Shown here piece after piece: positions 1-64,000 of a stretch of 64,000 bases of DNA. Origin of the DNA: Phyllobacterium sophorae. Lineage in GTDB: Bacteria > Pseudomonadota > Alphaproteobacteria > Rhizobiales > Rhizobiaceae. Within the stretch, counting starts at the first letter, position 1. The number at the start of each line of letters is the position of its first letter. Position numbers and translations under genes: made by a program. Under the pieces are notes generated by a model. It ran no database searches, was not told the origin of the DNA, and saw nothing but the letters and a program-made list of their open reading frames with translations. The stretch lies in contig NZ_PGGM01000016.1 in NCBI RefSeq assembly GCF_003010965.1, forward strand, positions 1-64,000, given 5' to 3'.

Positions 1-576
1 CAAACAAACCCAACCTTCCGGTCAGGCACAAAAGCCTTCCGGTTTACACAAAACCGGAAAAACCGAAAAGAATGTCACTTCCGCAACAATCCCTAAAGCT
101 CTCAAAGACCGCCTGCCTCAGCATTCCTGCCTAGCAAACCTTAGGGCGCATTCAGCAACCGCCAGCGGCGCCCCGCCCTCGTTGTGCCGGTATATAGACC
201 CCACCAGCAAAACTGTCAACAGCGTTTTTGAAGATATTATGAAAAATGTGACAGGCCCTCCTCCTCGCCCGTTCACCTTCGTCAAATTGCAGCACCTGTC
301 TGTAGCCAGCAAATTGAAATGTGATCGTGGCGGCCACAAACATGCCCGATTCCCACCATAGCGCTCGCTCGCATGCGGCAAGATCAGCCCCGACTTTCAT
401 CGCACGCGGCCTAGCCTGTGCACACACTTCTGGAGCGCTGCGTTGACAGAGCGAAGCTGCAAGGGCAAAACTGCGGCCACGTTGATTTCATACCGGCACG
501 CAGCTGGTCGGCACGCGCACCGAAAAACCACACACACCCTGCATTCCACAACGGCGACAGGATCGACACTTAGAGT
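1..576. other. Gene-free stretch upstream of the M23 peptidase
   Basis: I find no convincing gene here; the open frames are short, on the minus strand and lack recognisable composition. The left end contains a perfect 9-bp inverted repeat (TTCCGGTTT at 37-45, AAACCGGAA at 51-59) with a 5-base loop. It has no T-run after it on the plus strand and only a short one on the minus strand, so it is at best a weak terminator for a gene outside the window. The rest presumably carries the promoter of the peptidase gene at 577, but I could not assign boxes. Confidence 0.5.
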
Positions 577-2529
577 ATGAACGAGTACGAGGGGCACTCA
601 TCAATCGATCCGGGAAACGAGCCGCCGTTGATAACGGACGGCCGTCGTGGCCCACCGGACCGGCGCGAGATATCGGCGCGATGGCTAGCGGGTACTTTCC
701 TCACCGGCATTACCTCGAGCCTGCTGATGGGTGTGGCCCTGTTTGCCGCGCTTGACGGCCGTGAACAATTGGCGACGCCTCCGGAACTCATGGCCCGCAA
801 CACCATGCCTGCAGCGGGCGGGAACAGTGATGTCGCCAAAGGCGCTCGCGTCGCTGCGACGACCCCCATACAGAAAAATCGCGATCGGCGGCGGCTTGAC
901 GTCTCGACAATGTTCAAGGATGGCGAACGCGACGTCATTCGCTCGATGCCGTTCGAATTTGTAAACATTGCCCTTGCTGATGTTCATAATACGAATCGCC
1001 GATATCCCGCATTCAATCCGCTCAACGTTTTTGCGGAAGCAAATGAGGGCACCGACCCGACGCCGAAGACAGGGCTGATATATGGGGCAAAAGTCGAGAG
1101 CGAAGTCAGCCTCCGCACCATGGATTTCCCTCTGACCACGGCACAGTATGATCCTTCAGATGATCTGAGTGCGGATGAAGTAGAGGAAGTCGTCCGCAAT
1201 ACGGGTTCGCTCTTGACTGACGGAGCGATCCAGGTCGCTTCGCTTCACTATGTCGATCCATTGCGTTTTGGTGCTGAAGAAGACCCCTACAATCTGCGCA
1301 ATCCGCTGGCGGTCAAAATCATTCAGGAGAATGTCAGCGTTGCGCCCCGCTTGCCAGAAGATGCCGAGGGTGCCGGCTATTCAGAAGAACTCATCCCGTT
1401 TCGCGGTGACAAGGATATTCTGGCCGCCCTCAATGAAGCTGGCTACGAAAATGACGATGCTACCGGCATGTCCGAGGCAATTGGCAAACTATTGAATTCA
1501 CCGCGCCTGAAAAGCGGAAGCGTTTTGCGGCTTGGAATCGAATCCCGCAATAATATCGACAGGATCATGCGGGCCAGTGTTTATAACGGCGCCACGCATA
1601 TCCTGACAATCGCCCTGAATGACGGAGACCAGTATGTTCCGGCTGACGAGCCGGAAATGACTCCGGGTCTGCAGGTTGCCTTCGATGACAATCCACCCCC
1701 CTCGCGGCGCTCCGAAGATTTACCGGCGGTCTATGATGGCATCTACAGAGCTGGCCTCGCCTATGGCATGACGGATTCAATGATCCAGCAGCTCATCCGC
1801 ATGCTGGCATCCGACGTCGACTTCCAGTCTCAACTCAGCCCGACCGATCATCTGGAAGCGCTCTTTTCGCTCCCGGCTGATTCGGATAAGGCTGGCGACG
1901 AATCGGAGATTCTTTATGTAGCCGCGAATTTTGGCGGCGACCTCAAGAAATTCTATCGATTCCATGGTGAGGACGGAACGACGGACTATTACGATGAGAA
2001 CGGCAAGAGCTCCAAACAGTTCCTGCTGCGCAAACCCGTTCCGAACGGCGTCTTTCGTTCGCCCTTCGGCATGCGCCGGCATCCGATTCTCGGCTATTCC
2101 CGCATGCATACCGGCGTCGACTGGTCTGCGCCGCGCGGCACACCGATCATAGCCGCAGGAAATGGCGTGGTTGAGCGCGCGGGCTGGACAAATGGTTATG
2201 GCAATCAAACCATTATTCGCCATTCAAATGGTTACGAGAGCAGCTATTCTCACCAGAATGCAATTGCGAGTGGCGTTACACCGGGAGCCCGTATCCGGCA
2301 AGGTCAGGTGATTGGCTATCTCGGTTCGACAGGACTTTCGACAGGGCCGCATCTTCATTATGAAGTCATCGTCAATGGCTCGAAGGTCGATCCAATGCGC
2401 ATTCGCTTGCCAAGCGGCGGCGCTCTCGATGGCGATGACCTCGTCGCTTTCAAGCGTGAGCGCGAGCGCATCGATCAGCTGCTGAGGGAAGAAGACGCGA
2501 ACGGAACGAAAGTCGCCGCGAGCGGCTAA
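577..2529 (+). CDS. M23 family metallopeptidase (LytM-type), membrane-anchored
   Basis: The 650-residue protein is predicted to be a zinc-dependent peptidoglycan endopeptidase, or a LytM-type activator of amidases, facing the periplasm. There is a hydrophilic N-terminus, one transmembrane segment at about residues 36-59, a long periplasmic region, and a C-terminal M23 domain at about 495-605. The zinc motifs are intact: HTGVD with H511 and D515, and HLH with H592 and H594, so it should be catalytically competent rather than an EnvC-like degenerate member. It ends 3 bases from the stop of a convergent L,D-transpeptidase gene. The ribosome site before the ATG is weak. The exact cleavage specificity cannot be read from sequence. 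Confidence 0.9.
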   Translation: MNEYEGHSSIDPGNEPPLITDGRRGPPDRREISARWLAGTFLTGITSSLLMGVALFAALDGREQLATPPELMARNTMPAAGGNSDVAKGARVAATTPIQKNRDRRRLDVSTMFKDGERDVIRSMPFEFVNIALADVHNTNRRYPAFNPLNVFAEANEGTDPTPKTGLIYGAKVESEVSLRTMDFPLTTAQYDPSDDLSADEVEEVVRNTGSLLTDGAIQVASLHYVDPLRFGAEEDPYNLRNPLAVKIIQENVSVAPRLPEDAEGAGYSEELIPFRGDKDILAALNEAGYENDDATGMSEAIGKLLNSPRLKSGSVLRLGIESRNNIDRIMRASVYNGATHILTIALNDGDQYVPADEPEMTPGLQVAFDDNPPPSRRSEDLPAVYDGIYRAGLAYGMTDSMIQQLIRMLASDVDFQSQLSPTDHLEALFSLPADSDKAGDESEILYVAANFGGDLKKFYRFHGEDGTTDYYDENGKSSKQFLLRKPVPNGVFRSPFGMRRHPILGYSRMHTGVDWSAPRGTPIIAAGNGVVERAGWTNGYGNQTIIRHSNGYESSYSHQNAIASGVTPGARIRQGQVIGYLGSTGLSTGPHLHYEVIVNGSKVDPMRIRLPSGGALDGDDLVAFKRERERIDQLLREEDANGTKVAASG

Positions 2530-2532
2530 GAC

Positions 2533-3945
2533 CTACTCCTGAAATTCGACCGTCACGCCCTTCTGAACCAATTTCGACAATTCTGTTGCATCCCAGTTGG
2601 TCAATCGCACACAGCCATGGCTGTTGGTCTTGCCTATCTTTGACGGTTCGGGAGTACCGTGGATCCCATAGGTCGGCTTTGACAGTGCGATCCAGACCGT
2701 ACCGACCGGCCCATTCGGACCCGGTGGGATAGTCAGGACCGAATTGTTTTCACCCTGCTTGAAGTTGATCTTCGGGTTGTATGTATAGTTGGGATTGAGC
2801 GCGATCCGCTCCACTTGAACCGTACCGGATGGCGATGGCGTATCCGTCGAGCCGATCGTTGCGGGGTAGGCAACGATCAACCTTCCTTCCGCATTGTAGC
2901 CACGCACCTGTTTGCGCCCCTTGTCGGCAATGATTCGTGTCACAGCACCGCCGGCATTCTGGCCCGTGCTGGCAATCTGGATAGCAACACCCGGCGTATT
3001 GAAATCCACGCCCGGATTGATTTCCTTCAGATAGTTTTCATCCATATGGAAGCGCTCGGCCAACATTTCCGTGACGGATGTGAACGCCATGCGCTCAAGT
3101 TGTGCCTTGTGGCTATAATCCTCGGGGATGGACGCGACAAACGGATAAGCCGCATCTTCCGACGTGATCGTGTAGGAAACGAAAGCCGGACCACCGGTCT
3201 GTTCCAGCGATGCGTTGATACCTTCCTCGTTGAGCGGATCGAATTTCTGCCCGGTCATCTCCTCAAAAGCGGCTACGGCCTTGTCGACATTGCCGCCCTT
3301 GTGCCCGTCGATGACGCCAGGTGACACGCCGATTCGATCAAGCAGAACCTGGATGGCGGCGATCTTGGCCTTCGCCCCCTGCCCCTTGGGCAATTCGACA
3401 GTAGGTGCCGGATTGGGATGAACCGGTATTTGCTCTTGCTGCGGAGCGTCGGTCAGCCCATCGCCTGGCAATCCAGGGTCAACATAATTCGGGTCGGGTG
3501 ACTGCAAGTTTGATTCGCCATCAGCAGGCGGCAAGGGCTGACGATCGACACTGCCATAGTCGCGTTCGGAAGGCAGCGCGGATTGCTGTTCGTATGGGTC
3601 GTTCGGACGCGCGTACGGATCTTCCGGAATCGCACCGGTATCATACGGATCCTGCGGAGCGTCGGGAAAGTAATCGCTTGATTGATCATTTTGCGGCTCT
3701 TCGACCGCAACAATGCGGCCGCGACGGTCGACCGTGATTTTCCTGCCATATTCGTCAAAATACGCCCGGTAAGCTTCGCGGCGCGGACGGCGTTCACCTG
3801 GTTCGAAGAGTTGCGCGACCGCATAAGGAGCCTGATCGCTTGCCGCGGGTCCTGCAATTTCGGCCGCCCGCCCGCTCGCGGGGGCAAGGGCACTTGCGGA
3901 AGCAACGAGCAACATTCCAAACATTGAATTATAATAAGACGCCAT
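2533..3945 (-). CDS. L,D-transpeptidase (YkuD domain) with peptidoglycan-binding region
   Basis: The 470-residue protein begins with a signal-like hydrophobic segment (residues about 8-28). A proline/aspartate-rich low-complexity linker to about 180 follows, then a PG_binding_1-like helical segment (about 190-240), a LysM-like or spacer segment, and a C-terminal YkuD domain from about 335. The catalytic motif SHGCVRL is present with H443 and C445, so it should form 3-3 peptide cross-links or attach proteins to peptidoglycan in the periplasm. The family is abundant in Rhizobiales, whose walls are rich in L,D-cross-links. It converges on the M23 peptidase. A CtrA-like motif lies just upstream (3970-3984). 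Confidence 0.9.
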   Translation of the reverse strand: MASYYNSMFGMLLVASASALAPASGRAAEIAGPAASDQAPYAVAQLFEPGERRPRREAYRAYFDEYGRKITVDRRGRIVAVEEPQNDQSSDYFPDAPQDPYDTGAIPEDPYARPNDPYEQQSALPSERDYGSVDRQPLPPADGESNLQSPDPNYVDPGLPGDGLTDAPQQEQIPVHPNPAPTVELPKGQGAKAKIAAIQVLLDRIGVSPGVIDGHKGGNVDKAVAAFEEMTGQKFDPLNEEGINASLEQTGGPAFVSYTITSEDAAYPFVASIPEDYSHKAQLERMAFTSVTEMLAERFHMDENYLKEINPGVDFNTPGVAIQIASTGQNAGGAVTRIIADKGRKQVRGYNAEGRLIVAYPATIGSTDTPSPSGTVQVERIALNPNYTYNPKINFKQGENNSVLTIPPGPNGPVGTVWIALSKPTYGIHGTPEPSKIGKTNSHGCVRLTNWDATELSKLVQKGVTVEFQE

Positions 3946-3969
3946 GCGGATCGCTTCCGGTTTTCACTA

Positions 3970-3984
3970 GTAACGCAACATTAA
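3970..3984 (-). promoter_or_regulatory. Possible CtrA-type site upstream of the L,D-transpeptidase
   Basis: Read on the minus strand the motif is TTAA, seven bases, TTAC, one mismatch from the alphaproteobacterial CtrA consensus TTAA-N7-TTAA. It sits 24-38 bases upstream of the L,D-transpeptidase ATG. Such motifs arise by chance in AT-richer intergenic DNA, so this is only a candidate for cell-cycle control. Confidence 0.25.
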
Positions 3985-4067
3985 GCATGATTGACCGATT
4001 TTCCTGTCTTTATGGTTAATGACTGCGCGCTTTTATCGTTGCATCTATCGGATGAACGGGACGTGAA

Positions 4068-4091
4068 AATGGCCGCCATATGGCGGCCATT
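4068..4091 (-). terminator. Perfect 24-bp palindrome downstream of clpB
   Basis: The two 12-base halves (AATGGCCGCCAT and its complement) form a perfect dyad 26 bases after the clpB stop. On the minus strand it is followed by TTTTC. It is probably a Rho-independent terminator for clpB, though a loopless dyad of this kind could also bind a protein. Confidence 0.6.
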
Positions 4092-4116
4092 CTCTTTATT
4101 TTCATGTCGTGAGCAC

Positions 4117-6729
4117 TCAAGCTGCTTCGCTCTTCTCCCGTTCGGGAGCTGACTTGACCGATTTGAAATTCAGCCTGTCCGAACCCGCGGTGATTCTTAC
4201 CGTCGAGCCATCCAGAATCTCGCCGAGCAGAATCTTCTCCGCAAGCGGGTCCTGGACCTGCTTCTGGATGACACGCTTCAGCGGCCGCGCACCGTACGCA
4301 GGGTCATAGCCCTTTTCGGCAAGCCAGTCCGTCGCATCTTCGTCGACCTTGAGAACGATCTTGCGATCGGCCAGCAGCTTCTGCAGGTGCTCGAGCTGGA
4401 TCGCAACGATCTTGCCCATTTCCTTGCGCTGCAGGCGATGGAACAGAATTATCTCATCCACGCGGTTGAGGAATTCCGGCCGGAACGACGCCTTGACGAC
4501 GTTCATCACCTCTTCCCGAACTTCCTCGACATCCTGACCTTCGGCCAGGCCGACAAGATATTCCGCGCCGAGATTGGACGTCATGATGACCAGAGTGTTG
4601 CGGAAATCGACGGTACGCCCCTGACCGTCGGTCAGACGCCCATCATCGAGAACCTGCAGCAGCACATTGAATACATCGGGATGCGCCTTTTCGATCTCGT
4701 CGAAGAGGATAACCTGATAGGGCCTGCGCCGGACGGCCTCGGTCAGAGCGCCGCCTTCCTCATAGCCGACATAGCCGGGGGGAGCACCGATCAGACGTGC
4801 AACCGAGTGTTTCTCCATATATTCGGACATGTCGAGGCGAACCATCGCCGTCTCGTCCGTGAACAGAAATGATGCAAGCGCTTTCGTAAGCTCGGTTTTG
4901 CCGACGCCTGTAGGTCCCAGGAAAATGAACGAGCCGATTGGCCGGTTCGGATCCTGCAACCCAGCGCGCGCACGGCGAACGGCTTTCGATACGGCTTGAA
5001 CCGCTTCGCCCTGTCCGACGACACGCTTGGCGAGTTCGTCTTCCATCCGCAGCAGCTTTTCCCGCTCACCTTCCAGCATCCGGTCAACGGGAATGCCGGT
5101 CCAGCGTGAAACGACCTGGGCAACATGATCCGGTGTGACCGTTTCCTCGACCATCGAGGTAGCATTGTCCTGCTGCTCGGCCTGCGCCAGTTCCTTCTCC
5201 AGCTGCGGGATCGTTCCATAGGCAAGCTCGCCCGCCTTCTGGAATTCACCATTTCGCTGAGCCGAAGCGAGAGCGTTGCGAGCATCGTCAAGCTGGCGCT
5301 TCAGATCGGCGGCATGCCCGAGCTTCTGCTTTTCCGCCTGCCAGGTATTCGTCAATGAAGTCGACTGTTCCTCAAGATCGGCAAGCTCCTTTTCCAGCCT
5401 CTCCAGACGGTCGCGGGAAGCGTCATCCTTCTCGACCTTCAGGGCCTCGCGCTCGATCTTCAGCTGCATGATGCGACGGTCGATTTCATCCAGCTCTTCC
5501 GGCTTGGAATCAACCTGCATACGAAGCCGCGCGGCGCCTTCGTCGACAAGGTCGATCGCCTTGTCCGGCAGGAAGCGGTCGGTGATATAACGATTCGACA
5601 ATGTCGCCGCAGCCACAAGCGCCGAGTCGGAAATGCGGACCTTGTGATGCTGCTCGTATTTTTCCTTCAGGCCGCGCAGAATCGAGATCGTATCCTCGAC
5701 TGTCGGCTCGTCGACGAACACCGGCTGGAACCGGCGGGCAAGAGCAGGATCTTTTTCCACATGCTTGCGATATTCATCAAGCGTCGTCGCGCCGACGCAA
5801 TGCAGCTCGCCGCGAGCCAGCGCGGGCTTCAAAAGATTCGAAGCATCCATCGCGCCTTCGCTCTTGCCGGCGCCGACAAGCGTGTGCATCTCGTCAATGA
5901 ACAGGATGATGTCGCCATTGGCTGACGTGACTTCGGAAAGCACGCCCTTCAATCGCTCTTCGAACTCGCCGCGATATTTCGCACCGGCGATCAGTGCACC
6001 CATGTCGAGCGCCATCAGCTGTTTGTCTTTCAGCGATTCCGGCACATCGCCATTGACGATGCGCAGAGCGAGACCTTCTGCAATTGCCGTCTTGCCCACG
6101 CCGGGTTCGCCAATGAGCACCGGATTGTTCTTGGTACGCCGCGACAGAACCTGGATCGTCCGGCGAATCTCGTCGTCGCGGCCAATGACGGGGTCGAGCT
6201 TGCCCGCCCGCGCATCGGCCGTCAGGTCGCGTGCATATTTCTTCAGGGCATCATACGTGTTCTCGGCAGATGCCGAGTCAGCCGTCCGGCCCTTGCGGAT
6301 ATCGTTGATAACCGCGTTCAGACCGGCCGCAGTGACGCCGGCGCGGCTCAGGATTTCGGAAGTCTTGGCCGACTTTTCGATCGCCATGGCCGTCAGCAGG
6401 CGTTCGACAGTTACGAAACTGTCGCCGGCCTTCTTCGCTACTTCCTCGGCAGTCGTAAAAACCTTGGCCAATGGCTGGGCTAGATAAAGCTGGCCATTGC
6501 CACCTGTCACTTTCGGCAGCGCATCAAGAGCAGCCTGCAAACCGAGGCGTACATCTTCTACGCGCCCGCCTGCCCGCTCGATCAGCGACGCGGCAAGACC
6601 TTCCTCATCGTCAACCAGGACTTTGAGCAAATGTTCGGGGGCAAACTGCTGATGATTGGAGGAAAGGGCAAAGGTCTGCGCCGACTGGATGAAACCGCGG
6701 ACGCGCTCCGTATATTTTTCAATGTTCAT
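4117..6729 (-). CDS. clpB: ATP-dependent chaperone ClpB
   Basis: This is the Hsp100 disaggregase, which threads aggregated proteins through a hexameric AAA+ ring in cooperation with DnaK/DnaJ/GrpE in the cytoplasm. At 870 residues it is full length. It has a double Clp_N domain (about 1-145), a first AAA+ module with Walker A GEPGVGKT at 207-214, a coiled-coil middle domain (about 405-525) that separates it from ClpA/ClpC, and a second AAA+ module with GPTGVGKT at 605-612. It is monocistronic, with a palindromic terminator downstream and a candidate RpoH promoter upstream. The start at 6729 follows a clear AAGGAGA ribosome site. Confidence 0.97.
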
Positions 6730-6824
6730 CGTATGTCTCCTTTTCCCGAACGACCCTCTTGGAGGCGTCGTGCGGCGTGTTGGTGACGGGTCCCCTCATG
6801 AGGCAAACCCATTCATTCGCCTCC

Positions 6825-6855
6825 AAATATGGGAACATTATCAATGCCGCGCAAG
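6825..6855 (-). promoter_or_regulatory. Candidate RpoH (sigma-32) promoter for clpB
   Basis: On the minus strand the sequence reads CTTGCG (6850-6855), a 16-base gap, then CCCATATTT (6825-6833). This matches the heat-shock pattern of a CTTG-type -35 and a CCCAT-type -10 box. It lies about 95 bases before the clpB start, giving a plausible leader. Assignment is by motif and by the known heat-shock control of clpB; no expression data are available here. Confidence 0.5.
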
Positions 6856-6961
6856 ATCGGAGTTGGGCGTTTTGTTGCGCCACATGCACGGAGTTTTTTG
6901 TATAGCACATCCTCCCCCCGCCACGCCCTCATTCTCTGAGTCTGGTCATTGAGTGGCTGGG

Positions 6962-7270
6962 GAAGACGGGCGGTCGCCGAAGCGCGTCTTGGTAGAAGTA
7001 GTAATGCGATCCGAAGACCGCCCGTCCGGCGACTTTTCATCCCGTCCGTTCCCTTGGGAGGCTTCGGCACCGGGGAATACCATTTGCGGCATTCCATGCG
7101 TCACCTACGTGCCCCTTAGAATGCTCGTCCAGCACGCGCCGATCCTAGTACCGGCAGGGGAACCCTTGGACAGAACGTCCCCGGACAGCGGGTCCGTTCC
7201 CCGCCATCGGAGGCGCTGGTCCTTTCCCCGCTTCGAACGGCTCCGGAAGCAGTTCCCCGTGGAAAGGACC
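6962..7270. ncRNA. Hairpin-rich gene-free region, candidate structured RNA
   Basis: The 687 bases between clpB and the reductase gene hold no convincing protein gene, but 6962-7270 is packed with inverted repeats. These are GACGGGCGGTC at 6965-6975 with its complement at 7016-7026; GGAAT 7074-7078 with ATTCC 7091-7095; GGGGAAC 7157-7163 with GTTCCCC 7196-7202 (with GGAC/GTCC nested inside); and GGTCCTTTCC 7218-7227 with GGAAAGGACC 7261-7270. A further weak pair, CCAGGT/ACCTGG, lies at 7284-7333. I could not match it to RNase P RNA, tmRNA, SRP RNA or 6S RNA. The strand is undecided because perfect pairs fold equally on both. Confidence 0.3.
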
Positions 7271-7416
7271 GGCTTAGAATAAACCAGGTTTGGAGGGTGT
7301 TGGATAAGTTGGCGGGATTATTTTCTGACCTGGACGGCGCTGACTGCCGTATGGTGCCTGCTGTGCGTGGTTCGCAAGAGGAACGTGAGGAAGCGTCACC
7401 ATAGACGATCTTGCCT

Positions 7417-8079
7417 CTAACCCTCGCGTTTCATCTTCTCGCGACGTGCGAGTTCGGCTTCGCTTGGTTCCTCGAGGGCGAATGATCCAGTGCTGACAGA
7501 TCCGGAGCGCAGATAGGTGCTCATCGTGACACCGGTCGTCGAAACTTTCGTCTCGACGAGCTTCAACCCGGCAGGTACGCCGCCTTGGCCAAACATGCGT
7601 TTGCCGGAACCCAGCAAGAGTGGAAAGACAAAAAGATTGAATTGGTCGATCAAGTCGTTTGCCAGCAGCGTCTGGATAAGCTGGCTGCTGCCCTGAATGA
7701 GCAGATCCGATCCGTCCTGCTGCTTCAATTGCGCGATTTCTGCCGCCACGTCACCGTGAATGGCCACCGAATTTTTCCAGGTGAGCGGCTCTGTCGATGA
7801 GGTTGCCACATATTTGGTCACCGCATTGAACTTATCTGCAATAAGGCCGCTCTCCGCATAAGGCCAATAGGCGGCAAATATTTCATAGGTCTTGCGGCCA
7901 AGCAGCAGATCGAAGGGCGCTGTCATGATCTCGTCCATGACCTTGCCCATTGGCTCGTCCCAATAATTGACCGTCCAGCCGCCATGGGTGAATCCGCCGG
8001 TTGGGTCCTCGTCGGGTCCGCCAGGGGCCTGCATGACCCCATCGACACTCAGGAAAGTTGAAGCAATGACTTTTCGCAT
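7417..8079 (-). CDS. Dihydrofolate reductase family protein (RibD C-terminal domain)
   Basis: The 220-residue cytoplasmic protein has the fold shared by dihydrofolate reductases and the reductase half of RibD. Its start resembles family members (MRKVIASTFLSVDGVM), a LLLGRKTYE segment lies at about residues 58-66, and the nucleotide-binding SDLLIQGSSQLIQTLL region lies near 125-140. Such stand-alone proteins are usually annotated as DHFR family, and their true substrate is mostly unknown. It is isolated, with gene-free DNA on both sides. An AGGAG-like ribosome site precedes the ATG. Confidence 0.85.
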   Translation of the reverse strand: MRKVIASTFLSVDGVMQAPGGPDEDPTGGFTHGGWTVNYWDEPMGKVMDEIMTAPFDLLLGRKTYEIFAAYWPYAESGLIADKFNAVTKYVATSSTEPLTWKNSVAIHGDVAAEIAQLKQQDGSDLLIQGSSQLIQTLLANDLIDQFNLFVFPLLLGSGKRMFGQGGVPAGLKLVETKVSTTGVTMSTYLRSGSVSTGSFALEEPSEAELARREKMKREG

Positions 8080-8289
8080 TTCGTTTCTCCTCTTTTTTCC
8101 TGACCCGCAACTGCGAGGCTCAGGACAACCGAAGGACGGTTGAGCGAGCGTCTGGCCGACATATCAGCGCATTTTTTTACGGGGCCGTGGGTACAGCGCT
8201 CTTGCGCGCGCCGTATAAAGCCCGTGGTTCCGGCAAAGTTCCTCGCGGCCCCTCGGAACCATGCACCCGTGCCAAGGTCATTCAACGCA

Positions 8290-8325
8290 TTACGCCACCC
8301 GCAGGTTTCCCCGCAGGTGGCGTAA
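8290..8325 (-). terminator. Hairpin downstream of the DUF4167 gene
   Basis: A 10-bp perfect inverted repeat (TTACGCCACC at 8290-8299, GGTGGCGTAA at 8316-8325) encloses a 16-base loop that can pair further. It begins 18 bases beyond the stop of the minus-strand DUF4167 gene. No strong T-run follows, so termination here may be incomplete or the stem may protect the mRNA 3' end. Confidence 0.4.
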
Positions 8326-8343
8326 AATTCAATCACACTCAGA

Positions 8344-9159
8344 TCAAACGTCGGATTCTACCGCCGCCCGGCGCTTCTTCACTTGGGCGACAATACCTGC
8401 CGGTGAAAGATCATTGGCGGTATCAGGCGCAACTGGTTCAGCGGCGCTTTCTTCCGTCACCCGCGGTTCACGCGGACGAGCAGGACGACGGCCGCGCGGG
8501 GCGCGACGTGCCGGCTTGGCCTCGGCAGCCTCTTCGGAAGCCTCGGGAGCGCTTTCGACGGGTTGAACCTGCGGCTGGCGCTGGCTTACCGTGTCGTCGT
8601 CATAGGCGACTTCTGCGGGAGTACCTTCAATGATGGGCTGTGGGCCACTGCCATTGATTGGCTGATGCATCACACGTTCTGGACGCTCATGACGCTCGGA
8701 GCGTTCTTGCCTCTCCTGGCGCTCTGGACGTTCCTGACGCTGGGGACGTTCTTGACGTTGGGAGAACTCCTGCTGGCGTTCCGGCAGCTCTTGACGATCG
8801 GAATCGTTGCCGTTGCCGTTATTGCCCTCATCGTCATAGCCAATATCTTCATCCTGCTCGTCGCGGTCATCACGATCGTCGCGCTGATACTGGACAGGCG
8901 CCTGAGCCTGAGCAGCGAGAATGATTCGATTGTAGTGCTCGGCGTGCTGGAGATAGTTTTCAGCTATCACGCGATCACCGGCGCTCTGTGCATCACGTGC
9001 AAGCGTAGTGTATTTTTCGGCGATGTGCTGAGCGTTCCCCCGGATTTTAACATCGGGGCCGTTGCTCTCATAGTTGCGGGAAAGTGGGTTGGGACCTTTG
9101 TTGCGGTTATTGTTGTTACCGCGTCCGCGCATGCGCCTATTCTGCTGTACTGGCCTCAT
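8344..9159 (-). CDS. DUF4167 domain-containing protein
   Basis: The 271-residue protein has a short basic N-terminus rich in Arg and Asn, followed by the conserved DUF4167 block at about residues 25-85 (with KIRGNAQHIAEKY and AENYLQHAEHYNRI). A long disordered tail follows: an RQER/QERPER-type repeat region (about 125-165) and a C-terminal basic segment RRAPRGRRPARPREPR. The family is restricted to alphaproteobacteria and usually follows prmC, as it does here 295 bases downstream. The composition suggests RNA or nucleic-acid binding, but no function is established from the sequence. The gap between it and prmC (9160-9454) shows no other gene. Confidence 0.85.
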   Translation of the reverse strand: MRPVQQNRRMRGRGNNNNRNKGPNPLSRNYESNGPDVKIRGNAQHIAEKYTTLARDAQSAGDRVIAENYLQHAEHYNRIILAAQAQAPVQYQRDDRDDRDEQDEDIGYDDEGNNGNGNDSDRQELPERQQEFSQRQERPQRQERPERQERQERSERHERPERVMHQPINGSGPQPIIEGTPAEVAYDDDTVSQRQPQVQPVESAPEASEEAAEAKPARRAPRGRRPARPREPRVTEESAAEPVAPDTANDLSPAGIVAQVKKRRAAVESDV

Positions 9160-9454
9160 ACTTATCTCTTTTCAGAAAATCAGGGGCGCTAATTTGCTCA
9201 CCATTTGAGTCAAAAAGCTTCGCTTCTCAAGTGCCGACCTGAAGCGCGCCCCGCGCTTCAATCGCATCCAAAGTTCATAAAACTTTTGTGCTGCCGCAAA
9301 AACCATTTCTCCAAAGCTATTTCCAAAGAGAAATCAAACACCCGGAAATTCCCGTATCAATCTCTTGATAGGCAGAACCAGATTTGTTCGGTTTAGAGCG
9401 GTAAGGCGAAACTAGCCGTCTTCGCTGCAAATTCCAAGCCCTTTTTCAAGATTT

Positions 9455-10336
9455 TTACATTGGCGAGAACAATATTGCTCTTTCGTGCCCGCCAATATCC
9501 TTCCGGACACCCGTCAGGGCGAAATTTTCTCCGGAGAAAATCGCCGTGACATCACCGCGTTGTCCATACCCGATTTCCAATGCGACCGCACCGCCTTGTC
9601 TCAGATGCTGCCGGGACCGACCGGCAATTATCCGGTACGCAGTGAGTCCATCCTGGCCGCCATCCAAAGCCCTGAGCGGATCGTGCAGCACGACTTCGCG
9701 CTGCAAGCTGGCTATGTCAATGGACGGTATATAGGGCGGATTGGAAATAATCAGGTCATAGCAGCCAGTTACCCCGGAAAACCAATCCGAATGGAGGGCT
9801 GCGAAACGCTCCGATACACCTGCCATATGGGCGTTGTGACGGGCCGTTTCAAGGGCACCCTGGGAAATATCAACGCCCACCGCCCGCAATTGCTTGAACT
9901 GGTCGAGCAGCGCCAGCGCGATTGCACCGGTGCCGGTACCAAGATCGATGAGGTCGGCGACACCATGCTTTTCAATGCGTTGACGCAGGAACGGCACCAC
10001 CAGTTCGACAAGGGCCTCGGTGTCAGGACGCGGCTCGAGCGTATCAGCAGATAAGGCAAGCTCAACGCCGTAGAAAGCGCGCTTGCCGATGATGCGATGC
10101 ACTGATTCGCCATTGATACGCCGGTTAAGCACCGCCTCCAGCTGGCCGACAACCGCATTTTCGACGGGGCGATTCGGGTTGCGGACCATTTCAAGCCGGT
10201 CGCACCCGGTGACCCACTCGACCAGGAGACGTGCATCAAGATCTGGAGTGTCTATTCCAGCTGCGATCAGGCGAGTCCGGGCTTCCCGGTGCACATCGGC
10301 GAGGGTCAATGACCCGTCCTCAGCCATTGCTGTCAA
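9455..10336 (-). CDS. prmC: Peptide chain release factor N5-glutamine methyltransferase
   Basis: PrmC methylates the glutamine of the GGQ motif in RF1 and RF2 using S-adenosylmethionine, which improves termination. The 293-residue protein has the N-terminal helical substrate domain (about 1-100), the SAM-binding [10 protein letters not shown] at 131-140 and the signature NPPY at 199-202. It overlaps the prfA stop by 4 bases (10333-10336), so enzyme and substrate are translationally coupled. An in-frame ATG four codons in is an alternative start. Confidence 0.96.
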
Positions 10337-11412
10337 AACCCTTCATTCATCTGGGCAAGCAAAGCTGTCTGATAGTCCGAAATCAGCGCACTGATAAGCT
10401 CATCCAGATCGCCTTCCATGATGCGATCGAGCTTGTAGAGCGTCAAATTGATGCGGTGATCGGTGACGCGCCCCTGCGGGAAATTATAGGTGCGGATGCG
10501 CTCTGAACGATCGCCTGAACCGACCTGGCTGCGCCGAGCCTCGGAACGCTCGCTATCGGCTTTCTGCCGCTGCATGTCGAACAGGCGTGAACGCAGGACC
10601 TGCATGGCGCGGGCGCGGTTCTGGTGCTGCGATTTTTCCGCCTGCACAACGACGATGCCCGAGGGGATATGCGTGATACGCACTGCGGAATCGGTGGTGT
10701 TGACGTGCTGACCGCCAGATCCCGATGCGCGCATCGTATCAATGCGGATGTCATCCGGCCGGATATCGATGTCGATCTCTTCGGCCTCCGGGAGGACTGC
10801 GACGGTTGCGGCCGAAGTGTGGATACGGCCGCTCGCTTCCGTGTCGGGAACGCGCTGCACACGGTGCACGCCCGATTCGAATTTCAGCTTGGCAAAGACA
10901 CCCTTGCCCGAAACCATGGCGATGACTTCCTTGTAGCCGCCAGCTTCGCCATCGCTCGCTGAAATCAGCTCGACGCGCCAGCCATTGGATGCCGCATAGC
11001 GCTCATACATGCGGAACAGATCGCCGCCGAACAGCGCCGCTTCCGAACCGCCGGTACCGGCGCGAATTTCGAGAATGGCGTTGCGCTGGTCGGCAACGTC
11101 CTTCGGCAACAGCAGGACCTGGATATCCTTCTCCAGTTCCTCGATGCGCGCATCGATTTCCGGCAATTCGGCTTCCGCCAGCTCGCGCATATCCTTGTCC
11201 GTCGATGCGTCATTGAGCATGGACTTCAGATCGGCCGCTTCACTGCGGGCGCTGACGAGGTCGCGAATTTTCGCAACGACCGGCTCCAGCTCGGAATATT
11301 CCGACGCAAGCCTGACGTAAGTGTCGGAATCGGGATTGCTTGCCATCTGCGTCTCCATCATGGAGAAGCGCTTCAGCAGTTGATCCATACGATCCTGCGG
11401 AATGGAATTCAT
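10333..11412 (-). CDS. prfA: Peptide chain release factor 1
   Basis: RF1 recognises UAA and UAG and triggers peptide release on the ribosome. At 359 residues it is standard length. It has the codon-recognition PxT motif (P189-D-T191) and the catalytic GGQ at 233-235. I chose the ATG at 11412 because it begins the family's normal N-terminus and lies 7 bases after the ptsP stop; a longer frame reaching into ptsP lacks homologous residues. It is the middle gene of a ptsP-prfA-prmC run. Confidence 0.97.
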
Positions 11413-11419
11413 GCAAACC

Positions 11420-13696
11420 TCACAGTGTAACGCCTGCTCGCTCTGCAAACTTGGTGAGAACATGGCGCAACGAACCCGTTTCACCGTGATTGTCGATTGC
11501 GTCGTTCAGCTGCGCGCTGAGTTCGCTGACGTCGAGCGTGCCAAGCATGGCTTTGACCGGACCGATTGAAGCCGGTGACATGGATATGGACCGGAATCCA
11601 AGGCCGAGCAACGCCATGGCCGAAAGCGGCTTGCCAGCCATTTCACCGCAGAGGGTGACATCGGTATTGTTGCGCTCACCGGCCTCGGCGATCTGACGCA
11701 AAACGCGCAGGAAGGGCACGGACAGGTTATCGAAGCGATTGGTAATGATCGAATTGCCTCGATCAACGGCCATGATGAACTGGAACAGGTCATTTGAGCC
11801 GACAGAGACGAAATCCACAACCGACATCAGCTCGTCGAGCTGCCAGAGCAGCGACGGAACCTCGACCATTGCGCCGATCTTGACCCGCGTTGGCAGATCA
11901 TAGGCAAAGCGCGACAGGTGTTGAACCTCGCGATTGATCAGTTCGCTCGCCTTGCGCACTTCCGCGACTTCCGTGACCATCGGCAGCATCAGCCGGAGCT
12001 CGCGGCCACCTGCAGCCTTGAGCAAGGCGCGGACCTGCGTGCGCAGCAATCCCGGACGATCGAGCGTCAACCGGATCGCCCGCCAGCCCATGGCCGGGTT
12101 TTCCTCGTTCACATTGCTGCGGAAATAGGGAAGAACCTTGTCGCCGCCGATATCGAGTGTGCGGAACGTAACCGGCCGGTCACCGGCAGCCTCGAGCACG
12201 GAGCGATAGAGACGTTCCTGTTGTTCGGCACGGGGGAACGTCGAAGCCACCATGAATTGCAATTCGGTCCGGAACAGGCCAATGCCGGCAGCACCCGCCT
12301 CCATCAATTGCGGCAGGTCGACCAACAGGCCGGCATTCATCAGCAGCGAGATCTGCACGCCGTCTTTTGTCACCGAGGGCTTGTCGCGCAATTCCCTGTA
12401 GAGCGCCTGGCGCTTGGCGCGAAACTTGACCTTTTCCGAATAGGCCGCTTCCACGTCCGACTGCGGACGAAGGTGAACGCGGCCATCATCGCCATCGACG
12501 ATCACCGCATCATTGTTTTCCGCCATGGACACGACGCCCTTGACCTGACCCGCAACCGGAATGCCCATCGCTCTGGCAACGATCACCACATGGCTGGTCG
12601 CGGCGCCATCTTCCAGCACCAGGCCACGCAGCCGTTCGCGCGGATAGTCCAGCAGTTCCGCCGCGCCCATGGAGCGGGCGATGATGATGGCATCCTTGGC
12701 AAGCGACCCGGCCATGGTCTTGACGTCGCGACCCATCAGCTGACGCAACAGCCGGTTTGCCAGATCATCGAAATCGCTGAGGCGCTCGCGCATGTAGGGA
12801 TCAGTCAGATGCATCATGCGGGCGCGTGTGTCGCTCTGCACCTTCTCGACCGCCGCTTCCGCAGTCAGCCCGTTGCGGATTGCCTCTTCGAGACGCCGCA
12901 CCCAGCCGGTATCATGCGCAAACATCCGGTAGGCTTCCAGCACCTCGCGATGCTCGCCCTCGAACGCCACATCACGGCGCGACAGCATATCGTCGATCGA
13001 GATACGCAAGGAACCAAGCGAACTTTCGAGCCTGTCGATTTCCGTATCGATGTTTTCGTTGAAGAGATTGGTGACGACAATGCGCGGCTCATGGAGCACG
13101 ACATGGCCGAGCCCGACGCCATCATTGAAGGCGTTGCCGCTGAAGCTCATCGGCTTCCCGAGATCAAGTTCGACGCCCGGACGGGCGAGCCTCGGTATCT
13201 CGCCGGCCGCCACCATTTCGGCCAAGACCATCGCCGTGGTTTCCAGCGCCTCAACCTCGTCCTCGCGATAGACGCGCTTGGTCTTGTTCTGGACGACCAG
13301 AACGCCGAGCGTTCGCCCTGCCCTCAGGATAGGCACGCCGAGGAAGGAATTGTAGATCTCCTCGCCCGTTTCCGGCAGATAGGCGAAAGCCGGGTGGGTC
13401 TGTGCATCGGTCAAATTGAGCGGGCGGGCGCTGGCGGCAATGGTACCGACAAGGCCCTGTCCAAGTCTCAGCTGCGCCAGATGGACGGCGGATGGATTCA
13501 AACCCTCGGTAGCATAGAGTTCGAGGACGCCATCGGAGCGCAGCACATAGAATGAGCACACTTCCGCGACCATGTTCTGCGCGATTTCGCGAACAATGCG
13601 GTCAAGCCTCTCCTGTGGCTCAAGAGCCTCCGCCATCAATTCGCGGAGGCGCTTCAGCATGACACGGGGGCCGCTTATCTGCTCGCGCGTGGGCAC
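11420..13696 (-). CDS. ptsP: Phosphoenolpyruvate--protein phosphotransferase, PTS-Ntr enzyme I
   Basis: Enzyme I-Ntr takes phosphate from PEP and passes it to the NPr/EIIA-Ntr regulatory chain, linking nitrogen status to potassium, carbon storage and envelope control. It has an N-terminal GAF domain (about 1-150), the PEP-utilising swivelling domain with the phospho-histidine at about H369 ([15 protein letters not shown]), and a C-terminal PEP-binding TIM barrel with a [10 protein letters not shown] segment. I prefer the GTG at 13696 (758 residues), which follows GGAGAAAGG at good spacing. An ATG at 13756 would add 20 residues unlike the family. prfA follows after 7 bases. Confidence 0.95.
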
Positions 13697-13803
13697 TTGG
13701 AGCCTTTCTCCATAACAATATTGGCAAGGCCGGAATGGCCTCACCAAATCAGTCAATCCATCATGTCAGCCGTCGAAGATGCCGACAAATAGAATCTGGC
13801 TTG

Positions 13804-15057
13804 CTAATGCTTATCCAGACCGTAGACGGAATGCAAAGTGCGTACTGCAAGTTCCGCATAGGGACCATCAATAAGAATGGAAATCTTGATTTCCGAAGTG
13901 GTGATGGCGCGGATATTGATGCCCTTGTCGGCGAGCGCGCGGAAAGCCGTCGCGGCAACGCCCGCATGACTGCGCATGCCGATACCAATGACCGAGACCT
14001 TGACCATACCGGCTTCCGACTGGATGATGTCGCAGCCAATCTCCGCCTTGACCTTTTCCAGGACAACCAGCGCCTTGTCGAGATCACCCGACGGTACCGT
14101 GAAGGTCATATCGGTCTTGGTGCCATCTTCCGAGACATTCTGAACGATCATATCAACGTTGATATGCGACTCGGCGAGCGGTCCAAATATGGCGGCGGAT
14201 ATGCCGGGGCGATCAGCAACGCGACGCAGCGAAATCTGGGCTTCGTCCTTGGCGTAGGCAATTCCTGTGACAACCTGCTGTTCCACGATTTCTTCCTCGT
14301 CGCAAATAAGTGTTCCGGGCGGATTGATCAAATCACCCATGCCCGGCGCATCGGGGTCTTCGAAACTGGACCTGACAAATGTGCGCACTTTGTGCACCAT
14401 GGCAAGCTCGACGGACCGCACCTGCAACACTTTGGCGCCAAGCGAGGCCATTTCAAGCATTTCTTCAAATGATATCCTCGACAGGCGGCGAGCCTTGGGT
14501 TCCACACGCGGATCGGTGGTGTACACACCATCGACATCCGTATAGATGTCGCATCGATCGGCTTTGACGGCTGCCGCGATGGCAACCGCGCTGGTATCCG
14601 AGCCGCCACGTCCGAGCGTCGAGATGCGGTTGTCCGGTCCAATGCCCTGAAAGCCGGATATGACAGCGACCTGCCCTTCCTCGAACCGCTCGATCAGGAA
14701 CGAACCGTCGATTTCGAGGATACGGGCCGCGCCATGCGCGTTGTCGGTCTTGATCGGGATCTGCCAGCCTTGCCATGAACGCGCATGCACGCCCATAGCC
14801 TGCAACGCGATCGCCAGCAGGCCGGCAGTTACCTGCTCGCCGGAGGCAACAATGGCATCATACTCGCGCGCATCGTGCATCGGCGAGGTCTGGCGGGTCC
14901 AAGCCACCAGCTCATTGGTTTTTCCGGCCATGGCAGAGACAACGACGGCAACCTCGTGTCCGGCATCGACTTCACGTTTGACGTGCCTGGCCACATTACG
15001 GATGCGGTCGATATCGGCCACCGAAGTGCCACCGAATTTCATCACAATGCGTGCCAT
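13804..15057 (-). CDS. lysC: Aspartate kinase
   Basis: Phosphorylates aspartate, the entry step to lysine, threonine, methionine and diaminopimelate. The 417-residue monofunctional enzyme starts with the family signature (KFGGTSVADIDRIRNVA), has the amino-acid kinase domain to about 245 and two ACT domains (about 265-415) for feedback control by lysine and/or threonine. It is transcribed in the same direction as ptsP with a 107-base gap. lysA, metX and metW lie elsewhere in this window. Confidence 0.96.
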   Translation of the reverse strand: MARIVMKFGGTSVADIDRIRNVARHVKREVDAGHEVAVVVSAMAGKTNELVAWTRQTSPMHDAREYDAIVASGEQVTAGLLAIALQAMGVHARSWQGWQIPIKTDNAHGAARILEIDGSFLIERFEEGQVAVISGFQGIGPDNRISTLGRGGSDTSAVAIAAAVKADRCDIYTDVDGVYTTDPRVEPKARRLSRISFEEMLEMASLGAKVLQVRSVELAMVHKVRTFVRSSFEDPDAPGMGDLINPPGTLICDEEEIVEQQVVTGIAYAKDEAQISLRRVADRPGISAAIFGPLAESHINVDMIVQNVSEDGTKTDMTFTVPSGDLDKALVVLEKVKAEIGCDIIQSEAGMVKVSVIGIGMRSHAGVAATAFRALADKGINIRAITTSEIKISILIDGPYAELAVRTLHSVYGLDKH

Positions 15058-15247
15058 GGAAAGGTACCGTTCTGGAATGCCTGAAATTGGGTCGGAAAAG
15101 AGCCGCTGGAAATGAAACCACCCTTCGCCAAATGAATGCGGCCTCCCATAACGAAATTATGACGTGACTGCAAGAACGCGGAACGATTTGCGTCTTGACA
15201 TTTTTTGCCGGACGGGGCCTCTCGGAAACAACAGCGAGGACAGGCCG

Positions 15248-15991
15248 ATGGCGACAACACAGCGCAGTACAATCGATGCGGCGGAAGTCGAGCGCTTTTC
15301 GCGCATGGCGGCCGAGTGGTGGAACCCGCAGGGCAAGTTCCGGCCCCTGCACAAGTTCAACCCGACGCGCCTTGCCTATATCAAGGAAAAGGTGTGCGCC
15401 CACTACGGCATCGATCCAAACGGGCCGTTGCCATTTGCCGGCCTGCGTATACTCGATATTGGTTGCGGTGGCGGCCTTCTTTGCGAACCCATGGCCCGCC
15501 TTGGCGCAACGGTCGTTGGCGCCGACGCCGGCGAAACCAATATCGAAGTGGCCAAGATCCATGCCGCGCAAAGCGGCCTTTCCATCGACTACCGTGCAAC
15601 CACCGCGGAAGCCCTCGCCGAAGCCGGAGAACAATTCGACATCGTTCTCAACATGGAAGTCGTCGAACACGTTGCCGATGTCGATCTCTACATGTCGGCA
15701 TGCTCGCAAATGGTCAAACCCGGCGGCATGACCTTTGTCGCCACGATCAATCGGACATTGAAGGCGCTCGGCCTCGCGATTCTTGGCGCCGAGTATGTCT
15801 TGCGCTGGCTGCCGCGCGGCACGCATCAATATGACAAGCTGGTCCGTCCCGAAGAACTGGAAACGGCGCTATCGCGTGCCGGACTTGAGATCGTTGAAAA
15901 GGTCGGCGTTACCTATAACCCGCTTGCCGACAGCTGGAGCCGCTCGCGCGATACCAATGTCAACTACATGGTTCTGGCAACAAGGCCCTAG
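15248..15991 (+). CDS. ubiG: Bifunctional 2-polyprenyl-6-hydroxyphenol / 3-demethylubiquinol O-methyltransferase
   Basis: UbiG carries out both O-methylations of ubiquinone synthesis at the inner face of the membrane. The 247-residue protein has a Rossmann methyltransferase core with [19 protein letters not shown] at about 65-83 and the family's [18 protein letters not shown] segment near the N-terminus. I place the start at the ATG at 15248, preceded by a GAGGA-type ribosome site; the open frame extends further upstream but without family residues. It is divergent from lysC and convergent with a DMT transporter. A short inverted repeat (TAGAGC 15989-15994, GCTCTA 16003-16008) overlaps both stops. 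Confidence 0.95.
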
Positions 15992-16005
15992 AGCCTTGAA
16001 GCGCT

Positions 16006-16902
16006 CTAAGCGGCCTTTGCCGCCATACGCTGGGCCTTCGTGGTCATCAGAACGCCGATCGTGATGATGACAGCCCCTACCCAGGTCGCGAGCTGGTAGA
16101 CTTCGCCCAGGAACAGCGTTCCGGCGAGCAGAGCAACGGCCGCGCCCACATATCCGATCTGGCTGAGATACACGGGACCCCCGACGGCCTGAAGCCGGAA
16201 ATACAAAGCAAACATGCAGGCAGATGCCAGAACCTGGAAGAAAACCAGCCATGGCACAGTGCCAAGCGGTTCGACCGGGAATGCTCCAGTCATGTAGAAA
16301 ATCACCGGAATGAGGACAACGGCTGTCGTTAAATGACTACCGGCCGCAAGCTCGGTCGGATCGGCGCCTTCCGGCCAGTCGATCGTGCGATAGACATTGC
16401 CCAATGCCAGAAGCACCGGAATAAGCAGCCCAATCCCCACCCACAGGGGTTCGGCCGGCTGGCCGACCTGACCGCGGGTAAAGCCGACGAGGACCGCCCC
16501 GGCAAACCCTACGAATATCCCGAGAAGGCCGAGAAGATTGGGCCTTCGCATTTTGAACAATATCGAAAGCATCAGGGTAAACACCGGCGACAGCGTGTAC
16601 ATGATCCCGGTATAGCCGGACCCCAAATGTGGGATCGCTGAGAGCGTCATGAGATTGGGAATGGCATAGGATACAAGCGCAGCCACAAGATAGTACCTCA
16701 TCATGTGAGCGTCGAAGCGCGGCCGTTTCCCCATGATGAGGAACGCTACAAGCAGCACGGTCCCTGCTCCCGTGGAGATGACGAATGCCCATAGCGACGG
16801 CGCTATGCCTGCAGCGAATGCCAGCTTGCCGAACGGCAGCGTCAATCCGAGAAACGTGCCTGTCAAGACAAGCAGCACGGGGGCAGAATTCAGAAATGGC
16901 AT
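16006..16902 (-). CDS. DMT superfamily (EamA) transporter
   Basis: The 298-residue inner-membrane protein has about ten hydrophobic segments arranged as two EamA repeats (about 5-140 and 150-290), the layout of drug/metabolite exporters. Substrates of this family cannot be predicted from sequence; members export amino acids, nucleobases or drugs. It is the last gene of the minus-strand group headed by grxC, 61 bases after DUF1178, and converges on ubiG. Confidence 0.88.
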   Translation of the reverse strand: MPFLNSAPVLLVLTGTFLGLTLPFGKLAFAAGIAPSLWAFVISTGAGTVLLVAFLIMGKRPRFDAHMMRYYLVAALVSYAIPNLMTLSAIPHLGSGYTGIMYTLSPVFTLMLSILFKMRRPNLLGLLGIFVGFAGAVLVGFTRGQVGQPAEPLWVGIGLLIPVLLALGNVYRTIDWPEGADPTELAAGSHLTTAVVLIPVIFYMTGAFPVEPLGTVPWLVFFQVLASACMFALYFRLQAVGGPVYLSQIGYVGAAVALLAGTLFLGEVYQLATWVGAVIITIGVLMTTKAQRMAAKAA

Positions 16903-16963
16903 GGGGAATCATCCGATGGGGTTCAGTTGGACCACCATAGACATCCGCTTTAACCGGGCAAGA

Positions 16964-17377
16964 TCAATTGTGATCCTCAGGAAAGACTGGTAGCGGCATG
17001 ACATCGACGCCGTCCTCCAGCAGGGACTTGACCTCCTCCCCCGTGGCCTCCCCGTAAATGCCGCGCTTCTCCACTTCGCCGAAATGGATCTTGCGGGCCT
17101 CCTCGGCAAAGTCGCTGCCGACATAGTCGGCATTCTCGCGGACCTTCTGAGCAATCTCCTTCAACTCCGTGACCATTTTGCTCATGGCAACGGCAATTTT
17201 TTCTTTTTGCCGGCCGGTGGTCACAGAAGGCGCCATCAATGCTTTCCCGATCTTGTGCGAGCCGCAAACAGGGCACGTCACAAGCCGCTGTTGGGCCTGC
17301 GTATCAAAATCATCATTGCTTCGAAACCAGCCTTCAAAATCGTGATCATTGTCGCAATGAAGGGAAAAACGGATCAT
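16964..17377 (-). CDS. DUF1178 family protein
   Basis: This 137-residue cytoplasmic protein matches DUF1178: an N-terminal MIRFSLHCDNDHDFEGWF segment and a CPVC pair (C35, C38) that with C8 suggests a small metal-binding site. An Ala/Lys-rich helical middle and an acidic end containing DVMPLP follow. Its function is unknown. Its start overlaps the stop of the upstream nitrilase-family gene by 4 bases, so the two are co-translated. Confidence 0.87.
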   Translation of the reverse strand: MIRFSLHCDNDHDFEGWFRSNDDFDTQAQQRLVTCPVCGSHKIGKALMAPSVTTGRQKEKIAVAMSKMVTELKEIAQKVRENADYVGSDFAEEARKIHFGEVEKRGIYGEATGEEVKSLLEDGVDVMPLPVFPEDHN

Positions 17378-18240
17378 GACGCCACGACAAGCCTTTCACT
17401 CTGGCCGCCGTTCTCAACGACCAGTCCAAATGGACGTGCGTTCTTGAGGTTTGGCACCTTTGCTCGGGCAGCGGCGCTTAAGGCAGGATCGATATCCGCG
17501 ACGACAACGCCAGGATCCGCATGATCAGCTTCCGCCAGGACCTCACCCCATGGCGCGACTATCATCGAGTGGCCATAGGTCTCGCGGCCATCTTCATGAA
17601 CACCGCCCTGAGCTGCTGAAATCATAAAGGCACCGTTTTCGATGGCACGGGCGCGCTGCAGCACGTGCCAATGCGCCTCGCCCGTCTGGCGGGTGAAGGC
17701 GGCAGGTGCCGTGATGACGGCTGCGCCAGCCAAAGCCTGCGCGCGGAACAATTGCGGGAAGCGGACGTCGTAACAAATTGCGAAACCGAGGCGCGTGAAG
17801 GGCAGGTCGATCACCACCGTATCGGCACCAGGCGCATAAACGGCAGACTCACGCCAACTCTCGCCATTGTCGAGATCGACATCGAACATGTGAATCTTGT
17901 CGTAGCGCGTGAGGATATTACCGTCCGGTCCAAATAAAAATGCCCGGTTGGCAATCTTGCCATCGTCACGGGCGATCGCCGTTGAGCCAATATGCAGGTG
18001 AATTCCATGCTTGGCGGCAAGTTCTGAAGCGGTGCGGACGATGACATCATCGTTCTCGGCCTTCAAGACACTCTGGAGCCCCTTGCGATCCCGCTGCAGG
18101 GCACCGGTCATTTCCGGCGTCTGGACGTAAACAGCGCCCTTCCCCACCGCGTCTGCAACATAACCAGCAAGATCGGCGGCATTGCGTTGCGGGTCTACGC
18201 CCGAGCGCATCTGGATAGCGGCGGCACGAAATGCACTCAT
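17374..18240 (-). CDS. Carbon-nitrogen hydrolase family protein (Nit/omega-amidase-like)
   Basis: The 288-residue protein belongs to the nitrilase superfamily. The catalytic triad is visible: Glu in TPEMTG (about residue 42), Lys in YDKIHMFDVD (about 115) and Cys in ICYDVRFPQLF (about 155). The branch resembles Nit1/Nit2, whose members repair deaminated glutathione or hydrolyse omega-amides. The adjacent glutaredoxin gene fits a glutathione-linked role, but that is inference. It lies 10 bases after grxC and overlaps DUF1178 by 4 bases. Confidence 0.9.
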   Translation of the reverse strand: MSAFRAAAIQMRSGVDPQRNAADLAGYVADAVGKGAVYVQTPEMTGALQRDRKGLQSVLKAENDDVIVRTASELAAKHGIHLHIGSTAIARDDGKIANRAFLFGPDGNILTRYDKIHMFDVDLDNGESWRESAVYAPGADTVVIDLPFTRLGFAICYDVRFPQLFRAQALAGAAVITAPAAFTRQTGEAHWHVLQRARAIENGAFMISAAQGGVHEDGRETYGHSMIVAPWGEVLAEADHADPGVVVADIDPALSAAARAKVPNLKNARPFGLVVENGGQSERLVVAS

Positions 18241-18250
18241 GTCATTATCC

Positions 18251-18520
18251 TCAAGCGAGTTCGCCGGTTTTCAACAATGTGTCGAGGCGGCCCTGATTTT
18301 CCAGCGCATACAGATCGTCGCAGCCGCCGACATGGGTTTCGCCAATGAATATTTGCGGAAAAGTCGTGCGGCCATTGGCGCGTGCCAGCATGTCCTGTCG
18401 CGCCGTAGGTTCGATCGTCGCATTATGCTCGACGAACGCAACGCCCTTGTCTGAAAGAAGACCCTTGGCGGCAGTACAATAACCGCAACCGTTACGCGTA
18501 TAGATTGTTACATCAACCAT
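18251..18520 (-). CDS. grxC: Glutaredoxin 3
   Basis: An 89-residue cytoplasmic thiol oxidoreductase that uses glutathione to reduce disulfides or remove glutathione from proteins. The dithiol active site is CGYC (C12, C15), and the glutathione-contacting TFPQIFIGETHVGGCDD segment lies at about 53-69. It heads the grxC-nitrilase-DUF1178 run, 78 bases after comF. Confidence 0.96.
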   Translation of the reverse strand: MVDVTIYTRNGCGYCTAAKGLLSDKGVAFVEHNATIEPTARQDMLARANGRTTFPQIFIGETHVGGCDDLYALENQGRLDTLLKTGELA

Positions 18521-18598
18521 TCAGATACTCCGCTTTGTCCTCCTATATAGGCATCAAATATTCTGCCGAAAAGACCTGTTCTTTGCGCGAGAACGCCC

Positions 18599-19366
18599 TC
18601 AGACCGATAATTCCTGTCCCAGAACCCGGCCAAAAGTGAGAATATCTACACTTGACGCACCGCCTCTGAGTAAGGCACGCGAAGCCGCTTTCACAGTGGC
18701 GCCGGTAGTATAGACATCGTCGATCAGAAGGACATTGCGTCCGCGCACCTTGATCGCCTGCGTCTCCGGCACCTTGAAGGCCCCACGCACATTGGCCGTC
18801 CGCTCGTTTGCCCCGAGGCCAACCTGCTGTCTTGTCTGCTTGATGCGTTTCAGCGCATCCGGGTCGAATGTCTTGCCGCTCAAGCTTGCCAGATGGCGGG
18901 CCAGTTCTGCGGACTGGTTGAATCTTCGCAACCAGAAGCGCCGTGCATGCAACGGCACAGGGACTATTATATCGCAATCGTTCAGCAACTCCCTGCCGGC
19001 CCGCAGCATCCAGCGCGCCATCCAGGGGCCAAGGTCTGTACGGTCATCGTATTTGAGCCGGTGCACCATATCGCGGATGACGCCCTCATGCACCGCAACC
19101 GATCGCGCGCGCCGGAATGGCGGCGGATCAGCAATCGCCTCGGCGGAAAGAATCTCGGCGCCGAGGTCGTGGCTGAACGGAATGCCAAGCACCGGGCAGC
19201 AAGGTTTTTCGATGAAGCGCACCCTTGACCAGCAGGCGCCACACAAGGTTCCTGGCTCAGCCACGTGTATGTCGCAGCCAGCGCAAATCGGTGGAAACAA
19301 CAGCCTGAACAGCTGATTTGTCGCCGAGCGTGTCAAAAGAGCTGCTGTTGTTCCAACGGTTTTCAT
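18599..19366 (-). CDS. comF: ComF family protein
   Basis: The 255-residue protein has the ComF layout: an N-terminal zinc finger with four cysteines (CAGC and CGAC, about residues 28-46) and a C-terminal phosphoribosyltransferase-like domain with the PRPP loop VLLIDDVYTTGAT at about 213-225. In naturally competent bacteria ComF helps DNA uptake through the inner membrane; in other organisms the role is unclear and enzymatic activity is unproven. It is divergent from the NDUFAF5-like gene. Confidence 0.92.
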   Translation of the reverse strand: MKTVGTTAALLTRSATNQLFRLLFPPICAGCDIHVAEPGTLCGACWSRVRFIEKPCCPVLGIPFSHDLGAEILSAEAIADPPPFRRARSVAVHEGVIRDMVHRLKYDDRTDLGPWMARWMLRAGRELLNDCDIIVPVPLHARRFWLRRFNQSAELARHLASLSGKTFDPDALKRIKQTRQQVGLGANERTANVRGAFKVPETQAIKVRGRNVLLIDDVYTTGATVKAASRALLRGGASSVDILTFGRVLGQELSV

Positions 19367-19429
19367 TGCAATTTCACCCGAGGCGACGCATCTACCGTGA
19401 GAACTATACAGAGATCAGAGAAATTCGGA

Positions 19430-20314
19430 ATGCATCAGGTCTTCGATCGAAATTTGCTTCTGGCCCGGCGCTTGCGCGCTCTGAAGCAACACGGGCATTC
19501 TGCGGATTTTCTGCTTGCGCGCGCTGCCGCCGACCTGGAAGAGCGTCTTTCCGCCGTTGAGCGCAAGTTCGAAATTGCAGTCGATCTTGCAAGCCATACG
19601 GATCTTGCGGCACAGGCGCTGCAACGGTCCGGCAAGGCCGCGACGATCGTCCGTGTCGAGCAGGATGCGCGGTTTTTCACCGGAGCATTTCCGGCGGTTG
19701 TCGCTGACGAGGAAGCACTGCCGCTCAAACCCGCCGGTGCAGACCTGATCGTCTCGTTGCTTTCGCTGCACCTGACCAACGATACGCCTGGCACGCTCTT
19801 GCAAATCCGTCGCGCGTTGAGACCTGACGGCCTGTTTCTCGGGGCGATGGCCGGTGAAAACACCCTGGCGGAATTGCGCGAATGCCTGCTCGTGGCAGAG
19901 AGCGAGATATTTGGTGGCGCCGCGCCAAGGGTTGCACCCTTTGCCGATGTCCGCGATGCCGGAGGCTTGCTGCAGCGTGCCGGGTTCACCTTGCCGGTCA
20001 CAGATATCGAGAGCTATACGGTACGCTATGATTCGGCCTTCGCATTGATGCGCGACTTGCGCGCCATGGGCATGCAGAACGCGTTGACCGGCCGGTCGCG
20101 GCGGCCGTTGACACGGCACTTCTTTGCGCGGGTCGCAGAGGTCTATGCGGACCGCTTCAGCGACCCCGATGGCCGGATCAGAGCGACATTCTCGTTCATC
20201 TGGATGTCCGGCTGGGCCGCGCACGAATCGCAGCAGAAGCCGCTGAAGCCGGGCTCGGCCAAGGCGTCGCTTGCCGATTTTCTCAAGGATGTGGAATCGC
20301 TCGAAAAGAAATAG
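19430..20314 (+). CDS. Methyltransferase-fold protein, NDUFAF5 (complex I assembly) type
   Basis: The 294-residue protein starts with FDRNLLLARRLRAL, has a degenerate Rossmann core (about 55-150) ending in LRPDGLFLGAMAGENTLAELR, and a C-terminal segment with YADRFSDPDGRIRATF. This pattern is that of BioC-like proteins and most closely mitochondrial NDUFAF5, which is known to hydroxylate an arginine in a complex I subunit. I infer a related role in NADH dehydrogenase maturation. The ATG at 19430 starts the family N-terminus, and the longer open frame upstream is not supported. Confidence 0.8.
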   Translation: MHQVFDRNLLLARRLRALKQHGHSADFLLARAAADLEERLSAVERKFEIAVDLASHTDLAAQALQRSGKAATIVRVEQDARFFTGAFPAVVADEEALPLKPAGADLIVSLLSLHLTNDTPGTLLQIRRALRPDGLFLGAMAGENTLAELRECLLVAESEIFGGAAPRVAPFADVRDAGGLLQRAGFTLPVTDIESYTVRYDSAFALMRDLRAMGMQNALTGRSRRPLTRHFFARVAEVYADRFSDPDGRIRATFSFIWMSGWAAHESQQKPLKPGSAKASLADFLKDVESLEKK

Positions 20315-20318
20315 GTTC

Positions 20319-20645
20319 TCAGCAGTCGCCGCTTTTCGACCCGTCGCTGTTGAGGATGCAGACGGCATTCGGCGATCTTTGCAGCACGCTGCGGCGGACG
20401 GTAAAGGTGGATGCAGCCGGATCGGCCTTTTTGATCGATCCCGTCGCGATTTCGTCGATGGAACGACCAGTCGAGTAGTCGACCACGGCTTGCGATCCGC
20501 GGTCGGCAAGCGGCGCAATGATCAGCGCCAATGCGATAGCCGCCGAACCGAACAACAGCGTGATCCGCAACAGACCCATCCCTGCGCCCGAGAGAGTTCT
20601 CGACAGCAACAGCTCGTCGTCACGATAGTCGTTCTTGCGCCCCAT
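20319..20645 (-). CDS. Conserved hypothetical protein, single membrane segment
   Basis: The 108-residue protein has a charged N-terminus (about 1-25), one transmembrane helix at about 26-46, and a short periplasmic domain that includes two cysteines near the C-terminus (about C96 and C108). I do not recognise a characterised domain. It ends 4 bases from the convergent NDUFAF5-like gene and follows mutT by 80 bases on the same strand. The start has an AGGTGGGG-type ribosome site. Confidence 0.65.
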   Translation of the reverse strand: MGRKNDYRDDELLLSRTLSGAGMGLLRITLLFGSAAIALALIIAPLADRGSQAVVDYSTGRSIDEIATGSIKKADPAASTFTVRRSVLQRSPNAVCILNSDGSKSGDC

Positions 20646-20725
20646 GCCCCACCTGAAAATACGCCTTCAGAATTGACTAAAAGTCGCTCAATCAGGTGAA
20701 GGAGTCATTAACAATTGGCAAAGAA

Positions 20726-21133
20726 TTACAGCAGATCGATGAGAAACGGAATGAGCGGGATGTCGGCAGGCGGCATCGGATAATCGCGCATATCCTTCGG
20801 TTTTACCCATTTCAAAACCTGCCCTTCCATGGAACGCGGGATGCCCTCATACCGCCTGCATATGAAAAGCGGCATCAGCAGATGAAACGTTTCATAGGTA
20901 TGGCTGGCAAAGGTCAGCGGTGCGAGGCAGGCGGGTTTAACAGTAATGCCGAGTTCTTCGCGCAGTTCGCGGATCAAGCTCTCTTCCGGCGTTTCGCCCG
21001 GATCGACCTTGCCGCCCGGGAATTCCCACAGGCCGGCAAGTGACTTGCCTTCAGGACGTTGCGTCAGCAGTACCCTGCCGTCGGCATCAACCAGCGCGCA
21101 AGCGGTCACCAGCAGGATCGGATGTTCGCTCAT
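20726..21133 (-). CDS. mutT: (Deoxy)nucleoside triphosphate pyrophosphohydrolase, MutT type
   Basis: A 135-residue Nudix hydrolase expected to remove 8-oxo-dGTP from the nucleotide pool. The Nudix box is complete at about 40-62 (GGKVDPGETPEESLIRELRE then ELG). The ATG at 21133 overlaps the GNAT gene's stop by 4 bases and begins a normal family N-terminus; an upstream extension inside the GNAT gene is not supported. It is the third gene of argJ-GNAT-mutT. Confidence 0.93.
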   Translation of the reverse strand: MSEHPILLVTACALVDADGRVLLTQRPEGKSLAGLWEFPGGKVDPGETPEESLIRELREELGITVKPACLAPLTFASHTYETFHLLMPLFICRRYEGIPRSMEGQVLKWVKPKDMRDYPMPPADIPLIPFLIDLL

Positions 21134-21882
21134 GTGTCCGGAGCCTGACGGTAAGCATAGCGATAGGCTTCGTTGAAGCCCATATGCTCGTACAATTTGA
21201 TGGCACCGGTATTCGCCACCTCCACCTGCAGCCAGGCCCTCCTGGCACCGTGCTGCACGGCCCACTTCAGTGCAGACTTGATGATGGCCCGGCCGAGCCC
21301 CGCACGGCGGCGATTTGCTGCCGTGCCAATATTGAACAGCCCCGCCAGCGTGCCATCATGGACGCAAATCGCGGTTGATACCGGCACCGCACCCTCTTCG
21401 ATGACAAACAGGCCCTTGGAGGGCCGTATCGCATTGATGACTTCGAACAGTCCCGGCTTCAGGGCAGAATTTTCACCCTGCACCTGCAACGCCGCGTCAA
21501 TGAACCGGCCGATATCTTTCAGCGGTATCTGGTCGAGCGCACCGGAGAGATCGACATTTGCCAGATCCACGGTCATGACCATCGATTCATCGAAACGCGC
21601 CCAACCGAGATCGTCCAGATACTGGTCCAGTTCTTTTGGCGCGAGTGGCGACAGGCGGAAAACAGGCGGCCTGCCATAGGCGCGAAACCGCTGAGCGGCG
21701 CGGGTCACCCGCTGCTCCATATTGGCGATATCGCCGGGGTCGAGGGGATTGACCGAGTTCAAGCGCTTGGAAGGATGGCTTGCCGTCATGCGAATGGCCC
21801 AACTTCCGTCGTAGTGGACGGAGGAAGCGGGCCAGGCCCGAAACCCAACCGCCTCAATCTGCCTGATTTGGGCTAACTGCAT
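21130..21882 (-). CDS. GNAT family N-acetyltransferase
   Basis: The 250-residue protein has a C-terminal acetyltransferase domain (about 120-245) with the acetyl-CoA loop NRRRAGLGRAIIKSAL and a following VEVANTGAIKLYEHMGF segment typical of GNAT enzymes. The acceptor is unknown. It starts 12 bases after argJ and its stop overlaps mutT by 4 bases. The position next to argJ, itself an acetyl-transfer enzyme of arginine synthesis, appears conserved in related bacteria, but no pathway link is shown. Confidence 0.9.
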   Translation of the reverse strand: MQLAQIRQIEAVGFRAWPASSVHYDGSWAIRMTASHPSKRLNSVNPLDPGDIANMEQRVTRAAQRFRAYGRPPVFRLSPLAPKELDQYLDDLGWARFDESMVMTVDLANVDLSGALDQIPLKDIGRFIDAALQVQGENSALKPGLFEVINAIRPSKGLFVIEEGAVPVSTAICVHDGTLAGLFNIGTAANRRRAGLGRAIIKSALKWAVQHGARRAWLQVEVANTGAIKLYEHMGFNEAYRYAYRQAPDT

Positions 21883-21894
21883 CCGTAATCCTTG

Positions 21895-23136
21895 TCAGCT
21901 ACGGTAATCACCGTTGATCGCCACATATTCCTTGGTCAGGTCGCAAGTCCAGACAGTTGCCTTGCCTTTGCCGAGACCGATATCGACACGGATTTTGATA
22001 TCGTCATTCTTCATGTAAGCGGAGGTTGCTTCTTCCGAGTAGTCCGGATCGCGCTCGCCTTCGCGGGCAACGCGGATATCGCCGAACCAGATCGCCAGGC
22101 GATCCCGGTCTGCCGGTTCACCTGCCTTGCCGACGGCCATGACGATACGGCCCCAATTGGCATCTTCGCCCGCCGCGGCCGTCTTGACCAGCGGCGAATT
22201 GGCGATGGAAAGGGCGATGCGCTTGGCCGACCGGTCCGAGGTCGCTCCAGTCACCGTGATCTCCAGCATCTTGCGCGCGCCCTCGCCATCGCGCACCACC
22301 TGCAAGGCGAGGCTTTTCAGTACCCGGTCGAGCGCCTTGCTGAAATCCTTCAGCCGCTTGTCCTTGACCTTGGTTACCCGCTCAGCACCGCGTTCGGCAG
22401 CGGAGCCCGTTGCAAAGAGCAGCAGTGTGTCTGACGTCGAAGTATCACTGTCGACGGTCACGGAATTGAAACTCTTGCCGACGGATTTCGACAACAGCGC
22501 TTGCAGGACATCCGAATCGATCGGTGCGTCCGTGGCAACAAAGGAAAGCATCGTCGCCATGTCCGGCGCGATCATGCCGGCGCCCTTGGCAATACCGTTT
22601 ATCGTAACCGGCACTCCGCCCAGCAGAACCGTTTCCGTTGCAACCTTCGGAAAGGTGTCCGTCGTCATGATGGCACTGGCGGCTTCCTGCCAGCGGCTCG
22701 TGACGGCGTTCCTGGTCATGTCGGCCAAGAGATGACTGAACTTTCCAGCGTCAAGCGGCTCGCCAATAACGCCCGTTGAAGCGAGGAAAACTTCGCCCGG
22801 CTTGCAGTCGACGGCCTTTGCCGCAGCCGCAGCAGTCAATTTGGTCGATTCCCTGCCTTTTTTGCCGGTGAACGCATTGGCATTGCCGGAATTGACCACG
22901 ACGGCCCGTGCCTTACCGCCACCAAGGCTGCTACGGCAGAAATCCACGGCTGCCGAAGGACACTTTGACCTGGTGAATACCCCCGCCACCGCGGCCGGCT
23001 TGTCAAACACGATAAGCAGAACATCGGTTCGGCCTTTGTATTTGATACCGGCTTCAGCGGTTGCGATCCTCACCCCATGGATTTCCGGCATGGCCGGATA
23101 ATGTTTCGGAGCCAGTGGAGAGACAGTCGTCGACAT
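21895..23136 (-). CDS. argJ: Bifunctional glutamate N-acetyltransferase / amino-acid acetyltransferase
   Basis: ArgJ recycles the acetyl group from acetylornithine to glutamate and may also make N-acetylglutamate from acetyl-CoA, in arginine synthesis. The 413-residue precursor cleaves itself before the nucleophilic threonine, here T195 in the block [16 protein letters not shown]. The [12 protein letters not shown] segment near 80-91 is also family-typical. It follows the parvulin gene by 81 bases, with a terminator hairpin between them. Confidence 0.97.
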
Positions 23137-23179
23137 TGGTTACCTCGAAAAGAGCGTTTCGCAAGGTTGGGTCAGGGCT

Positions 23180-23207
23180 GAAAGAAAGGCCCGGTGAAGA
23201 CCGGGCC
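23180..23207 (-). terminator. Rho-independent terminator after the parvulin gene
   Basis: An 8-bp GC-rich stem (GGCCCGGT, CTTC loop, ACCGGGCC; 23188-23207) is followed on the minus strand by TTTCTTTC. It lies 10 bases past the parvulin stop and just before argJ, so argJ probably has its own promoter or depends on read-through. Confidence 0.8.
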
Positions 23208-23217
23208 CATTCCAATG

Positions 23218-24135
23218 TTACTGCTGTGCCTCGGTCGCGGCCTTGATCGCCTTTTCCGTTTCCGGATCGGTATATTCGATCTTCAGGTCAGCACGGTCCT
23301 TCTTGACCAATTCCATGTAGCGCTCACGAATGAGGATGGACTTGACCTGGTCCTTCACCTGATCGAACGCCGGCGGCTGCTGCGGGCGCTTGTCTTCCAG
23401 TTTGATCACGTGAAATCCGAACTGTGTCTGAACCGGTTCCTTGGTGTACTTGCCGATTTCGAGGGCATTGGCTGCCTTGTCGAATTCCGGCACCATCTGG
23501 CCGGGACCGAAGTAACCGAGATCGCCGCCCTGGGCGGCCGAACCATCCGTCGACTTTTCCTTGGCAACATCTTCGAAGGAGGCTCCGCCATCGAGCTGCT
23601 TGATGATTGCTTCCGCTTCTTCCTTCGTCTTTACCAGAATGTGACGGGCGCGAACTTCGTTCTGGGCTGGCATTGCTGCCATTTCCTTGTCGTAGCGGGC
23701 ACGCACGTCGGCGTCAGTGATCTTGTCGACGACCTGCTGCTTGAAGTAGTCGTTGTGCAGAGCGCGGTCTTTCAGGAATTCCATGCGAGCCTTGAATTCC
23801 GGAGTCTGATCCAGCTTCTCGGTCTCGGCCTTGGCCGAAAGCGACTTGATGTCAATAATCGCGGCCAGAGCGGCCAAACGCCGCTGATCGTCGGGCAGAC
23901 GCGCAAATTGGGGATCGAGGTCCGTGGAAATCTGATCGACATCCTTCTGCGTGATCTTGGTGCCATTGATTGTTGCCAATACCTTGTTGGGATCCGCCTT
24001 CGCAGCATCCGCCTGAGCGGCGTCCGGCTTGGCAGGGTCCGTCTTGCCGGTGTCCTGGGCTATTGCCACAGAGGAAATACCGGTCAAAAATACGGCAGCA
24101 GTCATAAATGAAAGGGTTTTGCGCAATTGGTTCAT
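23218..24135 (-). CDS. Parvulin-type peptidylprolyl isomerase (PpiC/SurA-like)
   Basis: The 305-residue exported protein has a signal peptide (about 1-26), an Ala/Asp/Lys-rich linker, an N-terminal SurA-like helical part (about 45-135) and one PpiC domain (about 140-245) with ARHILVKTKEEAEAII and a YFGPGQMVPEF segment. It should act as a periplasmic foldase and chaperone for outer-membrane proteins. It is divergent from secA, whose product moves the same class of clients across the inner membrane. Confidence 0.93.
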   Translation of the reverse strand: MNQLRKTLSFMTAAVFLTGISSVAIAQDTGKTDPAKPDAAQADAAKADPNKVLATINGTKITQKDVDQISTDLDPQFARLPDDQRRLAALAAIIDIKSLSAKAETEKLDQTPEFKARMEFLKDRALHNDYFKQQVVDKITDADVRARYDKEMAAMPAQNEVRARHILVKTKEEAEAIIKQLDGGASFEDVAKEKSTDGSAAQGGDLGYFGPGQMVPEFDKAANALEIGKYTKEPVQTQFGFHVIKLEDKRPQQPPAFDQVKDQVKSILIRERYMELVKKDRADLKIEYTDPETEKAIKAATEAQQ

Positions 24136-24363
24136 GGGTCAATTTCTCCTTGGGAGGACCGGTACGGGCTATGAATACGGCAGAATTTTGCCACGATGCA
24201 GCAATAACAGCGTGCTGCTTCAACATTGACATCATTCAAGCCCCCTCTTATCTGTCCAACGGCTTTGCGTCCAGATAGCTTGGCAACGGATATGCTTGGT
24301 ACATGGGGCATGATGCCTGCACAGTATCAGCTGTTTCAAAAGCCGGGCGGCGGGTAATTAAAT

Positions 24364-24379
24364 GTCAGATTTATCTGAC
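24364..24379 (+). repeat. Short inverted repeat in the secA leader
   Basis: GTCAGA, four bases, TCTGAC forms a perfect dyad 24 bases before the secA ATG and just upstream of its GAGAGGA ribosome site. It could be a small mRNA stem or an operator. I know of no family it belongs to. Confidence 0.35.
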
Positions 24380-24403
24380 AAAACGAATTAGAGAGGACCA
24401 GGG

Positions 24404-27130
24404 ATGGTCAGTTTCGGCGGCCTTGCCCGCAAGATTTTCGGCTCTTCCAATGAGCGCCGTGTCAAGAGCTTCAAACCCCGCGTTGATGCAATCAATGCGC
24501 TTGAAGCGGAAATTTCATCACTTACCGATGAACAGTTGAAGGCAAAGACCGCTGAATTCCGCGCGAAACTTGCCGAAGGGACAAAACTTGACGATCTGCT
24601 CGTCCCGGCTTTTGCCGTGGTGCGCGAGGCGGCCAAGCGTGTCCTCGGCATGCGTCCCTTTGACGTACAGCTGATCGGCGGCATGGTCCTGCACAATGGC
24701 GGCATTTCTGAAATGCGTACCGGCGAAGGCAAGACGCTCGTTGCGACCTTGCCAGTCTACCTCAACGCGCTTGAGGGCAAGGGCGTGCATGTCGTGACCG
24801 TCAACGACTACCTCGCGACCCGCGATGCGCACTGGATGGGCCAGGTCTATAATTTCCTCGGCCTCACCTACGGCATTATTGTCCACGGACTCGATGACGA
24901 GGAACGTGCCACCGCCTATCGTGCGGACATCACCTACGCCACAAACAACGAACTCGGCTTTGACTACCTGCGCGATAACATGAAATATGAGCGCGCCCAG
25001 ATGGTGCAGCGGCCGCATCATTACGCGATCGTCGACGAAGTTGACTCGATCCTCGTCGATGAAGCCCGCACGCCGCTGATCATTTCCGGCCCGCTGGATG
25101 ACCGCTCCGACTTCTACAATCTCATCGATACGTTTATCCTGCCGCTGAGACCGGAAGATTACGAGATCGACGAAAAGCAGAAGACGGCCATCTTCACCGA
25201 GGAAGGTACCGAGAAGCTTGAGAACCTGCTCAAGGCAGCCGGGCATCTCAAGGGCGAAGGTCTATACGACATCGAGAATGTTGCTGTCGTGCATCACGTC
25301 AACAATGCGTTGCGCGCCCACAAGCTTTTCCAGAAGGACAAGGACTACATCGTCCGCAATGACGAGATCGTCATTATCGATGAGTTCACCGGCCGCATGA
25401 TGCCGGGCCGCCGCTTTTCTGAAGGCCTGCATCAGGCACTCGAAGCCAAGGAACACGTGACGATCCAGCCGGAAAATCAGACACTGGCCTCGATCACGTT
25501 CCAGAACTATTTCCGCATGTACAAGAAGCTTGCCGGCATGACCGGCACCGCCTCCACCGAAGCGGAAGAGTTCGGCAATATTTATGGCCTCGAGGTCACG
25601 GAAATCCCGACCAATCTTCCTGTTCAGCGGGCCGACGAGGACGATGAGGTCTACCGGACTGTCGAGGAGAAATACAAGGCGATCGTTCGCGATATCCGCG
25701 AGGCAACCGCCAAGGGCCAGCCTATCCTCGTTGGCACCACGTCGATCGAAAAATCCGAACAGCTTGCAGAGCGCCTGCGCAAGGAGGGCTTCAAGGACTT
25801 CCAGGTTCTCAACGCCCGTTACCATGAGCAAGAAGCCTATATCGTCGCCCAGGCCGGCGTACCCGGCGCAATCACCATCGCCACGAACATGGCTGGCCGC
25901 GGCACCGATATTCAGCTCGGCGGCAATGTGGAAATGCGTATCGCGCGGGAACTCGACGATATGCCGCATGGTGAAGAGCGCAAGGCCAAGGAAGCTGCCA
26001 TTCGCGATGACATTGCCCGTCTGAAAGAGAAGGCGCTGGCCGCCGGCGGTCTTTACGTCCTGGCGACCGAGCGGCACGAAAGCCGCCGCATTGACAACCA
26101 GTTGCGCGGCCGTTCCGGCCGTCAGGGTGATCCGGGGCGTTCGAAATTCTTCCTGTCGCTTCAGGATGATCTGATGCGTATTTTCGGCTCCGAACGCATG
26201 GACGGCATGCTGCAGAAGCTCGGCCTGAAGGAGGACGAAGCCATCGTCCATCCCTGGATCAACAAGGCGCTGGAAAAGGCGCAGAAGAAGGTGGAAGCGC
26301 GAAATTTCGACATCCGCAAGAATCTTCTCAAATATGACGACGTGATGAATGATCAGCGCAAGGTGATCTTTGAGCAGCGCATCGAGCTGATGGACAGCAC
26401 CAACCTCAGCGAAACGACCAAGGAAATGCGCGAAGATGTGGTCGATGACCTGATTTCGCGGCATACGCCTGAAGGTGCCTACGCGGAGCAGTGGAATATC
26501 AAGCAGCTCGACGAGGACGTACGCAATATTCTCAACCTCGATCTGCCGATCACCGAATGGGCACTCGAAGACGGCATTACACCGGATGATATTCGTGAAC
26601 GCCTGACGGATGCAGTGGAGAAGGCAGCCGCGGATCGTGCCGAACGTTTCGGCCCGGAGATCATGGCCTATGTCGAGAAATCGGTCATCCTTCAGACCCT
26701 GGATGCCTTGTGGCGCGAACATCTCGTCAATCTGGATCATCTCCGTTCCGTTGTCGGCTTCCGTGGTTATGCCCAGCGTGACCCGCTGAACGAGTACAAG
26801 ACGGAAGGTTTCGAGCTCTTCCAGACGATGCTGATCAATCTGCGCCAAAACGTGACGACGCAGCTGATGCGCGTCGAAATCGTGCGCGAAGCGGCAAGTG
26901 CCCCGGAGCCGGCCCTGCCGGTGATGGAAGGTCACCACATCGATGGCTTTACTGGTGAGGATGATTTCGGCGAGGGCAGTGTTCTTGCGGTGCAGGAAGA
27001 TTTGCGTGTCGTCGATCCGGCGGACCGCGACCCCGACAATCCGCAGACCTGGGGCAAGATTGGCCGCAACGAGGCCTGCCCCTGCGGCTCCGGCAAGAAA
27101 TACAAGCACTGTCACGGCGCCTTCGTCTGA
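24404..27130 (+). CDS. secA: Preprotein translocase ATPase SecA
   Basis: SecA drives unfolded preproteins through SecYEG. At 908 residues it is full length, with Walker A GEGKT at 107-111, a DEVD-type Walker B ([17 protein letters not shown]), the preprotein cross-linking domain (about 230-370), the second nucleotide-binding domain with [12 protein letters not shown], and the C-terminal zinc site (C892, C894, C903, H904) that binds SecB. It is monocistronic, with a strong terminator 21 bases downstream. Confidence 0.98.
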
Positions 27131-27150
27131 CAATCACTGACAATCACCGA

Positions 27151-27179
27151 AAAGGCCGCACTCATGATGCGGCCTTTTT
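27151..27179 (+). terminator. Rho-independent terminator of secA
   Basis: A 10-bp stem (AAAGGCCGCA, 7-base loop, TGCGGCCTTT) ends in a run of five T. It begins 21 bases after the secA stop and separates secA from the flippase gene. Just before it, TGACAATCAC occurs twice in tandem. Confidence 0.9.
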
Positions 27180-27273
27180 GCATGGTTTCCAAAGCAGAAC
27201 CCGTTGACTTTTCGAACCGTTTCTAAAGGTTTACGGGTTATAGCGTCTGGCATTGGAACGATTGGAGCTGCCC

Positions 27274-28695
27274 TTGCGAATTTCTGCGGTCGGAGCTGCG
27301 GTCCGGTTTTTGCCGGAAAAATTGTCACAGCAGCTTAATCCGTGGCTCTTGCGCGTGGATCAGATGCTTGACGGATCAACCGAGCACGCCGTTGCACAGC
27401 GTGTTTCGCTGATCGCGTTTTTCGTGCGCATTGTCAGCGCAGCCATTGCCCTCGTCTCGCAGGTGATTTTCGCACGCTGGATGGGCCAGTTCGAATACGG
27501 CATCTTTGTCCTGGTGTGGGTAACGGTCGTCATTCTCGGCAATCTGTCGTGCCTGGGATTCCAGACCAGCATCATCCGCTTCGTGCCGGAATATCTCGAG
27601 CGCCAGCAACTGGATCACTTGCGCGGCATGCTGTTTACCAGCAAGGCCTTTGCACTGGGCCTGACCACGTGCATTGCGCTGGCGGGCGCGGCTGGCGTCT
27701 ACTTCTTCCGCGAAACGATCGAATCCTACTACGTCGCGCCATTCATGATCGGCTTCATCTGCCTGCCGATGATTGCGCTTGGCGACACGCTCGATGGAAC
27801 GGCGCGATCGCGGTCGTGGGCGTTCGTCGCCCTCACGCCAACCTACATCATCCGGCCGGTTCTCACCTTGCTGGTGATGAGCATCCTGCATATTACCGGC
27901 TTCGCTCCAACTGCGGTAACGGCCGTATCCTCGGCGATCATCGCAACCTATACGACAACGCTGTTTCAGTTGCTTGTCGTCAACCACAGGTTCCGCACCG
28001 TCGTCGCGCCCGGCGCGAGGCAAATCCGCTTTGGCGAGTGGTTTGCCGTCTCGCTGCCCATCTTCCTGGTCGAAGGATTTTTCTTCCTGCTCACCAATGC
28101 CGACGTCCTGATGGTCGGGCGCTTCATGGACCCCGACAAGGTCGCGACCTATTTCGCCACGGTGAAGCTGCTCGCATTGGTGCATTTCGTCTATTTTTCA
28201 GTGAAGGCAGGCGCTGCGCAGCGTTATTCGGAACTGATGCACAGCCATGACAATGTTCAATTGGCGCAATTCGCACGGGACACTGCGCGCTGGACCTTCT
28301 GGCCGTCACTCGGGATGGCAATCGTCCTGCTGCTGCTTGGAAAACCACTGCTCTACCTCTTCGGCGCCCAGTTCACCGATGGCTATCCATTGCTGTTCGT
28401 TCTGGTGATCGGCGTTGTCGCCCGCGCTTCGGTCGGCCCGGCGGAGAGCCTCCTCAACATGGCCGGCAAGCAAAAAATCTGCGCCATGGTCTATGCCGTC
28501 ACACTGATTGTTAACATCTGTCTCAGCATTGTATTGATACCGGTTTATGGCCTCGCTGGCGCCGCATTCGCCACTGCCTTCTCGATGGTATTTGAGGCGG
28601 TGACACTCGCGCTGACTGTTTACAATCGTCTGAACATCACCATGTTCGTGTTTGCCGGCAGGACGAATGCAAGTCCTGCCAAGGAAGAAATCTGA
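27274..28695 (+). CDS. Polysaccharide flippase-like membrane protein (Wzx/MATE fold)
   Basis: The roughly 473-residue protein has about twelve transmembrane segments and the profile of oligosaccharide flippases (MOP superfamily), which move lipid-linked sugars across the inner membrane. The start is uncertain: three in-frame TTG codons occur at 27253, 27262 and 27274. I chose 27274 because GGAG lies 6 bases upstream. Its stop overlaps the start of the next gene in a TGATG, so the two are translated together. No glycosyltransferase genes flank the pair, so the polysaccharide is unknown. Confidence 0.85.
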   Translation: MRISAVGAAVRFLPEKLSQQLNPWLLRVDQMLDGSTEHAVAQRVSLIAFFVRIVSAAIALVSQVIFARWMGQFEYGIFVLVWVTVVILGNLSCLGFQTSIIRFVPEYLERQQLDHLRGMLFTSKAFALGLTTCIALAGAAGVYFFRETIESYYVAPFMIGFICLPMIALGDTLDGTARSRSWAFVALTPTYIIRPVLTLLVMSILHITGFAPTAVTAVSSAIIATYTTTLFQLLVVNHRFRTVVAPGARQIRFGEWFAVSLPIFLVEGFFFLLTNADVLMVGRFMDPDKVATYFATVKLLALVHFVYFSVKAGAAQRYSELMHSHDNVQLAQFARDTARWTFWPSLGMAIVLLLLGKPLLYLFGAQFTDGYPLLFVLVIGVVARASVGPAESLLNMAGKQKICAMVYAVTLIVNICLSIVLIPVYGLAGAAFATAFSMVFEAVTLALTVYNRLNITMFVFAGRTNASPAKEEI

Positions 28696-29981
28696 TGGCA
28701 GCCATACCGCTTCTCGAAGAATTGGCCGGGGGTCCCTCCTCGCAGATCATTGCACAGCTCTCGGGATTCGATCACCCGCACGATGCGGCAAAGCAGATAG
28801 AGGAGACCCTGGGAAATCGCGGCGTACCGCGCAAGCTCTCCGTCTACTCGGCCTCTGCCGGCTTCGAACTGCTCGATGAACTCGAATACCTGACCTACAG
28901 AACCGTCGAGCCCAATATCTTCTTCAATCCGCGCTTCCTGGCGCCGGCCATGCCGCGTCTCGATGACCGGCAAGTCCGTTTCATGGTCATGCGCGACGAA
29001 AATGACGTGAAAAGCCGTCTGCGCTTCCTCATGCCCTATACAATCGAACGGCCCGGCTTCACCGTGTCGGCCTCGATCCTGCGCGCCTGGGCCACACCCT
29101 TTGGCCCCCAGGGCACACCGCTGATCGACAGGGACGATCCTGTCGGCGTACTCAACGATCTGTTCGATATGCTGGCGCGCAAGCACCTCAAATTCCCCGA
29201 TATTCTCGTCCTTCCCGATGTATTGCTGAACCGTCCGGTGGCGCAGCTGATCCGCTCGGTTGCCATGGACCGCAATCTTCCGCTCGTGTCCGTCAATCAG
29301 GTCGAACGCCCGTTCCTCGAAAGCGCCAAGGAAGGCGAGGAATACCTGCGTGATGCGATCGGCCCGCGCCACGCCAAGGAATATCGCAGGCTTTGGCGCC
29401 GTCTTTCAGAAAAGGGCAAGCTGACCTATACAGTGAGCCGCAGCGGTGAGGATATCCGCCTCAAGCTGGAAGAGTTTCTGGCGCTGGAAGCCAGCGGCTG
29501 GAAGGGCCAGCGCGGCTCGGCGATGGCCGTCGATCGTTTCCGCGCCGCCTTTGCCCGCGAAGCCGTCAATAACCTCGCCGCCCGCGATCTGGCCCGCATT
29601 CACACGCTCGAACTTGAGGGCAAGACCATCGCCGTGCTCGTCGTCTTTGTCGAAGCCGGCGAGGCCTGGACCTGGAAGACCGCTTATGACGAGAGTCTGG
29701 CGGCCTATTCACCCGGCGTTCTCCTGATGATCGAGATGCTCAAGAACCACCTTGATGACCCGAACATCGACCGGACCGATTCCTGCGCCGTGCCCGACCA
29801 CCCCGTCGCCTCGCGGCTGTTTCAGGAACGGGAGCCCATCGGCACGCTCGTGATCGGATTGACGCCGGCGGCGGATCGCGCTGCACGGCAGGCAGCGTCG
29901 CAGCTTCACCTCTACCGGCGCACGCAAAATCTTGCGCGTGTCGTCCGGGAACGTCTGCGCGATCTGACGCGGCGGAAATAG
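28695..29981 (+). CDS. GNAT family acetyltransferase, CelD/BcsL type
   Basis: The 428-residue cytoplasmic protein carries an Acetyltransf_6 (CelD-like) domain at about 215-365, with the helical FLALEASGWKGQRGSAM segment and the core TIAVLVVFVEAGEAWTWKTA. Relatives acetylate cellulose or other exopolysaccharides or their precursors. Coupling by a 1-base stop-start overlap to the upstream flippase supports an envelope-polysaccharide role, but neither acceptor nor polymer can be named. Confidence 0.8.
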   Translation: MAAIPLLEELAGGPSSQIIAQLSGFDHPHDAAKQIEETLGNRGVPRKLSVYSASAGFELLDELEYLTYRTVEPNIFFNPRFLAPAMPRLDDRQVRFMVMRDENDVKSRLRFLMPYTIERPGFTVSASILRAWATPFGPQGTPLIDRDDPVGVLNDLFDMLARKHLKFPDILVLPDVLLNRPVAQLIRSVAMDRNLPLVSVNQVERPFLESAKEGEEYLRDAIGPRHAKEYRRLWRRLSEKGKLTYTVSRSGEDIRLKLEEFLALEASGWKGQRGSAMAVDRFRAAFAREAVNNLAARDLARIHTLELEGKTIAVLVVFVEAGEAWTWKTAYDESLAAYSPGVLLMIEMLKNHLDDPNIDRTDSCAVPDHPVASRLFQEREPIGTLVIGLTPAADRAARQAASQLHLYRRTQNLARVVRERLRDLTRRK

Positions 29982-30110
29982 GGGCTTTCCGGAAAATTAC
30001 ACCTGAGCCGCCGCAGTGTGGTAGGCTATCCTGCTAGAAACCGACTTTCATCATCATTGATGGCTGTCCCGCACGGGAACCGGCCACCATTGCTGGAGGG
30101 TTGATCCATC

Positions 30111-30266
30111 ATGCGTATCGCGCTGTTAGCGGCAACGGTTTTGATGATATTAACTGGCTGCGCTTCATCAGGAAATGTCAGTCCGCTGGTGTTCTGCGAC
30201 ACCCCCGGTTCTTTTAAATCCACGGCAACTACCCACTGCACGCCGCGGCTCGGCCACAAATACTAA
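30111..30266 (+). CDS. Small putative lipoprotein, tandem copy 1 (51 aa)
   Basis: A 51-residue frame starting at ATG 30111 after a GGAGGG ribosome site (about 10 bases away). It has a basic start, a hydrophobic stretch and a lipobox ILTGC with the lipidation cysteine at C17. Then comes the core SSGNVSPLVFCD (residues 19-30) and a short tail with a further cysteine (C43). The next gene repeats this plan. I do not recognise the family. The mature part would be only about 35 residues, tethered to a membrane, with two cysteines that could pair. The evidence that it is a real gene is the strong conservation between the copies (see findings). Confidence 0.72.
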   Translation: MRIALLAATVLMILTGCASSGNVSPLVFCDTPGSFKSTATTHCTPRLGHKY

Positions 30267-30307
30267 GACGTCGCCTGCCGCGTATCCGGTCTGAAAGGGT
30301 TGAACAC

Positions 30308-30463
30308 ATGACACGTATTGCGATGCTTTTGGCAGCCTTGTTGATGATTTTGCCCGGCTGCACTTCGTCCGGCAACGTTAGCCCACTGGTATTCTGTGAT
30401 CGGCCAAGCGACTTTGGTGCCAAGGTGTTCACCAATTGCACCTACCGCGTGAACGACTACTGA
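30308..30463 (+). CDS. Small putative lipoprotein, tandem copy 2 (51 aa)
   Basis: The second copy is also exactly 51 residues, starting at ATG 30308 after GAAAGGG (8 bases away). The lipobox is ILPGC with C18, followed by SSGNVSPLVFCD at residues 20-31, and later cysteine C44 in TNCTYRVN. The two genes are 41 bases apart. In the 12-residue core, ten codons differ from copy 1, all at silent third positions, which argues for protein-level selection after an old duplication. The function is unknown. It lies 42 bases before the convergent tRNA-Leu. Confidence 0.75.
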   Translation: MTRIAMLLAALLMILPGCTSSGNVSPLVFCDRPSDFGAKVFTNCTYRVNDY

Positions 30464-30505
30464 ATTTCCGCGAGCAACCAGAAATCGGGCTTTTGCCCTG
30501 CTAGT

Positions 30506-30590
30506 GGTGCCCCCTGCCGGAATCGAACCAGCACTCCTTTCGGAACCTGATTTTGAGTCAGGCGCGTCTACCAATTCCGCCAAGGGGGCC
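30506..30590 (-). tRNA. tRNA-Leu (anticodon CAA)
   Basis: On the minus strand the sequence folds as a class II tRNA: acceptor stem GCCCCCT with AGGGGGC, anticodon stem CCTGA/TCAGG around loop CTCAAAA (anticodon CAA), a variable arm and a T arm with GGTTCGATTCC. The terminal CCA is encoded (30506-30508). A small GGGC-AAAA-GCCC hairpin followed by GATTTC at 30488-30499 may be its terminator. Confidence 0.97.
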
Positions 30591-30860
30591 GCCAGACAGG
30601 CGTCGATCTGGGCGAACCAAATCCGTGAAAGCCAAATACATGCAGAGGCGGCCTTCGGTCAACACCAATAAGACGTTTTCTCGATGATAACGCACTCGTG
30701 TGTTGCTGCACTGGCAGCGGACCACTAAAGGCGACACGCGGGATCGGGCAAAAGTGCAACGCCGGGCCGCTAAATTTGAGCGAAACGATTCCATTCGGGC
30801 GAAGTTTGCTCTAAAGATCACCGGCCTTTTCCAAACAACTCCCCCGACAGGAACCCACTT

Positions 30861-31451
30861 ATGCTGCGCAGACTTTACGATTGGACGATGTCTCTTGCCG
30901 CGCGCAAATCGGCGGAAGTCTGGCTCGCAATCATCGCCTTCGTCGAAAGTTCGGTGTTTCTCGTCCCGGCCGATGTGCTTTACCTTCCTATGGCGCTGGC
31001 ACGGCCCGATCGCGCCTATCGCTATGCACTCGTGGCAACCCTCGCGTCGGTCCTCGGTGGCATAGCCGGCTGGCTTCTCGGCTATTACGCCTATGAGACA
31101 TTGGCAAAACCCATTCTTGAAATGTACGGCAAGCTGGACGCTTTCGAGCAGTTGCGCGGTTCTACCAGCGCCGATGCGATCCTCCTTCTGCTGGTTACAT
31201 CGGGGCTTGCCCATCTGCCGCCCATCAAGGTCGTGACCATCCTTTCCGGAGCCGCCGCGATCAATATCTGGCTGTTCATCGCCTCGGCGATCATCGCGCG
31301 CGGCGCACGCTTCTTTTTCCTCGCCTGGCTGCTGCGCCGCTATGGCGAACCAATTCGTCACTTCATCGAGAAGCGGCTGGGCCTGATCGCAAGCGCGGCC
31401 GCAGCCGTCCTAATTTTGCTCTATGCCTTGTTCCATTATTATCACCTGTGA
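30861..31451 (+). CDS. YqaA family membrane protein (DedA/SNARE-associated type)
   Basis: The 196-residue protein has four to five hydrophobic segments and the FVESSVFLVPADVLYLPMAL block near 26-45, typical of YqaA-like relatives of the DedA membrane proteins. DedA proteins are linked to lipid flipping and membrane homeostasis, but YqaA itself is uncharacterised. The ATG follows AGGAA. Its stop overlaps the start of the dsbB-like gene by 4 bases (GTGA). Confidence 0.88.
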   Translation: MLRRLYDWTMSLAARKSAEVWLAIIAFVESSVFLVPADVLYLPMALARPDRAYRYALVATLASVLGGIAGWLLGYYAYETLAKPILEMYGKLDAFEQLRGSTSADAILLLLVTSGLAHLPPIKVVTILSGAAAINIWLFIASAIIARGARFFFLAWLLRRYGEPIRHFIEKRLGLIASAAAAVLILLYALFHYYHL

Positions 31452-31987
31452 TTCAGATCATGAATGAGGACGTCAAATACATCATGGCTACCACCAGTAC
31501 CTCCGCCCACCTCAAGACCGCCATCTTCCTCTTGCTGGCCATGATCGTCACAGTCGGATCTGCACTCGGTTTTCAATATATCGGCGGCTATCTTCCCTGC
31601 AAATTGTGCCTGGAACAGCGCTATCCCTACTATGCCGGAATCCCGCTGATGGCGCTCGCGGTGGCTTCGTCAAGCTTGAAATGGCCTGCCGGTCTCACAC
31701 GTCTTCTGCTGGCACTCGGCGGAATCCTGATGCTCATCGGACTGGGACTGGCGATTTTCCACGCTGGCGTGGAGTGGAAGTTCTGGGCCGGCCCGACGGA
31801 TTGTACTGCGGTTTCCATGTCGATCACGACAGACGCAGGCAATCTGCTCAATGACATGAATGCCGTTCATCCGCCCGCATGCGATACCGCGGCGCTGCGT
31901 GTGCTCGGCCTTTCCTTTGCCGGCTGGAACGCAATCGCGAGCCTTGTTCTGATGACAGTCGCTTTCCGGGGGGCTAGAAAAGCCTAG
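31448..31987 (+). CDS. Disulfide bond formation protein B family
   Basis: The 179-residue inner-membrane protein has four transmembrane helices and the DsbB cysteine pairs: CKLC in the first periplasmic loop (YLPCKLCLEQRYPYY, about 50-64) and a second pair in the large loop (DCTAVSM through PPACD). It should re-oxidise DsbA with quinone. The start is uncertain: GTG 31448 overlaps the upstream stop, and ATG codons at 31460 and 31484 are alternatives, the last with GAGGA 13 bases upstream. No dsbA is visible nearby. Confidence 0.88.
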   Translation: MIQIMNEDVKYIMATTSTSAHLKTAIFLLLAMIVTVGSALGFQYIGGYLPCKLCLEQRYPYYAGIPLMALAVASSSLKWPAGLTRLLLALGGILMLIGLGLAIFHAGVEWKFWAGPTDCTAVSMSITTDAGNLLNDMNAVHPPACDTAALRVLGLSFAGWNAIASLVLMTVAFRGARKA

Positions 31988-32018
31988 ATACGCTTTCTTG
32001 AATCTCAAGAGCGTAGTT

Positions 32019-32158
32019 GAGACCTTCTGACAATTCAGCCCGGTGAGTCAGCTGGTGCGGTTTTCGAGAACCGGAGCGCAGCGTACGTATAGTACGTGAG
32101 CACCGGAAGCACAGAAAATCGCATCAGATGGCCACCGGGGTGGATTGGCTGAAGTCTC
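32019..32158. repeat. RIME-like palindromic intergenic repeat, copy 1
   Basis: About 140 bases form one long imperfect palindrome: outer arms from GAGAC (32019) to GTCTC (32154-32158), well-paired arms near 32049-32065 and 32114-32130, and a central GTAC-rich hairpin. The 69-base core (32059-32127) matches copy 2 at 57928-57996 with 8 mismatches (about 88%). Motif and layout resemble the Rhizobium-specific intergenic mosaic elements (RIME1) as I remember them. It lies between the convergent dsbB-like and HNH genes and touches the HNH stop, so it may also end transcripts on both strands. Confidence 0.8.
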
Positions 32159-32739
32159 TAAGGTTCCAGCTCGACATCCCAGTAGAGATAATCCATCCAG
32201 CTTTCGTGCAGGTGGTTTGGGGGAAACAGGCGGCCATTATTGTGCAGGTCGTGCACCGTCGGCTGATAAGGCTTTTGCCGCGGCCACATCTTCGCCCGGT
32301 TGGGCATCAAGCCGCCCTTGCGAAGATTGCAGGGCGAACAGGCGGCCACGACATTCTCCCAGATCGTCTCTCCGCCGGCACAACGCGGAATAACGTGATC
32401 GAATGTGAGGTCTTCCTCGGAGCCGCAGTACTGGCACTCGAACCGGTCGCGCAGGAAAACATTGAACCGGGTAAAAGCGGGGTTTCGCGATGGCTTGATG
32501 TAGGTCTTGAGTGAAACCACGCTGGGCAGCCGCATGGCGAAGGAGGGCGAAGACACCTCGTGCTCATATTCCGCGACGATGTTCACACGGTCGAGAAAAA
32601 CCGCCTTGATCGCGTCCTGCCAGGACCAGAGCGACAAGGGGTAATAACTGAGCGGACGATAGTCCGCATTGAGCACCAAAGCCGGTAACCCGTCCGGCGA
32701 GACGGCTATTGTCAAGGAATCAACTCCCAATCCAACCAT
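32158..32739 (-). CDS. HNH endonuclease family protein
   Basis: The 193-residue protein has a C-terminal HNH domain (about 95-150) with a zinc-finger CxxC pair (CQYC and CSPC) around LTFDHVIPRCAGGETIWENVV, the His-Asn-His catalytic core. The N-terminal LVLNADYRPLSYYPLSLWSW block is typical of a housekeeping HNH family common in alphaproteobacteria. The biological target is unknown. It stands alone, with no restriction-modification partner or phage gene nearby. Confidence 0.9.
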   Translation of the reverse strand: MVGLGVDSLTIAVSPDGLPALVLNADYRPLSYYPLSLWSWQDAIKAVFLDRVNIVAEYEHEVSSPSFAMRLPSVVSLKTYIKPSRNPAFTRFNVFLRDRFECQYCGSEEDLTFDHVIPRCAGGETIWENVVAACSPCNLRKGGLMPNRAKMWPRQKPYQPTVHDLHNNGRLFPPNHLHESWMDYLYWDVELEP

Positions 32740-32824
32740 CAGGCCCCATTATTGTAAGCTGGACGTGACAGGAATGTGAAGCGAATTGCTGTGATTGTTG
32801 AGGAAAAACCCCGTTATTTCAACT

Positions 32825-33469
32825 TCATGCGATTGGTGTGCCATCGCGGCCACGGGTTGCGGCGTAGTAAGCCCAGAAAAGTCGGGCTGCAACACCGCGC
32901 CAGGGCGACCAGCGCTCGGCAAAAAGCCGCAGCGCTTTTGAGTCCGGCCGGACTGATTCGCAGTAGGCATGGGCATAGGCATGCTGGAGCGCGACATCGC
33001 CCGACGGGAAGACATCCGCATGTCCGGCCGAGAACAGGAGATAGACTTCCGCCGTCCATGGGCCAATGCCCTTCACGCTTGTCATCACCTGCATGGCCTC
33101 ATCGATCGGCCGGTCGCACAGGTCGAAAAGATCGAGCTCGCCGGCAATGATCGCCTCGCTGATGCGGGCAAGCGTCGCCTGCTTGGCACGCGACAGACCG
33201 GCGAGCCGCCACGCCTCCTCACCGCCCGCCAGATAGTTTTCCGGGGTGAGCGGATCGTTAAGCCGGACGAGGCGGTCCCAAATCGAAGCAGCGCTCGCCT
33301 TGGAGACCTGCTGCGATACAATCACCGAAGCAAGACTTTCAAAACCCGGCTCGGAACGGCGTAACGGCAACGGCCCTGCCCGCTCAGCGATGACCCCAAG
33401 CTCCGGATGGGTTTGCAGCAAGACTTCCAGGCCTTCGGCGATATCGTCGAGTGTATCTATCCTGCGCAT
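32825..33469 (-). CDS. DNA-3-methyladenine glycosylase II (AlkA-like, HhH-GPD)
   Basis: The 214-residue base-excision enzyme has the HhH-GPD fold: VIVSQQVSKASAASIWDRLV (about 49-68), the hairpin GIGPWTAEVYLLFSAG (about 134-149) and the catalytic aspartate in PSGDVALQ. It should remove alkylated bases from DNA. It lacks the N-terminal AlkA domain and the Ada regulatory module. It is divergent from gluQ with an 85-base gap. Confidence 0.92.
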   Translation of the reverse strand: MRRIDTLDDIAEGLEVLLQTHPELGVIAERAGPLPLRRSEPGFESLASVIVSQQVSKASAASIWDRLVRLNDPLTPENYLAGGEEAWRLAGLSRAKQATLARISEAIIAGELDLFDLCDRPIDEAMQVMTSVKGIGPWTAEVYLLFSAGHADVFPSGDVALQHAYAHAYCESVRPDSKALRLFAERWSPWRGVAARLFWAYYAATRGRDGTPIA

Positions 33470-33554
33470 ATGTCTTCAACCGTTCGCTTTGCATCGTTTC
33501 GCAAACACCGTATCAATTGCTGCGATACCCACGCAAGAACGCCACTCATCACTC

Positions 33555-34418
33555 ATGACAGTTCCGGTATTCCGATTTGCTCCAAGTCCCAATGGCCATC
33601 TGCACCTTGGCCATGCCTATTCGGCTTTGCTGAACCAGCAAATGGCACGCAATACGGGCGGAAGGTTGCTCCTGCGCATGGAAGACATCGACCGCGAGCG
33701 CTGCACGCCAGATTTGGAACGGGCCATGCTTGAGGACCTGCGGTGGATAGGACTCGACTGGGAAACACCCATTCGCCGCCAGTCCGAGCACTTTGCCGTC
33801 TACCACAAAGCATTGAGCAAGCTGATCGGCATGGAACTTGTCTATCCGGCATTCCTTAGCCGCAGTGATATCAAGCGGGCAATTGAAGCGATGCCCGGAG
33901 ACAGGGATCACTGGCCGCGTGATCCCGATGGGGCGCTTCACTACCCGCCAAACGACCGGATGCTTTCAAAAAGCGAGCGCGACCGGCGAATCGGCGAAGG
34001 ACAACCTTTCTCCTGGCGCTTGAATATGCAGCGCGCGCTTGAACATGTTGGCGAGAAACTCTCGTGGAGCGAAACCGCACCTGACAGACATCTGGTCGAG
34101 GCGCGGCCGCAGGATTGGGGCGACGTCATCATCGCGCGCAAGGACATGCCGACGAGCTATCACTTGTCCGTCGTCATCGACGATGCCCTGCAGGGCATCA
34201 CCCATGTCGTCCGCGGCACGGACCTCTTTCACGCCACCAGCGTACATCGTCTCCTGCAGCGGCTGTTCGATATCGATCCTCCTGTCTACCACCATCACGC
34301 GCTGGTGCTCGACCGCGACGGCCAGAAACTCTCGAAAAGCCGCAAGGATACGGCCCTGCGCGAATTGCGCGAACAGGGTAAGACGCCCCAGGAGATACGT
34401 GGTTTGGTTGGGTTGTGA
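33555..34418 (+). CDS. gluQ: Glutamyl-Q tRNA(Asp) synthetase
   Basis: The 287-residue enzyme matches GluQ-RS, a truncated glutamyl-tRNA synthetase that attaches glutamate to queuosine-34 of tRNA(Asp). The HIGH-like HLGH is at 17-20 and KLSKS at 258-262; there is no anticodon-binding domain, as expected. The usual zinc-binding CFC after LVYP is replaced by A99-F100-L101, and the later zinc ligand region reads ALHYPPND, so the zinc site appears lost. The ATG at 33555 begins the family N-terminus; the longer open frame upstream overlaps the glycosylase gene. Confidence 0.92.
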   Translation: MTVPVFRFAPSPNGHLHLGHAYSALLNQQMARNTGGRLLLRMEDIDRERCTPDLERAMLEDLRWIGLDWETPIRRQSEHFAVYHKALSKLIGMELVYPAFLSRSDIKRAIEAMPGDRDHWPRDPDGALHYPPNDRMLSKSERDRRIGEGQPFSWRLNMQRALEHVGEKLSWSETAPDRHLVEARPQDWGDVIIARKDMPTSYHLSVVIDDALQGITHVVRGTDLFHATSVHRLLQRLFDIDPPVYHHHALVLDRDGQKLSKSRKDTALRELREQGKTPQEIRGLVGL

Positions 34419-34537
34419 GTTCAAACGCAACAATTATCGTGCGTGGTGCGCCGCCTGGCCTTCAAACGACGTCTGGTTGTTGTGACCAATTCGGTATACA
34501 TGATCTCGACAAATCATTCCTGCCCGGTTCCCCACTC

Positions 34538-35422
34538 ATGTCTGTCCGCTATTTCCCCGCCTTGTTCGTCATCCTCTGGGCCACCGGCTTCATTGGCGCG
34601 CGTTATGCCATGCCTTATATGGAGCCGTTCCTGTTCCTGACGGCGCGGTTTGTCATTGCTGGCGCTATCCTCGGCATCTGGGTAGTCCTGGCCGGCAGCC
34701 ACTGGCCGAACAAGCGCGGCGCCATGCATGCGATCGTCGCCGGTTGCCTCATACACGGCGTCTATCTGGGCGCAGTCTTCTGGGCCATCCACAATGGACT
34801 GCCGGCGGGTATGTCCGCTCTCGTTGTCGGGTTGCAGCCATTGATCACGGCGTTGATTGCCGGCCTGGCTCTTGGCGAGACAATTCAGCCGCGTCATTGG
34901 GCCGGACTGGCCGTCGGGTTCAGCGGCGTCGCCATGGTCCTTTGGCCAAAGCTGTCGATTTCCGCTGACGGCATCACACCCGCGACCGTCACGGCATCGA
35001 TCGTGTCCGTGCTTGCCATCAGCGCTGGCACGGTCTGGCAGAAACGCTTTGTCGGTGCGATCGACCTGAAGGCGGGGACGGCACTGCAATATCTCGGTGC
35101 CGCGGTACTCACCGGCATATTCTCGCTGCTGTTCGAGACGCACATCATCATCTGGTCAGGCCCATTGGTATTTGCCATGTTCTGGCTGGTGTTCGTCCTT
35201 TCCATCGGTGCAGTGCTGCTCCTGATGATTCTCATCAATCAGGGCGCAGTGTCTAAGGTCGCGTCGCTGTTTTACCTGGTACCGGGTGTCACCGCCCTGA
35301 TGGCCTACGCGCTTTTCGGTGAAACGCTGACATTGTTCCAACTGGTTGGGATGTTTATCGCGACGCTTGGGGTCGCCCTGTCGACCGGTCAAAGACGTTC
35401 GGCCGCCTTGCCTTCCCAATAG
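34538..35422 (+). CDS. DMT superfamily (EamA) transporter
   Basis: A 294-residue protein with about ten transmembrane segments in two EamA repeats, opening with the family-typical YFPALFVILWATGFIGAR. It is probably an exporter of small metabolites; the substrate is unknown. The ATG at 34538 is chosen because it starts the first membrane helix. Its 3' end overlaps the end of the convergent BrkB-like gene by 34 bases. It is a second, distant DMT gene in the window besides that at 16006-16902. Confidence 0.88.
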   Translation: MSVRYFPALFVILWATGFIGARYAMPYMEPFLFLTARFVIAGAILGIWVVLAGSHWPNKRGAMHAIVAGCLIHGVYLGAVFWAIHNGLPAGMSALVVGLQPLITALIAGLALGETIQPRHWAGLAVGFSGVAMVLWPKLSISADGITPATVTASIVSVLAISAGTVWQKRFVGAIDLKAGTALQYLGAAVLTGIFSLLFETHIIIWSGPLVFAMFWLVFVLSIGAVLLLMILINQGAVSKVASLFYLVPGVTALMAYALFGETLTLFQLVGMFIATLGVALSTGQRRSAALPSQ

Positions 35423-36246
35423 CGGATGATTGCAGCATTGATCTCGGCGCCGATGATGAAAATTGCCGCGATGATATAGAGAAAAACGATCGCTGCCATG
35501 ATCGAGGCAAGACCCGCATAGGTCGACACGTAAGTGGCGAACGTTTCAAGATAGTTGGCAAAGATCGTGGCACCCGCGGTCCAGGCGATGAGCGTCAGCA
35601 AAATACCCGGAAGGATATCGATCAGCCTGCGGCGCCCCGCCGGCAGCCACAAATGCACAACCAGAAGTCCGACGACAAGCACAGTCGTCGCGATGACATA
35701 GCGCCAAAAGCCGATCGTCCCGGACACGAGCGCAATCTCAGGGATCCATTTTTCGGCAATGCGGACGGCAAGCGGCGCCAGGACCAGCAGAAAGCTGATT
35801 GCCATGATGCCGACTGTCGCGACGATGACATAACCCAGACTTTGCAGGCGGCAATAGATGATCGAACGTGTATCGATCACCCGGTAGGCCCGGTTGAGGG
35901 CGACGCGCAGTGCTTCGATGCCATTGGAGGCGAAGTAAGCCGCTGCGATCACGCTGATCGTCAACAGGCCGCTGCGCTGCACGTTGAGGACATTGCGTAC
36001 TTCCCGCGCAATCGGCGTTGCGATAACGTCGGGCCAGGTATCGAAGATCACATGGACGGCCGTATCCGTGAAAGCGCTCGCACCGAGAAAACTGGCAAGC
36101 GCGGTTGCGAAGATCAGGAACGGGAACAGTGCCATGATGCCGGAAAGTGCGACGTGGCTGGCCAGCGCCCAACCATCATCCGTAAGGAAATGCCCCAGCG
36201 CGTCGGCGATCACACGCCGGAGAAAACCATATAATTTACGCATCAA
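35389..36246 (-). CDS. YihY/BrkB family inner-membrane protein
   Basis: The 285-residue protein has six hydrophobic segments and the family's early DDGWALASHVALSGIMALFP block (about 23-42), with IPEIALVSGTIGFWRYV in the middle. The family was once called ribonuclease BN by mistake; its true role is unknown, with proposed links to serum resistance and anionic-lipid transport. It overlaps the DMT gene's end by 34 bases. Confidence 0.9.
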   Translation of the reverse strand: MMRKLYGFLRRVIADALGHFLTDDGWALASHVALSGIMALFPFLIFATALASFLGASAFTDTAVHVIFDTWPDVIATPIAREVRNVLNVQRSGLLTISVIAAAYFASNGIEALRVALNRAYRVIDTRSIIYCRLQSLGYVIVATVGIMAISFLLVLAPLAVRIAEKWIPEIALVSGTIGFWRYVIATTVLVVGLLVVHLWLPAGRRRLIDILPGILLTLIAWTAGATIFANYLETFATYVSTYAGLASIMAAIVFLYIIAAIFIIGAEINAAIIRYWEGKAAERL

Positions 36247-36343
36247 TGATGTTTTGCCCCCTTGATCCGTGAGATTGCAAGGCGTTGGCGAATATGTGAA
36301 GTCTTTTCTTACTCAATCGATTGATTTGAAACATGCGGTAAAC

Positions 36344-37177
36344 ATGGCCCGTTCCAGAACGATTTTGATCACAGGATGTTCCAGCGGGATAGGTGCCCAC
36401 TGTGCGCGGGTGTTGAAAACCGATGGATGGACCGTCTTCGCCACAGCGCGGCAGGCATCGGATATCGATGCGTTGAAAGCGGATGGTCTGTCCGCCCACT
36501 ATCTCGACTATCGCGAACCGGATTCCATTGCCGCGCTCGTGAACACCGTACTGGACGAAACCGGCGGGAGGCTCGATGCACTTTTCAACAATGGCGCCTA
36601 TGCCCTGCCCGGCGCGGTAGAGGATTTGCCTATCGCCGGCCTGCGCGAACAGTTCGACGCCAATTTCTTCGGTTGGCATGAACTGACGCAGCACCTTGTT
36701 CCCGTCATGCGCAAGCAGGGGTACGGCAGGATCGTTCACTGCTCATCGATCCTTGGCCTCGTGCCGATGAAATGGCGCGGTGCCTATGTCGCATCCAAGT
36801 TCGCGCTGGAAGGCTTGATGCTGGTGCAGCGCATGGAGCTGGAAGGATCTGGCATACACGTGTCGATGATCGAGCCTGGGCCTATCGCGACGCAATTCAC
36901 CTACAACGCACTCAAGCAGTTCGAAAGCCACATCGACGTGGAAAACTCCGCGCACCGCGACGACTATAGCCGATTGATCGCACGATTATCGGGTGGGGGG
37001 ACAAAGTCGAAATTCAAACTCGGTCCAGATGCGGTCTATGCGGTGCTCAAGGACGCATTGGAAAATCCTCGTCCGCGGCCCCATTATCTGGTAACGCGTC
37101 CGGCAAAATTTACAGTCTTTGCCCGCAGATTTCTGTCAAAACGTGCGCTATACCGCATGCTTGCGAGCCAATCATGA
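36344..37177 (+). CDS. SDR family oxidoreductase
   Basis: The 277-residue short-chain dehydrogenase has the NAD(P) loop TGCSSGIGAHCARVL (about 9-23), an NNGAYALPG segment in place of the usual NNAG, and the catalytic Ser and YxxxK (GAYVASKFALEG). Members with a short catalytic domain of this kind are often annotated as NAD(P)-dependent oxidoreductases of unknown substrate. The ATG at 36344 starts just before the nucleotide-binding strand; the open frame extends 25 codons upstream without support. Confidence 0.88.
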   Translation: MARSRTILITGCSSGIGAHCARVLKTDGWTVFATARQASDIDALKADGLSAHYLDYREPDSIAALVNTVLDETGGRLDALFNNGAYALPGAVEDLPIAGLREQFDANFFGWHELTQHLVPVMRKQGYGRIVHCSSILGLVPMKWRGAYVASKFALEGLMLVQRMELEGSGIHVSMIEPGPIATQFTYNALKQFESHIDVENSAHRDDYSRLIARLSGGGTKSKFKLGPDAVYAVLKDALENPRPRPHYLVTRPAKFTVFARRFLSKRALYRMLASQS

Positions 37178-37220
37178 TAGGATCAGTCAGCAACGGCGGC
37201 TGATCTGAAAGGAAATACCC

Positions 37221-37418
37221 ATGGATATCATCTTCAAGTTTCTGGCGGTCGTCGCCATTGCCGCAGTCACGATTGTCCTTCTCATTGGCCTGCGCAACAT
37301 GATGAAGGGCGGCGATGCCAACTTCTCCAACAAGATGATGCAATTGCGCATCTTCCTGCAGCTTATCGCCATCATACTTATCGTCGGCGCTATCTATTTC
37401 CACCGCTCGGCGGGCTAG
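37221..37418 (+). CDS. Twin transmembrane protein, HIG1-like
   Basis: A 65-residue protein made of two transmembrane helices (about 6-27 and 43-61) joined by RNMMKGGDANFSNKMMQLR. The layout and the loop with the MMQLR motif match the HIG1/hypoxia-induced type found in alphaproteobacteria and as cytochrome-oxidase assembly factors in mitochondria. A respiratory-complex role is inferred from the family. It lies 19 bases before the cobalamin adenosyltransferase gene with which it is probably co-transcribed. A GAAAGGAAA ribosome site precedes it. Confidence 0.85.
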   Translation: MDIIFKFLAVVAIAAVTIVLLIGLRNMMKGGDANFSNKMMQLRIFLQLIAIILIVGAIYFHRSAG

Positions 37419-37437
37419 TCCCGAGGATAGAACCCCC

Positions 37438-38019
37438 ATGGTCAAGCTGAACAAGATCTACACCCGCACAGGCGATGACGGCACCACCGGCCTCGGCAAC
37501 GGCGAACGGCGCCTCAAGCATGATCTCCGCGTGGAAGCCTATGGCACTGTGGACGAAGCCAACTCCTGCATCGGCCTCGCCCGGCTGCATACGGAAAAAG
37601 CCTTTCCGGAACTCGATGCCATGCTCATGCGCATCCAGAACGATCTCTTCGATCTCGGGGCTGATCTCGCAACCCCGGACACGGGCCAGACGCTGCCTTA
37701 CGAGCCGCTGCGGATCATCGACAGCCAGGTTTCGCGGCTTGAGGCCGACATTGACCAATTGAACGCAAACCTCGCGCCCTTGCGCTCCTTCGTCCTCCCA
37801 GGAGGTTCCCCCGCCTCCGCCGCGCTGCACCTTGCCCGCACCGTCGCCCGCCGTGCCGAACGGTATATGGTGGAACTCGCGCAAAAGCCGCACGAGGCGG
37901 TCACCCCCGCCGCACTGAAATACATCAACCGTGTCTCGGATTTTCTCTTTGTCGCCGCCCGCGTGGTCAATGACAATGGCTCGAGGGACGTGTTATGGGT
38001 GCCGGGTCACAATCGCTGA
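37438..38019 (+). CDS. Cob(I)yrinic acid a,c-diamide adenosyltransferase, PduO type
   Basis: The 193-residue trimeric enzyme transfers adenosyl from ATP to cob(I)alamin, making adenosylcobalamin. The N-terminal ATP loop TRTGDDGTTGLG (about 8-19) and the central YGTVDEANSCIGL and FVLPGGSPASAALHLARTV segments are diagnostic of PduO. It follows the HIG1-like gene by 19 bases and is followed 36 bases later by a rhomboid gene. No other cobalamin genes are in the window. Confidence 0.93.
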   Translation: MVKLNKIYTRTGDDGTTGLGNGERRLKHDLRVEAYGTVDEANSCIGLARLHTEKAFPELDAMLMRIQNDLFDLGADLATPDTGQTLPYEPLRIIDSQVSRLEADIDQLNANLAPLRSFVLPGGSPASAALHLARTVARRAERYMVELAQKPHEAVTPAALKYINRVSDFLFVAARVVNDNGSRDVLWVPGHNR

Positions 38020-38055
38020 GACGCAAAAACCCGCAGAGGCAGGAACCCGGCGCCG

Positions 38056-38817
38056 ATGTTCATTCCATTGCATGACGCCAACAGCCTCAAATACATCAAG
38101 CTGCAATATGTCACGCTGTCGCTGATTGCGATCAATGTGCTTGTCTTCCTGCTGATGAGCGTCTCGGGTGATTACGCGCAAGCCGCCGCCGTCGGCCTCG
38201 GCTATATACCTGCGGTCATCCACGATCTGGCGATTTTACCCGCAAGCTATTATTTCGTGCCGCGGGATTTCACCTATGTCACCTACGCGTTTCTTCATGC
38301 CGACATCTTCCACCTCGGCGGTAACATGCTGTTCCTCTGGGTTTTCGGCGACAATATCGAAGATGCGCTTGGGCACATCAAGTTCCTGATCTTCTACCTT
38401 CTCTGCGCTGCCGCCGGAGCATTCCTGCACGGGGTGATCCTGCCTGATTCCGAGGCGCCGCTGATCGGTGCATCGGGTGCCATTGCGGGCATCGTTTCTG
38501 CCTATCTGCTGCTGCACCCGCGTGTGAAAGTATGGGTGCTCGCCTTTGGACGCATACCCTTGCGTATCCCGGCCATCTATCCGCTCATCCTGTGGGTGGC
38601 GACGCAGTTCCTGATGCTCGTTTGGGGTGGCGGGGAGCAGGTCTCCTGGCCTGCCCATGTTGGCGGCATCATCGCCGGTGCCTTGCTCATCGTCATCCTC
38701 AAGCGACGAAGCGTGCCGCTGTTTGACCGGGCCATCGTCTCGCCGCGCGCCGTGGTGACCGACAAACCTACCGAACCGGCACCCTCTCAAACAGAACCGA
38801 TCAAGTGGGGACGATAG
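38056..38817 (+). CDS. Rhomboid family intramembrane serine protease
   Basis: The 253-residue protein has six to seven transmembrane helices. The catalytic dyad is intact: S140 in IGASGAIAG and H201 in WPAHVGG, with FHLGGNMLFLWVFGDNIED at about 90-108 forming the conserved loop and first oxyanion region. It should cleave membrane-protein substrates within the bilayer; the substrate is unknown. Confidence 0.92.
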   Translation: MFIPLHDANSLKYIKLQYVTLSLIAINVLVFLLMSVSGDYAQAAAVGLGYIPAVIHDLAILPASYYFVPRDFTYVTYAFLHADIFHLGGNMLFLWVFGDNIEDALGHIKFLIFYLLCAAAGAFLHGVILPDSEAPLIGASGAIAGIVSAYLLLHPRVKVWVLAFGRIPLRIPAIYPLILWVATQFLMLVWGGGEQVSWPAHVGGIIAGALLIVILKRRSVPLFDRAIVSPRAVVTDKPTEPAPSQTEPIKWGR

Positions 38818-39010
38818 CCCCCGGCCATTCAATCGGTTGAAGTTCCATATGAGACGCGACGGTGATTGACCTTTACGTCACTCATAATTACGGTCCCGCG
38901 CAACATAGAGCCAGAGTGTCGTTTTTTTCACCTCAATGTCGGCATCCGGCAAGCGGGTGTGTTATCGAGGCGGTTAAATCTGCCTTTCGTTTTTATAAGA
39001 GGGAGTCCCC

Positions 39011-39760
39011 ATGAAAGTCCTCGTACCGGTAAAGCGGGTAGTCGATTACAACGTGAAGATCAGGGTAAAGGGCGACGGCTCCGGCGTTGAACTTGCCAAT
39101 GTGAAGATGTCGATGAACCCGTTCGACGAAATCGCGGTCGAGGAAGCGCTTCGTCTGAAGGAAGCCGGCAAGGTCGAGGAAGTGATCGTCGTATCGATCG
39201 GACCGGCGCAGGCGCAGGAAACCATCCGCACCGCGCTGGCCATGGGTGCCGATCGCGGCATTCTCGTCAAGGTCGACGATATCGTTGAGCCGCTGGCCGT
39301 CGCCAAGATCCTCAAGGGCGTTGTCGAAGCAGAACAGCCGCAGCTGGTTATTCTCGGCAAGCAGGCGATCGACGATGATGCCAACCAGACTGGCCAGATG
39401 CTCTCTGCTCTGCTTGGCTGGAGCCAGGGCACCTTCGCTTCGAAAGTGGAGCTCGGCGGCGACACTGCCAAGGTCACCCGCGAAGTCGACGGCGGCCTGC
39501 AGACCATCGAAATCAAGCTGCCTGCGATCGTCACCACCGATCTTCGCCTCAATCAGCCGCGTTATGCCTCGCTGCCGAACATCATGAAGGCCAAGAAGAA
39601 GCCGCTGGATGAAAAGTCCGCTGCCGATTATGGCGTCGACACCAAGCCGCGCCTCAAGGTGTTGAAAACCGAAGAGCCAGGCGGCCGCAAGGCGGGCGTC
39701 AAGGTCAAGGATGTTGCTGAACTCGTCAGCAAGCTGAAGAACGAAGCCGGCGTTCTCTAG
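39011..39760 (+). CDS. etfB: Electron transfer flavoprotein, beta subunit
   Basis: The 249-residue subunit binds AMP and, with EtfA, carries electrons from acyl-CoA dehydrogenases to ETF:ubiquinone oxidoreductase. The start [16 protein letters not shown], the [17 protein letters not shown] block (about 116-132) and the acidic C-terminal end are typical. A GAGGGAG ribosome site precedes the ATG. etfA follows after 20 bases. Confidence 0.97.
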
Positions 39761-39780
39761 GATCAGGAAAGGAACACAAC

Positions 39781-40710
39781 ATGGCTATTCTTCTTTTTGC
39801 CGAACATGACAACGAGACCCTTTCCGACCAGACCGCCAAGGCGCTGACAGCGGCGCTTGCCATCGGTTCCGATGTGCATGTGCTGGTGGCCGGCAAGGGC
39901 GCAAAGGGCGTCGCCGATCAGGCCGCAAAGCTCGCGGGCGTCAAGAAAGTCCTGCTTGCCGACAGTCCTGACCTCGAAAACCGTCTTGCCGAGGCCAGCG
40001 CAGCGCTCATCGTTTCGCTTGCCGGAAATTATGACACGATCATTGCTGCGGCCACGACCAACGGCAAGAATATCCTGCCGCGCGTCGCCGCCTTGCTCGA
40101 CGTCATGCAGGTTTCGGACATCATCGAGGTGATCTCACCCGACACGTTCAAACGTCCGATCTACGCCGGCAATGCGCTTCAGACCGTGCAGGCGACCGAC
40201 GCCAAGAAAGTCATCACGGTTCGTACCGCAACCTTTGCCGCGGCCGCCGAAGGCGGTTCGGCTTCGGTAGAGACTGTCTCCGCCGCGACCGACCCGGGCC
40301 TGTCGAAGTTCGTCGAAGCCAAGCTTTCCGGCGGCGATCGTCCGGAACTCACTTCCGCGAAGATCATCATCTCCGGCGGGCGTGCCCTCGGCTCGAGCGA
40401 AAAATTCAAGGAAGTGATCCTTCCGGTCGCAGACAAGCTCGGCGCTGCCGTCGGTGCGTCGCGTGCTGCGGTTGATGCTGGTTACGCCCCGAACGATTGG
40501 CAGGTTGGCCAGACCGGCAAAGTGGTCGCGCCGGACCTTTACATCGCCGTCGGTATCTCCGGTGCCATTCAGCATCTTGCCGGCATGAAGGATTCGAAAG
40601 TGATCGTCGCCATCAACAAGGACGAAGAGGCCCCCATCTTCCAGGTCGCCGATTACGGTCTCGTCGGTGACCTCTTCACCATCCTGCCGGAGCTTGAAAA
40701 GGCACTTTGA
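39781..40710 (+). CDS. etfA: Electron transfer flavoprotein, alpha subunit
   Basis: The 309-residue FAD-binding partner of EtfB. The C-terminal FAD domain is recognisable from [39 protein letters not shown] and the closing [20 protein letters not shown] segment. It is the last gene of the etfBA pair; a terminator follows 30 bases later. Confidence 0.97.
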
Positions 40711-40740
40711 ATTTAATCCACGTTTTGAAATGAAATTATC

Positions 40741-40771
40741 TGGCCGGGGTAGACGAACGCTACTCCGGCCA
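40741..40771 (+). terminator. Terminator after etfBA
   Basis: TGGCCGG...CCGGCCA with an inner GTAG/CTAC pair forms an 11-bp stem around ACGAACG, followed by TTTAGTTTG. It separates etfBA from the 3-hydroxybutyryl-CoA dehydrogenase gene, which must then have its own promoter or rely on read-through. Confidence 0.75.
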
Positions 40772-40812
40772 TTTAGTTTGTGTGATATAAATAAAGCAAA
40801 ACGGATGGAAAC

Positions 40813-41694
40813 ATGGCTGGTACGATCAAGACTGTAGGCATTATTGGCGCAGGGCAAATGGGCTCGGGCATTGCCCACGTCTGCGCCGTGGCCGGATATA
40901 ATGTTTTGATCCACGACCAATCTGCCGAACAGCTGGAAAAGGCCATCGCCACCGTCAACGGCAACATGGCCCGTCAGGTTTCCCACGGCAAACTGGAGGA
41001 ACCGGAGCGCGTCAAGGCAATGGCGCATATCCGCCCAGCTTTGCGGATGGAAGATCTGTCCGGAGTCGATCTTGCCATTGAGGCCGCAACGGAAGACGAG
41101 ACCGTCAAGCGCAAAATTTTTGCGCAGCTTTGCCCCAATCTCAATCCCGAAGCGATCCTCGCCACCAACACTTCGTCCATTTCGATCACGCGCCTTGCGG
41201 CGACCACTGACCGGCCCGAACGTTTCATCGGCATCCACTTCATGAACCCTGTTCCGGTAATGAAGCTTGTCGAGCTCATTCGCGGCATTGCCACCGAAAA
41301 TGTGACTTTCGAGAGCGCACGCCAATTCGTCGCCAGCCTCGACAAGACGATCACCGTTGCCGAAGATTTTCCGGCCTTCATCGTCAACCGCATTCTGTTG
41401 CCAATGATCAACGAAGCGATCTATGTGCTTTATGAGGGCGTGGGTTCGGTCGAAGCCATCGATACGGCGATGAAACTGGGCGCCAATCACCCGATGGGGC
41501 CGCTGCAGCTTGCCGATTTCATCGGGCTAGACACCTGCCTTTCGATCATGCAGGTGCTCTATGACGGTCTTGCGGATTCGAAGTACCGGCCCTGCCCGCT
41601 TCTTGTCAAATATGTCGAAGCCGGCTGGCTGGGACGCAAGGCCGGCCGCGGTTTCTACGATTATCGCGGCGAACATCCCGTTCCGACACGGTGA
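40813..41694 (+). CDS. hbdA: 3-hydroxybutyryl-CoA dehydrogenase
   Basis: The 293-residue NAD-dependent enzyme interconverts acetoacetyl-CoA and 3-hydroxybutyryl-CoA. It has the N-terminal GAGQMGSGIAHVCAVAG loop (about 11-27), a central NTSSISITRLAA block, the catalytic His in FIGIHFMNPVPVMKLVE, and a GFYDYRGE end typical of the single-domain family. The etfBA neighbours fit a role in short-chain acyl-CoA oxidation or polyhydroxybutyrate metabolism. Confidence 0.95.
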   Translation: MAGTIKTVGIIGAGQMGSGIAHVCAVAGYNVLIHDQSAEQLEKAIATVNGNMARQVSHGKLEEPERVKAMAHIRPALRMEDLSGVDLAIEAATEDETVKRKIFAQLCPNLNPEAILATNTSSISITRLAATTDRPERFIGIHFMNPVPVMKLVELIRGIATENVTFESARQFVASLDKTITVAEDFPAFIVNRILLPMINEAIYVLYEGVGSVEAIDTAMKLGANHPMGPLQLADFIGLDTCLSIMQVLYDGLADSKYRPCPLLVKYVEAGWLGRKAGRGFYDYRGEHPVPTR

Positions 41695-41877
41695 CGGGAC
41701 GGGCACGTTATGGCGTGCATCGTCAATATTTTATTTCTAATCAAACCCTTGCATTGGTCTGTGCCTCTCCCCAACTGAAGCAGAATTGCAGCACCGGGCC
41801 CCTCTGGCGATTGTTACCGGCTCTCTCGTGATGTCGGAGCTGTAATCTGGAACCGATGCCGGCGGATCTTTTTCAAC

Positions 41878-42909
41878 ATGGAGCTTCTGTTTATTGATGC
41901 CATGGGCAAGCCCCTATGGATGTGGCTTGGCTTTTTTGCCCTTGTTCTTGTTCTCCTCGTCCTCGATCTGGGCGTCCTCAACCGTAAAAATCATGACATA
42001 GGCATGCGCCAGAGCCTCCTGCTCTCGGCGTTCTACATCAGTCTTGGCGTCGCCTTCGGCGGCTTCATCTGGTGGGAACTCGGGTCTGAAGCCGGGATGC
42101 AGTATCTGACCGGCTTCGTTGTCGAGAAAAGTCTGGCGATGGACAATATCTTCGTCATTGCCATGATTTTCGGCTACTTCGCCATCCCGAAGCAGTTCCA
42201 GCACCGGGTGCTGGTTTACGGCATCCTCGGTGTCGTCATCCTTCGCGGCATCATGATCGCGGCGGGTGCCGCTATCGTCGAAGAATATGAATGGGTGCTC
42301 TACCTCTTCGCGGCATTCCTGATTTTCACCGGCATTCGCATGCTCATGGCCGGAGAGGGCGACTTCGACGTTTCCGCCAATCCCGTCTTTAAGTTCATGA
42401 GCAAACGATTCCGCGTCACGAAAGAACTGCATGGCGAGAAATTCATCGTCAGGCGGACCGATCCCCTGACAATGAAGCGGCAAACCTGGATCACCCCGCT
42501 GCTGCTCGCCCTCGTCATGGTCGAACTGGCCGACGTGATCTTTGCGGTGGATTCGATCCCGGCGATTTTCGCCATCACCACCGACCCCTATCTTGTCTTC
42601 ACATCGAATATCTTCGCCATTCTTGGCCTTCGTGCGCTGTATTTCGCGCTCGCAAGCCTTATTCATCGCTTCGTCTACCTGAAATACGCATTGTCCCTGG
42701 TGCTGGTTTTCATCGGCGGAAAGATTTTCGTCGCAGATGCTTTGGGACTGGCAAAGATACCGCCAATGTGGTCACTGTCGATCACGCTTGGCATCCTGCT
42801 TGCCGGAATTCTGAGTTCGCTCTGGAAAACGCGGCATGAGCAAACAGCGCCGGTATTATTGATTGACGCCCAACCGGCCTGTAGCGCCGAAAGCACTGGA
42901 AAGGCATAA
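41878..42909 (+). CDS. TerC family integral membrane protein
   Basis: The 343-residue protein has eight to nine transmembrane helices and the TerC signatures: SLAMDNIFVIAMIF (about 85-98) and VELADVIFAVDSIPAIFAI (about 216-234), whose acidic residues likely bind a metal ion. Recent family knowledge connects TerC members with manganese export and protein secretion; tellurite resistance is only a historical name. It is followed 22 bases later by the ExoD-like gene. Confidence 0.93.
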   Translation: MELLFIDAMGKPLWMWLGFFALVLVLLVLDLGVLNRKNHDIGMRQSLLLSAFYISLGVAFGGFIWWELGSEAGMQYLTGFVVEKSLAMDNIFVIAMIFGYFAIPKQFQHRVLVYGILGVVILRGIMIAAGAAIVEEYEWVLYLFAAFLIFTGIRMLMAGEGDFDVSANPVFKFMSKRFRVTKELHGEKFIVRRTDPLTMKRQTWITPLLLALVMVELADVIFAVDSIPAIFAITTDPYLVFTSNIFAILGLRALYFALASLIHRFVYLKYALSLVLVFIGGKIFVADALGLAKIPPMWSLSITLGILLAGILSSLWKTRHEQTAPVLLIDAQPACSAESTGKA

Positions 42910-42931
42910 TTCCATCAAAAGGGAGGACAAA

Positions 42932-43570
42932 ATGAACGCGGATGGAACACCGCCTGATTGGGACCCGATGGGTTCGCAACATACGCGGCGCCTGTCCAGC
43001 GTTCTTGTCCAGCTCGGCGAAACACCGGCGGACAGGATTTCGTTCAACGACATCCTGTCCGCCTTGTCCGAACGCGGTTTTGGGGCGCTGATGATTCTCT
43101 TTTCAGCGCTCAATCTCTTGCCCCTGCCACCAGGCACATCGACCATATTCGGTATTCCCCTTGTCCTGCTATCGATCCAGCTGCTGATGGGCTTCGAAAA
43201 GCCGTGGTTTCCCGCGTTTATCCGGCAAAAGTCCATCCGCATTGAAAGCTACCGCTCTTTCATCTCCAGACTCGAACCGGTTCTCACGCGTTTTGAAAAA
43301 CTGGCGCGTCCGCGCTACTGGCTCGTACCGCAAATGCTGGTCGAGCGCGTCGTCAGTATCGTCGCATTGCTGATGTCCCTGATCGTCATCCTGCCCATCC
43401 CGCTGATCAACCAGATGCCGGCGCTCAGCATTATCCTGCTCTCGATTGGTCTTGGCGAACAGGATGGTGTCTGGCTTGGTACCGGTCTTCTGGTAGCTGC
43501 TCTTGCCGCGGGCATCGCCATTGGCCTCGGCGCATCGGTTGGTCTCGCGGCCCTGCATATTTTCGGTTGA
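42932..43570 (+). CDS. ExoD family (exopolysaccharide synthesis) membrane protein
   Basis: The 212-residue protein has several hydrophobic segments and the ExoD signature [20 protein letters not shown] near 49-68, plus [11 protein letters not shown] and [19 protein letters not shown]. In rhizobia, exoD mutants have altered exopolysaccharide and alkaline sensitivity; the mechanism is unknown. The ATG at 42932 follows a strong GGGAGGA ribosome site, so the longer upstream frame overlapping terC is not used. Confidence 0.9.
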
Positions 43571-43575
43571 GTGCG

Positions 43576-44049
43576 ATGAACGCCAAGACAATCACCATCT
43601 ACGTTGACGCCGACGCCTGCCCGGTCAAAGCTGAAATCTACCGCGTTGCCGAGCGGTATGGCGTAAAAGTCTTCGTCGTTTCCAACTCCATGATGGCAAT
43701 TCCCCGCGACCCGATGATCGAAAGGGTGATCGTCAGCGACGGGTTCGATGCCGCCGATGACTGGATTGCGACACGTGTTTCTCGCGGCGATGTCGTTGTG
43801 ACAGCCGATATTCCGCTTGCCAGCCGCTGCGTCAAAGCTGGAGCCGATGCCATTTCGCCGACAGGAAGAGCCTTCACGGAAGCCTCCATCGGCAATACGC
43901 TCGCAACACGCAACCTTATGGATGAATTGCGTTCCGCAGGGCAAATCACCGGCGGTCCGCGGCCATTTTCACCAAAAGATCGCTCCGCCTTTCTTTCTGC
44001 GCTCGACCTCGCTATTGTGCGGTTGAAACGTGCGGGCTTCGCCACCTGA
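43576..44049 (+). CDS. YaiI/YqxD (DUF188) family protein
   Basis: The 157-residue protein opens with [20 protein letters not shown], the hallmark of DUF188, whose fold is related to PIN/NYN-type nucleases with acidic residues at the putative active site (D in VDADACP). Its function is unestablished. The ATG at 43576 lies 5 bases after the exoD-like stop; a TTG three codons upstream is an alternative. Confidence 0.9.
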
Positions 44050-44151
44050 GGGTAATGCGGATGGGAGCTATGCGTTTCTTGGCATTGACGGAACGCGTCG
44101 CAGGCTCTACGAGAGCGCAACAAAGCTATTTGCGTGCCGCTCGTGCTCCAA

Positions 44152-44424
44152 AGAGCGAGTTGTAGTCATATTGAATAGTTCTGCCGGCGGGAATTCGCGG
44201 ACAAGGTCAAGGGATTTGGCGAGGCCGATGCCTTTCCATCGGACGACGCCGAAGCCCGAAGGATTTGGCCCGAATTCATCCGGCCCTTCGGGTTTCCGGC
44301 TGGCGGCCAACCACTTTGTCAGGCGGCATCGTCCGATGCGCGAACATCGGCCTCGCCACCTTCCTCGTGGATTGTCTCGCCATCCGAGAAACAGAACTTA
44401 TTCAATATGACTACAATTCGCTCT
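44152..44424. mobile_element. 273-bp palindromic element, MITE-like
   Basis: The ends are near-perfect terminal inverted repeats: 31 bases at 44152-44182 beginning AGAGCGAGTTGTAGTC, and 32 bases at 44393-44424, with one mismatch and one gap. A second pair of complementary arms lies inside (GCGAGGCCGATG and CATCGGACGA around 44219-44250, complements at 44325-44353), so nearly the whole length could fold into one hairpin. There is no coding sequence of note and no transposase. No clear target-site duplication is visible beyond AA/AAA. It fits a non-autonomous inverted-repeat element, or a large structured RNA. It fills most of the 425-base gap between the DUF188 and helicase genes; nothing else is seen there. 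Confidence 0.6.
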
Positions 44425-44474
44425 AAACGCCGAGCCCAAAACACCAGCCCAAACACGTACTTGAAAGTTCATTA

Positions 44475-46412
44475 ATGACTATATTCGATTCTATCGCTCC
44501 GGCGCTGTCCGGTGCATTGGCTGCCCGTGGCTACGAGACGCTGACGCCGGTGCAGACCGCCGTCCTTGCTCCCGAAGCTGGCGGCGCCGATCTTCTGGTC
44601 TCCGCGCAGACCGGTTCCGGCAAGACCGTCGCGTTCGGTATTGCCATTGCGCCAACCCTGCTCGATGGCGCCGACCGCTTCACTTCCATTGGCGCGCCCT
44701 ACGCGCTGGTCATCGCTCCGACCCGCGAGCTCGCCCTGCAGGTGCGGCGCGAGCTGGAATGGCTCTACGAGAAGACTGGCGCGCGCATTGCCTCCTGCGT
44801 CGGCGGCATGGACATGACCAAGGAGCGCCGTGCGCTCAGCCAGGGCGCCCATATCGTCGTCGGCACACCCGGCCGTTTGCGCGACCACATCACCCGCGGT
44901 TCTCTCGACATGAAGGAACTGCGCGCGGTCGTGCTCGACGAAGCCGATGAAATGCTTGATCTCGGCTTCCGCGAGGACCTCGAATTCATCCTCGGCGAAG
45001 CGCCGGCGGACCGGCGCACGCTGATGTTCTCGGCGACAGTGCCTAAACCGATCGCCATGCTTGCCAAGCAGTTCCAGAAGGATGCGCTGCGCATTACCGC
45101 CACAAGCGACCGCGAGCAGCACAGCGACATCGAATACCACATCATGCCGGTAGCGCCGCGCGAGCGCGAAAATGCAATCATCAATGCGCTGCTTTTCTAC
45201 GACGCGCAGAACACAATCATCTTTGGTTCGACCCGCGAGGCGGTGAAGCACCTGACCAGCCGCTTGTCCAATCGCGGCTTCTCGGTTGTTTCGCTTTCTG
45301 GTGAGTTGAGCCAGGCCGAACGCACCAATGCACTCCAGGCAATGCGCGACGGCCGTGCCCGGGTTTGCGTGGCGACCGACGTTGCCGCGCGCGGTATCGA
45401 TCTGCCCAATCTTGATCTCGTCATTCACGCCGACCTACCGAACAATTCCGAGACGCTCCTGCACCGCAGCGGCCGAACAGGACGTGCAGGCCGTAAGGGC
45501 ATCTGCGTTCTGATCGTACCGCCATCACGCCGCCGCACCGCCGAGCGCCTGCTTCAAGGCGCAAAGCTCGCAACGACGATGGTGCCGCCCCCCGATGCGG
45601 ACGCAATCAACAAGCGCAACCATGATCGCATTCTCAATGATCCTTCGCTGACCGAAGTCATGACCGAGGAAGAGGGCGATTATGTTCGTGAGTTGCTGGG
45701 CATGCATTCAGCCGCGCAGATCGCCGCTGCCTATCTGCGCCAGCAGATGGCTGCACGCCCTGCCCCCGAAGAATTGTCAGGCACACCGTCGCATGTGCTT
45801 GAGCCGATGCGCGATTCTGGCCGCAAGGGCAGCTTCGACGACAGGCCTGGACGCGGTGAACGCGCACCACGTTCCGAACGCTTCGAACAGTTCGAGAGCG
45901 GTGCCTGGTTCTCCTTGAGCGTCGGCCGCAAGCAGCGGGCCGAACCGCGCTGGCTCCTGCCGCTGATCTGCAAGGCCGGTGATATCACCAAGACCGATGT
46001 CGGTTCGATCAAGATTCTCGAGACGGAAACCCGTTTTGAAATCACCGCCAGCAAGGCCGACGATTTCATGGCGCGGATCAAGCAATTTGGCACGGGCGAA
46101 AAGGGCGTGAACATCACGCGCAGCGAAGGCGCTGGCCCCTCATCGCCGCGTCGTGAAGGTGGCGATTACAAAGGCAAGAAGAGCTTTGGCGAGAAGCGGG
46201 ATTTTGACGACCGCAAGCCCCGTTTCCGTGATGACAAGCCGAAATCCGACTGGGCTGCCAAGCCGGCCAAGGCGAAGCCGGAAGGCTGGACCACAGAAAA
46301 GCCTGAAAAACCGAAGAAAACACCTAAAGAACGCAAACCAGGCGAACTGCATGGCTTTGACAAGTACAAAGCCAAGAAGGCAAAAAAGGCCGCTGCGGGA
46401 GGAGCTGAGTAA
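44475..46412 (+). CDS. DEAD-box RNA helicase with DbpA-type RNA-binding domain
   Basis: The 645-residue helicase has Walker A AQTGSGKT at 44-51, DEAD at 155-158, SAT in MFSATVP, and HRSGRTGRAGRKG in the second RecA domain. A DbpA-like RRM-fold domain follows (about 470-550, WFSLSVGRKQRAEPRWLLP), and then a long Lys/Arg-rich disordered tail (about 555-645). It probably remodels rRNA during large-subunit assembly or acts in cold adaptation. It is monocistronic with a strong terminator. Confidence 0.94.
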   Translation: MTIFDSIAPALSGALAARGYETLTPVQTAVLAPEAGGADLLVSAQTGSGKTVAFGIAIAPTLLDGADRFTSIGAPYALVIAPTRELALQVRRELEWLYEKTGARIASCVGGMDMTKERRALSQGAHIVVGTPGRLRDHITRGSLDMKELRAVVLDEADEMLDLGFREDLEFILGEAPADRRTLMFSATVPKPIAMLAKQFQKDALRITATSDREQHSDIEYHIMPVAPRERENAIINALLFYDAQNTIIFGSTREAVKHLTSRLSNRGFSVVSLSGELSQAERTNALQAMRDGRARVCVATDVAARGIDLPNLDLVIHADLPNNSETLLHRSGRTGRAGRKGICVLIVPPSRRRTAERLLQGAKLATTMVPPPDADAINKRNHDRILNDPSLTEVMTEEEGDYVRELLGMHSAAQIAAAYLRQQMAARPAPEELSGTPSHVLEPMRDSGRKGSFDDRPGRGERAPRSERFEQFESGAWFSLSVGRKQRAEPRWLLPLICKAGDITKTDVGSIKILETETRFEITASKADDFMARIKQFGTGEKGVNITRSEGAGPSSPRREGGDYKGKKSFGEKRDFDDRKPRFRDDKPKSDWAAKPAKAKPEGWTTEKPEKPKKTPKERKPGELHGFDKYKAKKAKKAAAGGAE

Positions 46413-46440
46413 TTCAGCGCGTTCGGCAAAAGCTGAAAAG

Positions 46441-46468
46441 GCCTCGCCCTCGGGTGAGGCTTTTTTTT
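46441..46468. terminator. Bidirectional terminator between the helicase and tlpA-like genes
   Basis: GCCTCGCC, loop CTCG, GGTGAGGC is followed by eight T on the plus strand. On the minus strand the same stem is followed by TTTTC. It sits between two convergent genes, 28 bases past the helicase stop and 6 before the TlpA-like stop. Confidence 0.9.
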
Positions 46469-46473
46469 ATTGA

Positions 46474-47154
46474 TCACTGCCCCGATATCGCCGCGTCGAT
46501 GAACCGGGCGGCATCGTCGCTCGACCAGTCCGCGGGCCCGTTCATGGCGGCGATCTGGCAGCCATCCTTGTCAACAAGCACTGTTACCGGCAGCCCAAAT
46601 GCCAGGTTCTTGCGCTTCAGGTCGTTGAACACGCCCATCGAGACATCGCGGTAGAGCTGCAGCGATTTGACGCCGATCTCGCTCAGGAACGCCTTAGGCT
46701 TTTCATCGTCACCCGTATCGATATTGATCGTCACGACCTGAAAGTCATCCCCGCCCTTTTTCGACTCCAGCGCATCGAGCGCCGGCATTTCCTCGCGGCA
46801 CGGCAGGCACCATGTCGCCCAGAGATTGACCAGCAGCGTCTTGCCCTTGAAATCCGAAAGCCGCGCCGGCTTGCCGTCTGGCGCTGTGAACGCCAATTCC
46901 GACATGGACTGCGGCGCGTCCGCACCGCGCATGGCCGCAACTGCGCCCGTCGCGGCCGCATCGAGCTTCTTGGCGGCGTCGGTTTTCATTGCGCACTGAT
47001 CGGACGGGTTTGTGCTGGCGACAATATTGCCAGAAGGCCGCTCCATCACGTATACCGCAACCGCACCGGCAACGATGCCCGCCAGGCCTGCAAGAAGAAT
47101 GATCTTTCTGCTCGCGTTCCGTGGCGATTTCTGTGTTCGGTTGTCGTCAGTCAT
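46474..47154 (-). CDS. TlpA-like thiol:disulfide interchange protein
   Basis: The 226-residue protein has one N-terminal membrane anchor (about 17-37) and a periplasmic thioredoxin-fold domain with the reducing active site WCLPC (motif [16 protein letters not shown]). TlpA proteins reduce periplasmic thiols, in rhizobia notably for cytochrome-oxidase copper-site assembly. A distinctive late segment, [18 protein letters not shown], carries an extra cysteine. I chose ATG 47154; a GTG seven codons upstream is possible. It is divergent from argH. Confidence 0.9.
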
Positions 47155-47189
47155 TTCTACTCTTTCGCTTCTCACCCAAGGCGCTTTCC

Positions 47190-48590
47190 ATGTCCGACAA
47201 GAAGAACAGCAATGAAATGTGGGGAGGCCGTTTTGCCTCCGGTCCCGCCGCGATCATGGAAGAAATCAATGCTTCCATCGGCTTTGACCAGAAACTCTAC
47301 GCCCAGGACATTCAGGGTTCGCTTGCCCATGCTGCCATGCTTGCGAAGACCGGCATAATTGCGGCGGAGGATCACGACAAGATCGCAAAGGGTCTGAACA
47401 CGATATTGTCAGAGATCGAACAGGGAAAGTTCACGTTCTCACGCAAACTTGAAGACATTCACATGAATGTCGAATCCCGCCTTGCGGAACTGATCGGCGC
47501 CTCCGCCGGCCGGTTGCACACGGCCCGTTCGCGCAACGACCAGGTCGCCGTCGATTTCCGCCTCTGGGTGAAAGCGGAATTCGAAAAGACCGCCGTCGCG
47601 CTCAAGCAGCTGATCGCAGCCTTTCTGAAGCGCGCCGAAGAACATGCGGCGACATTGATGCCCGGCTTTACCCATCTCCAGACAGCGCAGCCGGTGACGT
47701 TCGGCCACCACTGCATGGCCTATGTGGAAATGTTCGGCCGCGATCTGGGCCGCGTCAAGGACGCGATCGAGCGCATGGATGAGTCGCCGCTCGGCGCTGC
47801 GGCGCTTGCCGGCACCGGATTCCCCATTGATAGGCACATGACGGCCAAGGCTCTTGGCTTTCGCGAACCGACGCGTAATTCGCTCGACAGCGTTTCCGAT
47901 CGCGACTATGCGCTCGAATTCCTCGCGGCTGCGGCCATCACCGCCACGCATCTGTCGCGTCTGGCGGAAGAAATCGTCATCTGGTCGACGCCGCAGTTCG
48001 GCTTCGTGCGCCTGTCCGATTCCTTCTCGACAGGCTCCTCCATCATGCCGCAGAAGAAAAATCCTGACGCGGCCGAGCTGGTCCGCGCCAAGACCGGGCG
48101 CATTACCGGGTCACTCGTCGGGCTTCTCACGGTGATGAAGGGCTTGCCGCTCACCTATTCCAAGGACATGCAGGAAGACAAGGAGGCGGTCTTTGACGCG
48201 GCGGAAACCCTGGAACTCGCAATTGCCGCGATGACCGGCATGGTCGGTGACATGACGATCAACACGGCGGCGATGAAAAAGGCCGCCGGCTACGGCTATT
48301 CCACCGCGACCGACCTTGCCGACTGGCTCGTGCGCGAACTCGGCCTGCCCTTCCGCGAGGCACATCACGTGACCGGACGCGCCGTCGCGCTGGCCGAGCA
48401 GAAAAAAGTCGATCTCGGCAAATTGTCGCTTGAGGACCTGCAGCAGATCCATACCGGCATCACCGATGCAGTGTTCGGCTATCTGGCTGTCGACAAGTCG
48501 GTGCGCAGCCGCAAATCCTATGGCGGCACGGCCCCGGAACAGGTTCGCCGGCAGATCAAATTCTGGCAAAAGCGCATCGGGAAGCTGTAA
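47190..48590 (+). CDS. argH: Argininosuccinate lyase
   Basis: The 466-residue enzyme splits argininosuccinate into arginine and fumarate, the last step of arginine synthesis. It has [15 protein letters not shown] at the start, [15 protein letters not shown] (about 111-125) and the fumarase-superfamily signature [12 protein letters not shown] (about 279-290) with the catalytic serine. ATG 47190 begins the family N-terminus. The next gene is an LptM-like lipoprotein and then lysA. Confidence 0.97.
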
Positions 48591-48718
48591 GGCTTCACTG
48601 ATCTCCCCCATCTAGGGCAGAGATAATCGGCATCGGATGTCAGAGCGAGACCCTTCCATATGATCCCGTCATGCTCTAGACAAAGACAAACGCCCATTCG
48701 GACGACAGGATCAAATTG

Positions 48719-48904
48719 ATGACAAGCCGTTCTATTCTGACGACAATTCTGATGTCGATCGCGATTGTAAGCGCTGTTTCGGCCTGTGGCCGCAAGGGCC
48801 CGCTTGAACCGCCACCGGCTTCGGTTACCTCGATGCCTGGCGAACCGAAAACCGCAACCCCACCTGCGCCCGACAAGCGTTTCATACTCGACCCATTGAT
48901 CTAG
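48719..48904 (+). CDS. LptM-like small lipoprotein (YifL family)
   Basis: A 61-residue protein with a signal peptide and a lipobox VSAC (lipidated Cys at about 23), followed directly by GRKGPLEPPP and a Pro-rich tail ending in RFILDPLI. This short CGxKGPL pattern is that of LptM (YifL), which in E. coli binds the LptDE complex and aids its disulfide maturation. ATG 48719 follows AGGA by 8 bases. It starts 11 bases before lysA, and the same arrangement (lptM-like before lysA) is common in related bacteria. Confidence 0.88.
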   Translation: MTSRSILTTILMSIAIVSAVSACGRKGPLEPPPASVTSMPGEPKTATPPAPDKRFILDPLI

Positions 48905-48915
48905 GCTGATTTTAC

Positions 48916-50181
48916 GTGAACCATTTCGATTACAAGGACGGCGTCCTTCACGCCGAGGGCGTCAGCATTCCCGATATCGCCAAGGCGGTCGGAACGCCGT
49001 TCTATTGCTATTCGACAGCGACTATTGAACGCCATTTCAAGGTTTTCTCGGCCGCTTTTGCCGAAATGGACGCGCTTGTCTGCTACGCGCTCAAGGCTAA
49101 TTCCAATCAGGCGGTCCTGAAGACCCTGGCCCAGCTGGGATCCGGCGCCGATGTGGTGTCCGAGGGCGAGCTGCGCCGGGCGCTTGCCGCGGGAATTTCT
49201 GCAAACAAAATTGTCTTTTCTGGCGTCGGCAAGAAGCCCGCCGAAATGGACTATGCCCTGGCCGCCGGCATCCATTGCTTCAATGTCGAGTCTGAACCCG
49301 AGCTTGAACTTCTGTCGGCCCGCGCTGTGGCCGCGGGCAAGGTTGCGCCGGTGTCCCTGCGTATCAATCCGGATGTTGACGCCAAGACCCACAAGAAGAT
49401 CTCGACCGGAAAATCCGAGAACAAGTTCGGCATTCCTCTGGCCAAGGCCAGCACGGTCTATGCGCATGCTGCCAAGCTGCCCGGCCTCCGAATCGTCGGC
49501 GTCGACATGCATATCGGCAGCCAGATCACCGACCTCGAACCCTTCGACAATGCCTTCCGGCTGCTCGCTGAATTTGTGGCGCAGCTGAAAGCGGACGGCC
49601 ATGACATCAAACATGTCGATCTTGGTGGCGGGCTCGGCATTCCCTATCACTTCGACAACAATCCACCGCCATTGCCCGACGCTTATGCGCAGATTGTCGC
49701 CAAGCATATCAAACCGCTTGGTCTGAAGACCATCTTCGAGCCGGGCCGCCTCATTATTGGCAATGCCGGAATTCTCGTCACCGAGGTCATTTACCTCAAG
49801 GAAGGGGATGCCCGGAATTTCATCATTGTCGATGCGGCAATGAACGATCTCATCCGGCCAACGCTCTATGATGCGTTTCACATGATCCGCCCGGTCATCG
49901 AGCCTGCTGCCACCCATCCACGCATTCGCGGCGACGTTGTTGGTCCAGTATGTGAAACCGGCGACTATCTTGGACTTGACCGTGACCTGCCGCGACCTGC
50001 TCCCGGCGATCTCATCGCCATTGGAACGGCGGGCGCCTATGGCGCTGTTCAGGCCGGCACCTACAATACGCGTTTGCTGGTGCCGGAGGTGCTGGTCAAT
50101 GGCGACCGGTTCCATGTCGTGCGCCCGCGTACGACCTATGAAGAGCTGATCGCGCTCGATTCTGTCCCGGAGTGGCTGTAG
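48916..50181 (+). CDS. lysA: Diaminopimelate decarboxylase
   Basis: The 421-residue PLP enzyme makes L-lysine from meso-diaminopimelate. It has the PLP lysine in YALKANSNQ (about 56-64), the HIGSQI segment, the LGGGLGIPYH loop and the C-terminal PVCETGDYLG motif that supplies the catalytic cysteine at the dimer interface. The start is GTG at 48916, 11 bases after the lipoprotein stop. Confidence 0.97.
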   Translation: MNHFDYKDGVLHAEGVSIPDIAKAVGTPFYCYSTATIERHFKVFSAAFAEMDALVCYALKANSNQAVLKTLAQLGSGADVVSEGELRRALAAGISANKIVFSGVGKKPAEMDYALAAGIHCFNVESEPELELLSARAVAAGKVAPVSLRINPDVDAKTHKKISTGKSENKFGIPLAKASTVYAHAAKLPGLRIVGVDMHIGSQITDLEPFDNAFRLLAEFVAQLKADGHDIKHVDLGGGLGIPYHFDNNPPPLPDAYAQIVAKHIKPLGLKTIFEPGRLIIGNAGILVTEVIYLKEGDARNFIIVDAAMNDLIRPTLYDAFHMIRPVIEPAATHPRIRGDVVGPVCETGDYLGLDRDLPRPAPGDLIAIGTAGAYGAVQAGTYNTRLLVPEVLVNGDRFHVVRPRTTYEELIALDSVPEWL

Positions 50182-50343
50182 ATCTTAGGAGACCCATTGC
50201 GATTTCAGTCGGACTGGGTAACTGGGGCTTTCGTCTTTACACAAAACTATGATCGCAAATTGCCCCTAAGGCCTCGCGTTTGCCATGATGAATGGTATTG
50301 TTGTCGAGGCTGACACCATTCATGCCAGCGAGATGGAGTGAAG

Positions 50344-52899
50344 ATGACCGGTCAACACCCCGATGAACGGGACGAGACAAGGCTCACGTTCGATATTTTC
50401 AGGAGTATCGATCGCCTCCGTTTGTCGACTTGGCTGACGGTGGTACTGGAACGCCTGTGGCCGCTTTTGCTACCGCTTCTGCTTGTTATCGCAATATTCC
50501 TTTGCCTGTCGTGGTTCGGTATTTTCCGGATGATTCCGGATTTAGTGCGGTTCGCCGTTCTCGGATTGTTTGCTCTTTCGCTTCCAGCCTGCCTCTACCT
50601 TCTGTCGAAGTTCCGCTTGCCAGGTCATACGGAAATCAGCCGGCGGCTGGAGAGCGTCAATACGCTCGATCATCAGCCGATTACCGTGCAGTCGGAAGAA
50701 CTCGCCACCAACGCGAATGATCCATTTGCGCAGGCGTTGTGGAACGAACACCGAAAACGCATGGCTGAGCGTCTCCGGGATTTGAAGAGCGGATTGCCGC
50801 AAACGCGTATCCCGGAACGTGATCCCTGGGCGTTGAGGGCTGTCGTCGGACTTCTTTTCGTGGTCGCTTTTGCTTTTTCCGGCGGACCGCTCGGCGGTCG
50901 CATCAGCGATGCTTTCCGCAGCCATAGCGGTAGTAACGTTGTGCCGCCGCGGATTGATGCGTGGGTAACGCCCCCCCGCTATACCGGGCGGGCGCCGCTT
51001 TTCCTGACATCGGCAGCCAATGCCGAAGAAAAACAGTTTACTGTCCCGCAGGATAGCACCCTCATCATCCGGATCATCGGCGGTAGCGGGTCCGAGAAGG
51101 TCACACTGACATCGATTGATGGCAAAGCCGCCAATATAGAAGCAAAAGACCAGGGCAAGGCGGACGATGCCGCAGCCGCCAAGAGCAAACCGCGCAACTT
51201 CGAAATCCTGCTTGGTGCCAACAGCACAGTTGCGCTTTCAGGCGATGGTACTGCGAACTCCGCGTGGTCGTTCTCCGTTATTCCGGACCAGCCCCCCTCT
51301 ATCCGCTTCACCAAAGACCCTTCGAGCGCCGCCAACCGCACGATGGAAGTGTCGTACGCGCTGAAGGACGATTACGGTGCCGTGAGTGCCCTTGCGAAAA
51401 TTGAGCAGGCCGTGGTCTCCGGCAAGGACGCGCGGCCGCTTTACAACGCACCGGATCTGCCCCTCTCGCTGCCCCGGCGCGGTGAGCAACCCAGGGAAAT
51501 GAAGACCACAAAGGATCTCACCGAGCATCCATGGGCGGGTTCCGAAGTCCGCATGACCCTCGCCGCGACTGACGACGCAAAGCAGGAGGCACGAAGCGAA
51601 ACCAAAACCCTGGTGATGCCGGAACGTCCCTTTGCCAACCCCCTGGCGCGGGCCGTCGTGGAACAACGCCGCGTGCTGGCGCTCAATGCCAATGCCAAGC
51701 CCGATGTGCTGAATACGCTTGATGCCATCACCATCTGGCCGGAAGAAACAATCAAGAATGCCTCGCATTATCTCGCTCTGCGCAGCGTTCGTTCACGCCT
51801 CAACCTTGCTCGCAGCGACGATCAATTGCGCGATGTGGTCGCCTATATGTGGCAGGTTGCACGCGGGATCGAGGATGGCGCACTGTCCGACGCCGAGCGT
51901 CGCCTGCGCCAGGCACAGGAAGCACTGAAGCAAGCGATCGAACGGGGTGCGAGCCAGGAAGAAATCGAAAAGCGCATGGCCGAATTGCGCAGCGCCATGA
52001 ACGAGTATTTGCGTGAATTTGCCGAGAAGGCCCAGAAGAGCCCCAATATGGCACAGGCGCCAAACCCCAACATGATGGAGTTGCGGCAGGAAGATATCGA
52101 CCGCATGCTGGACCGGATCGAGGATCTGGCCAAGCAGGGTTCGAAGGATCAGGCACAGCAGCTGTTGTCTGAACTGGAAAACATGCTGAATAATCTGCAG
52201 ATGGGTCAAAACCAGCAGGGGCAGAACGGTCAGCAAGGTCAGATGCGGCAGCAGATGGACAAGCTTGGTGATCTGATGCGGCGCCAGAAGCAAATGATGA
52301 ACGAGACCCATCGACTCGAGCAGCAGCGACAGAACGGCATGCAGCAGGATTACGGGCAGAACGAGCAGGGTCAGCAAGGCAACCAGGGCCAGATGTCCGA
52401 AGAGGACATCGCCAAGGCGCTGCGTGGCCTGCAGGAAGGACAGGACAAGCTTCAGTCAGACCTCGAGCAAATGATGAAGGATCTGCGAGGATTGGGGATC
52501 AATCCCGGCAAGGATTTCGGCGAAGCAGGGAAGTCCATGGGTGAGGCAGGAAAATCGCTCGGCGAAGCCGATGGCGGTCAAGCCCTGGACCAGCAAGGCA
52601 ACGCACTCGATGCGCTGCGCCGCGGCGGTCAGGACATGATGAAGCAGTGGCAGCAAGCGATGGGCCAGGACGGACAGACGGGCCCGGGCGGTCAGCAACA
52701 GAATGGCCGCCGAGATCCATTGGGGCGCCCGCAACGGGGCCCGGAAGGACTGGCGCCTGAGCCCGGCAATATGCTGCCCGGCGAAATCGACATCCAGCGC
52801 GCGCGCCAGATCCTTGACGAAATCCGTCGCCGTCTTGGCAATGCACTCAGCCCGCAGATAGAGAAGGATTATCTCGAGCGGCTGTTGAAATTCGACTAG
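50344..52899 (+). CDS. TIGR02302 family (DUF4175) protein, large membrane-anchored
   Basis: The 851-residue protein has two transmembrane helices near the start (about 37-59 and 67-87), a third at about 160-180, then a large periplasmic part with a beta-rich region (about 200-440) and a long alpha-helical region. Residues about 616-686 are unusually rich in Gln, Met and Gly (repeats like QNQQGQNGQQGQM). The family occurs in alphaproteobacteria and its function is unknown. ATG 50344 follows GGAG by 5 bases. It overlaps the convergent hpt stop by 4 bases. Confidence 0.88.
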   Translation: MTGQHPDERDETRLTFDIFRSIDRLRLSTWLTVVLERLWPLLLPLLLVIAIFLCLSWFGIFRMIPDLVRFAVLGLFALSLPACLYLLSKFRLPGHTEISRRLESVNTLDHQPITVQSEELATNANDPFAQALWNEHRKRMAERLRDLKSGLPQTRIPERDPWALRAVVGLLFVVAFAFSGGPLGGRISDAFRSHSGSNVVPPRIDAWVTPPRYTGRAPLFLTSAANAEEKQFTVPQDSTLIIRIIGGSGSEKVTLTSIDGKAANIEAKDQGKADDAAAAKSKPRNFEILLGANSTVALSGDGTANSAWSFSVIPDQPPSIRFTKDPSSAANRTMEVSYALKDDYGAVSALAKIEQAVVSGKDARPLYNAPDLPLSLPRRGEQPREMKTTKDLTEHPWAGSEVRMTLAATDDAKQEARSETKTLVMPERPFANPLARAVVEQRRVLALNANAKPDVLNTLDAITIWPEETIKNASHYLALRSVRSRLNLARSDDQLRDVVAYMWQVARGIEDGALSDAERRLRQAQEALKQAIERGASQEEIEKRMAELRSAMNEYLREFAEKAQKSPNMAQAPNPNMMELRQEDIDRMLDRIEDLAKQGSKDQAQQLLSELENMLNNLQMGQNQQGQNGQQGQMRQQMDKLGDLMRRQKQMMNETHRLEQQRQNGMQQDYGQNEQGQQGNQGQMSEEDIAKALRGLQEGQDKLQSDLEQMMKDLRGLGINPGKDFGEAGKSMGEAGKSLGEADGGQALDQQGNALDALRRGGQDMMKQWQQAMGQDGQTGPGGQQQNGRRDPLGRPQRGPEGLAPEPGNMLPGEIDIQRARQILDEIRRRLGNALSPQIEKDYLERLLKFD

Positions 52900-53432
52900 T
52901 CCGTGACAACGCCGACATAGGGCAGTTGCCGGAACGAGTGCCCGACATCCATGCCATATCCCACCACAAAATAGTCGGGGCATTCAAAACCTTTGAAATC
53001 GGCTTCGATGTCGGTCTTGCGCTTCACGCTCTTGTCGAGCAGCACCGCAATGGAAACGCTGCGGGCGCCGCGCTCCAGCATCAATTCGCGAGTGAACTTC
53101 AGCGTCCTGCCCGATTCGAGAATATCGTCGATCAGCAGAACATCGCGTCCATGGACATCGCTGTCGATATCGCGCAACAGACGTACCTCGCCACTTTCTG
53201 TTCCCTTGCCATAGCTCGAAACGGTGATGAACTCGACATCGGGCTCCGCTCCCGCGTCATGCATGGCCCGGATCAGGTCGGCCGCGAAAATGAACGACCC
53301 CTTGAGAATTGATATCACCAGCAGATTCTCGAAATTGCGTGCGACGATAGCCTTGGCAAGTTCGAGATTTCGGTCAGCAATCGTCTGAGCGCTGAAGAGG
53401 ATGTCGATGTTTTTTCCGCCGACTTTTGGCAT
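52896..53432 (-). CDS. hpt: Hypoxanthine phosphoribosyltransferase
   Basis: The 178-residue purine-salvage enzyme joins hypoxanthine or guanine to PRPP. It has the family's VISILKGSFIFAADLIRAM (about 38-56), the PRPP loop VLLIDDILESGRTL (about 97-110) and a C-terminal YFVVGYGMDVGHSFRQLPYV segment. It is convergent with the TIGR02302 gene, with the stops overlapping. Confidence 0.95.
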   Translation of the reverse strand: MPKVGGKNIDILFSAQTIADRNLELAKAIVARNFENLLVISILKGSFIFAADLIRAMHDAGAEPDVEFITVSSYGKGTESGEVRLLRDIDSDVHGRDVLLIDDILESGRTLKFTRELMLERGARSVSIAVLLDKSVKRKTDIEADFKGFECPDYFVVGYGMDVGHSFRQLPYVGVVTD

Positions 53433-53516
53433 GCACGTCTTCCTGTACTGGGCAGCAGTGATTGAAGGGGTTGCTATAGCCCAAACCCGGTTCCAAAAGC
53501 AAAAGCCTAATCGAGA

Positions 53517-53840
53517 TTATCGCAGCGCTACGAACAGCGTGTGCCCGCCGCAAATCCAGAACACCGAAGCGGCAACCAGCGTAACGAACAGCCAGTAGCC
53601 GAACCCTGGCATCTTACCTTGCCCATTTCCGGCGGGTTGGAGAATCGAGATACCGTCATTGTCAGGAAGTGAACGCTCAGAAGACCGGACAGGGGCATGG
53701 TTTGGCACACCACCGGCCGCCGTATACTCTGGCGGCATGACGGTTTCGAAATGAATGTCCTCCGCAACGCCTCTGTCGAATGGGCCTGCGCCAAGAAAAT
53801 TCAGATCGAATTCGGCAATTACTGGCCTGATTTGCGCCAT
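53517..53840 (-). CDS. Hypothetical protein with C-terminal membrane helix
   Basis: A 107-residue frame whose C-terminal 25 residues form one transmembrane helix (FGYWLFVTLVAASVFWICGG), preceded by a polar Pro/Ser-rich segment. I recognise no domain. The composition of the C-terminal half, with clean codon use and a hydrophobic end, favours a real gene. It stands alone on the minus strand between hpt (84 bases) and ftsE, and the start at 53840 follows GGAAAA. The N-terminal 34 residues are less certain. Confidence 0.55.
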   Translation of the reverse strand: MAQIRPVIAEFDLNFLGAGPFDRGVAEDIHFETVMPPEYTAAGGVPNHAPVRSSERSLPDNDGISILQPAGNGQGKMPGFGYWLFVTLVAASVFWICGGHTLFVALR

Positions 53841-54010
53841 TACACGGTTTTCCGATCATCCCGCCATGTTGCAGTCATGTTCCTCCGAATCATGGGGTGA
53901 GGCTACTGCACAAAAATTAACGTTTCGGCTGATCTTCAGCCGTGATTGGTGTGGCCAAACCTGTCGGCGCTGAATAAAACACACGTGGACATGAGATTGG
54001 AAAATTACGC

Positions 54011-54670
54011 TTGATTCGTTTTGAGAATGTCGGTTTGCGCTATGGGATGGGCCCGGAGGTTCTGCGTGATGTCAGCCTCCACATTGCACCCAGGTCGTTT
54101 CAGTTCCTGACCGGTCCTTCCGGGGCCGGCAAGACTTCGCTGTTGCGCCTGCTGTTCATGACGCTGAGACCGACGCGCGGCCTGATCACCGTGTTCGGCA
54201 AGGATATCGCGACCATCTCCTCCAAGGAAATGCCGCTGCTTCGCCGCCGGATCGGTGTCGTTTTCCAGGATTTCCGCTTGCTGGACCACATGACGACCTA
54301 TCAGAACGTTGCCCTTCCGCTCCGCGTGCGCGGCAAGGAGGAAGCCACTTATCGTGCCGAGGTGGAAGAGCTGTTGCATTGGGTCGGGCTTGGTGAGCGC
54401 ATGCATGTGCTGCCGCCCGTCCTGTCCGGCGGAGAGAAGCAGCGTGCCGCTATCGCCCGCGCCTTGATCGACCAGCCCGAAATCCTTCTGGCGGACGAAC
54501 CGACGGGCAACGTCGATCCGCCGCTGGCAAGGCGGTTGCTGCGGCTTTTCGGCGAATTGAACCGTTCCGGCACGGCCGTGGTCATCGCGACGCACGATCT
54601 GACGCTGATGGACCAGATCAATGCAAGGCGCATGATCCTCGACCAGGGAAGGCTCGACATCTATGATTAG
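54011..54670 (+). CDS. ftsE: Cell division ATP-binding protein FtsE
   Basis: The 219-residue ABC ATPase pairs with FtsX at the divisome and controls periplasmic hydrolases. It has the family start IRFENVGLRYG, Walker A GPSGAGKT (about 36-43), the ABC signature LSGGEKQR and Walker B ILLADEPTG. The start codon is TTG at 54011, which fits the family N-terminus exactly. It overlaps ftsX by 8 bases. Confidence 0.95.
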   Translation: MIRFENVGLRYGMGPEVLRDVSLHIAPRSFQFLTGPSGAGKTSLLRLLFMTLRPTRGLITVFGKDIATISSKEMPLLRRRIGVVFQDFRLLDHMTTYQNVALPLRVRGKEEATYRAEVEELLHWVGLGERMHVLPPVLSGGEKQRAAIARALIDQPEILLADEPTGNVDPPLARRLLRLFGELNRSGTAVVIATHDLTLMDQINARRMILDQGRLDIYD

Positions 54671-55661
54671 AGCGGCCCAACTCAAGGAGCAGGCGCTGGT
54701 CCTGTTTGCGAAGGCCGTGCAAATCGCACGCGGCAAAAGCGGCCAGGCGCCCATCGTTCCGGCCGGCAATGTTGTTGGCCATGCACTGATGATCGTCATC
54801 GCCATCATGACCTTCCTCGCTTGCCTTACCATAGGCGCGGTCAGCCTTGTTCAATCGACGGCCGCCACATGGCAGAGCCAGATTTCGACGGAGGCTACGA
54901 TCCAGGTCCGGCCTGTCGAGGGGCAGGACATGGAAGCTCTGCTGGCGCAGGCCAGCGCGATCGCACAGGGCTTTTCCGGGGTGAAATCCACCCGTATCAT
55001 CGATCGTGCCGCGACCGCACGCCTGTTGGAGCCTTGGCTTGGCACCGGTCTCGACATCGATGAACTACCCGTGCCCCGTCTGGTGATTGTCACCCTCGAC
55101 GAAGCTTCCCCACCGGATTTTGCCGCCATACGCAACGCGCTGGTCAAGGACGTCCCGGGCGCAAGTTTCGATGATCACCGCACCTGGGTCGACCGGCTTG
55201 TTTCGATGGCGCGTTCGACCGTTCTCATCGGCATGGCCGTTCTCGGTCTGGTCATTGCCGCAACTGTCCTGACGGTCATCTTTGCCACCCGCGGTGCCAT
55301 GGCTGGCAATGAGCACATCATCGAGGTGCTGCATTTTATTGGCGCGGAACAGAAGTTCGTCGCCCGCCAATTCGAGCGGCACTTCTTCTGGACAGCCTTG
55401 AAAGGCGCACTTTGCGGCGGGGCGCTCGCCATGGTCATTTTCCTGGCCGTTGCCTGGTGGTCCTCGCGCAACCTGGCAACCCCCGAGGCCGATCAGGCTA
55501 CAGCGCTTTTCGGCAATTTTTCCATTGGATCAGGCGGTTATTCGGGTGTGGTCCTCATCATTCTGGCGGTCAGCGTCTTGACGATGATTACAACAAGAAT
55601 GACAGTCATAGCGCATTTGAGGCAGGTGGACGGACGGACCGGGACAGGTCACGAAACCTAA
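54663..55661 (+). CDS. ftsX: Cell division protein FtsX
   Basis: The 332-residue partner of FtsE has a cytoplasmic N-terminus, a first helix (about 38-60), a periplasmic loop (about 65-175) and three C-terminal helices (about 180-205, 245-265, 295-315), the FtsX permease layout. The periplasmic loop is where FtsX engages M23-type hydrolases or their activators. The membrane-anchored M23 protein at 577-2529 is a possible, unproven client. Confidence 0.94.
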   Translation: MIRAAQLKEQALVLFAKAVQIARGKSGQAPIVPAGNVVGHALMIVIAIMTFLACLTIGAVSLVQSTAATWQSQISTEATIQVRPVEGQDMEALLAQASAIAQGFSGVKSTRIIDRAATARLLEPWLGTGLDIDELPVPRLVIVTLDEASPPDFAAIRNALVKDVPGASFDDHRTWVDRLVSMARSTVLIGMAVLGLVIAATVLTVIFATRGAMAGNEHIIEVLHFIGAEQKFVARQFERHFFWTALKGALCGGALAMVIFLAVAWWSSRNLATPEADQATALFGNFSIGSGGYSGVVLIILAVSVLTMITTRMTVIAHLRQVDGRTGTGHET

Positions 55662-55766
55662 GCTTATTCCATCTATTGATAATATGGATTTTACAAAAGC
55701 TCCTGCAAAGCTGCTGTTGAACCCCTCTTTAAAAACGAAACCCAAACAAGGCATTTGCGACGCAAA

Positions 55767-56477
55767 ATGGACGGCGTGAACGACAGCAACCAGAAGCCGG
55801 GCACCGGTGATCAGAACCGCGGCGAGCGATTGGCCTCGTTGATCCGCACGCGGATTGTGCTGCCATTGTTCCTGCTTTGCATTCTCGCACTGGGCCTGTT
55901 TATCGGCGGCTTCATCGTCTTCAGCGACCATGTCAGCACATTGGAGACACCCGATCTGGTCGAACCCGCCGACGGCATCGTCGTTCTTACCGGTGGCTAC
56001 TCGCGCATCGAAGGGGCTCTCGAACTTCTCAAGAACAAGCGGGGCGAGCGGCTATTCATCAGCGGCGTCCATTCCTCCACCAACCGCAGCGAGTTGCAGC
56101 GGGTCACCGGCGGCGACGCCACTCTGTTCGAATGCTGTGTTGATATCGACCGATCCGCCATGGACACGATTGGCAATGCTGCCGAAAGCGTCAAATGGGC
56201 CAAGGCGAACCACTATGCCCGGGTCATTGTCGTTACCAACAATTATCATATCCCCCGCACGATGGTTGAACTCAAACGCGCATCGCGGGATATTGAATTC
56301 ATCCCCTATCCCATCATCAACAGCAATCTGCGGGACGGCGACTGGATCACACGCGGACTTATCGTCCGCGTCCTTCTGGTCGAATATGTCAAATATCTGG
56401 GAGCCGTGATCCGCTCGGAGCTACCCGACAGCCTGTCGGAGGCGACGGCCGCCCTGCTCCACAGAATAAAGGGCTAG
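55767..56477 (+). CDS. YdcF family protein (DUF218)
   Basis: The 236-residue protein has one N-terminal membrane helix (about 25-50) and a DUF218 domain containing DGIVVLTGGYSRIEGALELL (about 70-90) and VIVVTNNYHIPRTMVELKRA (about 150-170). Some family members bind nucleotides or act in envelope polysaccharide synthesis (SanA/ElyC), but function is not assigned for this branch. The start is uncertain: TTG 55755 with AAGG just upstream, or ATG 55767, which I use. The plsC-like gene follows 76 bases later. Confidence 0.88.
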   Translation: MDGVNDSNQKPGTGDQNRGERLASLIRTRIVLPLFLLCILALGLFIGGFIVFSDHVSTLETPDLVEPADGIVVLTGGYSRIEGALELLKNKRGERLFISGVHSSTNRSELQRVTGGDATLFECCVDIDRSAMDTIGNAAESVKWAKANHYARVIVVTNNYHIPRTMVELKRASRDIEFIPYPIINSNLRDGDWITRGLIVRVLLVEYVKYLGAVIRSELPDSLSEATAALLHRIKG

Positions 56478-56553
56478 TGTCTTTCGCCAGTTCACCGCGC
56501 CTCCCATTTGGTATAACGAAGGCGCAGACCAATCGATGCCATCCGGGATCCCA

Positions 56554-57339
56554 ATGACGATCATCCGATCACTTGTTTTCAATGCCGCGTTCTATCTCAA
56601 CCTGATCATCCAGATGATCATCTTCACGCCCTATTATTTTCTCAGCCCGCGCAAACAGGCGTGGAGTGTTCCGAAAAACTGGGCAAAGTCCAACCTGTGG
56701 CTGCAAAAAATCATTGTCGGTGCCGACCACCACATTGATGGGCTCGAGAATATCCCCGACGGGCCCTATATCTGCGCGGCGAAGCACCAGTCATTCTGGG
56801 ATACCTATGCTTTCCTTCCCCACATTGCCGATCCGGTCTACATCCTCAAGCGTGAGTTGACGTGGATTCCGCTGTTCGGCTGGTACATCCAGAAGATGAA
56901 GATGGTGCCGATCGATCGCGGCAAACGCTCGGCCGCCATGAAGACCGCGGTCAGGGGCGCGCGGAAGGCCGTTGCCGAAAACAGGCAGCTGATGATCTAT
57001 CCCGAGGGCACGCGCACGGCTCCGGGAGCCCCGCCCCGCTACAAATATGGCGTCGCTCACATCTACGGGGAACTCGGCATTCCTGTAGTCCCGATCGCGC
57101 ATAATGCCGGGCTCTATTGGCCCCGCCGCAAGTTCATGCGTTATCCCGGTGTCATTCGCTGCCGCATCCTGCCGCCGATACAGCCAGGCCTGGACAATGA
57201 TGCGTTCTTGAAAAAGCTCGAAGAAGTGACCGAAGCGGCGTGCGACGAACTCCTGATCGAAGCTGCCAAATCGGATGACCCACCCCCCATGCCCCCGACC
57301 GCTATCGAGCGATTGAAGGAACTTGGCGTCAAGATCTAG
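56554..57339 (+). CDS. plsC: 1-acyl-sn-glycerol-3-phosphate acyltransferase family
   Basis: The 261-residue membrane-associated enzyme transfers an acyl chain to lysophosphatidate or a related lysolipid in phospholipid synthesis. It has the HX4D motif in KHQSFWDTYAF (about 72-82), the MVPIDRGKR segment and YPEGTRT (about 147-153). ATG 56554 follows GGGA by 5 bases; an upstream ATG at 56536 is possible. It is convergent with a ChaC-like gene, with ends overlapping by 11 bases. Confidence 0.9.
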   Translation: MTIIRSLVFNAAFYLNLIIQMIIFTPYYFLSPRKQAWSVPKNWAKSNLWLQKIIVGADHHIDGLENIPDGPYICAAKHQSFWDTYAFLPHIADPVYILKRELTWIPLFGWYIQKMKMVPIDRGKRSAAMKTAVRGARKAVAENRQLMIYPEGTRTAPGAPPRYKYGVAHIYGELGIPVVPIAHNAGLYWPRRKFMRYPGVIRCRILPPIQPGLDNDAFLKKLEEVTEAACDELLIEAAKSDDPPPMPPTAIERLKELGVKI

Positions 57340-57856
57340 AACCATCGACTGCCGCGACAACTGCTTCCATCCAGTGGTCGCGAATATTCATCTTGCGCAG
57401 GTGTTCCAGGGTGTTGTGCACATAGTCCTCGTTGCGGCCTGACTGACCGACCGAACCGCGCACGGCCGTAGCGGCATCGTTCACCGAGAGCGCACCCGCA
57501 TATTGCACATGGCTGCGGTCGACGATGTAGGTCAGCGCCTCGACCTTGCGTCCGTCCTCCAGCCGGATCCCCAACCTCCGTTCGAGATAGACATGCGTGA
57601 CCAGCTCGCGCGCCCGCAGATAGTCGACCACCTCGTCCGCAAGTTCGCCAGGCACGCGAAACGCCATCCCAAGGCAGGATCCGCCATGGTCCAGGCCGAG
57701 CACCAGGCCGGGCCGCTCCGGCGTTCCCCGGTGCACATAGGAGCGAACGCAAAGCGCGCGGCGATAGCCAAATAGTCGGGCGTGCATCGTCTCGACATGT
57801 GCAAAGCCAGGCTTCCACATCAAAGATCCGTAGCCAAAGACCCAAAAATCGCCCAT
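57329..57856 (-). CDS. Gamma-glutamylcyclotransferase (ChaC-like)
   Basis: The 175-residue protein starts with DFWVFGYGSLMWKPGF, the hallmark of the ChaC/GGCT fold, and contains RSYVHRGTPERPGLVLGLD and LERRLGIRLEDGRKVEAL. ChaC enzymes split glutathione into 5-oxoproline and Cys-Gly. ATG 57856 starts directly at the family motif; a longer open frame reaches into the palindromic repeat upstream and is not credible. Confidence 0.92.
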   Translation of the reverse strand: MGDFWVFGYGSLMWKPGFAHVETMHARLFGYRRALCVRSYVHRGTPERPGLVLGLDHGGSCLGMAFRVPGELADEVVDYLRARELVTHVYLERRLGIRLEDGRKVEALTYIVDRSHVQYAGALSVNDAATAVRGSVGQSGRNEDYVHNTLEHLRKMNIRDHWMEAVVAAVDGSRS

Positions 57857-57886
57857 ATCCGTCCTGATAGCAGTTAGAGAACTGTG

Positions 57887-58030
57887 AGAGCCCGTTTGAA
57901 AAATCGCTGCGGCAAGGCATGTGGCGTGGTTTTCGAGAACCGGAGCGCAACGTACTTTGAGTACGTGTGCACCGGAAGCGCAGAAAACCGCGTCAGGTGA
58001 CAGCCGCAGTAGAGTTTGCAACAGGGCTCT
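57887..58030. repeat. RIME-like palindromic intergenic repeat, copy 2
   Basis: About 144 bases form a long imperfect palindrome from AGAGCCC (57887) to GGGCTCT (58024-58030). Inner arms are CTGCGGC at 57907-57913 with its complement at 58003-58009, and the central hairpin contains GTACTTTGAGTAC. The 69-base core 57928-57996 matches copy 1 with 8 mismatches. It sits in the divergent promoter region between the ChaC-like gene and DUF2125, so it probably forms part of one or both leaders. Confidence 0.8.
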
Positions 58031-58067
58031 GAAGCATCTTCCCCTGATGGATAGCGAGAGCCGGACC

Positions 58068-59087
58068 ATGCCGTCAAGCACCCCCAAAAACACAACAAGA
58101 CGCGGAAGACTTCTGAAATATGGCGGCGGCGGTATTATACTGCTCGGCGTGCTCTACAGTGGCGGCTGGTATTATCTGGCTAACGAGCTGGAAAACCGCG
58201 TTGCGACGAATATCGCGGCTTTCAAGGAAAAAGGCATAGACGCCACCTGTGAGAACGCCACGGCAAGCGGCTTTCCCTTGCGGGTCGGCCTCGACTGCAC
58301 CAAGGTAGGCTGGGCGGATCCGGCCAAGAACCTGTCAGTTACCGCCGGAACTTTCCGCTCCGCGGCGCAGATCTATGACCCATTGCAGATCGTCAGCAGG
58401 ATCGACGGGCCCGCTGCTATCAATGTGCCGGGCATCATGCCGCTCGATGCGAAATGGGACAATCTCACATCCAGCATTCGGCTCGACAAACCCCTTCCAA
58501 AACAAATAGAGATCGAAGGCAGCAATGTCATCGTCAATCAACGCAACGCAGCACCCGGCGATGCGCCGGTGGCCGTGGTGCAGGAAGGTGAGCTGCATTT
58601 CGCTACTCAAGACCCGCAAATGGACGTCGTCCTCTCTTTCAACAAGCTGAAAATCGCCGACAACGTCATTTACGACAGGCCGCTGCCTGAATTGACTGGC
58701 GTCGCCGATGTCCAACTCGCCAACGGCTTCGCATTGCTCGGCAAACCGGAACGGGATTTGACGGTGCTGCGCGGGCAGTCGGGCACATTGCGCAGAGTCG
58801 ACGTGGCGTTTGACGATGGTAGCGGGATCGGAATCTCTGGCCCGTTTTCAATCGCTGATGACGGCCGCGTCAGCGGCGACTTCAAAGTGACGATGCGCAA
58901 CCCCGAAGGCGTTGCCAAGGCACTCCAGGGCATATTCCCTGAGGCCGGCAATACGATTGCCTCGGTGCTTCAGGCGATGGCCTTCGTCCCGAAAGACGAG
59001 ACAGGCGCGCCGACACTCCCCATCACGGTCAAGAAAGGAAAGATGTCGGTGGGCTTCATCAATATTGGCCGGTTGCCGGCGTTGTAG
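58068..59087 (+). CDS. DUF2125 domain-containing protein
   Basis: The roughly 339-residue protein has a short basic N-terminus, one signal-anchor helix (about 19-38) and a periplasmic DUF2125 domain with repeated beta-strand-like segments (for example YYLANELENRVATNIAAF and FPLRVGLDC). Function is unknown; the fold is related to AsmA-like lipid-handling proteins. ATG 58068 has GAGAG 7 bases upstream; ATG 58047 in the same frame is an alternative. The open frame continues upstream through the palindromic repeat but has no family residues there. Confidence 0.85.
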   Translation: MPSSTPKNTTRRGRLLKYGGGGIILLGVLYSGGWYYLANELENRVATNIAAFKEKGIDATCENATASGFPLRVGLDCTKVGWADPAKNLSVTAGTFRSAAQIYDPLQIVSRIDGPAAINVPGIMPLDAKWDNLTSSIRLDKPLPKQIEIEGSNVIVNQRNAAPGDAPVAVVQEGELHFATQDPQMDVVLSFNKLKIADNVIYDRPLPELTGVADVQLANGFALLGKPERDLTVLRGQSGTLRRVDVAFDDGSGIGISGPFSIADDGRVSGDFKVTMRNPEGVAKALQGIFPEAGNTIASVLQAMAFVPKDETGAPTLPITVKKGKMSVGFINIGRLPAL

Positions 59088-59133
59088 GCGCCGCCAGTTA
59101 CCTCCCCTGGCGGGAGGGGCAGGCAGCGTCACA

Positions 59134-60066
59134 TCACTTGGAAGGATGGCTGGCTTGCTGGCGGCCGAAATCCGGAGCATCCACTTCCTGACCGGCATCG
59201 ATGATGCCCCTGCGCACCGCACGCGTGCGCGTGAACAGGTCGAACAGCGCATCGCCATCACCCCACCGGACTGAGCGCTGGAGCGACGCGAGGTCTTCTG
59301 AAAACCTCGCCAGCATTTCAAGGATCGCTTCCTTGTTGTGCAGGCAGACATCGCGCCACATGGTCGGATCCGATGCGGCCAGGCGGGTGAAATCGCGAAA
59401 ACCCGACGCTGAATATTTGATGACTTCGGAATTCGTCACTTCTTCGAGATCACTCGCCGTACCGACGATGTTGTAGGCTATGAGGTGCGGCAGGTGCGAG
59501 ACGATGGCGAGAACCCGGTCATGATGCACCGGGTCCATCGTATCGAGCCGCGAACCGCAGGCTTGCCAGAACTTGGTCAGCCGGCTCAAGGCAGCGGGTT
59601 CGGTTCCTTCCAATGGCGTCAGGATGCACCATCGATTGGCAAAGAGTTCGGCAAAACCCGCGTCGGGGCCGGAATATTCTGTTCCAGCGAGCGGGTGGCC
59701 CGGAATAAAATGCACGTTTGCCGGAAGTTCTGGCTGCATCTGCGCAATGACCGAGCCTTTGGTCGAGCCCACATCGGTTACGATTGCGCCCGGTTTCAGC
59801 GAACCGGCAATCTGCCGGGCAATCGCCCCGGATGAACCGACCGGCACCGAGACGATAACAAGATCCGCACTCTTTACTGCCTCGGCGCTATCAAGCGTGT
59901 AGCTGTCACCGAGGCCCAGCTGCTGAGCCCGAGCCAGCGTGCTTTCGCTGCGGGTGGAAACGACGATATGACCGGCAAGGCCCTCGCGCTTGATGACGCG
60001 CGCCAGCGACGAACCGATGAGACCTATGCCGATCAGTGCGATTGTATCGAAATGGATCTTGGACAT
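59134..60066 (-). CDS. tyrC: Prephenate/arogenate dehydrogenase family protein
   Basis: The 310-residue enzyme oxidises prephenate or arogenate towards tyrosine. It has the N-terminal NAD loop IALIGIGLIGSSLARVI (about 8-24), a GSTKGSVI segment and the helical C-terminal domain with HHDRVLAIVSHLPHL. Prephenate versus arogenate use cannot be read reliably. It starts 3 bases after hisC, so the two are one operon. Confidence 0.93.
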   Translation of the reverse strand: MSKIHFDTIALIGIGLIGSSLARVIKREGLAGHIVVSTRSESTLARAQQLGLGDSYTLDSAEAVKSADLVIVSVPVGSSGAIARQIAGSLKPGAIVTDVGSTKGSVIAQMQPELPANVHFIPGHPLAGTEYSGPDAGFAELFANRWCILTPLEGTEPAALSRLTKFWQACGSRLDTMDPVHHDRVLAIVSHLPHLIAYNIVGTASDLEEVTNSEVIKYSASGFRDFTRLAASDPTMWRDVCLHNKEAILEMLARFSEDLASLQRSVRWGDGDALFDLFTRTRAVRRGIIDAGQEVDAPDFGRQQASHPSK

Positions 60067-60069
60067 GTT

Positions 60070-61176
60070 CTACTTCAGGAATTCGGAGAGTGCAGCGACT
60101 ACGCCGCGATTGGCTTCCTCGGATCCAACGGTAAGGCGCAACGCGTTCGGAAATCCGTATCCCGTGACGCGGCGCAAAATATAGCCCTTGCTCGTGAGGT
60201 AGCTGTCGGCTTTCTCGGCGGACTTCGCCACATTGTCGGGGAAGTGAACCAGCACGAAGTTGCCGACTGACGGCGTAACACGAAGACCAAGAGCCGTCAG
60301 CTGTTCGGTCAACCAGGGCAGCCATTTTTCATTGAAGGCAATCGCCTGATCGACATGCGCACGATCGCGGATTGCCGCAGCTCCGGCAACGATGGCAGCG
60401 GAGTTCAGATTGAACGGGCCGCGAATACGATTGACAGCATCGATAACGTGGGCGGGAGCGAACATCCAGCCGATGCGAAGCGCAGCAAGGCCATGGATCT
60501 TCGAAAAGGTCCGCGTCATGACGACGTTTTCACATGACGACACCAGCTCGACACCGGCCTCATAGTCATTGCGGCGCACATATTCCGCATAGGCGGCATC
60601 CAGCACCAGCAATACGTTTCTCGGCAGAGCGGCGTGGAGGCGGCGCACTTCTTCGAAAGGCAGATATGTGCCGGTCGGATTGTTTGGATTGGCAAGGAAA
60701 ACAATCTTTGTGTGCGGTGTGATCGACCCCAGGATGGAGTCGACTTCGGCGCGCTCATTATTTTCCTTGGCGACGACTGGAGTCGCCCCGGCAGCCATGA
60801 TGTAGATTTTGTACACCATGAAGCCGTGTTCGGTGTAGATGGCCTCGTCTCCCGGTGAAAGATAGGTCTGGCACAAAAGACCTAGCAACTCGTCAGAGCC
60901 ATTGCCGCACAGAATATTATCGGCATTCAGGCCATGCACATCGGCAATAGCCTTTTTCAGCGCCGTTGCCTGTCCATCCGGATAGATTTCCAGACGCTCC
61001 GCTGCCGCGCGATAGGCTTCGATCGCGTGTTTGCTGGCGCCGATCGGCGTCTCATTGGAAGACAGCTTGTGGACCTTTGCGACACCAGGAGCATGTTCCT
61101 TGCCGGGGACATAGGGGGCTATGTCAAGCACACCGGCTTTCGGGGTTGGGCGCATGTCTTTCACTGTCGTTGTCAT
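60070..61176 (-). CDS. hisC: Histidinol-phosphate aminotransferase
   Basis: The 368-residue PLP enzyme belongs to the HisC family, with the PLP lysine in [16 protein letters not shown] and the start [23 protein letters not shown]. Pairing with tyrC suggests that this copy also works as the aromatic aminotransferase of tyrosine and phenylalanine synthesis, as known for several HisC paralogues. It is divergent from metX, 192 bases apart. Confidence 0.93.
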
Positions 61177-61309
61177 GATTGATCCGTAACATCGTTCGGT
61201 CGATGGTCTTTGCTGTCAAGCAACCGTGCGGACATAGCCGCCAAAGAGCCTCATGTCGAGAACAAGTTGATCCACTTGGGTTTGAGAGCCCTTGAATGCA
61301 AAGAAACCA

Positions 61310-61338
61310 TTGACTTTGTATGCGCTGCAACCATACCT
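61310..61338 (+). promoter_or_regulatory. Possible sigma-70 type promoter of metX
   Basis: TTGACT (61310-61315), a 17-base spacer and ATACCT (61333-61338) give a reasonable -35/-10 pair about 30 bases before the metX ATG. I looked for, and did not find, the SAM-II riboswitch often present before metX in alphaproteobacteria. Confidence 0.35.
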
Positions 61339-61368
61339 ACCCGGCACCTCGCTCTAAACTGCGTAACC

Positions 61369-62556
61369 ATGACCAGAACCAGCCGATCAACGTCCAAGAA
61401 TGATCAGAAAAGCCAGGAAGCAACAAATCCCCATAGTCCTGTGGTGGAGTTTGGGGCGGACAAGCCGCTGCATCTCGATAGCGGCGTTTCGCTGTCGCCG
61501 TTCCGAATCGCCTACCAGGCCTATGGCGAGCTCAATGCTGACAAATCCAATGCCATCCTGATCTGTCATGCCCTGACCGGCGACCAGCATGTCGCCAATC
61601 TGCATCCCGTGACCGGCAAGCCCGGCTGGTGGGAAACGCTGGTCGGCCCGGGCAAGCCCGTCGATACGGACCGCTATTTTGTCATTTGTTCCAATGTGCT
61701 TGGCGGATGCCTTGGTTCGACTGGTCCCGCCTCGATCAATCCTGAGACCGGCAAGGCCTATGCGCTTGACCTTCCCGTCATCACCATCGCCGACATGGTT
61801 CGCGCCCAGGCAATGCTCGTCAGCCATTTTGGCATCGAACAGCTCTTTGCGGTTATCGGCGGCTCAATGGGCGGTATGCAGGTCCTCGAATGGGCGTCGA
61901 GCCATTCCGACAAGGTGTTTGCCGCGGTGGCCATCGCGACCGGTGCGCGTCACTCCTCGCAGAATATCGCCTTTCATGAAGTGGGCCGTCAGGCGGTCAT
62001 GGCTGACCCGGAGTGGAAGGAAGGCCGCTATCTCGAACATGGCACCGTCCCGCGCAAAGGGCTCTCCGTCGCCCGCATGGCGGCACATATCACCTATCTG
62101 TCCGAGACCGCCTTGCACCGCAAGTTCGGGCGCAATCTGCAGGACCGGCAGAATGTGACCTTCGGCTTCGATGCGGATTTCCAGATCGAGAGCTATCTGC
62201 GCTATCAGGGCATGAGTTTCGTCGAGCGTTTCGATCCCAACTCCTATCTCTACATGACCCGCGCCATGGACTACTTCGATCTTGCGGCGGAGCATGAAGG
62301 CCGGCTGGCCGATGCCTTCGCCGGATCGAAGACTCGCTTCTGCATCGTCTCCTTCACCAGTGACTGGCTGTTCCCCACCAGCGAGAGCCGCACCGTCGCC
62401 CATGCGCTGAACGCGGCGGGAGCCTCCGTTTCCTTTGTCGAGATCGAATCCGATCGCGGCCACGATGCTTTCCTGCTGGATGAGCCGGAGATGTTCTCCG
62501 CCATCAACGGGTTCATCCGTTCAGCAGCCCGTGCCAAGGGTCTTCTACCGTCATGA
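61369..62556 (+). CDS. metX: Homoserine O-acetyltransferase
   Basis: The 395-residue alpha/beta hydrolase transfers acetyl (or succinyl) to homoserine for methionine synthesis. It has the [13 protein letters not shown] segment, the nucleophile elbow IGGSMGGMQ, and the Asp and His of the triad in TSDWLFP and RGHDAFLL. The acyl preference cannot be read with certainty. ATG 61369 begins the protein; the open frame upstream overlaps the divergent promoter region. It overlaps metW by 4 bases. Confidence 0.95.
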
Positions 62557-63167
62557 GCGTCAACGTCCATCCCCGCGTCGACTTTGATGTCATCGCCTCG
62601 CTGGTGGAGCCCGGCTCACGCGTGCTTGACGTTGGCTGCGGCGACGGCGAACTTCTGGAGCTTCTGCAAACCACCAAGGGTGTTGACGGCCGCGGCGTCG
62701 AGCTGTCGCAAAAAGGCGTCAACGATTCGGTCGCGCGCGGTCTGTCGGTCATTCAGGGCGACGCTGACAGTGATCTGAAATACTACCCCGATGCCGGCTT
62801 CGACTATGTGATCCTGTCGCAGACCTTGCAGGCCACCCGCAATCCGAAGAATGTTCTGACGGAGCTTCTGCGCATCGGCGAAAAGGCCATCGTCTCGTTT
62901 CCGAATTTCGGTCATTGGCGGGTACGCGCGTCGCTCGCCATCAACGGGCGTATGCCCGTAACCAAGGATCTGCCCTATAGCTGGTACGACACGCCCAACA
63001 TCCACTTCTGCACGATCAATGACTTTGTCGACATGACCAAGGAAGTCGGTGCGCATGTGGAATCGGCCGTCGCGCTCAACGCCTTCGGCGGCCGCCTCGG
63101 CTTCAACATGCCTTGGGGCTTCTGGAACCTCTTCGGCCAGCAGGCGGTGTTCCTGCTCAAACGCTGA
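62553..63167 (+). CDS. metW: Methionine biosynthesis protein MetW
   Basis: The 204-residue methyltransferase-fold protein has [15 protein letters not shown] (about 23-37) and [20 protein letters not shown]. MetW is coupled to MetX in many proteobacteria and is needed for full homoserine acyltransferase activity. The 4-base overlap with metX supports stoichiometric synthesis. Confidence 0.94.
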
Positions 63168-63292
63168 ACCAGCTTCCCCGAACAGAAGAACGCACAGGAA
63201 CTTTCAAAACTCGCTCAGAACCTGATGGTTCTGGCTCAAGAAACCTCGAATCCGGCTCACGAAACGAAACCGGCGCGGGCAATTTGGTTGTG

Positions 63293-64000
63293 TCAACGCG
63301 AACTGGCGCTCGCCGTACCCTGCGGCGAGAGAACCGGCACAAAGACACGTCGCGACGACCGCTTGGCCACCGGCAGCCCCTGATAGATCCGCTTCTGAGC
63401 CTCGACGATCAGTACACCGGAAAACATCGGCCAAAAGCGCCGGCCCATCCGCTCCAGCAGGCCTGAGGGGCGCATCATCCAGCGGCGCGACGACGGCGGG
63501 AAGAACAAAGCCTCGGCCCAGGGACCCGGGGTGAAATTCGCCTCGCGCAGAATACGGATTAGCTGCCCCCGGCTATAAGGCCGCCCACTGCCGAATGGCG
63601 TGTGCTCGAAACGCGCCCAAAGCCCACGCCTGTTGGGAACGACGATAACCAGCCGCCCGTTCGGTGCCAGCACGCGCCACATTTCCTTCAAAGTTTCGCG
63701 CGGATCCTCGGCATGTTCCAGCGCATGGACCATCAACACTCTGTCGACAGCCGAATCCGGCAAGGGCAAATCTTCTTCGAAAATCAACGCGGTAGCGGAC
63801 GGCTCGGCCGGCGGCCAGCTTGCAGCGCCCTGCCCGGCGGGCATGAAGGCGAAGGTTCGCTCCGTATCGCCGCGAAAGCGATCGAGGTAGGGAACGGCAT
63901 AGCCGAGACCCACCAGCCGTTCGCCCGGCAACTTGGGCCAGATGGACGCCAGTGCCATGGTAATGGAGCGTTCGGTCAGGTGGCCGAGTGTTGAAGCGTA
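63293..64000 (-). CDS. Class I SAM-dependent methyltransferase (5' end beyond window)
   Basis: The reading frame is open from the stop at 63293 to the window edge, and an ATG at 63958 is probably internal. The 14 codons upstream read YASTLGHLTERSIT, matching the N-terminal segment of this rhizobial methyltransferase family (FYxxxLGxxxRR). The visible 235 residues contain a Methyltransf_11-type core with RVLMVHALEHAEDPRETLKE and WRVLAPNGRLVIVVPNRRGLW. A C-terminal hydrophobic region and RRVFVPVLSP follow. In related genomes it often precedes gloB; the true start is outside the window. Substrate unknown. Confidence 0.88.
   Translation of the reverse strand, partial: YASTLGHLTERSITMALASIWPKLPGERLVGLGYAVPYLDRFRGDTERTFAFMPAGQGAASWPPAEPSATALIFEEDLPLPDSAVDRVLMVHALEHAEDPRETLKEMWRVLAPNGRLVIVVPNRRGLWARFEHTPFGSGRPYSRGQLIRILREANFTPGPWAEALFFPPSSRRWMMRPSGLLERMGRRFWPMFSGVLIVEAQKRIYQGLPVAKRSSRRVFVPVLSPQGTASASSR

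What the first reader, a model, noticed from the sequence alone, without database searches (positions are those of the whole stretch)
30111..30463. Tandem 51-residue lipoprotein genes whose core differs only at silent sites
Two adjacent reading frames of exactly 51 residues each have their own ribosome site, signal peptide, lipobox (LTGC and LPGC) and an identical 12-residue core SSGNVSPLVFCD directly after the lipidated cysteine. In the 12 core codons, 10 differ between the copies and every difference is silent. That pattern is hard to explain unless both proteins are translated and constrained. A third cysteine is also conserved in position (C43/C44). I recognise no family, and such short genes are often missed by automatic annotation.
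Basis: seen in the sequence. Interest (0 to 1): 0.72.

Follow-up and report, generated by a model that had tools for sequence, protein, structure and literature searches.

The report
Phyllobacterium small lipoprotein gene family
Two neighbouring tiny genes are real members of a previously unlabelled family of small cell-envelope lipoproteins, found in every Phyllobacterium genome examined and not detected elsewhere, in which selection keeps the stretch just after the lipid anchor almost unchanged.

Summary
Two 51-residue frames (30111-30266, 30308-30463) each carry a signal peptide, a lipobox and the same 12-residue core; 10 of 12 core codons differ, all silently. They are real genes. The genus is Phyllobacterium (named loci). 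All 20 held genomes of the genus carry the family, 33 copies in all. A 70-77 aa copy upstream of nadA is present in 20 of 20, so it is probably the original. The pair lies downstream of a bspF-type gene, next to tRNA-Leu, in an interval whose size differs widely between species. Purifying selection is strong (dN/dS 0.03-0.20 in 20 of 25 chosen pairs, 5 saturated) and strongest just after the lipidated cysteine. No convincing relative was found outside the genus, in phages, plasmids or family libraries. Best mechanism (inferred): a small outer-membrane lipoprotein whose post-acyl segment, probably closed by a Cys-Cys bond, docks onto an envelope partner, as LptM and phage exclusion lipoproteins do. 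It is not LptM: an LptM-type gene lies elsewhere in this window. Moderate interest: a new, apparently genus-restricted small-protein family, partner unknown.

The parts
30111..30266 (+). gene a: 51-aa predicted lipoprotein (lipobox LTGC, Cys17; Cys29 and Cys43 conserved)
   Evidence: intact a-orthologues in 3 other genomes; a forms one clade 100/99
30308..30463 (+). gene b: 51-aa predicted lipoprotein (lipobox LPGC, Cys18; Cys30 and Cys44 conserved)
   Evidence: b groups with the b genes of 3 genomes and with single copies of 3 more, 98/99
30165..30200 (+). conserved core SSGNVSPLVFCD of gene a
30365..30400 (+). conserved core SSGNVSPLVFCD of gene b, differing from a at 10 silent sites
30505..30589 (-). 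tRNA-Leu (CAA) whose 3' end faces the pair; one border of the variable interval
28695..29981 (+). GNAT-domain gene over the NCBIfam cut-off for 'BspF'; the other border of the interval

Best explanation
Genes a and b encode small secreted lipoproteins of a family found only in Phyllobacterium so far. Shown: signal peptide plus lipobox by inspection, three invariant cysteines, strong purifying selection, a syntenic copy by nadA in every genome examined, and extra shortened copies elsewhere. Inferred: the first cysteine is acylated and, since residue +2 is Ala, Thr or Ser and never Asp (Lol sorting rule, recalled), the protein goes to the outer membrane. The other two cysteines form a disulphide loop. 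The near-invariant residues after the anchor dock onto one envelope partner, such as an outer-membrane barrel or its assembly machine, while the C-terminal tail is dispensable. Copies a and b keep only anchor and docking loop, so they would serve the same site as extra or differently expressed subunits.
For: 20 of 20 genus genomes carry the family, with the nadA-side copy in 20 of 20. dN/dS 0.03-0.20 in 20 of 25 chosen pairs, 5 saturated. Among the 20 nadA-side copies, pN/pS is 0.43 in the signal, 0.12 from the lipidated Cys to just past the second Cys, 0.24 to just past the third Cys and 0.44 in the tail (pairs not independent). Cys columns invariant in 33 of 33. a and b both lack the GGDSP tail. 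In LptM, the ten residues after the acylated cysteine are the resolved, docked part, and the N-terminal region alone suffices for co-purification (PMC12644819, passages). Rtp45, a phage lipoprotein of about 6 kDa with a disulphide, binds the periplasmic side of LptDE (PMC12685063, passages).
Against: No partner, localisation, acylation or disulphide has been measured. The AlphaFold model of b is poor (pLDDT 57.7, pTM 0.23), so no structural match was sought. No significant sequence relationship to LptM or to phage lipoproteins was found. A strongly conserved short peptide could equally bind metal, peptidoglycan or lipid.
Confidence: 0.4

Rival explanations
1. Host-encoded receptor shield: extra copies work like phage superinfection-exclusion lipoproteins (Llp, Rtp45), binding an outer-membrane phage receptor from below and blocking adsorption.
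For: Same size class, lipid anchor and cysteine pair as Rtp45. Extra copies lie downstream of bspF in 6 of 20 genomes, with tRNA-Leu seen on the far side in 4 of those 6, in an interval of variable size.
Against: No match in 50,697 phage records or in IMG/VR; no PADLOC model for the 3 members tried. The nadA-side copy is present in 20 of 20 genomes and slow to change, unlike typical defence genes.
Confidence: 0.12
2. A diverged LptM-type subunit of the LPS translocon, duplicated within the genus.
For: Small lipoprotein with greatest constraint just after the acylated Cys, as in LptM; 5 of 27 members show a weak NCBIfam LptM score, best E 0.29.
Against: PF13627 is not among the families matched by any of 27 members at E up to 5. 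The genome has its own PF13627 match over the cut-off, in this window at 48749-48814. LptM has no conserved cysteine pair (recalled).
Confidence: 0.1
3. A stand-alone bulk envelope lipoprotein (entericidin- or Lpp-like filler, stress-induced) with no specific partner.
For: Very short; weak scores to Lpp/OprI (14 of 27, best E 0.03) and YgdI/YgdR (11 of 27, best E 0.012) models.
Against: For gene a, the YgdI/YgdR match covers residues 3-22 and the Lpp/OprI match 6-23, i.e. signal and lipobox, far below the cut-offs (13.7 of 42 and 12.2 of 43 bits). A near-invariant core and three invariant cysteines are more than a filler needs.
Confidence: 0.2
4. Conjugation or type IV secretion lipoprotein (TraV, TrbH or VirB7-like) left behind by a mobile element.
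For: Weak NCBIfam scores: TrbH in 4 of 27, best E 0.0041; TraV in 1 of 27, E 0.045. Copies a and b lie next to a tRNA gene.
Against: TraV 14.4 bits against a cut-off of 44.75. The pair is bordered by bspF and tRNA-Leu, not by transfer genes. No match in 72,556 plasmids. The nadA-side copy is in 20 of 20 genomes.
Confidence: 0.05

Closest known systems
LptM (YifL, PF13627)
   Same: About 6 kDa lipoprotein with its conserved, docked stretch directly after the acylated cysteine and a mobile C-terminal part (PMC10567701 and PMC12644819, passages)
   Different: No PF13627 match; conserved cysteine pair; found in one genus only; an LptM-type gene is separate at 48749-48814
Phage superinfection-exclusion lipoproteins Rtp45 and Llp
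   Same: Small anchored lipoproteins; Rtp45 has a disulphide Cys30-Cys38 (PMC12685063, passages)
   Different: Phage genes; this family has no match in the phage collections and is chromosomal in every genome of the genus examined
Rz1-like outer-membrane spanins
   Same: Short lipoproteins; weak PHROG scores, best E 0.079
   Different: Matched stretches lie mostly in the signal and lipobox part; no lysis genes seen by eye beside the copies looked at

Membership tests
LptM (PF13627) | PF13627 motif after the lipidated cysteine | tested here: not met
   PF13627 matched by 0 of 27 members at E up to 5; the genome's own hit is elsewhere, 32.6 bits against 27.3
LptM (PF13627) | binds LptD/LptE | not testable with these tools
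   needs co-purification or a complex structure
Superinfection-exclusion lipoprotein (Llp/Rtp45) | encoded by phage or prophage | tested here: not met
   no match in phages with b as query or in IMG/VR with the profile
Superinfection-exclusion lipoprotein (Llp/Rtp45) | intramolecular disulphide | tested here: inconclusive
   two non-lipidated cysteines invariant in 33 of 33; bond not measured
TraV/TrbH conjugation lipoprotein | curated model score and transfer-gene neighbourhood | tested here: not met
   TraV 14.4 of 44.75 bits; TrbH best E 0.0041 in 4 of 27, its cut-off not shown; no transfer genes seen by eye between 20 and 42 kb of the window
Bacterial lipoprotein (general) | signal peptide with lipobox cysteine | tested here: met
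   by inspection: lipobox LTGC / LPGC; Cys invariant in 33 of 33, Gly before it in 32 of 33; no signal-peptide predictor was run

The most novel reading that the evidence does not exclude
Phyllobacterium has evolved its own obligatory outer-membrane lipoprotein subunit: a lipid anchor plus a short docking loop closed by a disulphide. It has spawned tail-less copies in a variable interval beside a tRNA gene, which tune or shield the same outer-membrane machine (LPS translocon or a phage/nutrient receptor).
Probability: 0.15. Interest if true: 0.6.

Novelty: new member of a known kind. Interest (0 to 1): 0.36.

Why it matters
It is a clean example of a short protein family that no searched library models, yet every examined genome of a plant-associated genus keeps it under strong selection. 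If the docking reading is right, it adds a lineage-specific subunit to an outer-membrane machine and supports a general rule: in tiny lipoproteins, the few residues after the lipid anchor carry the function.

Tried and rejected
Phage origin: no match in phages or plasmids (b as query) or in IMG/VR (profile; 32 stretches matched a short pattern, none confirmed). Known families: Pfam, NCBIfam and PHROGs gave only weak scores, mostly in the signal part; PADLOC gave none for 3 members; the PDB gave one chance hit, E 1.1.

Relatives outside the genus: weak hits in 4 of 292 other family genomes (E 0.0018-0.01) and 4 of 296 other order genomes (E 0.0012-0.0073). All eight were read (seven, L061): none has a signal peptide, lipobox and Cys pair in place. 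L061 is the closest look-alike (TGCAGSHSVSPVVVCLRP in a 57-aa frame without a hydrophobic signal); I take it as chance. 0 of 384 others in the class sample at E 0.001. Eight genomes of near genera gave 15 hits, best E 0.02; the best local match of 14 of these 15 loci was read and none is a family member. The samples overlap, and only 20 or 15 candidates per genome were scored, so very diverged relatives could be missed. No recognisable copy upstream of nadA in 27 other-genus loci (lipobox filter by script, then by eye). A weak hit downstream of bspF in G010 is a 29%-identical tail match on the other strand, taken as chance.

Regulatory idea: the conserved block upstream of the nadA-side copy was tested as a regulon motif; its 26-bp form occurs once in the window's genome with up to 3 mismatches. 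I read it as a plain promoter: TTGAA(T/C), 16 bp, then TAAAT in 15 of 20 copies. The consensus scanner found no promoter there, nor upstream of a/b.

Structure: the AlphaFold model was too poor to use, so no fold search was run.

Simple recent tandem duplication: a and b as sister groups is rejected (p-AU 0.016, single-matrix model), because b groups with single copies of other species (98/99). All copies downstream of bspF as one clade is not rejected (p-AU 0.073).

Full report
What is there. The frames at 30111-30266 and 30308-30463 are each 51 codons long plus stop. They are separated by 41 nt; a starts 129 nt after the bspF-type gene, and b ends 41 nt before a tRNA-Leu gene on the other strand. 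Each has a hydrophobic signal and a lipobox-like LTGC or LPGC. The 12-residue core is identical, with 10 of 12 codons differing by one silent third-position change. If each of those codons took one random change, the chance that all ten are silent is 2e-7 to 3e-6. Outside the core the copies differ freely: from the lipidated to just past the second cysteine (14 codons) there are 10 silent and 1 replacement differences, in the signal 8.2 and 14.8, and in the next 16 codons 10.2 and 15.8.

Whose genome. Three of its 23 loci come from two records titled only 'Rhizobiales bacterium'.

The family. One protein query found 33 copies in 20 of 20 genus genomes and none in 39 genomes of 39 other genera at E 0.01. 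In 20 of 20 genus genomes one copy lies directly upstream of nadA on the same strand. It is 70-77 aa, with a tail GGDSP... that a and b lack. Extra copies: the a/b pair beside bspF in four genomes (G000, G007, G014, G019), and a single copy downstream of bspF in two (G017, G005; 1.0 and 4.4 kb away). tRNA-Leu was seen on the far side in four of these six (G000, G017, G005, G019); it was not within the stretch held for G007 or G014. G006, G012 and G016 have an extra copy elsewhere. The four pair genomes form one group by their nadA-side copies (99/99). All three cysteines, one Pro-Leu, and the Asp and Pro after the second cysteine are invariant in 33 of 33. A 27-row subset was used for the profile searches.

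Outside the genus. Profile searches gave weak hits only: 4 of 292 other family genomes and 4 of 296 other order genomes at E up to 0.01, all eight judged chance or signal-only on reading. 0 of 384 other genomes of the class matched at E 0.001. Eight genomes of near genera gave best E 0.02, and 27 nadA loci of other genera show no such gene upstream. Phages, plasmids and IMG/VR gave nothing. The samples overlap and first-look candidates were capped, so 'genus-restricted' holds at this sensitivity only.

Selection. In 25 pairs that I chose, dN/dS (NG86) was 0.03-0.20 in 20; in 5, silent sites were saturated. Across all pairs of the 20 nadA-side copies, pN/pS was 0.43 (signal), 0.12 (lipidated Cys to just past the second Cys), 0.24 (to just past the third Cys) and 0.44 (tail). 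Constraint therefore peaks right after the lipid anchor.

History of the pair. Gene a is one clade (100/99). Gene b groups with the single copies of G017, G005 and G006 (98/99) rather than with a, and a+b as sisters is rejected (p-AU 0.016). So the two are old paralogues, not a recent tandem duplication; where a came from is unresolved. The tRNA-Leu begins 27, 527 and 963 nt after the last aligned bspF codon in G018, here and in G010, and 7.9, 6.2 and 6.5 kb away in G005, G017 and G019. In 17 of 20 genomes the full tRNA is not within 1.5 kb of bspF. The pair thus lies in an interval of variable size at the 3' side of a tRNA gene, a place where integrating elements often insert (recalled).

Expression. 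Upstream of the nadA-side copy the block CAATCAATTGAAT is kept in 17 of 20 (missing in L009, L017, L019). Its 26-bp form occurs in the window's genome only there. By eye it reads as a promoter, but the consensus scan does not call one. Rfam finds only the tRNA near the pair.

Mechanism. The pattern (lipid anchor, short maximally constrained segment, cysteine pair, free tail) resembles two characterised modes. In LptM the first ten residues after the acylated cysteine sit in LptD, and the N-terminal region alone suffices for co-purification (PMC12644819, passages; PMC10567701, passages). Rtp45, a phage lipoprotein of about 6 kDa with a disulphide, binds LptDE from the periplasmic side (PMC12685063, passages). 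I therefore infer a docking lipoprotein of the outer membrane. The partner is unknown. Membership in LptM was tested and not met: PF13627 matched by 0 of 27 members, while the genome's own PF13627 match lies in this window at 48749-48814. The AlphaFold model is too weak to add evidence.

Literature. Searches for Phyllobacterium with lipoprotein (listing of 15 of 51 papers seen) and for small unannotated lipoproteins of Rhizobiales (none) showed no paper on this family. The LptM and superinfection-exclusion papers came from listings. Subscription papers are not held.

Noticed in passing
window 28695-29981: A chromosomal GNAT gene of plant-associated Phyllobacterium scores over the NCBIfam cut-off for the Brucella effector name BspF (850.6 against 775 bits) and follows a polysaccharide-flippase-like gene (27253-28695). 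Homologues occur in 46 of 59 genomes searched, the window's own included, so the effector label may mislead outside Brucella.
   Followed up: partly
window 29982-30504 and loci L040, L041, L047: The bspF to tRNA-Leu interval varies from about 25 nt to about 7.9 kb between Phyllobacterium species. In L041 it holds frames that look like a metal P-type ATPase and a MerR regulator (by eye).
   Followed up: partly
window 30263-30583, - strand: A 106-aa open frame antisense to gene b begins inside the tRNA-Leu gene (MAELVDAPDSKSGSERSAGS...); it looks like a common spurious frame read from tRNA-Leu genes (recalled).
   Followed up: no
L031 6526-6584 (upstream of nadA): CTTGAAGC, present after the lipoprotein gene in 20 of 20 nadA-side loci, is followed by a short hairpin and T run (ACGGC...GCCGTTTT) in 18 of 20 (also called by the scanner in L031): perhaps a terminator or attenuator between the lipoprotein gene and nadA.
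   Followed up: partly
L061, frame on the - strand: A 57-aa frame in an order-level relative holds TGCAGSHSVSPVVVCLRP, a look-alike of the family core, without a hydrophobic signal. Probably chance.
   Followed up: partly
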